Below, piece after piece: positions 1 to 36,694 of a DNA stretch of 36,694 bases. The stretch comes from Methanohalobium sp. (GTDB taxonomy: Archaea; Halobacteriota; Methanosarcinia; Methanosarcinales; Methanosarcinaceae). The notes under the pieces were generated by a model. That model made no database searches and was not told where the DNA came from. It was given only the letters and a program-made list of their open reading frames with translations. The stretch spans positions 1 to 36,694 of the forward strand of contig NZ_JAHENT010000086.1 in the NCBI RefSeq assembly GCF_018609725.1, in the 5' to 3' direction. Made by a program: the position numbers and the translations under genes. Each line of letters opens with the position of its first letter. The stretch's first letter is position 1.

Positions 1-246
1 AAACAATACCTGATGGAATTTGATGATACACAAACAACTGGTTGAATTTAACAATGTCTTATATCAGGCAACTTGCTCAAAGCAATTGTACACTGAAAGC
101 ATTGTTTTTGTACACATCTAAATATGATTAACTACGTTAAATGATTTATGGTTAAAAAACAATAAACAACGGGGTTGTTTCATCCAACGGTTAGAAACCG
201 TTGGCTTTCACGTACCCCTGTTGCCCCTTCTTCGTAACTGTAAAAG
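1..246. other. Gene-free segment downstream of valS
   Basis: I see no credible coding region here. The short frames that overlap its right end are antisense to the valS 3' end. The left 160 bases are AT-rich with no clear structure. The right part holds two perfect hairpins, described separately, in a local sequence more GC-rich than its surroundings. They could act as the valS terminator, be the end of an insertion element, or both. Confidence 0.5.
164..204. repeat. Pair of perfect hairpins, probable IS200/IS605-type end
   Basis: Two adjacent perfect inverted repeats are visible: AAACAAC/GTTGTTT (164-170 and 174-180, 3-nt loop) and CCAACGGTT/AACCGTTGG (184-192 and 196-204, 3-nt loop). Read on the minus strand, the second is preceded by GTGAAAGCC and followed by ATGAAAC. 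That layout resembles the hairpin at 19829-19851, which lies between GAAGCC and TAGTTCAC beside a clear tnpB relic. I infer a solo transposon end, although a terminator for valS, whose stop codon is 42 bases away, is equally compatible with what is seen. Confidence 0.45.
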
Positions 247-2862
247 TTACCTTATTACAACAACCACTGTACCATCGACATCCATTACGTCTACTGCCCG
301 ACCTGAAGACATTGCTTCTTTTTCTATTTCAACTGAATCCGGTTCAAGTTCGATGTTTTCACCGTCTACAGATACTACAATTTTACCTTCGTCGGCTTGT
401 TTTGCAATTATTTCAGGGTCTTCAGACTTCAGTGTTTTTACAATAGAACCTGCTTTATCTCTGAATTTGGGACCTATTGTACCCATGTTGGGTTTAATTT
501 CTAATGGTTTGTAATCTATTTGCGGATGGCCGGATAGGACCTCTACTTCTGAATTGGTTGCACCTTTAATCTCCTCAATATCATTGTTCCCTATAACATC
601 AGAATAGATTTCCACTTTTTCTAGTGGTGCATTTAATGCCATGCCGTTATCAGATTTATATCTTCGAATATTGCTTGCAATATCCTTTATAACTTCTCCC
701 TTACTTTCAACATCATTGTTAATCAGTAATTTATTAACTTCAGGCCATGACTGTTCATGAACACTTCCTTCTTTGAACCTTGAATACATCTCCTCTGCAA
801 AAAACGGTGCAATTGGAGCAAGGACATGTATAAGCGTATCAATTGCATAATATAATGTAGTTTGTGCAGCTTTTCTTGGTTCAGGGTCATTACCATAAAG
901 CCTTGATTTAACCAATTCAAGATAATTGTCAGCAAGAACTTCCCATGCAAAAGTACGTATTGATTTGTAGGCTTCATCAAATAGCAGTTTGTCCATACTG
1001 GTTGTTACAGATTCTATTAATTTGTTCAACTTACTAAGCAACCATTTATCAACCAGTGATAAATTTTCTTGAGGTATTTGAGCCATATCACTGCTGTCAG
1101 GTACAAACCCTTCCAGATGGGTCATGGAGAACCTGTAGATACTCCAAACCTTCTGCATAAAACGTGAGGCAGAAACTACATCTTTCCATCTAAACATTAC
1201 ATCTGAACCGGGTGTTCCACCGACTGCTCCCCATTGTCTAAAAGCATCAGCACCATATTGACCAACCACTTCGTCTGGAGATATTATATTACCCTGGGAT
1301 TTGCTCATTTTATGACCGTCTTCACCGAGAACCATCCCGTTAACAAGGATAAATTCCCACGGTTTTATCCCTTTTATTGCTTTGGTACGAAGTATTGTAT
1401 AAAAAGCCCATGTACGCAGAATATCATGACCCTGCGGACGTATCTGAGTGGGGAGACGCAGTTCATGTTCACTTAACCAGCCTGATACATGGAGTGCTGT
1501 AAGGGATGAATCCATCCATGTATCCAGTACATCATTTTCTGGTTCAAAATCTTTTGACCCACAGTTGCACGGCTCAGGCGGTTCGGTCTGTGTAGGGTCA
1601 AGTGGTAACCATTCCTCTTTGGCTACCATTGTCTCTCCACATTTATTGCAGTACCACACCGGGATGGGGGTTGCAAATACTCTCTGACGTGATATACACC
1701 AGTCCCATTCCATAACATCGGTCCAGTTTTTTAGTCGGGTTTTCATATACTCAGGATGCCAGTTAACTTCATCAGCTGTATTGTGGATTTCATCATCATT
1801 TACCGACACAAACCATTGAGGTTCTGACAAAATTTCAATGGGAGTTTTACATCTCCAGCATAACCCTACATTCTGTTCCAGTGTTTCCTGTTGATAGAGA
1901 TGACCTTTATCACTAAGTTCTTGAGTTATGGCGTCTTTACATTCTGAAATGGTCATACCAGAATACTTACCAGCCACATCGGTCATTCTACCGTTTTTAT
2001 TGATTGCTTTTCGAACCGGCAGGTCATATTTTACACACCAGCGGACATCCTGTTTATCACCAAATGTACAAATCATTACAACTCCGGTTCCAAAGGATGT
2101 ATCCACATCCTCGTCCGCCAGCACCGGTACTTTCTGTCCAAAGATAGGAACTTCTACCTCATCGTTTATGTGTTCCCTGTAGCGCTCATCTTCTGGATTA
2201 ACAGCTACTGCGACACATGCAGGAAGTAATTCAGGTCTTGTGGTTGCTATTTCAAGGTCATCAAAATAAAGATAATTCAAACTGGTGTCTCTTGAATCAT
2301 ATTCCACTTCTGCAAGTGCAATGGCGGTTTCACATCTGGGGCACCAGTTTACAGGGTAATCAGACTGATAAATGCGGTTTATATCATACATCTGGACAAA
2401 GGACTTTTGAGTTTTAACAAAATATTCAGGTTCCATTGTGACAAATTCATTATTCCAGTCAATGGAAAAACCAAGACGCATCATGGTCTCACGCATTTTC
2501 TCAATATTCTGACTGGTAAGGTCTTTACACATTTTACGAAATTCTGCTCTTGAAACCTCATTTTTGGTTATCCCGTGTAATTCTTCAACTTTTACCTCTG
2601 TAGGAAGACCATGGCAGTCCCATCCCTGGGGAAACATTACATTATACCCACGCATTCGTTTATATCTGGCTATAAAATCGATGTAACACCAGTTTAATGC
2701 ATTACCGATATGGAAATTGCCTGTTGGATATGGAGGGGGAGTGTCTATAATGTACTGGGGTCGACTCTGGTCTTCCCAGTCAAAATGATATTTGGACATG
2801 TCCCACGAACTCTGCCATTTGGGCTCTACTTCATGAGGGATATATTCTTTTGGAACCGTCAT
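247..2862 (-). CDS. valS: Valyl-tRNA synthetase
   Basis: Charges tRNA-Val with valine in the cytoplasm. This is a class Ia synthetase of 871 residues, the usual archaeal length. The HIGH-type signature HIGN is at residues 51-54, just after the PPPYPTG stretch, and KMSKS lies near residue 517. Between them is the CP1 editing domain with Cys pairs (WCPRCE, CWRC, CNKCG) typical of zinc-binding ValS. The C-terminal third is the anticodon-binding helical domain. The start has a GGAGAG site 6 nt upstream and a TATA-like ATATATTTAAA near 2925-2935. It appears monocistronic, since the next gene upstream is divergent. Nothing looks damaged. Confidence 0.97.
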
Positions 2863-3400
2863 TGCAACTCTCCAATGATTATTAATTAGTAATCTTGTTT
2901 GTGATATTTTACAGTAATTTGAGATTATTTAAATATATCTAGTAAATCAATAAAAATATGGTTTAAAAATGACACCAATAATTGATAGTTGTTAATGGCC
3001 AGAATCTGGTGTTATACAAAATTAACCCACTGTATATATTTAAACACTTGAAAAATACCAAAACTGATTTATATCTATCGGATTATTTTTCTTATAGGGT
3101 TTATTTTTAACCTGTAAGTAGGGGGTTAAAGAGGTCAATAAAATAACTGTACTTGCATTTAACGGTAAATCCATGTGTTTTGCACATGTTCTATTGAATT
3201 CTCTGGATATGTATGAAAGAAGATATTGCATAAAGAAGGGCCAAATAAATCTGGTATTCCCTCACCGGTTATATCAGAGAATCAAAGAATCAGGAATTAT
3301 TAACCTCGTATGCAAAACATACCCATTCCCAACATATCGAAATATATTGAAAAATAGCTATGAATTTATAACCTTCTGAATTTGGATAAGGTAGATTAAA
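2863..3400. other. 538-base intergenic region between divergent valS and ferritin genes
   Basis: Holds the divergent promoters of valS (left edge) and the ferritin gene (right edge). In between is AT-rich sequence with a 7-bp inverted repeat TTTAACC/GGTTAAA (3106-3112 and 3124-3130), and a distant 9-bp inverted pair TGTTTTGCA/TGCAAAACA (3176-3184 and 3311-3319). A 68-codon open frame at 3173-3379 has no recognisable motif or ribosome binding site and I do not call it. The region is longer than most gaps in this window. Confidence 0.5.
3340..3349 (+). promoter_or_regulatory. Probable TATA box of the ferritin-superoxide reductase operon
   Basis: AAATATATTG lies about 55 bases before the ferritin ATG, which would place transcription start near 3370. 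The leader would then be about 30 nt and carry the AAGGTAG ribosome site at 3388-3394. A second AT-rich stretch at 3364-3372 is a weaker alternative because it would start transcription inside the ribosome site. No operator for a metal or redox regulator is obvious. Confidence 0.4.
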
Positions 3401-3961
3401 ATGTTAAGCGAAAAAATGACCGAAGCATTAAATGTACAACTCAACAAGGAGATGTATTCTGCATATCTATACATGTCCATGTCCGCTTATAGTACATATA
3501 TCGGACTGAATGGGTTTGCCAACTGGTTTATGGTGCAGTACCAGGAAGAGATGACCCATGCCATGAAGTTTTATGATTATATTAATGACCATGGAGCTCA
3601 GGTAAAATTAATGGAAATACCACAACCACCTACTACATTTGATTCAGCACTGGACATGTTCGAGAAAACGCTTGAACATGAAAAATTTGTTACAAAATCC
3701 ATTAATGAACTTGTCGACCTTGCAGTTGAGGAAAAAGACCATGCTACATATACATTCCTCCAATGGTACGTTTCCGAACAGATTGAAGAGGAAGCAAACG
3801 ATAACGAAATAATTTCCAAACTTAAACTTATGGGCAAAGATGGTAGCGGAATGTATATGCTGGATAAAGAACTCAGCCAGAGGATGTTTGTTCCAGAATA
3901 TACATCCAAATCATTGTCAGGTGCACAGACACAAACCCAAGCAGAGGATAAAGGACAATAA
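3401..3961 (+). CDS. ftn: Ferritin (non-heme, FtnA type)
   Basis: Iron storage and ferroxidase protein that assembles as a cytoplasmic 24-mer shell. All ferroxidase ligands of the bacterial FtnA type fall at the expected residues: E17, E50, H53, E94, Q127 and E130. The 186-residue length is normal, with a low-complexity Gln/Thr-rich tail after residue 175. No heme-binding Met pattern of bacterioferritin was noticed. The start has AAGGTAG 6 nt upstream. It is followed after 26 bases by a superoxide reductase gene on the same strand, so the two probably form an oxygen-defence and iron-sequestration operon: the reductase removes superoxide and ferritin holds iron away from Fenton chemistry. Confidence 0.95.
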   Translation: MLSEKMTEALNVQLNKEMYSAYLYMSMSAYSTYIGLNGFANWFMVQYQEEMTHAMKFYDYINDHGAQVKLMEIPQPPTTFDSALDMFEKTLEHEKFVTKSINELVDLAVEEKDHATYTFLQWYVSEQIEEEANDNEIISKLKLMGKDGSGMYMLDKELSQRMFVPEYTSKSLSGAQTQTQAEDKGQ

Positions 3962-3987
3962 TCATTAAAATTTACAGGGTGATATAA

Positions 3988-4347
3988 ATGATAGAAAATA
4001 TAGTTAAAGGAAAAGAAGAAGAAGCAGAAAGTAAATTAAAAGAGAAACATGTTCCATCAATTGAAATAATGAAAGGACAGGGTAAACAAGGAGAAGATGT
4101 CATAGAAGTTGCTGTTGGAAAAGAAACTCCCCATCCAAACAAAGTGGAACACCATATAGCATGGGTGGAATTGCACGGAGTAAGAAATAATGGACAGGTG
4201 GTAAATCTCGGAAAAATGGATTTTGCTCCTGTTTATGTAGAACCAAACGTAAAATTTGAAGTGAACAGTATTGATGATTTCAAATCTTTCTACGCTGTTG
4301 AATACTGCAACATACACGGACTCTGGGAAAATAGTGTTGAAATTTAA
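3988..4347 (+). CDS. sor: Superoxide reductase, one-iron (neelaredoxin) type
   Basis: Reduces superoxide to hydrogen peroxide without making oxygen, a strategy of anaerobes. The 119-residue protein is the neelaredoxin type: it lacks the N-terminal desulforedoxin FeCys4 domain. Catalytic-site residues are visible: E19-K20-H21 in EKHVP, H49, H55 and the C-terminal pair C107 and H110 in YCNIH, giving the expected four-His one-Cys iron site. The start has AGGGTGA 7 nt upstream. It follows the ferritin gene closely and ends 8 bases before a strong bidirectional terminator hairpin. An electron donor such as rubredoxin must be encoded elsewhere. Confidence 0.95.
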   Translation: MIENIVKGKEEEAESKLKEKHVPSIEIMKGQGKQGEDVIEVAVGKETPHPNKVEHHIAWVELHGVRNNGQVVNLGKMDFAPVYVEPNVKFEVNSIDDFKSFYAVEYCNIHGLWENSVEI

Positions 4348-4355
4348 TGCAGTCA

Positions 4356-4380
4356 AAAAGTTGAATACATTTCAACTTTT
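4356..4380. terminator. Bidirectional terminator hairpin between convergent genes
   Basis: Perfect 10-bp stem AAAAGTTGAA/TTCAACTTTT (4356-4365 and 4371-4380) with a 5-nt loop. It sits between the ends of the superoxide reductase gene and ahbC, which converge, and has T-rich sequence on both outer sides. The symmetry means it can serve both transcripts. Confidence 0.7.
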
Positions 4381-4391
4381 AATTTCTTTAT

Positions 4392-5591
4392 TTATCCCTC
4401 ATAATAACCGATTTCTTCTTCTGTTAGATAACACGCAGGATCATCTGCCCATACATTATTATGCACTGCTTCTGCACGGACACGGAAATTTCCATTACAG
4501 ATATCAAACCATTTACAACTGGCACATCGATAAGCATTGGATTTAATAAGAGGTTTCCGATTTTTAAGTCCAGCCATCAAATCATCACTGGTATCTTTCC
4601 ATATATCACTAAACTTTCGTTCTTTTACATTTCCGAGTGTATAATGCCTCCAGAACTGATCGGGATGAACTGAACCGTCCCATGACACACATCCTATTCC
4701 AATACCTGATGAATTGCCTTTATTCATCGACAACAACTCATAGACATCTTCAGCACGTTCCGGGTTTTCCTCAAGCAGACGGAGATATACATATGGTCCA
4801 TCACAGTGGTTATCCACTGTAAGTACTTCAACCTGTTTACCCTTGTCATGAAGCTGTTTTGTACGGTCCATTATAAGGTCAAGTGTTTTTCGCGTTTCCT
4901 CTGGTGAAAGGTCTTTGTCCATCAGACCTGAACCTCTTCCTGAATAGACAAGATGGTAGAAACAGGTTCTTGGAATATCCATCTCATCGATAAGGTCAAA
5001 TAATGAGGGGATATCTGCTACGTTTTCCTTATTCATGGTAAAACGTAGACCCACTTTAATCCCTTCTTTCTGACAATTTTGCAAGCCTTCAAGAGCTGCG
5101 TTGAATGAACCCTTTACACCTCTGAAACTGTCATTTGTATCTTTCACACCATCAAGGGATATTCCTACATACGACAAACCTATATCTTTTAATGTCTTTG
5201 CCATATTGCTATCAATCAGTGTTCCGTTGGTAGAAATAACAGCACGTATTCCTTTTGACCTTGCATATCTTACAAGTTCAAAAAGGTCATGGCGCATAAG
5301 TGGTTCTCCACCAGAGAAAAGAATAACAGGTGAGCCAAACTCTGCAAGGTCATCGATTAATTCTTTACCCTTATTCGTGGTCAGCTCGTCACTGTAATCA
5401 ATATTCTGGGATTGGGCATAACAGTGTGCACATTTAAGGTTACACCGCCTGGTTACATTCCAGACAACAACCGGTTTTTTATCTTTGGAAAATTGCAGAA
5501 GGTGAGAGGGGAGTTTACTGGACAGACATCCATACCTTAAAGCATCTGAGGATTCTACCGTGCCACAGTAAAGTTTTGAAATTCCTATCAT
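4392..5591 (-). CDS. ahbC: 12,18-didecarboxysiroheme deacetylase (radical SAM), AhbC
   Basis: Removes acetate side chains from didecarboxysiroheme to give Fe-coproporphyrin III in the alternative (Ahb) heme pathway of archaea and sulfate reducers. The 399-residue protein begins with MIGISKLYCGTVE, a start I recognise from AhbC, and carries the radical SAM motif C50-xxx-C54-xx-C57, then the SGGEPL strand. A C-terminal Cys-rich segment (GIGCVSWDG, then CASCKWFDIC) is the SPASM-like auxiliary cluster region. It is the last gene of cobA-hemD-ahbC on the minus strand, 22 bases after hemD, which fits a heme/siroheme role. AhbD is a close relative and the main alternative. Confidence 0.85.
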   Translation of the reverse strand: MIGISKLYCGTVESSDALRYGCLSSKLPSHLLQFSKDKKPVVVWNVTRRCNLKCAHCYAQSQNIDYSDELTTNKGKELIDDLAEFGSPVILFSGGEPLMRHDLFELVRYARSKGIRAVISTNGTLIDSNMAKTLKDIGLSYVGISLDGVKDTNDSFRGVKGSFNAALEGLQNCQKEGIKVGLRFTMNKENVADIPSLFDLIDEMDIPRTCFYHLVYSGRGSGLMDKDLSPEETRKTLDLIMDRTKQLHDKGKQVEVLTVDNHCDGPYVYLRLLEENPERAEDVYELLSMNKGNSSGIGIGCVSWDGSVHPDQFWRHYTLGNVKERKFSDIWKDTSDDLMAGLKNRKPLIKSNAYRCASCKWFDICNGNFRVRAEAVHNNVWADDPACYLTEEEIGYYEG

Positions 5592-5613
5592 TTTAATTCC
5601 TGTATTAATTTAT

Positions 5614-6441
5614 TTATTGAGTACCGTAAATAAAATCATGAATATCTGCAAGCATATTTTCAAATAGATATTTTTCTGGTACAATATCTACTTTTATCCC
5701 ATAATTTTTTAAAGTGTTGGCTGTAGGTGTTCCGATAGCTGCTACAGTTGTGTCGTTGCTGTTTAATACTTCTATAATCCTATCTTCTGCTTCAACATCA
5801 TTTGCTTTAGTAAAGAAATTGTGCACAATCATAGAACTTGTGAATGCAAACACGGATATGTTTCCCGCAAGTGAACAACGTATAAGGTTTTTCTGTGTGA
5901 TATTGTCCGGGATATTCAGTGTATAAACCTGAGTTTCAAATACCGTTGCTCCGTTGTTAATGAGACCGGATATCAAATACTTTGAACCATGTGAACTTCT
6001 GGCTATATCAATCGTTTTACCTTCTACATAAGGGCTGAGGTAATCCACTACTCCCTCTGAACTATATGAATCAGGAAAATCCATACATTCTATACCAGCA
6101 TCTTCAAGAGCTTTCTGTGTGTTTGGACCTATTGCCAATACATCGGTATTGTTTAAAGCTGCCAAAAATTCCTGGTTGATTTCATCAGAAATTTTATTCA
6201 GTGTAAAATCGATGCCATTTGCACTGGTAAAGATTACATAATCGGATTTTCCGTTTAACATCCGGTATACAAAATCATCGAAACAATCGTCTTTTTTATC
6301 TTCAATTTCAATCATGGGTGCAGAAAAGGTTTCAAAACCATACTCCTGTGCCAATGTTACTGATTTGTTAAGATACATTTCCGGACGCATGATGGCTATA
6401 ATTGGTGTTTGACCAGCATCATGATTTATATTAAAAGCCAT
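5614..6441 (-). CDS. hemD: Uroporphyrinogen-III synthase
   Basis: Closes and inverts ring D of hydroxymethylbilane to form uroporphyrinogen III, the last common tetrapyrrole precursor before siroheme, heme, F430 and cobamides. The family is poorly conserved; the call rests on the fold-like pattern (IAIMRPE start, VIFTSANGIDF in the middle, FAFTSSMIVHNFF, then VAAIGTPTANTLKNYG) and on context between cobA and ahbC. I place the start at 6441 (275 residues) because AGAGG lies about 8 nt upstream. A longer frame to 6492 would overlap cobA and has no ribosome site I can see. Gap to cobA is 34 bases. Confidence 0.9.
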   Translation of the reverse strand: MAFNINHDAGQTPIIAIMRPEMYLNKSVTLAQEYGFETFSAPMIEIEDKKDDCFDDFVYRMLNGKSDYVIFTSANGIDFTLNKISDEINQEFLAALNNTDVLAIGPNTQKALEDAGIECMDFPDSYSSEGVVDYLSPYVEGKTIDIARSSHGSKYLISGLINNGATVFETQVYTLNIPDNITQKNLIRCSLAGNISVFAFTSSMIVHNFFTKANDVEAEDRIIEVLNSNDTTVAAIGTPTANTLKNYGIKVDIVPEKYLFENMLADIHDFIYGTQ

Positions 6442-6475
6442 ATTATATTCCTCTTTAACAACATCAATAATCCTG

Positions 6476-7228
6476 TTAGTCATTAAAACCAAGTTTGTTT
6501 CTAAGTTTTACAACATCACCTATTACTGTTATAGCTGGCGGTTTAACACCCCTATCTTCTGCAATATCTGCTATCGATTCAATGGTTCCTACCGTCACCC
6601 TTTGATCTGAATGAGTTCCATTTTCAATTATTGCCACTGGTGTTTTTGGGTTTTTTCCGTGTTTGATAAGCTGTTGTGCATTTTGTTTAAGTCTTTTAAC
6701 TCCCATAAGAATAACAATAGTACCTTCAAAATTTGAAAGTGATTCCCAGTCAAGGGAACTTTCATTCTTTGTAGGGTCTTCATGCCCAGTAATAAATGTA
6801 ACCATTGAAGCGTGGTCTCTGTGAGTTAAAGGGATACCTGCACAGGCGGGTACTGCTATAGCTGATGTAATACCAGGTATCACTTCAAAATTTATACCTT
6901 CTTTTACAAGTTCCTCTACTTCTTCTCCGCCGCGACCAAATATATATGGGTCGCCCCCTTTAAGACGAACGACTGTTTTCCCTTCCCTTGCTTTATTTAC
7001 AAGTACCTGATTGATTTCATTTTGGGATAATTTGTGGTTACCTGCAGATTTTCCTGCATCTATTTTTTCAACACTTTCAGGTATTGATTCAAGAATCTCC
7101 TTTCCCGGTAACTGGTCACAGACCATGACATCGGCTGATTTTATTAACCTATCAGCCTTCAAAGTCAATAATTCGGGATCACCCGGTCCTGAACCGACAA
7201 GGAACACCTTACCATTTTTCTGGTTCAT
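6476..7228 (-). CDS. cobA: Uroporphyrinogen-III C-methyltransferase (SUMT)
   Basis: Uses two S-adenosylmethionines to methylate uroporphyrinogen III at C2 and C7, giving precorrin-2 for siroheme, heme (Ahb route), cobamide and F430. Motifs of the tetrapyrrole methylase family are intact: GSGPGDPELLTLKA at the N-terminus, RLKGGDPYIFGRGGEE near residue 80, and VIPGITSAIA, then GIPLTHR. Length of 250 residues is normal for stand-alone SUMT. The open frame continues 44 codons upstream, but GAGGG about 12 nt before the ATG at 7228 and the conserved start of the family fix the beginning there. First gene of the cobA-hemD-ahbC operon. Confidence 0.95.
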   Translation of the reverse strand: MNQKNGKVFLVGSGPGDPELLTLKADRLIKSADVMVCDQLPGKEILESIPESVEKIDAGKSAGNHKLSQNEINQVLVNKAREGKTVVRLKGGDPYIFGRGGEEVEELVKEGINFEVIPGITSAIAVPACAGIPLTHRDHASMVTFITGHEDPTKNESSLDWESLSNFEGTIVILMGVKRLKQNAQQLIKHGKNPKTPVAIIENGTHSDQRVTVGTIESIADIAEDRGVKPPAITVIGDVVKLRNKLGFND

Positions 7229-7445
7229 ATTATTATTAGCCCTCTTTATATTAGTTGAAACATCTGAATAATTTCCTGAAATAAATAGTTTACAGATTGT
7301 TAAATTAAAATAATAACCAGTATAAAAAAGATATATATCAAAATATAGAAAAATTGTCATCGTTTCCCATACCGACTAATTTTACTAAAACTCCAAAAAC
7401 TATATTACACACAAACATATACTTTTTACATGGGGGATTTATACA

Positions 7446-7886
7446 ATGACAGAAGAACAGTTTAAAAAAATCCTTATTGCCACCGATGGTTCAGAAAACT
7501 CTAAAAATGCGATAAATTCAGGTATAGAAATTGCAAAGATAAATAATGCCGATATATATGCAGTATATGTTATTCCACCTGTAAGTGCACCAGCCGCACA
7601 AAGAGGAAAAAGTTGGGCTGAATCTATCAGGCAGGATTTAACCGAAGACGGAAAAAAGGCAACAAAAGATGTTGAAGATGCCGCAAAGGAAGCAGGCGTA
7701 AATGTGGAAACAATTTTGCTTGAGGGCAACCCAAGTGAGGAGATAATCAATTTTGCCGAGAAAAATGATATGGACCTGATTGTTTTGGGTTCACTGGGTA
7801 AATCAGGCGTTGAGAAATTCCTGATTGGCAGTGTAGCTGAAAAAGTGGTCAGGAATGCTAATAAACAGGTATTGATTGTACCTTGA
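7446..7886 (+). CDS. Universal stress protein (UspA family), copy 1
   Basis: Small cytoplasmic alpha/beta protein of the Usp family, 146 residues. The N-terminal strand KILIATDGSENS and the C-terminal ATP-binding signature, G-xx-G followed by nine residues and GS (from GSLGKSG to LIGS), are both intact, so this is probably the nucleotide-binding type. GGGGGA lies 8 nt before the ATG. It is followed after 24 bases by a close paralogue of identical length, so the pair looks like a tandem duplication in one transcription unit. The physiological trigger cannot be read from sequence; salt, oxygen or energy stress are usual themes in the family. Confidence 0.93.
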   Translation: MTEEQFKKILIATDGSENSKNAINSGIEIAKINNADIYAVYVIPPVSAPAAQRGKSWAESIRQDLTEDGKKATKDVEDAAKEAGVNVETILLEGNPSEEIINFAEKNDMDLIVLGSLGKSGVEKFLIGSVAEKVVRNANKQVLIVP

Positions 7887-7910
7887 ATATTTGATAAGGG
7901 GGAGTACAAA

Positions 7911-8351
7911 ATGGTTGATAAATACAACAATATATTAATTGCTACTGATGGTTCAGAAAATTCCAAAAATGCGATACAAGCAGGGGTGTATCTTGCCAAT
8001 AAAACTGGTGCAAATGTATATGCAGTTTATGTAATACATCCAGTAAGTGTTACTACAGGTCGCAAAGGTCCTGATTGGGTTGAGGCTGCCAGAGAAATGA
8101 TGAGAGATGAAGGAGAAAAAGCAACTAATTACATTAAAAAAATAGGTGATGAAGAAAATTTGGAAGTAGATTCAGTAATACTTGAAGGCGACCCGGGGGA
8201 TGAAATTGTAAAATTTGCTGACAAAAATGATGTTGACCTTGTTGTCATGGGCACTAGAGGATTATCTGGAATACAGCGTTTCATGGTTGGCAGTGTAGCC
8301 GATAAAGTTGTAAAACACTCAAATACGGAAGTATTGATTGTGCCCTCTTAA
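7911..8351 (+). CDS. Universal stress protein (UspA family), copy 2
   Basis: Paralogue of the preceding gene, also 146 residues and aligned end to end without gaps that I notice. It shares the start ILIATDGSENSKNAI and the ATP-binding signature GTRG followed by nine residues and GS. The central helix (GRKGPDWVEAAREMM) differs from copy 1, so the copies are old enough to have diverged in the dimer or ligand surface. It has its own ribosome site GGGGGAG 7 nt upstream. The two proteins may form heterodimers, which is inference. Confidence 0.93.
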   Translation: MVDKYNNILIATDGSENSKNAIQAGVYLANKTGANVYAVYVIHPVSVTTGRKGPDWVEAAREMMRDEGEKATNYIKKIGDEENLEVDSVILEGDPGDEIVKFADKNDVDLVVMGTRGLSGIQRFMVGSVADKVVKHSNTEVLIVPS

Positions 8352-8537
8352 TCTATATATAAGTAAAATAATAACAATATATATTGACAATACCTATGTA
8401 TGGTTATCATACGCTCCTTTAAAATTTGAATATGATGAGTTTACCCTATCATGTACAAATCTTGATGGGTTTATTTTTTAAGATAACTTTTGAAGACAAC
8501 AAAATTGAAAAAATTACAAAAAAGTGAGATGTAAAAT

Positions 8538-9098
8538 TTATCTGCCATATAATCCAATAAGTTCGCCTTCAGCCAATATATGACCGTCCATAGCATTTTC
8601 CAGATTTTGTCTGTTTGCTCCACCATCAAGGTTTAATTCTGTATCAAGTGCATAAACCCTGAAAATGTATCTATGTGTAGTATCAGATGGTGGGCATGGA
8701 CCTCCATAAGAAACTTCACCAAAACTGTTTTCCCCTTCTATACCGGGTACACTGTCTTTCATTATATTTGATTCAGGATTTATGTTCCAAACTATCCAGT
8801 GTGTAAATACTCCTCCCGGTGCATCCGGGTCTTCAACAATTAGAACCAGACTATCTGCATCATCCGGAATTCCGGAAAATTGCAGTGGAGGATTTATATT
8901 TTCACCATCACAGGTGTAGACTACCGGTATCGTTTCATTGTTTTCAAATGCACTGCTGGATACATCAAACTGTGCAATTTGAGAGTCTTCTGCACCATTA
9001 TCCGGTTCGTTGCCATCCTGACCTGTACATCCAATACCCAAAAATATTATACAAAATAACAACAATGTTATAGACATATTGATTTTATTCAATCCCAT
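8538..9098 (-). CDS. PEBP-family (YbhB/YbcL, Raf-kinase-inhibitor-like) lipoprotein
   Basis: Phosphatidylethanolamine-binding-protein fold, 186 residues. The family signatures are clear: DPDAPGGVFTHW near the middle and GGPCPP...HRYIFRVYALD towards the end. The N-terminus has a hydrophobic segment (residues 9-23) ending in LGIGC, a lipobox with C24, followed by an acidic, low-complexity linker up to about residue 42. I infer an exported lipid-anchored protein. Its ligand and role are unknown, as for most prokaryotic members. No operon partner: the gene is flanked by gaps of 186 and 337 bases. Confidence 0.9.
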   Translation of the reverse strand: MGLNKINMSITLLLFCIIFLGIGCTGQDGNEPDNGAEDSQIAQFDVSSSAFENNETIPVVYTCDGENINPPLQFSGIPDDADSLVLIVEDPDAPGGVFTHWIVWNINPESNIMKDSVPGIEGENSFGEVSYGGPCPPSDTTHRYIFRVYALDTELNLDGGANRQNLENAMDGHILAEGELIGLYGR

Positions 9099-9435
9099 TC
9101 TCCCCCCGGTAATTATATGTTATCAATTTTATTTGTAGATATAATACAGATGATTTTTATCAGGTATATAACTTATTTGTTGCATATAGATATTTTTTAT
9201 CCACCTGATTACGACCAAAATTTATATATAACAGTATTCCCACAATGTTGCTGTTTCTACAAAATTGTATACTGTGGTATGTCTGAACAGCATGTCTCAA
9301 AAATTTGTTAAGACGTTGCAGTGGTTCGTTATACAGTATGCAGTCCCACCAAAAATCAAGCAAACTTGGTTTCATGGGTGTAGAAACAATAGACAAGGTA
9401 AATGTCTGCCCAAAAACAGCAAAAGGTGATTAAAA
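9099..9435. other. 337-base intergenic region between divergent genes
   Basis: No coding region is supported. A TATA-like TTTATATATAAC near 9219-9230 faces the small zinc-ribbon gene to the right, which would give a leader of nearly 190 bases, unusually long compared with the other transcripts here. I see no recognisable riboswitch or long inverted repeat in that leader. The start of the PEBP gene has AT-rich sequence to its right that could hold its promoter. Confidence 0.4.
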
Positions 9436-9651
9436 ATGAGGGAAAGAATGTTATATGGCATGCTGGGAATGGATCCGCACTCCACAAAGTCAATAACCAA
9501 AAAAACAATGCAGAGATGTCCAAAATGTGGAACCTATCAAAAGGTAGGAGACGAACCACAAAAATGTGTAAACGAAAAATGCAGAGCTGAAATTGTACGT
9601 GAAGATTTTAGCAACACTGCAAGGTCTACTATGATGATGGCATCGAAATAA
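9436..9651 (+). CDS. Small zinc-ribbon protein, unknown function
   Basis: A 71-residue protein with a single probable zinc ribbon: C28-xx-C31 (CPKCG) and C44-xxxx-C49 (CVNEKC). The N-terminal 20 residues are Met-rich and the C-terminus ends in a Met/Ser stretch. AGGTGA sits 5 nt before the ATG, a strong start; an ATG four codons later is less well placed. It is too short for an enzyme, so a nucleic-acid or protein-binding accessory is likely. It ends at a 9-bp terminator hairpin shared with the convergent dehydrogenase gene. I do not recognise the family. Confidence 0.7.
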   Translation: MRERMLYGMLGMDPHSTKSITKKTMQRCPKCGTYQKVGDEPQKCVNEKCRAEIVREDFSNTARSTMMMASK

Positions 9652-9671
9652 CCACATCCCCTGATGTGGTT
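9650..9671. terminator. Bidirectional terminator hairpin
   Basis: Perfect 9-bp stem AACCACATC/GATGTGGTT (9650-9658 and 9663-9671) with a 4-nt loop, followed on the plus strand by TTCCATTTT. It starts within the stop codon of the zinc-ribbon gene and lies 6 bases from the end of the convergent gene, so it probably terminates both. Confidence 0.65.
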
Positions 9672-9677
9672 TCCATT

Positions 9678-10655
9678 TTAAAACATTTTCAGTTTATTAC
9701 CCAAACCCTTCTCAACTGCTTTTCTATAAACAAGGTCTGCTGTTGATATATCCTGAATCGCAAGCCCTGTAGAATCAAATACCGTTATTTCTTTTCTAGA
9801 TTCCCTTCCCGTAATAGAGCAGGTTATTATATCTCCAAGTTCCCCATAAATGTCGGTTGTTGAGATTATATTATTTGACAAGGGTACATTGATTTCACCT
9901 GAATGTGATGCCTGTTCCATATCATCAATTATTACCTTTGAATTTTTAAGAATTTCAGATTCAAGTTCTTGCTTTCCTTTGGCATCCGCACCGATAGCAT
10001 TAATATGTGTTCCCTCATTTATCCATTCAAATTTTACTATAGGATTCCTTACAGGTGTAGTGGTTACTAAAATATCACAATCGCATACATCTTTTATGTC
10101 AGTCTTTATAAAATCCCCACCAACAACTAGTTTCATCCGGTCTTCAAATTCATCACAATGCTTACTGCTTTTGCTTGTAATTTTAACCTTCTCAATATTG
10201 AATATATGAGACAGTGCAAGCAACTGCGAACGTGCCTGGTTACCGGTGCCGATTATGCCTATGATTTTTGAGTCCGGTCTTGCAAGATATTTTGCAGCTA
10301 CCCCTCCGCCTGCACCGGTTCGCATATCCGTAAGATATGTACCATCCATTATTGAAATAGGTGCACCCGTTTCAGTTGAGTTAAGGATTACTGTCGCCAT
10401 CACAGTCGGCAAATCTCTGAATGGGTTATCAGGATGAACATTTACAATTTTTACACCACTAATATCCATATCTTCCAGATAGGTAGGCATCGTTCTAAGG
10501 TCGCCATTGTATTTATTGAAATAAAGATACAGTTTCGACGGCATCTGTACCTTTTTCAAACCATGCTGTTCAAATGCTTTTTCAACCACATCTATCGTGG
10601 ATTTCATATCAAGGACATTTTTAACATCACTCTGGTTTAGCCACAACACATCCAT
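9678..10655 (-). CDS. Alanine dehydrogenase / ornithine cyclodeaminase family protein
   Basis: Member of the mu-crystallin/ornithine cyclodeaminase superfamily, 325 residues. The Rossmann NAD(P) motif GIIGTGNQAR is near residue 137, after the substrate-domain segments GVKIVNVHPDN (near 67) and TDMRTGAGG (near 110). Archaeal members of known activity include NAD-dependent alanine dehydrogenase; others are ornithine cyclodeaminase or imino-acid reductases, and sequence alone does not settle which this is. AGAGGTAA lies about 6 nt before the start. It is divergent from the DUF434 gene, sharing a 72-base promoter region. Confidence 0.88.
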   Translation of the reverse strand: MDVLWLNQSDVKNVLDMKSTIDVVEKAFEQHGLKKVQMPSKLYLYFNKYNGDLRTMPTYLEDMDISGVKIVNVHPDNPFRDLPTVMATVILNSTETGAPISIMDGTYLTDMRTGAGGGVAAKYLARPDSKIIGIIGTGNQARSQLLALSHIFNIEKVKITSKSSKHCDEFEDRMKLVVGGDFIKTDIKDVCDCDILVTTTPVRNPIVKFEWINEGTHINAIGADAKGKQELESEILKNSKVIIDDMEQASHSGEINVPLSNNIISTTDIYGELGDIITCSITGRESRKEITVFDSTGLAIQDISTADLVYRKAVEKGLGNKLKMF

Positions 10656-10727
10656 GTACTGTTACCTCTTAATAAATTGTTTAAGATTACAACACCTATA
10701 AATCTTGCTGACATAATAACGATTAAG

Positions 10728-11408
10728 ATGCAAAATAATCCCCATTCAATTGAATTTTTCAGACAAAAGTTGTCAGAACCTGCTTTTGATGTCAGATATC
10801 TGTTCAATAGAGGATATCCAAGAACCAGTACAATACAATTTGTCGGCAACCATTACCGGTTAAATGAGGAAGAAAGGCATATACTCACAAGAGTGGTTGT
10901 ATCATCCAATAAATCAAAATTGAGAAAACAGATAAAAATAGAATGCAATCAAATCAACAATAGGAATCTTATTGTTGATGGCTACAATGTATTCATCACA
11001 GTTGAGAGTTTACTGAACAATTACATCCTTTGGAAAAGTGATGATGGATTTTTCAGGGATACAAGAGGAATTTTTAAAAAATTCAAAATCACGGATACAA
11101 CCTACAAAGCAATCGATGAGATACTAACGTTTCTTTTAGAATATCATATAAATTCAGTTATTATACTATTTGATAAACAGATTAGTAAAAGTGGCGAACT
11201 TGCCAGATTTTTAAGTGAAAGGCTTAAAAACTATTCTATTGAAGGATATGCCAGAACCTCAAGACATGTGGATTTTGATTTGAAAAATAATAGTTCTGAT
11301 TATATCATCGCAACCTCTGATGGAGCGGTAATTGATAATTCAAAACAAGTAATAGATATCCCAGAATGCATAGCAAAAAATAAAGGCTACAGAGCGTTTA
11401 CACTATAA
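10728..11408 (+). CDS. DUF434 protein with NYN/PIN-like C-terminal domain
   Basis: Archaeal DUF434 protein. The N-terminal part (AFDVRYLFNRGYPRTSTIQFV) is the DUF434 signature. The C-terminal part has three segments typical of metal-dependent PIN/NYN nuclease folds: NLIVDGYNVF, VIILFDKQ, and SDYIIATSDGAVID. I infer a possible RNase; no activity is established to my knowledge. A TATA-like CTATAAAT at 10696-10703 is about 28 bases before the ATG at 10728, with no ribosome site, so a leaderless start giving 226 residues fits better than the longer frame from 10677, which would begin upstream of the TATA box. Confidence 0.8.
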   Translation: MQNNPHSIEFFRQKLSEPAFDVRYLFNRGYPRTSTIQFVGNHYRLNEEERHILTRVVVSSNKSKLRKQIKIECNQINNRNLIVDGYNVFITVESLLNNYILWKSDDGFFRDTRGIFKKFKITDTTYKAIDEILTFLLEYHINSVIILFDKQISKSGELARFLSERLKNYSIEGYARTSRHVDFDLKNNSSDYIIATSDGAVIDNSKQVIDIPECIAKNKGYRAFTL

Positions 11409-11485
11409 AAATCAACAACCAACCACTACATACATTAACAACTTTTATTTTGAATTTAGAGTCAAAAAATGATATATAATGTTTA

Positions 11486-11508
11486 CCCCTAAATATAATT
11501 TATAGGGG
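11486..11508 (+). promoter_or_regulatory. Inverted repeat overlapping a ribosome binding site
   Basis: CCCCTA (11486-11491) and TAGGGG (11503-11508) form a 6-bp inverted repeat with an 11-nt spacer. The right arm is most of the GGGGAG ribosome site of the next gene. A TATA-like ATATATAAT lies at 11472-11480. If transcription starts before 11486, the repeat could hide the ribosome site in RNA; if it starts about 25 bases after the TATA box, the repeat is more likely a protein-binding operator. Confidence 0.35.
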
Positions 11509-11516
11509 AGTTTAAA

Positions 11517-11801
11517 TTGAAAAATAGAATTATAAAAATAAGGAGTTTGGTTTTATTTGTTTTGATACTGACACTATCAATCTATATAAAACCTTACTCT
11601 TTTGAATACAAAAAGTTTAAATCTGACAGTAATCCGATTGAGAAAAACCATCTAATAAACAACATCAAAAAAGTCACAAATTGGAATCACGATACAGGAA
11701 TAGAAAATGATGCCTCTACATTAAAATTTGTTGACCCTGTTTTGATGCTGATTATACTTGTAATGGCTTTTTTGCTTTTAAAAGCTATAGAACACGTCTG
11801 A
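11517..11801 (+). CDS. Small two-span membrane protein, unknown function
   Basis: A 94-residue protein starting at TTG, with GGGGAG 7 nt upstream. It has an N-terminal hydrophobic segment (about residues 9-24), a polar lysine- and asparagine-rich middle of about 45 residues, and a C-terminal hydrophobic segment (about 71-90) ending in KAIEHV. The layout suggests a short extracellular loop held by two spans, or an exported protein with a membrane anchor. I do not recognise a family. It precedes a frameshifted membrane gene by 83 bases. Confidence 0.6.
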   Translation: MKNRIIKIRSLVLFVLILTLSIYIKPYSFEYKKFKSDSNPIEKNHLINNIKKVTNWNHDTGIENDASTLKFVDPVLMLIILVMAFLLLKAIEHV

Positions 11802-11884
11802 TATCTAGTTATTTTATAAGAGTGCAATAAAGTTTTCCAGACTAAATTACAAATTAATTATTACACTCATCAGTGAGGGATAAA

Positions 11885-12195
11885 ATGGCAAATACTATAG
11901 TAAAAAGGATAGGTGAATTATCTCTTGGAAAAATTCTAGGAATCATATATGCAGTCATAGGTTTGATAATCGGTGTTATTGTAAGCTTTGTAACGCTTAT
12001 TGCGGGAAATATAGGTATGGGGAATGCAATTGGTGGTCCTGCTTACCTATTTGGTGCTGTTGCCATAATACCATGTCGGTATTTTATGGTATCATGAGTT
12101 TTATATTAGGGCTTATTATCGCTGTAATATACAACCTGATTGCAGGTTTTATCGGCGGTTTAGAAATAGACCTGGAAACAGATTCAAAAACATAA
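11885..12195 (+). pseudogene. Frameshifted small membrane protein
   Basis: The frame from 11885 (ATG with GAGGGA 6 nt upstream) encodes KRIGELSLGKILG, a hydrophobic span and GNAIGGPAYLFGAVAII, then runs into a stop at 12097. The adjacent frame, open from at least 12073 to 12195, continues without a break in character: VFYGIMSFILGLIIAV, then NLIAGFIGGLEIDLET. Together they make a plausible single membrane protein of about 100 residues, ending in a conserved-looking acidic tail. A one-base deletion or two-base insertion near 12065-12075 explains the split. It may be a true mutation, a sequencing error, or, less likely, recoding. Confidence 0.65.
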
Positions 12196-12224
12196 TATAT
12201 CCTTAATTTACTATTTTTTAAAGG

Positions 12225-12232
12225 ATATAAAT
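12225..12232 (+). promoter_or_regulatory. Probable TATA box of the mptN-like gene
   Basis: ATATAAAT is preceded by purine-rich AAAGG. It lies about 29-36 bases before the ATG at 12261, so transcription would start at or just before that codon. This supports a leaderless start at 12261 over the in-frame ATG at 12249. Confidence 0.5.
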
Positions 12233-12260
12233 AAATACTTCTATATTGATGGAAAATATA

Positions 12261-13175
12261 ATGGTCAAAATAGGGATAATAGTAACAGATAACAACGACT
12301 GGACCGCCAGAGCTCTGTACAATGCTGCAAAAGAGCGAAATTTTAACCCTGTTTTTATAAATCTGGAAAATATTGAAGTATCTATAGGCTCCACTATCCG
12401 TTATTCTCTAAGAGAAAACGGTTTATCTGAACTGGATGCTGTGGTAGTTAGGGATGTAGGGGCTGGTTCTATAGAAAGCGTAAGTTTTCGTTTTGATGTT
12501 CTGCGACAGCTGGATGAATCAGGGATACTTATTGTAAATACTCCTGAATCAATACAAAACGCGGCTAACAAATATTATTCCACATACCTTATGGCAAAAG
12601 CAAACCTGCCTGTTCCCTGTACAAGGGTTGTTCAAAGTGTTGAAAGTGCGTTAAAAACACTGGATGATTTCAGGGACGCAATTATAAAACCCGTGTTCGG
12701 ATTCAAGGGCATTGGTATTATAAGAATCAAAAATAATTCAATTATTGAATCAGATAATACAACAAATCCAAAACAGATTGAAGAAATGGTTAAAAATGAA
12801 CTTGATGATAAAGGAATGCTTTATATCCAGGAATATATCCCCAACATGGGGAGAGACATCCGTGCTTATGTAGTTGATGGCGAGGTGATTGGTGCCATAT
12901 ATCGAACCGCGACTGATGGAAAATGGTTAAGCAATTTAAGTCAGGGGGGTTCTTGTCAATGGTGTTCACTTACCCCCTACCAGAAAGAAATATCCATAAA
13001 TGCTGCCAATGCCATCGATACTGCCTTTGCGGGTGTCGACCTGATTGAAGGTAACAATAAAACCATGCTACTAGAAGTCAACGGTACACCATCAGGTGCA
13101 GGGATATACAAATCATTGGGAATTAACCCTGCTGATTATATAATGGACTACATCCAAAAACAAATGAGAGGATGA
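12261..13175 (+). CDS. mptN: RimK-type ATP-grasp ligase, probable tetrahydromethanopterin:glutamate ligase
   Basis: ATP-grasp amino-acid ligase of 304 residues. The N-terminal lid domain begins KIGIIVTDNNDW; the ATP-grasp core has IIKPVFGFKGIGI, the QEYIP strand and the Mg-binding LLEVNGTP near the end. In Methanosarcinales the one-carbon carrier is tetrahydrosarcinapterin, made by adding glutamate to tetrahydromethanopterin, the MptN reaction. RimK relatives also include CofF, which caps F420 with alpha-glutamate, so the exact substrate is inferred. The next gene, pth2, starts one base after its stop, indicating one transcript. Confidence 0.78.
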   Translation: MVKIGIIVTDNNDWTARALYNAAKERNFNPVFINLENIEVSIGSTIRYSLRENGLSELDAVVVRDVGAGSIESVSFRFDVLRQLDESGILIVNTPESIQNAANKYYSTYLMAKANLPVPCTRVVQSVESALKTLDDFRDAIIKPVFGFKGIGIIRIKNNSIIESDNTTNPKQIEEMVKNELDDKGMLYIQEYIPNMGRDIRAYVVDGEVIGAIYRTATDGKWLSNLSQGGSCQWCSLTPYQKEISINAANAIDTAFAGVDLIEGNNKTMLLEVNGTPSGAGIYKSLGINPADYIMDYIQKQMRG

Positions 13176-13176
13176 A

Positions 13177-13524
13177 ATGATAGATTACAAACAATGCATT
13201 ATAATAAGAGAAGACCTTAAACTTTCAAAAGGAAAACTTGCAACTCAAGCAGCACATGCAGCTGTTTCTTCAGTAGAAAAAGCAAGTAAATCCACCACTG
13301 AAAACTGGAAAACTGGTGGACAAAAAAAAGTGGTTCTTAAAGTCCCCGGATTACAGGATTTGTATGAATTAAAAGAAATAGCAGAAAAAAAAGATATACC
13401 CACTGCACTGATAAGTGATGCTGGACATACACAGATACCAGCAGGTACTGTTACAGCTTTAGGGATAGGGCCTGCAAAAGTAGAAGAACTTGACAGTTTC
13501 ACCAGTAACCTGAAACTTGTATAA
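13177..13524 (+). CDS. pth2: Peptidyl-tRNA hydrolase, archaeal/eukaryotic type (Pth2)
   Basis: Releases peptides from peptidyl-tRNA that dropped off ribosomes. The 115-residue length and the signature KLSKGKLATQAAHAA are typical of Pth2, as are LIxDAGHTQIPAGTVTALGIGP at the C-terminal half. GAGAGGA inside the end of the preceding ligase gene serves as the ribosome site, with only one base between the stop and this ATG, so the two are co-translated. Confidence 0.97.
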   Translation: MIDYKQCIIIREDLKLSKGKLATQAAHAAVSSVEKASKSTTENWKTGGQKKVVLKVPGLQDLYELKEIAEKKDIPTALISDAGHTQIPAGTVTALGIGPAKVEELDSFTSNLKLV

Positions 13525-13707
13525 TTATATAATTTCATGTGTATTAAATGAAAAAAGGATAAGTAAACAGGTTTTTACTGGTTTTTGTTTCCGGATATCT
13601 GGATAAAATGGATGTTATTCAGCAATACATTAACTCAAAAAAATCTGGTTAATCTAAAAAAGCCTGATATTGATTTTTGATTAGACTTAATATAAGAGCG
13701 AGGATTT

Positions 13708-15024
13708 ATGAAAGTTCCTGATATTGAAAAAGAAATTGGCATTGATCTGTATACAACATCCACCAATGGGATTGGTGGCACTTTGAGACAGGAAACCGAT
13801 GATTTCATTGTAAAAGAAATCACAAACCGTGAAGAAGGCGACACTGGTAAATACCTTATTCTTGAACTTAAAAAAAGCAACTGGGAAACACATCATCTTA
13901 TAAGAGACCTTTCCCGCAAATTGGGCATCAGTCAGAAACGTATTGGATTTGCAGGAACAAAAGACAAGCGAGCTGTTACAACCCAGAAAATAAGCATTTA
14001 CGATTTAAGCCTTGAAGATATAAATAATGTTACTTTAAAAGATTCCGAGATAAATTATATAGGAAGGTCTGATAAATCTGTAGAACTCGGTGACCTCATC
14101 GGAAATGAATTTTATATTACAGTAAGAAACACCGACCTTAGTATAGACGAGTTGTATAACCAGCTTGAAATTATTACCAAAGATATTAAACAAATGGGAG
14201 GCACTCCAAACTTTTTCGGTGTCCAGAGATTTGGTTCTACCCGTCCAGTCACACATATAGTTGGTGAATCACTTGTAAGAGGCAATCCAGAAGATGCCGC
14301 ACTTAAATATATTGCCTCTGCGTTTCCAGACGAACCTGAAGATACAAAATCAGCAAGGAAATATGTATATGAAACAAGGGACTATATTGAGGGATTAAAA
14401 CTCTATCCACTAAGGCTTAGATATGAACGTTCGATGATGGATTATCTGATTAAAAATCCGGATGATTATAGTGGTGCATTTAATGTGCTTCCAAGAAATA
14501 TACAAAGAATTTTTGTGCACGCTTATCAATCTTATATGTTTAACAGGATTTTGTGCCAGCGAATAAAGGAAGGACTGCCACTTAATAGAGCCGTAGAGGG
14601 AGATATTGTCTGTTTTAGAAATAAAGCTGGTTTACCGGACACCTCACGTATTCAGGAGGTGACATCGACAAATATTGATGGGATGAACAACCTTATCAAA
14701 CGCAAGCGCGCCTTTATAACTGCCCCGTTGATAGGATACCAAACAGAATTTTCTTCCGGAAAACCCGGAGAAATAGAAAAGAAGATATTTAGAGAGACTG
14801 GATTTTCCATAGAAGATTTTAAAGTCCCTTCAACTCCGGAGTTGGCATCAAAAGGTGTAAGAAGAGAAATTTTACTACATACCGAACCCTATTTTAAAGC
14901 AGATGAAGATGAGTTAAATCCCGGCAAATCAAAAGCTGTACTGGATTTTACACTTCCAAAAGGAAGCTATGCAACAACACTTTTAAGAGAGTATATGAAA
15001 GTAAACCCTCTTAAAATGAGCTAA
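13708..15024 (+). CDS. truD: tRNA pseudouridine synthase TruD/Pus7 family
   Basis: Makes pseudouridine at position 13 of tRNAs (TruD/Pus7 family). The catalytic motif GTKDKRAVT is present with the nucleophile D86. The 438-residue length is normal for archaeal members, which carry the TRUD insertion domain (roughly residues 170-330). FFGVQRFGSTRPVTH near residue 170 is another family hallmark. GCGAGGA lies 3-4 nt before the ATG. It follows pth2 after 183 bases, so it likely has its own promoter (AT-rich TTAATATAA just upstream). It ends 6 bases before the convergent pyrG. Confidence 0.96.
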   Translation: MKVPDIEKEIGIDLYTTSTNGIGGTLRQETDDFIVKEITNREEGDTGKYLILELKKSNWETHHLIRDLSRKLGISQKRIGFAGTKDKRAVTTQKISIYDLSLEDINNVTLKDSEINYIGRSDKSVELGDLIGNEFYITVRNTDLSIDELYNQLEIITKDIKQMGGTPNFFGVQRFGSTRPVTHIVGESLVRGNPEDAALKYIASAFPDEPEDTKSARKYVYETRDYIEGLKLYPLRLRYERSMMDYLIKNPDDYSGAFNVLPRNIQRIFVHAYQSYMFNRILCQRIKEGLPLNRAVEGDIVCFRNKAGLPDTSRIQEVTSTNIDGMNNLIKRKRAFITAPLIGYQTEFSSGKPGEIEKKIFRETGFSIEDFKVPSTPELASKGVRREILLHTEPYFKADEDELNPGKSKAVLDFTLPKGSYATTLLREYMKVNPLKMS

Positions 15025-15030
15025 TTGTTA

Positions 15031-16620
15031 TCATTTGTTATCCATCATTGCTTCAATAAACGCTTTGAAAGGCGGAGATGGATGCCCGGGTCTGGATGTA
15101 AATTCCGGATGGAACTGTGATGTGAAGAAGAATTTTTTCACGGGTATTTCTGCAATTTCCATACGTTTTCCATTATTCATTGCCGAAAATATCATTCCGT
15201 GTTTTTCAATTTTTTCAATATATTCAGGATTTACTTCGTACCTGTGTCTGTGTCTTTCTACTATCTCATCAGCTGAATAGATTTGCTGTGCCAGTGTACC
15301 CTGTTTTAAACATGCCTCATAAGTTCCAAGGCGCATTGTCGCTCCCATATTAACAAGGTCTTTCTGTTCAGGGAGGATATCAATAACCGGATGAGGAGTA
15401 TATGGATCGAACTCGGTACTATTGGCATTTTCTAACCCCACCACATTTCTTGCAAACTCAATTACACTAAGCTGCATACCCAGACATAGTCCAAGATACG
15501 GAATATCATGCTCTCTTGCATACTGGATGGCTTTAATTTTTCCTTCAATACCTCTTTCACCAAACCCACCTGGTACAAGTATTCCATCGTAATCAGAAAG
15601 GTTTTCCAGTGCATCAGAATCTCTATTAATCAATTCAGCATCAATCCATGTTGATTTAAAATTACAACCGCTTTCAATCGCAGCATGTTTTAAAGCTTCA
15701 CGGATGCTTATATAAGAATCTCCAAGATGTGTATACTTACCGATTATTGCAAATTTAACTTCGCCGGTGATAGATTTCATTTTTGAAACCATTTCATTCC
15801 AGGAAGTATCCTCGGTTATTTTATTAAGATTGAGCATTTTCATTAGATAATTGGTAAGTCCTTCCTTCTCCAACATTAGAGGGACTTCATAAATATCTTC
15901 AACATCGTTTGCACTTATAACAGCCTCTTCAGGAACATCACTAAACAACGAGATTTTTGAAATTGTACTTTCCAGTAGAGGTTCTTCACATCTGGCTACA
16001 ACCACATTTGGTGCAAGCCCAAGTTCTCTCATATCTCTTGTAGAGTGCTGGGTAGGTTTGGTCTTTTGTTCACCCTGTGCATCAAGTGGAACAAGTGTCA
16101 CATGTACAAAAATAGTATTATCCTCTGGTTCCTCTCTGTGCATCTGCCTCAGAGCTTCCAGGAAAGGCATACTTTCAATATCACCGATTGTTCCTCCTAC
16201 CTCTATCAGACAAATATCTGCACCACTATCAGATGCTACATCTCTTATCCAGTCTTTTATTTCATTTGTCACATGAGGTATAATCTGGACAGTTTTTCCC
16301 AGATATTCTCCACGTCTTTCTTTTGATATTACGGAATTGTAGATTTTACCGGTGGTTATATTATGGTCATGAGTTAGTTCCGTATCCAGAAACCGTTCAT
16401 AATTACCAAGGTCGAGGTCTACTTCTCCCCCATCCTTCAAAACATAAACTTCACCATGCTGATAAGGGCTCATCGTTCCTGCATCTATATTTATATAGGG
16501 GTCTATTTTGATTGCTGTTACCCTATAACCCTTATTTTTCAAATTCCGTCCTATAGATGCGGTTGTAATGCCTTTTCCCAGTCCGCTCATTACTCCGCCG
16601 GTAACTACGATGTACTTCAT
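15031..16620 (-). CDS. pyrG: CTP synthase (glutamine-hydrolysing)
   Basis: Aminates UTP to CTP using ATP and glutamine; cytoplasmic. The 529-residue protein has the N-terminal amidoligase domain ([17 protein letters not shown], then [11 protein letters not shown]) and the C-terminal glutaminase domain with GLCLGMQ holding the nucleophile Cys, and FHPEF holding the His-Glu pair. I start it at 16620, where the family begins. An ATG eight codons upstream (16644) overlaps the previous gene's stop as ATGA and might be used by translational coupling. Last gene of the Trm112-like, membrane protein, pyrG cluster. Confidence 0.97.
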
Positions 16621-16640
16621 ATTGAATCCAACTACCTTTT

Positions 16641-17294
16641 TCATTTATTAATCGGGAGTTTTAAAAACAAATACATTATCAATGCTGTAAACAATATCGC
16701 CAGTATTACTGCTGGGTAAAATCCCATTTCAAATTCTATTCCTGTAGATTGGGTTGACAGGACGTATATCATAAAGGATGCAATCAATACACCTGCTATT
16801 AACAGGGCAAGTTTTGATGATACATCCAAACTTGATTTTATTGAATACGATGTACTATCAGAATCCCCTTTATTACTGTTTCGATTCACTTCAAATTTAT
16901 TATCCACTGTTATGTGGTCATCAACATCTACTTCTACTGAAATATTTGCTGATTTTTCACTACCTATTTTTATCGAAAAACCAGAAGTTTTTGATCCGTA
17001 TCCAACTGTTACATAAATGTCTCCTTCTACAAATCCCTCTCCTCCTATTGGAAGATGTGATATTACTGGCACGTACTCCTCGTGTCGGACGTATGGATTA
17101 TCTTCAAGGAAAGTTATATGGTCTTTGAGGTTATCACTGATTGAAAAATAAACATTTGTAGGTGAACCGTAATTAATCACAGCTATTTCAAAAGAATGTT
17201 CTCCACCAGGTGATAAAGGTATTTCTACAATATCATCTTCAAATTCAATCGAATTAATTTCCAACCTGTTAATATGTACCTGTTGCAATAACAT
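16641..17294 (-). CDS. Membrane-anchored protein with N-terminal beta-rich domain, unknown function
   Basis: A 217-residue protein. Residues 1-130 look like a beta-sandwich (alternating hydrophobic strands, [28 protein letters not shown]) similar in style to CARDB or Ig-like extracellular domains. A serine/asparagine-rich linker (about 135-155) leads to two membrane spans (about 160-180 and 190-212). There is no signal peptide, so the topology of the beta domain is uncertain. It overlaps the upstream pyrG start as ATGA and follows the Trm112-like gene by 28 bases. I do not recognise a named function. Confidence 0.75.
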
Positions 17295-17322
17295 ATATAT
17301 TCTTGAATATAAAAACTAATAC

Positions 17323-17535
17323 TTATTCTCTAATATCTGGCGGGATCAGATTAGGTATACCGTCTTCTACAGGGTAGTATTCCTTGCATTGTGAACAATA
17401 AAACGTACCTGATTTTATTTCAACTTCATCTTCTTCGACAATGTTTAAAACCAAATCCCCTTTACAGATAGGGCATGCCAGTATGTCCATTAATTCTTTT
17501 TTCAACTGCTCACCTAACACTGGATACATCATCAA
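17323..17535 (-). CDS. Trm112-family zinc-binding protein
   Basis: A 70-residue protein with CPICKG and the CSQCKEYYPVEDGIPNLIPP ending that defines the Trm112/YcaR family. In eukaryotes and haloarchaea Trm112 is the partner and activator of several methyltransferases that act on tRNA, rRNA and release factor; here that role is inferred. The Cys pairs probably hold one zinc. AAAGGT precedes three consecutive ATG codons; the exact first residue is uncertain by a few codons. First gene of the minus-strand cluster ending in pyrG. Confidence 0.88.
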   Translation of the reverse strand: MMMYPVLGEQLKKELMDILACPICKGDLVLNIVEEDEVEIKSGTFYCSQCKEYYPVEDGIPNLIPPDIRE

Positions 17536-17684
17536 TCATATCAACCTTTTGGTAAACTAAAAGCATATATAAAAACATAACACCAGAAAATATTTAAGCA
17601 GTTCCGAGAGTTTCAAATAACATTCATACTTTAGTTTAGGATAAATTTGCAATTAATACCTAATCTTGATTGGAGGTGAAGGTT

Positions 17685-18797
17685 ATGGAAACAACTTTTA
17701 GTGCTATTAAAGCAGATGTAGGCAGTGTAGCCGGACATCACGTTGTGCCCGAAGAACTTGAAGAAAGTGCTATATCAGTTCTTGAAGAGGCAAAAGGAAA
17801 AGATATATTTGATTACTTTGTTACACACTGCGGTGATGACCTTGAACTTATCATAACCCATGATAAGGGTGAAGAAAGTGAAGAAGTATATGAAATCGCT
17901 TGGAATGCTTTTTTAAAGGCTACTGAAAAAGCAAAAGAACTAGGATTGTATGGTGCCGGACAAGATCTTTTAAGCGATGCTTTTTCCGGAAACATCAAAG
18001 GTCTAGGCCCTGGTATTGCAGAAATGGAGTTTAAAGAAAGAAAAAGCAACCCTGTATTTACTTTTATGATGGACAAAACTGAACCCGGTGCATTCAATCT
18101 GCCAATGTACAAGATATTTGCTGACCCGTTCAACACCGCTGGTCTGGTGCTTGACCCGAATATGCACTCTGGTTTTGTTTTTGAAGTGTGGGATATCAAA
18201 GAAAGTAAAAAAATTAATTTCTACTGCCCAGATGACCTCTACGACATGCTTGCTCTTATAGGTGCTAAAAGCAGATATGTAATCAAAAGAGCATATCCAA
18301 AAGAAGATAATCCAAAAGCAAATCCTCAAGAACCTGCTGCTGTAATATCAACCGAAAAACTATCACATATAGCAGGCGAATATGTGGGTAAAGACGATCC
18401 TGTTGCGGTTGTCAGAGGCCAGTCAGGTCTGCCTGCTGCCGGTGAGATACTTGAACCGTTTACTCACCCAGAACTTGTCAGTGGATGGATGAAAGGATCT
18501 CACAACGGACCTCTGATGCCTGTACCGGTGGAAGATGCTGCACCTACAAGATTTGATGGACCACCAAGAGCTATATGTCTTGGATTCCAAGTCAAAGACG
18601 GTATGCTGATAGGTCCAGTTGATTCATTTGCAGATCCGGCATTTGATAAAGCCAGAGAAAAAGCACATCAGGTGTCTGATTATATGCGGGCACATGGTCC
18701 ATTCGAACCACACCGTCTCCCAGAAGAAGAAATGGAATATACTACACTACCTGATGTCATGGAAAAAATCAATCACCGTTTTGAAGATATGGATTAA
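17685..18797 (+). CDS. fbp: Fructose-1,6-bisphosphate aldolase/phosphatase (bifunctional)
   Basis: Archaeal-type enzyme that both condenses triose phosphates and dephosphorylates fructose 1,6-bisphosphate, committing carbon to gluconeogenesis. The metal-binding N-terminus is visible: D11, H18 in GSVAGHH, and D51-D52 in CGDD. Length of 370 residues is typical for this class. A perfect GGAGGTGA (17672-17679) lies 5 nt before the ATG at 17685, which overrides the upstream TTG in frame at 17670. No direct operon partner. For a methanogen it is the expected and usually only fructose bisphosphatase. Confidence 0.97.
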   Translation: METTFSAIKADVGSVAGHHVVPEELEESAISVLEEAKGKDIFDYFVTHCGDDLELIITHDKGEESEEVYEIAWNAFLKATEKAKELGLYGAGQDLLSDAFSGNIKGLGPGIAEMEFKERKSNPVFTFMMDKTEPGAFNLPMYKIFADPFNTAGLVLDPNMHSGFVFEVWDIKESKKINFYCPDDLYDMLALIGAKSRYVIKRAYPKEDNPKANPQEPAAVISTEKLSHIAGEYVGKDDPVAVVRGQSGLPAAGEILEPFTHPELVSGWMKGSHNGPLMPVPVEDAAPTRFDGPPRAICLGFQVKDGMLIGPVDSFADPAFDKAREKAHQVSDYMRAHGPFEPHRLPEEEMEYTTLPDVMEKINHRFEDMD

Positions 18798-18876
18798 TAC
18801 TTATACCATATCTTATCCTATTTTCATTTTACAAACCAGTTAATTTAATTTATTCTTCTATCAATAAGATTACTGT

Positions 18877-19824
18877 ATGAATTATTATCTGGACCTGTTC
18901 GTCCGAGTTCTTGATTTTGCAGTACCTGTACTTGTAATGATATTTATAGGAATATTTGGTAGTGGGATGCTTATTGAAAAGGGACTAATGCAAAAATTAT
19001 CTCGTTTTGCAAGCCCCATATTCAAGTACACCTATCTTCCAGAAACCTGTGCCTCATCATTTCTGGTAGCTCTCGGTTCTTCAGTTGCTGCAAATACCAT
19101 GATTGTCAAACGCCAAGACGATGGATGCTTGAACAGAAGAGAAGTATTACTCTGTTCTCTCATGAATAGTACTCCCGCATACATCAGGTCGATTTTTACC
19201 TATCAGATACCCATAATGCTACCTGCACTTGGTGTCGTAGTTGGAAGTTTTTATGCTTTTGTATTTATCATAACATCAATAATAAAAATTATAGTCGTCG
19301 TGGTTGCAAGTAGGTTATTTCTTGTAGAAAACCCTTGCAAGGTTTCTGAAACTCCTGAAACCGAAAAAGTATCTCTGAAAACCGCTTTATGGAGGTCTTT
19401 AAAAAGAGAGAAAAAATTGTTCTTAAAAATTGCAGTTATTTATTTGTTCATGACCACTCTTGTGTTTGTACTCAGAGACCAAGGAGCATTTGAAGTTTTT
19501 AGCGTTTTACCTCTTGCCGAGATTTTTGGACTGCCATCTGAGAGTATAGTACCTCTGACATCTTATATAGCAAGCCCAATACTGGGTGCATCCATTCTTG
19601 GACCCATGATACACAGCGGAAGTATATCATATCTGCAGGCGATGATTGTTCTTATGGTAGGGAGTATGTTTATGCTACCACTACTTGGTATAAAAAATAT
19701 GGCTCCAAGATATGTTTCTATTTTTGGGTTCCGTCTTGGTCTGGGTATAGTTACCCTGTCAATGTCAATCAGTGTGATGATAAGATTTATTCTTCTTCTT
19801 ATATTACTGGCAATTGCAGGGTGA
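18877..19824 (+). CDS. Nucleoside-recognition (Gate) domain membrane protein
   Basis: Polytopic membrane protein of 315 residues with about eight spans, belonging to the Gate/nucleoside-recognition family (the SpmA/SpmB group). Segments such as GIFGSGMLIEKG, FLVALGSSVAANTM and the second half TSYIASPILGASILGP are typical of the family's paired hydrophobic gates. Function in archaea is unknown; transport of a small metabolite is inference. No clear ribosome site precedes the ATG, and an AT-rich stretch about 30 bases upstream allows a leaderless start. The stop codon overlaps the end of a decayed insertion element. Confidence 0.8.
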   Translation: MNYYLDLFVRVLDFAVPVLVMIFIGIFGSGMLIEKGLMQKLSRFASPIFKYTYLPETCASSFLVALGSSVAANTMIVKRQDDGCLNRREVLLCSLMNSTPAYIRSIFTYQIPIMLPALGVVVGSFYAFVFIITSIIKIIVVVVASRLFLVENPCKVSETPETEKVSLKTALWRSLKREKKLFLKIAVIYLFMTTLVFVLRDQGAFEVFSVLPLAEIFGLPSESIVPLTSYIASPILGASILGPMIHSGSISYLQAMIVLMVGSMFMLPLLGIKNMAPRYVSIFGFRLGLGIVTLSMSISVMIRFILLLILLAIAG

Positions 19825-19828
19825 ACTA

Positions 19829-19931
19829 CCACTTGGCTAAAAACCAAGTGGCTTCAGAAGGAGTTTACTTCGAAGAGTCTTACTCTTTAAATCAAAGATT
19901 TAAAGATATTTGTAAATTTTCAATTTACAAA
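19829..19931 (-). ncRNA. Array of perfect hairpins after tnpB, possible omega/reRNA remnant
   Basis: Three strong hairpins follow one another: CCACTTGG/CCAAGTGG (19829-19851, 7-nt loop), TCTTTAAATC/GATTTAAAGA (19884-19906, 3-nt loop) and a 10-bp stem TTTGTAAATT/AATTTACAAA (19909-19931, 3-nt loop). A fourth, AAGAGT/ACTCTT (19873-19887), overlaps the second and would compete with it. TnpB elements make a structured guide RNA from exactly this 3' region of the element, so I infer a remnant of that RNA. The evidence is position and structure only. Confidence 0.4.
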
Positions 19932-19965
19932 GTCCTTCTTGGATGGTTCACACACCCACTATCGG

Positions 19966-20484
19966 TTACCCTGTAAAGGAATCACCGACTACTTTTCTTA
20001 ATATGTTCAATGCTCCATTAACATCGGCGTTAAGCAGTTTACCAGTAGAAGATTGAAACAATCCTCTCTTGACTCTTTTACCCATGTATTTTTCATGTTT
20101 TTCTATGGGTTTTAATGCAAGAGCATCGGTTTTACTGGTATATGCCTCATCAACTTCTATGCAATTGATACCGTGGTATTCACATTTAGACCGAAGTTTT
20201 TGCTTGAATTTGCCAAAAGGTATAGTCTGAAAGGTCTGGTTGTTCTTTTTACCCATGTTGGAATTCTGTTTAATGTCTTCCAGTTCTCCGATTATGATGT
20301 TGCCGATTTTATAAACTATACAGTGTTTAATGATATAATTAACACTCTGGTTCATGAAATCATTAATCTTGTTCTTCCTTTTCTCGAACAACCAGTTCAG
20401 TTTCTGACCTGATTTTATATCCTGTTTATCATATACAGATTGCAATCTGCTTTTGACTTTGTTCCACCAACGGTTATAAGAAAT
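19966..20484 (-). pseudogene. tnpB: TnpB (OrfB) transposon nuclease, C-terminal fragment
   Basis: Remnant of an RNA-guided TnpB nuclease. About 172 residues remain, from SYNRWWNKVKSRL to the natural end. It keeps the RuvC-II strand with the Glu of IIIGELEDIKQ and the RuvC-III Asp of NADVNGALNI, but the N-terminal domain and the RuvC-I Asp are gone. An in-frame stop precedes the fragment, and the first ATG-like codon is a TTG that aligns inside the family, so it is not an independent gene. The usual CxxC zinc pairs are replaced by EAYTSKTDAL...KPIEKHEKYMGKR, as in one TnpB subgroup. Confidence 0.88.
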
Positions 20485-20562
20485 CTACAATTTGATGCGA
20501 TGCTAAAGACATCGAGGTTTTTACACATCAGTTATTACAAAAAATTAATATAAAAATAGTTG

Positions 20563-20585
20563 CAGGGATTGTTTAACAATCCCTG
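20563..20585 (-). terminator. Terminator of the fpo operon
   Basis: Perfect 10-bp stem CAGGGATTGT/ACAATCCCTG with a 3-nt loop, starting 10 bases after the fpoO stop. On the minus strand it is followed within a few bases by T-rich runs (TATTTTTATATT, then TTTTTT). A smaller hairpin CCACT/AGTGG (20589-20601) overlaps the end of fpoO. This is the clearest intrinsic-type terminator in the window. Confidence 0.75.
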
Positions 20586-20594
20586 ATTCCACTT

Positions 20595-20948
20595 TTAGTG
20601 GTAAGCTTCCTCAAATTTCTCATGATATTTTTCATGGGTTTCATGGCAGGCTTCAAGACATGTTCTGCAGAGATTCATATCTATATTCTCGACACCTTCT
20701 TTGAAAGATGGGATCTGCACCTCTACAGGGTACAACCTTGATGGCTTACCACACAGATTACATTTTCCACTGGATACATTTAGGATGGATTGGTCCAGTT
20801 TTGAATATGTATCTTCTGCAGCCTTGACACAGGTCGGACATAGACCTTTACATACTCCCTCAGGATATGTTATTATTAATTTGGGAGCATAGACTCTTAC
20901 CGGACACAGTGTAGGAAGGCTTTCTCCACATAGTTCACAATCTGCCAT
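20595..20948 (-). CDS. fpoO: F420H2 dehydrogenase subunit FpoO
   Basis: Last gene of the fpo operon, 117 residues, found only with Fpo complexes. It is Cys-rich and appears internally duplicated: repeat 1 has CELCG (C4, C7) and CPTC (C37, C40), repeat 2 has CNLCG (C63, C66) and CRTC (C94, C97), each with a PVxVxxP strand between the pairs. These could bind zinc or an iron-sulfur cluster; the C-terminus is His/Glu-rich. It has no bacterial complex I counterpart, and its role is unproven; a soluble accessory or electron-entry protein is inference. Starts 13 bases after fpoN. Confidence 0.85.
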   Translation of the reverse strand: MADCELCGESLPTLCPVRVYAPKLIITYPEGVCKGLCPTCVKAAEDTYSKLDQSILNVSSGKCNLCGKPSRLYPVEVQIPSFKEGVENIDMNLCRTCLEACHETHEKYHEKFEEAYH

Positions 20949-20961
20949 TTATTTACCTCCA

Positions 20962-22410
20962 TTATGTTGCAATTAACACATTTGCTGCTTCCATAGCCCA
21001 CTGTATAAAGGGTTCTGGCCAGAATCCCAGTATAAGAACACCTACTACTGCGGCTATCAGTGTCAGTGCATATGGAAGTGGCTCTGAAACTCTTTCTCCT
21101 TCTGCAGGATAGAAATACATATACTTTACAACCCTTGCATAGTAGTACAGAGATATTGCGCTATTAAGGATTGCAATTACTGCGAGCCATACAAGCCCTG
21201 CTTCAATAGTTGAGGAGAAGAGGACAAATTTACTCATATATCCGGCTGTCAGTGGTATTCCTGCCAGTGCAAATACAAATATCATCATGGAAAATGCTGA
21301 TATCGGCATTCTTTTGGCAAGTCCCTTGAAATTTTCCAGATGGTCAACATTTTCTGCTTCCCTATTTTCTGAAAGAATCATGTAACCTACTACTGCTGTA
21401 ACAAGGAATGCTCCTGCTTTCATAAACCCGTGAGAGAGTATGTAAAACAATCCACCGGTTATTGCCATTGGACTCATCACAACAAAAGCCATGGATATAT
21501 ATCCTGCCTGAGCAACCGATGAATATGCAAGCATTCGTTTGACACTGTTTTGTGAAAGAGCTATCACATTACCAAGCGTCATGGTAATTACAGACAATAT
21601 TGCAAATGCCATCGTCAATTCAGTCTTAAGAGCCACAAGCGCAATCATAAATACCTTGAAAGCCGCCACAAATCCCATTTTCTTGGAACCTGCTGCCAGT
21701 AATGAAGATACTACCGAAGGTGAACCCTCGTATGTATCCGGTGCCCACATATGGAATGGAACAAGTGCTATCTTGAAACCAAATCCTGCAACCAGTAAGA
21801 CAATTGATACAATTCCAAGCGGAGATGATACAAGCATTGCACTGTTCTGGGCTATTTCCGGAATGTTTGTAGTACCTGCCAATCCATAGACGAAAGAAAT
21901 ACCAAAAAGCATCAGCGCAGAAGACAATGCTCCGATTATAAAGTATTTCATTGCGGATTCAAGTGACTTAAGGTTCCTCCTCTCAAATCCTGCAAGTGCA
22001 TAAGTGGATATACTCGCAAGTTCAAAGGAAATGAACAACACCAGCAAGTCATTGGATGATGCTACCATCATCATACCGACTACTGCCAACAAGACCAGTG
22101 TAAAGTATTCTTCTACGTGTTCATTGTTTTCTGTATATTTGATGGATGCTACTGAAACCAGTAATGCTACTATCAAAAATACGATTTTGAAAAACTGGGA
22201 AAGCGCATCAACTGTCAGCGTTCCTGAATACATTACTGCATTTGCATCCAGATTCATCAGCGTTAAAACCAAAGATGCAAAAAGACCTGCTGATGCAAGG
22301 TATCCCAGTACCTTCTTTGATTCAGTATTGAGGAATAATCCGATTAGCAATACAACCAACGCAGTCGCAACTACTGTTAACTCGGGTGCAAATAACGTTA
22401 TACCATTCAA
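20962..22410 (-). CDS. fpoN: F420H2 dehydrogenase subunit FpoN
   Basis: Antiporter-like proton-pumping membrane subunit, homologue of NuoN, 482 residues with about 14 spans. Family features include FFELASISTYALAGF-type helix with the key Glu (SFELASIS), the lysine-containing helix near FKIALVPFHMWAPDTYEGSP, and HGFMKAGAF. It pumps protons or helps do so while electrons go from F420H2 to methanophenazine. Starts 2 bases after the fpoM stop, so translation is probably coupled. Confidence 0.96.
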   Translation of the reverse strand: MNGITLFAPELTVVATALVVLLIGLFLNTESKKVLGYLASAGLFASLVLTLMNLDANAVMYSGTLTVDALSQFFKIVFLIVALLVSVASIKYTENNEHVEEYFTLVLLAVVGMMMVASSNDLLVLFISFELASISTYALAGFERRNLKSLESAMKYFIIGALSSALMLFGISFVYGLAGTTNIPEIAQNSAMLVSSPLGIVSIVLLVAGFGFKIALVPFHMWAPDTYEGSPSVVSSLLAAGSKKMGFVAAFKVFMIALVALKTELTMAFAILSVITMTLGNVIALSQNSVKRMLAYSSVAQAGYISMAFVVMSPMAITGGLFYILSHGFMKAGAFLVTAVVGYMILSENREAENVDHLENFKGLAKRMPISAFSMMIFVFALAGIPLTAGYMSKFVLFSSTIEAGLVWLAVIAILNSAISLYYYARVVKYMYFYPAEGERVSEPLPYALTLIAAVVGVLILGFWPEPFIQWAMEAANVLIAT

Positions 22411-22412
22411 TA

Positions 22413-23900
22413 TTACACCCCCGCAACAGATAAAAGACTGACAATATGTTCTGAATTCGTTATCATCATATCAAGCACCGGGTTAGGGTTCAATCCAAAG
22501 TATATCACAAGCAATGAAATCACTGCCATTGATAAACTCTGGTAGTTAGTAAGATCTTTTACATCTCCAAGTTTTTCGTTATATACTCCAAACATCGACC
22601 TCTGCATAGCCCAAAGATGATAGGCTGCTGTAATAACAATTCCTATCATAACCGCCAGCACATAACCGGGGAGATTCACATAACTGGAGGTCAATACCAG
22701 AAATTCCGCAACGAATCCGGTAAGACCCGGAAGTCCGAGTGATGCCATAAAGACAACCACCATTATTAATGCAAGTTTTGGCATCTTCTTTGAAAGACCG
22801 CCCAGTTGATTGATTATTCTGGTTCCTGCATTGGTCTGGATTACTCCAACCGACATAAACATCACACTTAAAATCAGTCCGTGTGAAAACTGCTGGAACA
22901 TTGCTCCTGATACAGAAAGTGAAACAAGACCTGCTGAACCAAGAACTACAAACCCCATATGACTTACACTGGCAAAGGCAATCATCCGTTTGAAATCTCT
23001 TTGGGAAAGTGCTACAAATGCTCCGTAGATAATACTTGCTGTCCCGAGCACTGCCATAATGGAAATCATCAGGTTAGGTGTTCCTGTAAACGGAAGTATT
23101 GGAAGCATAATTCTGAAAAGTCCATAACCTCCGATTTTTAAGAGTATGAACAATACGTTGCCTGCTATCGGTGATTCAGTATATGCATCCGGAAGCCATG
23201 AATGGAACGGGAATGTCGGTATTTTTACTATAAACCCGAACAGAAGTGCGATAAATATTGCATCTTTTACCAATGGAGCTTCAAAAGACTGGAACTGGGT
23301 TAACAATTCCTGTATATTAAACGTTGGACTTCCTGTCTGGCTCCATGCAGTAAAATACAGGGCAAATATACCCAACAGCATTACCAGTGATGCTACATGT
23401 GTATAAATGAAGAATTTGATAGCTGCAAAGTCTTTGTTTGGACCTCCCCACTGACTTACCATGAAGTAGAGAGGTATAAGGGTCAGTTCCCAGAATACGT
23501 AGAACAAGAAGAAATCAAGGGCTGCAAATACACCTATGACTGCTCCCTGCATCGCAAGAATCAAACCAAAGAATCTGTTTGGATAGGGGTTTTCTTCATT
23601 CCATGAATAGATTATCAAAAATGGAATTACAATTGCATTGAGCAGTATCAATGGCATTGATACACCATCAACACCTACCGAGTAGGTTATTCCCAGTGAT
23701 GGTACCCATTTTGATATTTCCACAAATTGTAGACTGGCTATACTGCTGTCGAAATTCATGTACATATACAGCGCAAGAACCAGAGATATAACTGAGCCAG
23801 TCAGTGCAGTTGTTCTTGCCTGTTCTTTCGTTTTCGTGAAAAATGTTATTACTGCAAATATTAACGGTACCAATATCAACATTGATAAAACAGGCAACAT
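22413..23900 (-). CDS. fpoM: F420H2 dehydrogenase subunit FpoM
   Basis: Antiporter-like membrane subunit, homologue of NuoM, 495 residues, about 14 spans. The conserved FYVFWELTLIPLYF helix carries the essential Glu, and FPFHSWLPDAYTESP is the hallmark quinone-oxidoreductase segment shared by NuoL, M and N. HGLILSVMF follows in the second half. Its start codon overlaps the fpoL stop by one base (TAATG), typical of coupled translation in this operon. Proton translocation is inferred from the family. Confidence 0.97.
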   Translation of the reverse strand: MLPVLSMLILVPLIFAVITFFTKTKEQARTTALTGSVISLVLALYMYMNFDSSIASLQFVEISKWVPSLGITYSVGVDGVSMPLILLNAIVIPFLIIYSWNEENPYPNRFFGLILAMQGAVIGVFAALDFFLFYVFWELTLIPLYFMVSQWGGPNKDFAAIKFFIYTHVASLVMLLGIFALYFTAWSQTGSPTFNIQELLTQFQSFEAPLVKDAIFIALLFGFIVKIPTFPFHSWLPDAYTESPIAGNVLFILLKIGGYGLFRIMLPILPFTGTPNLMISIMAVLGTASIIYGAFVALSQRDFKRMIAFASVSHMGFVVLGSAGLVSLSVSGAMFQQFSHGLILSVMFMSVGVIQTNAGTRIINQLGGLSKKMPKLALIMVVVFMASLGLPGLTGFVAEFLVLTSSYVNLPGYVLAVMIGIVITAAYHLWAMQRSMFGVYNEKLGDVKDLTNYQSLSMAVISLLVIYFGLNPNPVLDMMITNSEHIVSLLSVAGV

Positions 23901-25900
23901 TAGATTACCTCCATGATTATTTTAACCAGTATTGCCAGAAGACTTACACCTGCAATTATCGCTGTTGCGTAGTTCTGGACAACTCCTGTCTGGACATGTC
24001 TGAACATATGTCCTGCTTCAGTAAGAGCTGAACCTATTGCATTTACAATCCAGTTAATACCTCTATCTATATGATACAATGCAAGTGATAACCCTTCGTA
24101 GACCACTTTTATTGCAAAACCTTCAGTAAGTATCTCGTTCTGATAGTATCTGTTATATATCAGTTTGTAAACCGGATTGTTTCTGGACACACTGAAATCC
24201 AGAACTCTGCGGTGATATATTAGATACGTAATCAAAAGACCCGCTACTGCGAGTATAAGAGGCAACCACAGAATTATTAATGGTTCATGACCCGCTTCAT
24301 GTAGTAGCTCATAGTTACCAAGACTTGTAGCAAGTTCATTCAGATTCATATTTATGAAATTGAATGTATCTCCCAGGAATCTGGAAAACATTCCTGTTGT
24401 AAACATACCAAAGAATAGCGAAAATGCTGCAAGAATAACCATAGGCACAGTCATGGATGACGGTGATTCGTGCCCTTCATAATCAGTTCTTGGTTTACCT
24501 GTGAAGGTCATGAACAGTAACCTGAATATATAAGCCGATGTCAGGAATGCACCGACTATGGCAAATATGTATGGAAGCCAGTTATGGCTTTGTTCTCCGA
24601 AAAGGAATGCTGCCTCGATTATAGCATCTTTACTCAAAAATCCACTGGTACCTATAATCGTACCGGGTATACCAAACCCTGCAAGTGAAAGTCCGGCAAT
24701 AAGCATCGTTATTGCAGTAATAGGCATTAGTTTTCCTACACCGCCGAGTTCTCTCATATCATGTGTTCCTACTGCATGAATCACACTTCCAGCACACAGG
24801 AAAAGTAGTGCTTTGAAAAATGCATGATTTATAAGATGGAATATTGAAAGACCTACAGCCTCCATCCCGATAACTGCACCCATTCCAAGTCCAAGCATCA
24901 TGTATCCCAGTTGACTGATGGTGGAATAGGCAAGCACACGTTTCAGGTCGTTCATAACTATAGCCATGGTTGCTGCAAACAATGCGGTAAATCCACCAAG
25001 ATAAGCAATGACTATTAGTGTATCCGGTGCAGAGATGAACATCGGGAATGTTCTGGCAACAAGGTAAACACCTGCAGTTACCATGGTTGCTGCATGAATC
25101 AGTGCAGAAACTGTGGTAGGACCTTCCATAGCATCCGGAAGCCACACATGGAGTGGGAACTGTCCGGATTTACCTACTGCTCCACCGAAAAACAGCAAGG
25201 TTATCAGTGTAAGATGACTAACTTCAAATCCAAAGATTTGAGCGCTCATCCCTGCTATTTCAGGGATATGGTTAAACATTTCAGTAAACTGTAGCATATA
25301 GGCATTGTCAGGGAATCCGTTAAAGATTGCGAACAAATCCGAAAACAGGATTATGATACCTGCCAGAAACATTACGTCTCCTATCCTGGTGGTCAAGAAG
25401 GCTTTCTTTGCTGCTGATGCAGCCGATGGTTTCCCATACCAGAACCCAATAAGCAGATATGAGCTTAAACCTACAAGTTCCCAGAATACAAACATCTGCA
25501 AAATATTGTCCGATAGTATCAGACCAAGCATAGAACATGTAAATAGTGCAGTCTCTGCAAAATATCTGGGTTTGGATTTGTCATGTTCCATATAGCCTAC
25601 AGAATAAATATGAATCAGTAAACTCACAAAGGATACCATCGTCAGCATTACTGCCGCCAGTGGGTCAATCAGGATACCCAGATTGAAAGCTCCGAACCAG
25701 TCAACAGATTGAGCTACAATCTGGTCCGGATTTTGAAGCAGGTTTAATGTTATTAGCAAAGATATAACAAACGATAACGTTATTGCTCCTATCGGAACCA
25801 GTGCACCGCCTGCATACATCTTCTTACCTAAAAAGAATGTTATCACAAAAGCCAGTGCCGGTAATAGTGGTATTAAAAAAGCAAAATCACCTATAGGCAT
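23900..25900 (-). CDS. fpoL: F420H2 dehydrogenase subunit FpoL
   Basis: Largest antiporter-like subunit, homologue of NuoL, 666 residues. The conserved FWELVGLSSYLLIGFWY helix, GKSGQFPLHVWLPDAMEGPTTVSALIHAATMV block and HAFFKALLF are intact. The C-terminal extension after about residue 560 contains the amphipathic-helix region and a final span (VQNYATAIIAGVSLLAILV) as in NuoL, which in complex I forms the lateral helix bracing the proton channels. Four bases separate it from fpoK and it overlaps fpoM by one base. Confidence 0.97.
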   Translation of the reverse strand: MPIGDFAFLIPLLPALAFVITFFLGKKMYAGGALVPIGAITLSFVISLLITLNLLQNPDQIVAQSVDWFGAFNLGILIDPLAAVMLTMVSFVSLLIHIYSVGYMEHDKSKPRYFAETALFTCSMLGLILSDNILQMFVFWELVGLSSYLLIGFWYGKPSAASAAKKAFLTTRIGDVMFLAGIIILFSDLFAIFNGFPDNAYMLQFTEMFNHIPEIAGMSAQIFGFEVSHLTLITLLFFGGAVGKSGQFPLHVWLPDAMEGPTTVSALIHAATMVTAGVYLVARTFPMFISAPDTLIVIAYLGGFTALFAATMAIVMNDLKRVLAYSTISQLGYMMLGLGMGAVIGMEAVGLSIFHLINHAFFKALLFLCAGSVIHAVGTHDMRELGGVGKLMPITAITMLIAGLSLAGFGIPGTIIGTSGFLSKDAIIEAAFLFGEQSHNWLPYIFAIVGAFLTSAYIFRLLFMTFTGKPRTDYEGHESPSSMTVPMVILAAFSLFFGMFTTGMFSRFLGDTFNFINMNLNELATSLGNYELLHEAGHEPLIILWLPLILAVAGLLITYLIYHRRVLDFSVSRNNPVYKLIYNRYYQNEILTEGFAIKVVYEGLSLALYHIDRGINWIVNAIGSALTEAGHMFRHVQTGVVQNYATAIIAGVSLLAILVKIIMEVI

Positions 25901-25904
25901 ATCA

Positions 25905-26219
25905 TTACCACCTCAATATATTAAAGTCATTAAGCTCTATCCGGTATTTCATTCTATAAACAGCCATAAATATTCCAAATCCTATCGCTGCTTCAGCTGC
26001 TGCCAGTGCTATAGTAAATAGTACAAATACCTGTCCTGTAATATCATTGTTATAACTGGAAAATGCTACAAGATTGATGTTCGCCGAATTGAGCATGAGT
26101 TCCACACACATCAAAAGGCGTACACCGTTTTGTTTGGTCATTATACCCAACAGACCGATAGAAAACACTACCGTTGAAAGGATTAGGTAGAATGGCAACG
26201 GAATTGCTGGCAATATCAT
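25905..26219 (-). CDS. fpoK: F420H2 dehydrogenase subunit FpoK
   Basis: Small three-span membrane subunit, homologue of NuoK, 104 residues. The [18 protein letters not shown] helix holds the conserved Glu of the proton path, and [17 protein letters not shown] holds the second, both in the usual places. Its start overlaps the fpoJ2 stop by four bases. It sits at the interface between the electron-input arm and the antiporter-like subunits. Confidence 0.97.
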
Positions 26220-26476
26220 TTACTATCAGCTCCTCTGCCCATATAAAAAGCACCTATAAGTGCCGATAATAATACTATAGCCATGATTTCAAAGGGTACT
26301 ACATATTTGGTAAAAACCGATACACCTATCCGTTCTATATTACTCTGGTCTTCTGGGGTTTGGGGGAGCTCTTCTACAGTGTCCCAACCTGTCCCAATTA
26401 CTGAAACACCCATCATGCCCAGGAATAATAGAACTACCAGAAGTGCTACTATAACGTTTATAATTTTACCTAACAT
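26216..26476 (-). CDS. fpoJ2: F420H2 dehydrogenase subunit FpoJ, C-terminal part (FpoJ2)
   Basis: Counterpart of the C-terminal half of NuoJ, which in Methanosarcinales is encoded as a separate protein. It has two hydrophobic segments (about residues 5-26 and 55-78) separated by a polar stretch with [11 protein letters not shown] choose the ATG at 26476 (86 residues), which has AGGAAG about 9 nt upstream; a GTG three codons earlier is possible. It overlaps the end of fpoJ1 by 11 bases and ends with a 4-base overlap into fpoK. This split is normal for the group, not a frameshift. Confidence 0.88.
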
Positions 26477-26783
26477 ATGGACCACTTCCTGCTTCTGTTT
26501 TTGTCAACATGACACCAAATAATATCAATACACCTACTGCTCCTACATACACAAGCACCTGAACTACACCAAGGAACTGGGCATTAAGCAGGATATATAA
26601 TCCAGCTACACTAAACAATGAAACAATAAGTGAAATTGCAGCTCTGACTACATCCCTTGATACTACTGTTAGTAATGAAAACAGTATAACAATTAGGGAA
26701 AGCAAAGCGAATGCTCCAAACCTTGCAAGGGTAGTCAGGTCATCGAAAGTAAAAGACGTTAAATAATCTAAAATTGCTACCAT
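26466..26783 (-). CDS. fpoJ1: F420H2 dehydrogenase subunit FpoJ, N-terminal part (FpoJ1)
   Basis: Counterpart of the N-terminal half of NuoJ, 105 residues, with three hydrophobic segments. The GVVQVLVYVGAVGVLILFGVML helix, with the glycine-rich kink and conserved Tyr, is the NuoJ signature important for coupling. It ends in a polar tail before overlapping fpoJ2. It follows fpoI after 25 bases and has GGGCGGTG a few bases before its ATG. Confidence 0.93.
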   Translation of the reverse strand: MVAILDYLTSFTFDDLTTLARFGAFALLSLIVILFSLLTVVSRDVVRAAISLIVSLFSVAGLYILLNAQFLGVVQVLVYVGAVGVLILFGVMLTKTEAGSGPYVR

Positions 26784-26808
26784 TTTTTCACCGCCCTTTT
26801 GGTTTTAA

Positions 26809-27240
26809 TCATTTCTTCAATTCTTCTTCGTTATATTCATCTTCTCCAATTTCTACTTCCCGTGCAAGTTCATCAGGTGTAAAAAGTAAATCTTCATGAT
26901 TCCACTTTACTACCCCAGAAGTGTAAATTCTAGAACTTGAGAGAGCATCCTGAGGACATTGATCAATACACAATCCGCAAAACATACAGTGTCCAATATC
27001 AATTTCAGGGAACCATCTCTGTTTATCACTTGTTTTACTTACTCTTGATCTTACAATCTTGATTGCGTTATTGGGACATGTATTGGCACAAATACCACAA
27101 CCTATACATTTACTTTTATCAAGTACCTGAAGCCCTTTGAACCTTTCAGGGATGCCTCTTGATTTTTCTTCAGGACACATTATGGTTACAGGAGGGTGGT
27201 ATATACTTTTGATTGCCTTTACAATATTTTCTAATACCAT
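26809..27240 (-). CDS. fpoI: F420H2 dehydrogenase subunit FpoI (two 4Fe-4S ferredoxin-type)
   Basis: Iron-sulfur subunit, homologue of NuoI, 143 residues. Two 4Fe-4S motifs are complete: CIGCGICANTCP and CMFCGLCIDQCP. They carry electrons from the input module to the terminal cluster in FpoB. The C-terminal tail is Asp/Glu-rich, which fits a protein surface exposed to a salty cytoplasm. It follows fpoH after 6 bases, with GGAGCGTG upstream of the ATG. Confidence 0.97.
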   Translation of the reverse strand: MVLENIVKAIKSIYHPPVTIMCPEEKSRGIPERFKGLQVLDKSKCIGCGICANTCPNNAIKIVRSRVSKTSDKQRWFPEIDIGHCMFCGLCIDQCPQDALSSSRIYTSGVVKWNHEDLLFTPDELAREVEIGEDEYNEEELKK

Positions 27241-27246
27241 ACTATT

Positions 27247-28317
27247 TCACGCTCCAAGGAACAGGCCAAGTGCTATTGCCCATATTAGGTTTACTATTGA
27301 TAATGGTATAATCCTCTTCCATCCCAGGTTTACTACCTGATCGATTCTGAATCTTGGAACTGCCCATCTTAACAGTATGATAAAAGCCAGAACTATAGCG
27401 CTTTTACCCAAAAATACCAGCGTCGGTATAATAAATCCTATTACAGGAATGGATGTCAGTAGTCCAAGACCTGGAAGGTTCCATCCACCCAAAAAGAGCA
27501 ATACAACCAGAAATGAACCCAGTATCATATGTATATATTCAGCAAAGAAACCGAGACCAAACCTCATACCACAATATTCGGTAAGCCATCCTGCAACAAC
27601 TTCCTGCTCTGCTTCTGTCTGGTCAAAAGGAAGTCTACCAAGATCACCCATTAGAGCCACGAAAAACACGAAAAATCCTATCGGTTGCAAGATAACGTTC
27701 CAGATTGTCTGGTTTTCGACGATTTCTATAATATTTAACGACCCTGTAGTTATTGCAACGGCTATTATACTAATACCAAGCGGTATTTCATAACCTACCA
27801 TTCTTGCAAAATTACGGAATGCACCAAGCAATGCATACTTGTTGTTTGAACTGTATGCAACCATGAATACACCGATAATTGATATCGATGAAACTGCTTC
27901 TACATAGAGTATACTGATATCCATATCAGTCACAACAAGCGGATATGCAACACCATTTATGACAACTGCTCCAATAGGTATTGCTACAAGCATCAAAAAA
28001 ACAGATACCATCAGGAATATGGGTGCTGACCTGAACATAACACTGTCAGCTTTTCTGGGTACTATGTCTTCTTTTGTAAACAATTTTATGGCATCCGCTA
28101 TCAACTGGAATATTCCTATTGGACCTACTCGACATGGTCCAATTCTGAATTGAATATCAGCTGATATTTTTCTTTCAAGCCATACAGCAGCCATTGCACT
28201 GATGAATATAAAACCTATCAAAGACAGTCCTAAATATCCTCGTATCCAGGGATTGGTTAAATATTCCAGTAAAAGGTCATATGAACCTGCTATAATATCC
28301 ATCACCATAGTTTTCAC
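27247..28317 (-). CDS. fpoH: F420H2 dehydrogenase subunit FpoH
   Basis: Membrane subunit homologous to NuoH, 356 residues and about eight spans, forming the methanophenazine-binding chamber with FpoB and FpoD. The WLERKISADIQFRIGPCRVGPIG loop, the YEIPLG helix and DLGRLPFDQTEAEQEVVAG are the classic complex I signatures, and the WAVPRFRIDQ segment near the C-terminus is also present. Its start overlaps the fpoD stop by four bases. Confidence 0.97.
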   Translation of the reverse strand: MKTMVMDIIAGSYDLLLEYLTNPWIRGYLGLSLIGFIFISAMAAVWLERKISADIQFRIGPCRVGPIGIFQLIADAIKLFTKEDIVPRKADSVMFRSAPIFLMVSVFLMLVAIPIGAVVINGVAYPLVVTDMDISILYVEAVSSISIIGVFMVAYSSNNKYALLGAFRNFARMVGYEIPLGISIIAVAITTGSLNIIEIVENQTIWNVILQPIGFFVFFVALMGDLGRLPFDQTEAEQEVVAGWLTEYCGMRFGLGFFAEYIHMILGSFLVVLLFLGGWNLPGLGLLTSIPVIGFIIPTLVFLGKSAIVLAFIILLRWAVPRFRIDQVVNLGWKRIIPLSIVNLIWAIALGLFLGA

Positions 28318-29447
28318 CTGTCCACTTCACTTGTACATCCATCCATACTTCCAGCAATAGTGTTAACATCAGCCACATAAACCCCTCTCAAAACCGGTGG
28401 GAGAGCCTGCAATGTAGGGTATGCTGGACCTCTAACTTTTACACGATAAGGTTTATCAGAACCATCTGAAACCATATAAATTCCCATTTCTCCGCGTGGG
28501 TCTTCTACTCTTTTAAAGACTTCACCTTCTGGTACTCTCATTGTAGGTGTTCTTTTTCCATAAGGTGCACTTTCAGGGAATATGGGACCATCTGGAATCT
28601 GGTCCAGTGCCTGCTCGATTATATAGATACTTTCACGGATTTCATTAAGACGCACCATTATACGTGCATAGGAATCTCCTTCTCCTTGTGTACATACCTT
28701 GAAATCAAGGTCATCATAAACAAGGTAGGGTTCATCTTTTCTGATATCAAATGGTACTCCCGTTGCACGGAGCACGGGTCCTGCTACTCCGACCTCTTTA
28801 GCAACTTCCGGACTTAAAACACCTACACCAACTGTTCGGTCTTTGTAAATAGTATCAGACTTTAAAAGCCTTTCATATTCATCAAGAACAGTTATTTTGA
28901 GTTGTTCCATTGTCCTTGTAAACTTATCCTTGAAACCGGGCGGCAGGTCCTCGCGCACACCTCCAAATTTCAGAAAAGTATGCGTTATTCTTGCTCCTGT
29001 AATACTATCAAGCAAAGAAAGTACATTTTCTCTTTCCTTGATGGTGTACATAAACATTGATTGGTATCCGATAAATTCAGAAAATTCACCAAATCCTAAT
29101 AAATGACTCTGAATCCTAGATAATTCCTCAGTTATTACTCTGATGTATTGAGCCCTTTCAGGAACTTCAATCCCTGCAAGTTGTTCAACACATCCGCAAA
29201 ATGCTTCTTCATTGGTCAAAGCAGCCAGATAGCACATTCTGTCTACAATCGGTATACCCTGCAAATAGGTTTTACTTTCAAGTATTTTTTCTATACCTTT
29301 ATGAATAAAACCAAGCTCAACCTGAGCATCTGTTACAGTTTCTCCTTTGACTTTCAGATTAAGTCTGAATGGTCCAGGTTGTGCCGGATGCTGAGGACCT
29401 ATATGAATTAACATTTCTGTTGATTCTAATTCTTCTAATTCGTCCAT
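28314..29447 (-). CDS. fpoD: F420H2 dehydrogenase subunit FpoD
   Basis: Homologue of the 49-kDa subunit NuoD and of NiFe-hydrogenase large subunits, 377 residues, lining the methanophenazine-reduction site. IGPQHPAQPGPFRL near the N-terminus contains the conserved His of the substrate pocket, GFIHKGIEK and MCYLAALTNEEAFCG follow, and the protein ends in EVDR as usual for the family. The nickel-binding CxxC pairs of hydrogenases are absent, as expected. It ends overlapping fpoH and begins 8 bases after fpoC. Confidence 0.97.
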   Translation of the reverse strand: MDELEELESTEMLIHIGPQHPAQPGPFRLNLKVKGETVTDAQVELGFIHKGIEKILESKTYLQGIPIVDRMCYLAALTNEEAFCGCVEQLAGIEVPERAQYIRVITEELSRIQSHLLGFGEFSEFIGYQSMFMYTIKERENVLSLLDSITGARITHTFLKFGGVREDLPPGFKDKFTRTMEQLKITVLDEYERLLKSDTIYKDRTVGVGVLSPEVAKEVGVAGPVLRATGVPFDIRKDEPYLVYDDLDFKVCTQGEGDSYARIMVRLNEIRESIYIIEQALDQIPDGPIFPESAPYGKRTPTMRVPEGEVFKRVEDPRGEMGIYMVSDGSDKPYRVKVRGPAYPTLQALPPVLRGVYVADVNTIAGSMDGCTSEVDR

Positions 29448-29455
29448 ATTATCCC

Positions 29456-29932
29456 TTACACCAGATTTTTGGCTGTTTTTTGTGGAAATCCTTCATAATC
29501 CTTTCTTAGAGGCCAATCTCCAAGCAAATCTTCTGGAAGAACAAGCGGTTTAAGATTAGGATGATACTTGAACATTATTCCAAATAATTCATAGGTTTCT
29601 CTTTCATACCAGTTAGCATTCCAGTAAACATCGACAATGGATTCAATCACAGGGTCATCCCTGTTTAATCTAGCTTTTAAAGCCAGTACTACCGGATGTT
29701 CATAGGAAGCTATATGATAGACCACTTCGAATTCATTTCTTAATATATAATCAACTCCTGATTCACAACATAGGTGGTTGAAATCAAGGTCATTTTTGAG
29801 ATATTCACATACTTCTTTTACATGGTCTTTGTCTATATATGCTGTCACCCGGATATCTGATTTAACAGTGGCATCAGATATAGCTTCAGGAAATGTGCTG
29901 GATAATGAATCGACAATTGTATTTGCATCCAT
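29456..29932 (-). CDS. fpoC: F420H2 dehydrogenase subunit FpoC
   Basis: Homologue of the 30-kDa subunit NuoC, 158 residues. The signature ANWYERETYELFGIMFKYHPNL, followed by LLPEDLLGDWPLRKDY-like sequence, is the NuoC fingerprint. It is a structural part of the connecting module that carries FpoB, FpoD and FpoI. It begins 3 bases after the fpoB stop. Confidence 0.97.
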   Translation of the reverse strand: MDANTIVDSLSSTFPEAISDATVKSDIRVTAYIDKDHVKEVCEYLKNDLDFNHLCCESGVDYILRNEFEVVYHIASYEHPVVLALKARLNRDDPVIESIVDVYWNANWYERETYELFGIMFKYHPNLKPLVLPEDLLGDWPLRKDYEGFPQKTAKNLV

Positions 29933-29935
29933 TGG

Positions 29936-30505
29936 TTAAGCCTCCCCATAAATTGCGGCTTTATCCTTCTTGGAGGTGATCTTTTTCTGCAACTCTACAA
30001 ATCCTTGTATTAATGCTTCTGGTCTTGGTGGGCATCCCGGTATATAGACATCGATTGGGAATATTTCATCGATGTTTTGTACAGTGCTGTAGGATTCATA
30101 AAAAGGTCCACCGCTAATTGCACAATCACCCATTGCAATTACCCATTTGGGTGAAGGCATCTGTTCATATACTTTCTTGAGAGCGGGGAAATATTTCTTT
30201 GTCACATAGCCACTGATAATCATAACATCAGCTTGTCTTGGAGAGTTTCGGGGTATAATCCCAAACCTATCAGTGTCGTAGTGTGCACATCCTGTGGCAA
30301 TCATTTCCACACCACAGCAACCCATTGGCTGGGTCATAAACCAGAGTGAATTTTTACGTCCCCAATTAATAATATCCTGAACTTTTGTTTTTTTCAGGAA
30401 TTCACTGATTGCATTACTGTTAGTTGTTATTACTCCGGGTATTTCAAGTTCACCCGAAGGTTTTCCAGCTTCTTCATTTGTGTTGGTATTCATTTCGTTG
30501 ACCAT
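29936..30505 (-). CDS. fpoB: F420H2 dehydrogenase subunit FpoB
   Basis: Homologue of NuoB, holding the terminal 4Fe-4S cluster that donates to methanophenazine. The four cluster Cys are visible: the adjacent pair in MGCCGVEM, one in MGDCAISGG and one in PGCPPRPEAL. I choose ATG 30505 (189 residues), which has AGGGGG about 7 nt upstream and overlaps the fpoA end by 16 bases. A start at 30526 is in frame but would be buried deeper in fpoA and has no good ribosome site. The N-terminal 30 residues are polar and acidic. Confidence 0.95.
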   Translation of the reverse strand: MVNEMNTNTNEEAGKPSGELEIPGVITTNSNAISEFLKKTKVQDIINWGRKNSLWFMTQPMGCCGVEMIATGCAHYDTDRFGIIPRNSPRQADVMIISGYVTKKYFPALKKVYEQMPSPKWVIAMGDCAISGGPFYESYSTVQNIDEIFPIDVYIPGCPPRPEALIQGFVELQKKITSKKDKAAIYGEA

Positions 30506-30885
30506 TGTAGGGCCCCCTTCTTCCATTCATAAATAAATCCAATAACCATGATTACTATGAATGCCAAAATTGCTGTTGTTGCTATTGATGTTATTCCATG
30601 ACCCCTATAAACTGTAGCCCATGGGTATAAAAACAGTATTTCTACATCAAAAAGAACGAACGCAATTGCATAAATATAGTATTCAACATTGAATTGTATT
30701 CTTGCATCACCAGTTGGGTCTGATCCTGATTCGTAGGTTGTAAACTTTTGTTTTGATTTACTTCTGGGGCTCAGAAATTTAACAATAAGCATCGTTATCG
30801 GTGGCATTACAACACCTACAATCAGAAAGATTGCAACTGGGACGTAACTATTGATTATGCTACTGGTGTCTATTATCTCTGGCAT
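30490..30885 (-). CDS. fpoA: F420H2 dehydrogenase subunit FpoA
   Basis: First gene of the operon; homologue of NuoA, 131 residues, three spans. The loop YESGSDPTGDARIQFNVEYYIYAIAFVLFDVEILFLYPW is the NuoA hallmark. A strong AGGTGAG site (30891-30897) lies 5 nt before the ATG and a TATA box lies about 45 bases upstream. The operon then runs A to O without internal gaps over 26 bases. The F420H2-binding subunit FpoF is not adjacent, as is usual in Methanosarcinales. Confidence 0.97.
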   Translation of the reverse strand: MPEIIDTSSIINSYVPVAIFLIVGVVMPPITMLIVKFLSPRSKSKQKFTTYESGSDPTGDARIQFNVEYYIYAIAFVLFDVEILFLYPWATVYRGHGITSIATTAILAFIVIMVIGFIYEWKKGALQWSTK

Positions 30886-30890
30886 AGTAA

Positions 30891-30935
30891 CTCACCTGAT
30901 GATATTCATTCTTGACAAGTTGTTTGTATATAATT
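30891..30935 (-). promoter_or_regulatory. fpo operon promoter and ribosome binding site
   Basis: On the minus strand, AATTATATAC (30926-30935) reads as a TATA box, placing transcription start near 30906. AGGTGAG at 30891-30897 is the ribosome site, 5 nt before the fpoA ATG. A second TATA-like TTATATAT at 30991-31000 could drive a longer leader of about 85 nt. The rest of the 268-base gap up to 31153 is AT-rich and holds no gene I can support. Confidence 0.5.
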
Positions 30936-31153
30936 ATTTCCAATATTAATCTCTATATTTTTAAAATTCGTTTAACTCAAATTATAATAGGGATATATAA
31001 GGCTTTTAAGCATCATTTAAATTAATTATTATGACTAGCACATGAACTATTGTTTAGTATCCAAAGGAAAACTAATTTAAAGATTTTTCTATATCTGAAT
31101 ACAAATGATTCTAAAAAATGGAAATATAAACAGAAAAAATTGGAATAAATATA

Positions 31154-31657
31154 TCAAACCAATTTGGGAGAATAGAATTTTTTTATAAGAGCTTCACAAT
31201 TTGAACAGGTTATAACAAACCACTCCCCTATTGAGTTAGTTGTATATTTTTCAAACAGTGAGGCACTGCAATTTGGACATACATAATATTCTTTAAAATA
31301 GTAATGATAAAATTCCGGATTGTTTTTCAGCCACTCAAGAACTACATGCATGTGTTCAAAATAACGCTGCTTTGAAGGATTAGTTGTATGTTCCAATGCA
31401 TCCTTTGCCCGTGCATCTATTTTGTTGGTATAATCTACTGAATTATTTGTTAACCTCTTGTAATCAGAAATATATCTGGTAGTCCGATACAAATAATTGA
31501 GAAAATTATCATAGGCTTTGGGTGTGTTATTATATATAGTTTTTAGAAAATATTCTGTCATTACGTCTTCCAGAATGTCAACACATGTAGTACATATATT
31601 GTAAGCTTCATACTGTTTCGAATCCTGTTCCTGACCACATATGGTGCAATTTTCCAT
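31154..31657 (-). CDS. Double zinc-finger protein, unknown function
   Basis: A 167-residue soluble protein with a Cys module at each end: C4-xx-C7 and C22-xx-C25 at the N-terminus (CTIC, CTTC), and C127-xx-C130 with C151-xx-C154 at the C-terminus (CPNC, CSNC). The 100-residue middle is helical, rich in Tyr, Asn and Lys. Two zinc ribbons joined by a helical linker suggest a scaffold or a nucleic-acid or protein-binding factor. It starts 14 bases after the DUF22 gene and is probably co-transcribed with it. I do not recognise the family, and it lies between the F420H2 dehydrogenase and F420 biosynthesis genes. Confidence 0.75.
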   Translation of the reverse strand: MENCTICGQEQDSKQYEAYNICTTCVDILEDVMTEYFLKTIYNNTPKAYDNFLNYLYRTTRYISDYKRLTNNSVDYTNKIDARAKDALEHTTNPSKQRYFEHMHVVLEWLKNNPEFYHYYFKEYYVCPNCSASLFEKYTTNSIGEWFVITCSNCEALIKKFYSPKLV

Positions 31658-31671
31658 TTAATAAACCCCCG

Positions 31672-32091
31672 TTAATCAACTTTTTCCGGTTTTGTAGCCT
31701 CTCGTGTAAACATTATCGGAAACAGATTCAATACTCCCAAAAGGTCTCCTTCTCTTATATGTCCCGTTTCCTGTCCGATTACATAGGCACTATCAATAAC
31801 CCTTTCTTTATCTACTGGTACATTCCCCTCCTTTGCACCAATTTTTAAAACGGAAGCTACTGCATGCTGTGAAAAAATACACGGCATTGCTACCATATCA
31901 GGTTCTACATTAATATCCTTTACATCAATTTTTTTAAACTCCCCCGATTTGATACTCATATCTTCATTTGCTATTATCATTTCCCATTTTGCACGGGTAG
32001 CCATCGTGAATTCATATGATGATGCTTTCACTTTGGTGGAATTTAGTTCACCATTTTTACGAGATACAACCTGTATAACCTGTGTTGACAT
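31672..32091 (-). CDS. DUF22 domain protein
   Basis: A 139-residue protein matching my recollection of DUF22, a domain limited to methanogens and Archaeoglobus. Visible features are a beta-rich pattern (KWEMIIANEDMSIKSGEFKKI), VAMPCIFSQHAVASVLKIG with a lone Cys and His, and GHIREGDLLGVLNLFPI near the end. No catalytic motif is evident. GGTGAT lies 4-5 nt before the ATG, and a TATA-like CTATATATAAC at about 32123-32133 faces this gene. It is divergent from the ferredoxin/F420 operon. Function is unknown. Confidence 0.65.
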   Translation of the reverse strand: MSTQVIQVVSRKNGELNSTKVKASSYEFTMATRAKWEMIIANEDMSIKSGEFKKIDVKDINVEPDMVAMPCIFSQHAVASVLKIGAKEGNVPVDKERVIDSAYVIGQETGHIREGDLLGVLNLFPIMFTREATKPEKVD

Positions 32092-32187
32092 TCTATCACC
32101 AAATAAGGTTGGGACTTCGCTGTTATATATAGTTTTCTATAATTTGTCATGAATTATCATGATACCAAAAATAATTAAATTTTATGC

Positions 32188-32213
32188 AAATATAAATAAC
32201 TCCTTTTATATTA
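32188..32213 (+). promoter_or_regulatory. Probable promoter of the ferredoxin-cof operon
   Basis: AAATATAAATA (32188-32198) reads as a TATA box and TTTTATATTA (32204-32213) as an alternative. Transcription would start between about 32220 and 32240, giving a leader of 45-65 nt before the ferredoxin ATG. The divergent DUF22 promoter is only about 60 bases away, so the two units share a compact regulatory region. Confidence 0.4.
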
Positions 32214-32284
32214 GAAGCATAGTCAATTATTTACTATAATTTTAATCACTAACGAATTTGGAAGATGTTACTGGTGAATTTGCC

Positions 32285-32446
32285 ATGAAAATAAACGATA
32301 ACTGTGTAGGATGTGGACAATGCGCAACTTTTTGCAAAAATGATGCTATTCAAGTATGGGGAAAAGCAAAGATAACGCAGGATTGCACAAATTGTAAAAT
32401 TTGCACCTATTACTGCCCGTTAAATGCTATAGAGGTGACAGAATGA
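32285..32446 (+). CDS. Small ferredoxin with two 4Fe-4S motifs
   Basis: A 53-residue ferredoxin, almost nothing but the two cluster motifs CVGCGQCATFC and CTNCKICTYYCP. The second has a Pro after the last Cys but the first has Lys there. The ATG at 32285 has GGTGA 7 nt upstream and is preferred over a TTG nine codons earlier. Its stop overlaps the start of the FAD-dependent oxidoreductase gene (ATGA), so it is very likely the electron partner of that enzyme. Confidence 0.9.
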   Translation: MKINDNCVGCGQCATFCKNDAIQVWGKAKITQDCTNCKICTYYCPLNAIEVTE

Positions 32447-33723
32447 AGACTATTGTTGTAGGTTCAGGGCTCGGTGGTTTACTTAGTGCAGCATATCTTG
32501 CAAAAAGTGGACACGATGTTGATGTTTTTGAAGCTTTGCCCTTTACAGGAGGGCGGTTCACAAATATTGATTATAAAGGTTTCAAACTTTCAACAGGTGC
32601 ACTGCATATGGTTCCACACGGTGATTCAGGACCGCTTGCCCAGATGTTAAAAAAACTGAATGCTGATGTCAATATTGTTACTTCCAATCCATCCTCTGTT
32701 ATACGTATGCCTGCAAGTGATAATGATACCGACTATAAAAATGGGTTCAGGGACATGGCTTTTCATGACTTTAAAGTACCGTTTTCATTAATAAACAGAA
32801 TAAAAATTGCTTTCCTTGCTTTTACAACCAAATACTTTCCTCCAAAAAAAGGAACATTTGATGACTGGATTAAACAACATATTAATGAAAAATGGGCTAC
32901 AAGAATCGCCAACTCGTTTTGTGGGTGGTCTATAAGTCTTAAAAGTTCGGATGTATCAGCAAAAGAAGTTTTTGAGATTATTTCAAATTTGTACCGCTAC
33001 TCAGGACCCGGTGTTCCAATGAGTGGGTGTAAAGGTATTACATATGCTCTTATAGAGATAATCCAAGAAAATGGTGGAAGAATATATACCGGTAAAGAAG
33101 TTACTGAAATAATCACATCTAATAATCATGCAAAAGGAGTTGTTGCTGACGGAGATAAATATTATTCAGACCTAATTATAAGCGATATTGGACATATAGA
33201 GACCAACAGACTATGTAAAAACGTTACAGAAACTGAAGAATATGTCCAATATAAAAACCAGTTACAGAATATAAAATCATCTGCAGGTATTAAAATATCA
33301 TTAGCATGTGATGAACCTTTAATAGGACACGGCGGAGTGGTTCTTACTCCATATTCAAAAAGGATAGATGGAATGAATGAAGTCACCAATGTGGACCCAA
33401 CCCTTGCTCCTGAAGGGAAACATCTTGTTATGACGCATCAATGTTTGCGGTGGGACAGACTTGATAATATAGAAGAAGAAATTGAACTTGGCCTGCAAGA
33501 TATAAGAGACATATTTTTAAACAAAGATTATGAAATTTTAATGGTGCAGTCCTATCATGACGGGTGGCCTGTCAACAGATCGGCATCCAGCCAAGATTTA
33601 TCCAACAAAACCCCTATATCCAACCTCTATGTAGTGGGCGATGGTGCTAAAGGAGAAGGTGGTATAGAAATAGAAGGTATTACACTAGGTGTTTTAAATA
33701 CAATGGATATGATTTTATCCTAA
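32443..33723 (+). CDS. FAD-dependent oxidoreductase (phytoene desaturase-like), F420-cluster associated
   Basis: A 426-residue flavoprotein of the phytoene-desaturase/amine-oxidase fold. The N-terminal dinucleotide motif GSGLGGLLSAAYLAKSG and the GGRF that follows are intact, and the C-terminal FAD segment is NLYVVGDGAKGEGGIEIEG. GAGGTGAC lies 2-3 nt before the ATG at 32443, which overlaps the ferredoxin stop. It sits 18 bases before cofG, so it is probably in the F420 operon. Its substrate is unknown. Carotenoid or isoprenoid (methanophenazine-like) desaturation is suggested by the fold; a step in F420 supply is suggested by the location. Neither is shown. Confidence 0.8.
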   Translation: MKTIVVGSGLGGLLSAAYLAKSGHDVDVFEALPFTGGRFTNIDYKGFKLSTGALHMVPHGDSGPLAQMLKKLNADVNIVTSNPSSVIRMPASDNDTDYKNGFRDMAFHDFKVPFSLINRIKIAFLAFTTKYFPPKKGTFDDWIKQHINEKWATRIANSFCGWSISLKSSDVSAKEVFEIISNLYRYSGPGVPMSGCKGITYALIEIIQENGGRIYTGKEVTEIITSNNHAKGVVADGDKYYSDLIISDIGHIETNRLCKNVTETEEYVQYKNQLQNIKSSAGIKISLACDEPLIGHGGVVLTPYSKRIDGMNEVTNVDPTLAPEGKHLVMTHQCLRWDRLDNIEEEIELGLQDIRDIFLNKDYEILMVQSYHDGWPVNRSASSQDLSNKTPISNLYVVGDGAKGEGGIEIEGITLGVLNTMDMILS

Positions 33724-33741
33724 ATAGTTGTAATTAAACTT

Positions 33742-34764
33742 ATGTATCTGATGTTCAATCATTCTTTAACTATGCCTATACCTGAATTTGTTACCTACTG
33801 CAGGAATGTATTTACCCCAGTGACCAATATTTGTAGAAACAGGTGTGGATACTGTGGTTTTAGACGTGACCCTGAAGACCCCCAGGCACAGCTTATGTCT
33901 ATGGATGAAATCGTTCCGATACTAAAAAAAGGATATGAATCCGGATGTACTGAAGCCCTTTTTACTTTTGGAGAGTCTGCAGAAGAAGTACCCGAATACA
34001 GATACTGGCTCTATGAAAAGGGTTATAGTTCTACTTTGGAGTATTTGATGGAACTATGTAAAACTGCTATTGATAATGGACTGCTGCCTCATACCAATGC
34101 TGGTGTTCTTGATAAAAAACAACTGAAAATGTTGAAACCATTAAATGCCAGTATGGGACTAATGCTTGAGACAATATCCAAACTTGATGCACATGAAAAT
34201 AGTCCCGGAAAAATTCCAGAAAAAAGAATTGAAACTATTAAATCAGCAGGCCAATTGAAAATCCCTTTTACAACCGGTATCCTTGTAGGTATCGGAGAAA
34301 CTGAAAATGATAGAATTGAATCATTAAATGAAATCAGAAAACTCCATGAAAAATATGGACACATACAGGAGGTCATTATTCAGAATTTCACTCCAAAACC
34401 TGGAACACCCATGAGTAATTACACCTCACCATCACTATCAACCATGTCTGAGACTGTCTCTTATGCACGGGAGATACTTCCTGATGATGTTACGGTACAG
34501 GTTCCTCCCAATTTAACAGACCCTTATCTTCTAATAAAAAAAGGTGCCAGTGATTTGGGCGGTATATCCCCTACAACAATTGACTGGATAAACCCAGAAT
34601 CTGAATGGCCCAATATAGTAGAACTTGAAAACATAATACCCAATATACCATTAAAGGAACGTCTTCCCATACATCCAATATATATACAAAAAGGCTGGTA
34701 CAGTGACCAGTTGAGCAAAATTATAGACAACCTTGCCGACGAGAATGGTTATCGTAAAACTTAA
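33742..34764 (+). CDS. cofG: 7,8-didemethyl-8-hydroxy-5-deazariboflavin synthase subunit CofG
   Basis: Radical SAM subunit that, with CofH, builds the deazaflavin ring of F420 from a ribityl-diaminouracil and tyrosine. The 340-residue protein has the SAM cluster motif C31-xxx-C35-xx-C38 (CRNRCGYC), and a conserved TFGESAEEVPEYR segment. The family often begins near PEFVTYCRNVF, so the first ten residues are uncertain, with alternative ATG codons at 33751 and just before PIPEF. No clear ribosome site precedes any of them. CofH follows after 51 bases. Confidence 0.96.
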   Translation: MYLMFNHSLTMPIPEFVTYCRNVFTPVTNICRNRCGYCGFRRDPEDPQAQLMSMDEIVPILKKGYESGCTEALFTFGESAEEVPEYRYWLYEKGYSSTLEYLMELCKTAIDNGLLPHTNAGVLDKKQLKMLKPLNASMGLMLETISKLDAHENSPGKIPEKRIETIKSAGQLKIPFTTGILVGIGETENDRIESLNEIRKLHEKYGHIQEVIIQNFTPKPGTPMSNYTSPSLSTMSETVSYAREILPDDVTVQVPPNLTDPYLLIKKGASDLGGISPTTIDWINPESEWPNIVELENIIPNIPLKERLPIHPIYIQKGWYSDQLSKIIDNLADENGYRKT

Positions 34765-34815
34765 ATTCAAGTTTTATTTTGACAATCAAAGCAATAAAAA
34801 AACAAAGATGGTTAA

Positions 34816-35907
34816 ATGGTAATCGAATATTCCAGTATTCCTAATGATATTGTACATAGATCCAGAAAGGGTGAATGTACAAGAGAGGACGGAATTTATC
34901 TGTTCAATACAGAACCGTTTGAACTTTTTTCACTTGCTGATAGACTGCGTTATGAATCCGTAGGAAAAGATGTCACCTATATTATCAACCGAAACATCAA
35001 CTTTACCAACCAGTGTGAAGGTACTTGCGGGTTCTGTGCATTCAGAAACAGCGGAGAATCTGGGTTCATCTATTCAATAAATGAAATTATGGAAAAGGTT
35101 AAAGATGAAACCGGGTTGTATCTGACTGAGATATGTTTACAGGGCGGATTGCTTCAGGATGTTGGCATTGATTTTTACAAAAACATACTTGAATCTGTAA
35201 AAACAGAAGCTCCAGATATACATATACATGCATTTTCACCAATGGAAATATACCATCTATCTAAAATAAACAACCTTAGTGTAAAAAAAACACTGCAAGA
35301 ATTAAAAAACAGTGGTCTTGATTCAATGCCCGGTACTGCTGCCGAAATACTTTCTGATAGAGTACGTGAAATAATATGTCCGGATAAACTGACTACTGAT
35401 GAATGGATAAATGTTGTAAAACTTGCCCACAAAACAGGCATACCAACTACTTCTACCATGATGTATGGACACATCGAAACTCTTGAAGAACGTATAGATC
35501 ATATATTAACAATCAGAAAAATCCAAGAAGAAACAAATGGAATTACTGAATTCGTGCCTCTTCCTTTCATGCTTTCAAACAATCCGATTGGAGAACAGAT
35601 AAAAAAAGAAGGTAGATTTGGCACAACCGGTATAGAAGATTTAAAAATCCATGCTATTGCACGGATACTTCTTCATGGATATGTTAATAATATACAGGCA
35701 AGTTGGGTGAAACTCGGTAAAAAACTTGCCCAGGTTGCACTGTATCACGGTGCCAATGATCTCGGAGGCACTTTGATAGAAGAAAGTATTTCTAAATCCG
35801 CAGGTTCCAAAGAAGGTGAATTTATTTCTCCTGATGAATTTAGATGGCTTATTGAAAGTGCAGGAAAGACTCCAAAACAAAGAAACACTTTATACCAGAT
35901 AGTATAA
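34816..35907 (+). CDS. cofH: 5-amino-6-(D-ribitylamino)uracil-L-tyrosine 4-hydroxyphenyl transferase CofH
   Basis: Radical SAM partner of CofG that joins the tyrosine-derived hydroxybenzyl group to aminoribityl-uracil. Length 363 residues. The cluster motif C67-xxx-C71-xx-C74 (CEGTCGFC) is intact, with CAFRNSG following, and the segments EICLQGGL and HAFSPMEI are typical of CofH and its menaquinone-futalosine relatives MqnE/MqnC. Location between cofG and cofC decides for CofH. No strong ribosome site is seen before the ATG. Confidence 0.96.
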   Translation: MVIEYSSIPNDIVHRSRKGECTREDGIYLFNTEPFELFSLADRLRYESVGKDVTYIINRNINFTNQCEGTCGFCAFRNSGESGFIYSINEIMEKVKDETGLYLTEICLQGGLLQDVGIDFYKNILESVKTEAPDIHIHAFSPMEIYHLSKINNLSVKKTLQELKNSGLDSMPGTAAEILSDRVREIICPDKLTTDEWINVVKLAHKTGIPTTSTMMYGHIETLEERIDHILTIRKIQEETNGITEFVPLPFMLSNNPIGEQIKKEGRFGTTGIEDLKIHAIARILLHGYVNNIQASWVKLGKKLAQVALYHGANDLGGTLIEESISKSAGSKEGEFISPDEFRWLIESAGKTPKQRNTLYQIV

Positions 35908-35936
35908 TTACCAAAAAAACAATATCCTGATTACAA

Positions 35937-36560
35937 ATGAGAGCCGTTATCCCATACAAAAAAACGAAGGCAAAATCAAGGCTTTCATCTGTTTTAACAC
36001 TCAAAGAGCGTGAAGAATTTGTTGAAAGCATGTTAAAAGATGTTGTTAACACACTTTCAGATAATCAAATAAAAAATATAGATGTATTGACCACAACTTC
36101 AAACAGTATACCTGATAACCTCGATGTTAATGTTATTACAAGCGAATACGGATTAAATGAAGCTATTAATTCTTATTTGAAAAACATACAAGAACCAATA
36201 CTTATTATAATGGCTGATTTGCCGCTTGTTAAATCAAACCACATAACAGATATTATCAATACAAAAAAGGATGTGGTTATTGTTCCGGGAAAAGGAGGAG
36301 GCACAAATATAATTTATCTGAAAAAACCTGAAAAGTTTACAGTTAAATACTATGGTTCAAGTTTTCTTACCCACTGTAACATCGCAAAGAAAAATCTGAA
36401 TACAGTGGAAATATACGATTCATTTATGGCAAGTACTGACATAGACGAACCGAATGACCTTGTAGAAATTTTATTGCATGGTCAGGGATTATCCAGAGAA
36501 TATATAGAAAAAAAATTTAAAATCGATGATTCCAAAGGCAGGTTAAAACTTAAATGTTAA
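35937..36560 (+). CDS. cofC: 2-phospho-L-lactate guanylyltransferase CofC
   Basis: Activates 2-phospholactate with GTP to lactyl-diphosphoguanosine, which CofD then joins to the deazaflavin. Length 207 residues. The nucleotidyltransferase start AVIPYKKTKAKSRLS and the metal/nucleotide segment IMADLPLV are clear, followed by VVIVPGKGGGTNIIYL. It follows cofH after 29 bases and closes the cofG-cofH-cofC set. CofD and CofE are not in the window. GC content here is as low as in its neighbours, unlike the sequence after 36600. Confidence 0.96.
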   Translation: MRAVIPYKKTKAKSRLSSVLTLKEREEFVESMLKDVVNTLSDNQIKNIDVLTTTSNSIPDNLDVNVITSEYGLNEAINSYLKNIQEPILIIMADLPLVKSNHITDIINTKKDVVIVPGKGGGTNIIYLKKPEKFTVKYYGSSFLTHCNIAKKNLNTVEIYDSFMASTDIDEPNDLVEILLHGQGLSREYIEKKFKIDDSKGRLKLKC

Positions 36561-36599
36561 TAACAAAATATCTTTCCTTAAATGTATAAAATAATTATT

Positions 36600-36694
36600 T
36601 TACTGCTTTCTGACGTACTCCCACGGATAAATCCGTTGGGTTCTGTGGTCGGTGGGCGTCACACCGTTGCCACTTGCGGGGCGCCAGTACTCCC
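36600..36694 (-). pseudogene. tnpB: Probable 3' end of a tnpB-like transposon gene, cut by the window edge
   Basis: The last 95 bases are GC-rich, in contrast to the AT-rich window. On the minus strand one frame is open from the edge to a TAA at 36600-36602 and reads EYWRPASGNGVTPTDHR and then QRIYPWEYVRKQ. Its GNGVTPTD segment resembles the tail of IS1341-type TnpB proteins as I recall them. A hairpin with ACGGAT/ATCCGT at its centre (36620-36640) lies in this tail. The gene may be intact beyond the window; only 30 codons are visible, so the call is tentative. Confidence 0.45.

What the first reader, a model, noticed from the sequence alone, without database searches (positions are those of the whole stretch)
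19829..20484. Orphan TnpB relic that keeps a strongly folded 3' region
The 5' half of tnpB is gone but three perfect hairpins and one competing hairpin remain just past its stop. In intact elements this zone yields the guide RNA of the TnpB nuclease. Perfect stems next to a decayed coding region may mean that the RNA part is recent, is still mobilised in trans by an intact copy, or has been kept for another use.
Basis: partly seen in the sequence, partly recalled or inferred. Interest (0 to 1): 0.5.

Follow-up and report, generated by a model that had tools for sequence, protein, structure and literature searches.

The report
Mobile double hairpin in TnpB relic
The leftover transposon in this methane-making archaeon is a young, ordinary deletion product, but two of its perfect hairpins form one 50-letter DNA unit that seems to move on its own and has settled in guide-RNA regions, transposon ends and transposase genes of one archaeal family.

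Summary
Window 19821-20536 is an IS605-like tnpB element that lost about 763 bp internally; its right end folds far better than shuffles. It is not a decayed gene beside a preserved RNA: the remaining 504 coding nt are open with 6 private changes, and related genome G001 has the empty site. The truncation is young, so perfect stems need no selection.

The surprise lies elsewhere. Two of the three perfect hairpins (19883-19932) are one 50-nt unit: N-[10 bp, 3-nt loop]-2 nt-[10 bp, 3-nt loop]-N. Sister copies lack exactly these 50 nt. It is identical in 10 of 14 other copies that have it, while in five divergent copies tested the rest of the right end and the coding differ by 22-29%; that rest diverges as fast as coding. 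Variants with other arms interrupt the right end of a distant zinc-ribbon TnpB, a left-end hairpin, a tnpB gene, an IS5 transposase gene (empty copies found) and each other. Strong hits are confined to Methanosarcinaceae. Ten capped paper searches showed no description.

Best reading: a tiny mobile double-hairpin element, like REP dimers or fungal mitochondrial double-hairpin elements, colonising TnpB guide-RNA scaffolds. How it moves is unknown.

The parts
19821..20536 (-). Whole internally deleted element (716 bp), right end at 19821, left end at 20536
   Evidence: Copies in the genome end at 19821; empty site in G001 lacks 19821-20538 apart from 2 nt; left-end boundary from aligned left ends
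19821..19965 (-). Right end (RE), presumed omega RNA scaffold of intact relatives
   Evidence: transcription not testable here
19829..19851 (-). Terminal hairpin of the RE, presumed TnpA recognition hairpin
   Evidence: shared by family A and C elements; TnpA binding is inference
19856..19939 (-). Region closed by stem AGAAGGA/TCCTTCT; encloses the 50-nt unit and a small hairpin
   Evidence: 4 of its 7 pairs change on both sides among short REs
19883..19932 (-). 50-nt double-hairpin unit, absent from short REs, inferred to be mobile
19966..20481 (-). Remaining 3' part of tnpB
20481..20482 (.). Deletion junction; about 763 bp missing compared with copy C45
   Evidence: window matches C45 element 63-618, then 1382-1435
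20482..20536 (-). Left-end (LE) remnant: most of the LE double-hairpin unit and the outer 5' arm of the LE hairpin are gone
20498..20514 (-). Core of the LE hairpin, CGATG-CTAAAGA-CATCG
   Evidence: sequence; TnpA binding is inference
20537..20541 (-). TAM position, TTTGT on the tnpB strand; TTTAT in all ten other left ends printed
18877..19824 (+). Gate-domain gene whose stop codon (19822-19824) is now supplied by the element

Best explanation
The feature is a recent internal-deletion derivative of an IS605-like tnpB element in an archaeon inferred to be one of the Methanosarcinaceae. Its folded 3' region is the ordinary right end (presumed omega RNA scaffold plus TnpA hairpin) into which a separate 50-nt double-hairpin unit has been inserted. 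The unit belongs to a family of probably mobile, non-autonomous palindromic units that enter junctions, stems and loops of transposon ends, and sometimes coding sequence, with a net gain of 50-51 nt and at most one nucleotide of ambiguous target duplication. Because the unit copies and the truncation are young, the stems are perfect without selection on this copy. Shown: anatomy, forms with and without the unit, identity of the unit in diverged copies, confinement of strong hits to one family. Inferred: mobility as such, a route through folded single-stranded DNA, transcription of the scaffold as omega RNA, and that intact relatives carrying the unit still work.
For: Short and long right ends differ by exactly 50 nt in A1 (145 and 95), A2 (136 and 86) and the distant family C (130 and 80). 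Unit identical in 10 of 14 other copies, one change in the other 4; in five A2 copies 0 of 50 differences against 21-27 of 94 in the rest of the RE. Long and short copies interspersed in both clades of a 22-row tree, weakly supported. IS5 transposase gene: three uninterrupted copies (L238, L267, L239) and one with a 51-nt gain (L240). tnpB coding insertion in four copies; joined flanks align in one frame over 58 aa at 53% with uninterrupted TnpB L088. Left-end hairpin with (A1) and without (A2: L021, L093, L099) a unit; nested units L182, L155, L165. Information 1.11 bit per column inside, 0.20 and 0.21 in flanks. Empty site in G001. Few private changes.
Against: No event of movement was observed. 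A1 and A2 carry the unit at the same scaffold site, which points to descent, or exchange of right ends by recombination (L064 has A1 coding with an A2-type terminal hairpin), rather than two hops. Within A1 the unit is not clearly slower than its surroundings (unit against rest of RE p 0.66 and 0.083 in the two pairs tested). Units were first found by a hairpin scan, so their perfect pairing is partly by construction. Most contexts seen lie beside or inside insertion sequences. No enzyme is assigned.
Confidence: 0.72

Rival explanations
1. The double hairpin is an old functional domain of the guide RNA, kept by purifying selection for TnpB, and lost by deletion in the short copies.
For: Same scaffold site in A1 and A2; identity over 50 nt despite 26-29% coding divergence; it adds two arms inside the multiloop and leaves the closing stem and terminal hairpin in place; one intact 422-aa TnpB coexists with it.
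Against: Intact TnpBs also go with short REs (C45, 390 aligned residues without a stop); the rest of the same scaffold is not more conserved than coding; the same geometry occurs in left ends, in coding sequence and nested in itself; selection for structure would allow sequence change, yet the sequence is frozen.
Confidence: 0.13
2. The unit does not move by itself; it spread between family A copies only by recombination or gene conversion of right ends.
For: L064 is a right-end chimera; A1 and A2 share the insertion site.
Against: Does not explain the 51-nt gain in an IS5 transposase gene, the tnpB coding insertion, family C, the left-end hairpin or nesting.
Confidence: 0.12
3. The relic is retained as a trans-acting guide RNA or other RNA gene.
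For: Strong predicted fold; intact TnpB genes elsewhere in the genome.
Against: Too few private changes to show retention; its guide position holds its own flank, the 3' end of the neighbouring gene; variant TAM. No expression data.
Confidence: 0.05
4. The hairpins are chance AT-rich palindromes or a transcription terminator between two convergent genes.
For: The element lies between genes that converge.
Against: No chance hit in 3.67 Mb of simulated sequence; the unit recurs at many unlinked sites. A terminator side effect here is not excluded.
Confidence: 0.02

Closest known systems
IS605-type elements of the IS200/IS605 family (tnpB with guide RNA at the right end)
   Same: tnpB domains, subterminal hairpins with a CTTTAG-like loop at both ends, TAM-like flank, no target duplication at the G001 empty site
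   Different: This copy lacks the N-terminal 57% of TnpB and part of its left-end hairpin; its right end carries the extra 50-nt unit
REP, BIME and REPIN palindromes of bacteria (GTAG and CGTC families)
   Same: Short stem-loops, often dimers, some 1-2 bp apart, sometimes inside palindromes or inside genes (passages of PMC3733652)
   Different: No GTAG or CGTC tag at the stem foot, fixed 10-3-10 geometry twice, archaeal, in guide-RNA scaffolds; no dedicated transposase found
Double-hairpin elements of fungal mitochondrial DNA
   Same: Two adjacent hairpins that behave as one insertable block (general picture recalled; papers seen only as search listings)
   Different: Archaeal chromosomes and a plasmid, inside transposons; no sequence comparison was made
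Palindrome-associated transposable elements (PATEs) and other tnpB-less IS200/IS605 derivatives
   Same: L026 and L043 are left end plus right end without tnpB
   Different: The 50-nt unit itself carries neither end signal; the term was seen only in a search listing

Membership tests
IS200/IS605 family element (the relic) | tnpB (OrfB_IS605 / TNB domains) | tested here: met
   TNB over cut-off, OrfB_IS605 partial and below cut-off; full-length relatives
IS200/IS605 family element (the relic) | Subterminal hairpins at both ends, insertion after a fixed motif, no target duplication | tested here: met
   TTTAT before ten of ten other left ends printed, TTTGT here
IS200/IS605 family element (the relic) | Y1 transposase TnpA available | tested here: met
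   Four Y1 matches in the genome, one with a 178-aa frame over the whole domain, three partial; that it acts on family A is inference
Active RNA-guided TnpB nuclease (the relic) | Complete RuvC catalytic triad and N-terminal part | tested here: not met
   Residues 1-222 of the 390-residue query absent; motif names recalled
Omega RNA | Structured RNA overlapping the tnpB 3' end and RE, with support from covariation | tested here: inconclusive
   12 short REs, 9 distinct: 97.1% of cells paired, 7 of 27 pairs change on both sides (13 of 500 shuffles reach 7), further pair types no more than shuffles (452 of 500), outer helix never varies
Omega RNA | Transcribed and bound by TnpB | not testable with these tools
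   No expression data; no Rfam family at gathering score
REP / REPIN (the 50-nt unit) | GTAG or CGTC tetranucleotide at the foot of the stem | tested here: not met
   Unit edges in 17 contexts show neither as a shared tag; tag definition from abstract and passages of PMC3733652
REP / REPIN (the 50-nt unit) | Associated RAYT transposase gene | not tested
   Only the general Y1 family was searched
Mobile double-hairpin element (the 50-nt unit) | Two adjacent hairpins present or absent as one block at homologous sites | tested here: met
Mobile double-hairpin element (the 50-nt unit) | Shared ancestry with the organelle elements of that name | not tested
   No organelle sequence was compared

The most novel reading that the evidence does not exclude
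Methanosarcinaceae carry a mobile element of only 50 nt, two hairpins of fixed geometry whose arm sequences turn over while pairing is kept, which moves as folded single-stranded DNA into other palindromes and thereby rebuilds the guide-RNA scaffolds of at least two distant TnpB lineages by inserting ready-made stems.
Probability: 0.45. Interest if true: 0.75.

Novelty: new variant of a known kind. Interest (0 to 1): 0.57.

Why it matters
If true, TnpB guide-RNA scaffolds can grow by capturing a mobile hairpin module, a natural experiment on where these scaffolds tolerate extra stems. It would also be one of the smallest candidate mobile elements in archaea, with filled and empty sites at nucleotide resolution, so the question of what moves bare hairpin pairs becomes testable. 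For the finding as given, it replaces 'the RNA of a dead gene was kept' with a simpler history.

Tried and rejected
Rfam at gathering thresholds: no match in the window. Stems kept by selection on this copy: rejected, too few private changes to tell. The 50 nt as a lost ancestral guide-RNA domain: weakened by its other sites, not excluded. Empty site for the unit beside a tRNA-Pro gene in G070 (L194): only the tRNA side matched in the five other genomes searched (G008, G021, G032, G062, G085), so no answer. Insertion in an IS1634-like transposase gene (L210): inferred from reading frames only (family name by eye), no empty copy sought. The alignment row L241 lay in reverse orientation and was not used. 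No structure prediction was run.

Limits of counts. One search compares 28 copies that I chose; truncated or degraded ones (for example L092, L100, L101, L028, L029, L032) were left out. Fisher tests used five of the eight A2 copies with a complete unit and two A1 copies; copies are not independent. In one search the 17 contexts include one hit that looks mis-registered (L155:2014) and two pairs of the same site type (L001 with L098, L079 with L138), so about 14 are independent. Searches count both strands, score only the best candidates and print capped lists. In one search one of 16 genomes with a match, G039, lies outside the family (four matches, best E 3.4e-4); I did not read these one by one. 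sought the left-end type of unit, not the window's own sequence. Paper searches list at most 8-20 of the papers found, and the library lacks most subscription journals.

Full report
What was given. The stems are there, and minus strand 19815-19970 folds with z -5.1 against 200 dinucleotide shuffles.

What the relic is. Copies elsewhere in the genome fix its right end (RE) at 19821. A full-length relative, C45, matches 19821-19882 and 19933-20481 and then, after a gap of about 763 bp, the left end (LE). The orthologous locus in G001 is empty: flanks match up to 19820 and again from 20539 at about 95% identity with 2 nt between. So an element inserted here, or was precisely lost from G001, and then lost its middle. 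The insertion fell in the last codons of a Gate-domain gene: GGC TAA in G001, GGG TGA in the window, so the protein keeps its length and the transposon supplies the stop codon. All ten other left ends printed are preceded by TTTATAA on the tnpB strand; the window has TTTGTAA. The deletion also removed the outer 5' arm of the LE hairpin. The copy is therefore probably immobile (inference).

How old it is. Against ten relatives the remaining 504 coding nt carry 6 changes private to the window, 1 synonymous and 5 not; differences from C45 are 22 synonymous and 11 non-synonymous. The shared history was under protein selection and the private one is short. The RE has one private change against 15 copies, outside the unit described next. 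With so few changes, perfect stems say nothing about selection on this copy.

The 50-nt unit. Short REs lack a block of exactly 50 nt: 145 against 95 nt to the same inner anchor in subfamily A1, 136 against 86 in A2 (subfamily names are mine). The block is 19883-19932: one base, a 10-bp stem with a 3-nt loop, two bases, a second 10-bp stem with a 3-nt loop, one base. Two of the three 'perfect hairpins' are thus one insertion; the third is the RE terminal hairpin. Of 28 other copies compared, 14 carry the complete unit: 10 identical, 4 with one difference. In five A2 copies tested (L093, L096, L097, L099, L019) the unit has 0 of 50 differences from the window, the rest of the RE 21-27 of 94, and coding 26-29%; unit against rest p 2.6e-6 to 8.7e-5, rest against coding p 0.37-0.61 (pairs not independent). 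Within A1 the contrast is weak: p 0.66 and 0.083 in the two pairs tested. Unit-bearing and unit-free copies are interspersed in both clades of a 22-row tree, in which 5 of 19 inner branches are well supported.

The scaffold. Twelve short REs (9 distinct) pair in 97.1% of cells with 7 of 27 pairs changed on both sides; 13 of 500 shuffles reach 7, and the outer helix never varies. This is moderate support for a conserved structure.

Elsewhere. The same geometry with other arm sequences occurs in five further settings. (a) The RE of family C, whose 375-aa TnpB has four zinc-ribbon cysteines, belongs to the same Pfam families and is not detectably alike to family A by BLASTP (E 0.065), yet shares the terminal 33-35 nt of the RE at 95-100%; short in L113, long in L120, net 50 nt. 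(b) The 5' arm of the A1 LE hairpin, uninterrupted in A2 copies L021, L093 and L099. (c) Units nested in the hairpins of other units, three deep in L165. (d) The coding sequence of a tnpB on three contigs of this genome and in G001; the joined flanks align in one frame with an uninterrupted TnpB, 58 aa at 53%, though that gene has other lesions. (e) An IS5-type transposase gene (family name by eye) in G062, against three uninterrupted copies in G008 and G021; net 51 nt. At site (d) the G001 copy differs from the others at two positions in each arm of hairpin 2 and keeps the stem, in a dead gene. Eleven chosen units show 14 of 20 pairs with changes on both sides, partly by construction since a hairpin scan chose them. 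Over 17 contexts, about 14 independent, information is 1.11 bits per column inside and 0.20 and 0.21 in the flanks.

Distribution. A covariance model gives 101 and 72 matches at E 1, both strands counted, in this genome and G001. Of 79 relatives (this genome included) 16 have matches at E 0.001, 15 of them in the same family. Of 199 genomes of the class 17 have matches at 1e-5, all in the family. A pattern for the LE-type unit in one genome of each of 84,980 species gives 25 stretches, all titled Methanohalophilus, Methanolobus, Methanococcoides or Methanosarcinaceae archaeon. That the window is one of the Methanosarcinaceae is inferred from this and from its FpoO neighbour; G001 as Methanohalobium evestigatum is recalled from replicon size.

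Mechanism. Insertions gain 50 or 51 nt with at most one ambiguous duplicated nucleotide and often lie in hairpin stems, loops or junctions. That fits capture of folded single-stranded DNA, by a Y1 enzyme in trans or by template switching during replication; neither was tested. In predicted folds the unit adds two arms inside the closing stem and leaves that stem and the terminal hairpin in place. One complete TnpB frame of 422 aa in G001 coexists with an identical unit; its stop codon (1604-1606 of L096) lies within the unit (1562-1611). A guide RNA that tolerates the unit is plausible, not shown.

Known or not. The relic is an ordinary derivative of the IS200/IS605 family. The unit behaves like REP dimers or mitochondrial double-hairpin elements but lacks the REP tag, and kinship with the organelle elements was not tested. 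Ten paper searches listed no paper describing it; PMC12558985 and PMC3733652 were seen in passages, the others as listings.

Noticed in passing
window 19816-19824: The transposon end supplies the stop codon of the Gate-domain gene (TAA in the empty G001 locus, TGA here) without changing the protein's length.
   Followed up: yes
L105 and L106 from 1501; L017 2424; L028 752-801: A different extra segment (GCTTTAC...GTTGCCGAA-like) occupies another place of the RE scaffold in both subfamilies, so the scaffold may take up more than one kind of module.
   Followed up: no
L064 1439-2200: A copy with A1-type coding (46 of 516 differences) but an A2-type terminal hairpin (11 of 62): right ends are exchanged between subfamilies.
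   Followed up: partly
L010 1664-1744, L043 2060-2260, L112 166-1535: Distant TnpB lineages A and C share nearly identical element ends, as if one transposase mobilised both.
   Followed up: partly
L026 402-554: A mini-element of left end fused to a right end with the unit, no tnpB.
   Followed up: partly
L194 1501-1550: A unit between the end of a gene and a tRNA-Pro gene in G070, with no insertion sequence recognised by eye; no empty site found.
   Followed up: partly
L154 about 1980-2030, L079 79-128, L080 79-128, L179: tnpB copies with a unit inside the coding sequence are present on three contigs of this genome and in G001, so the broken form seems to have been copied.
   Followed up: partly
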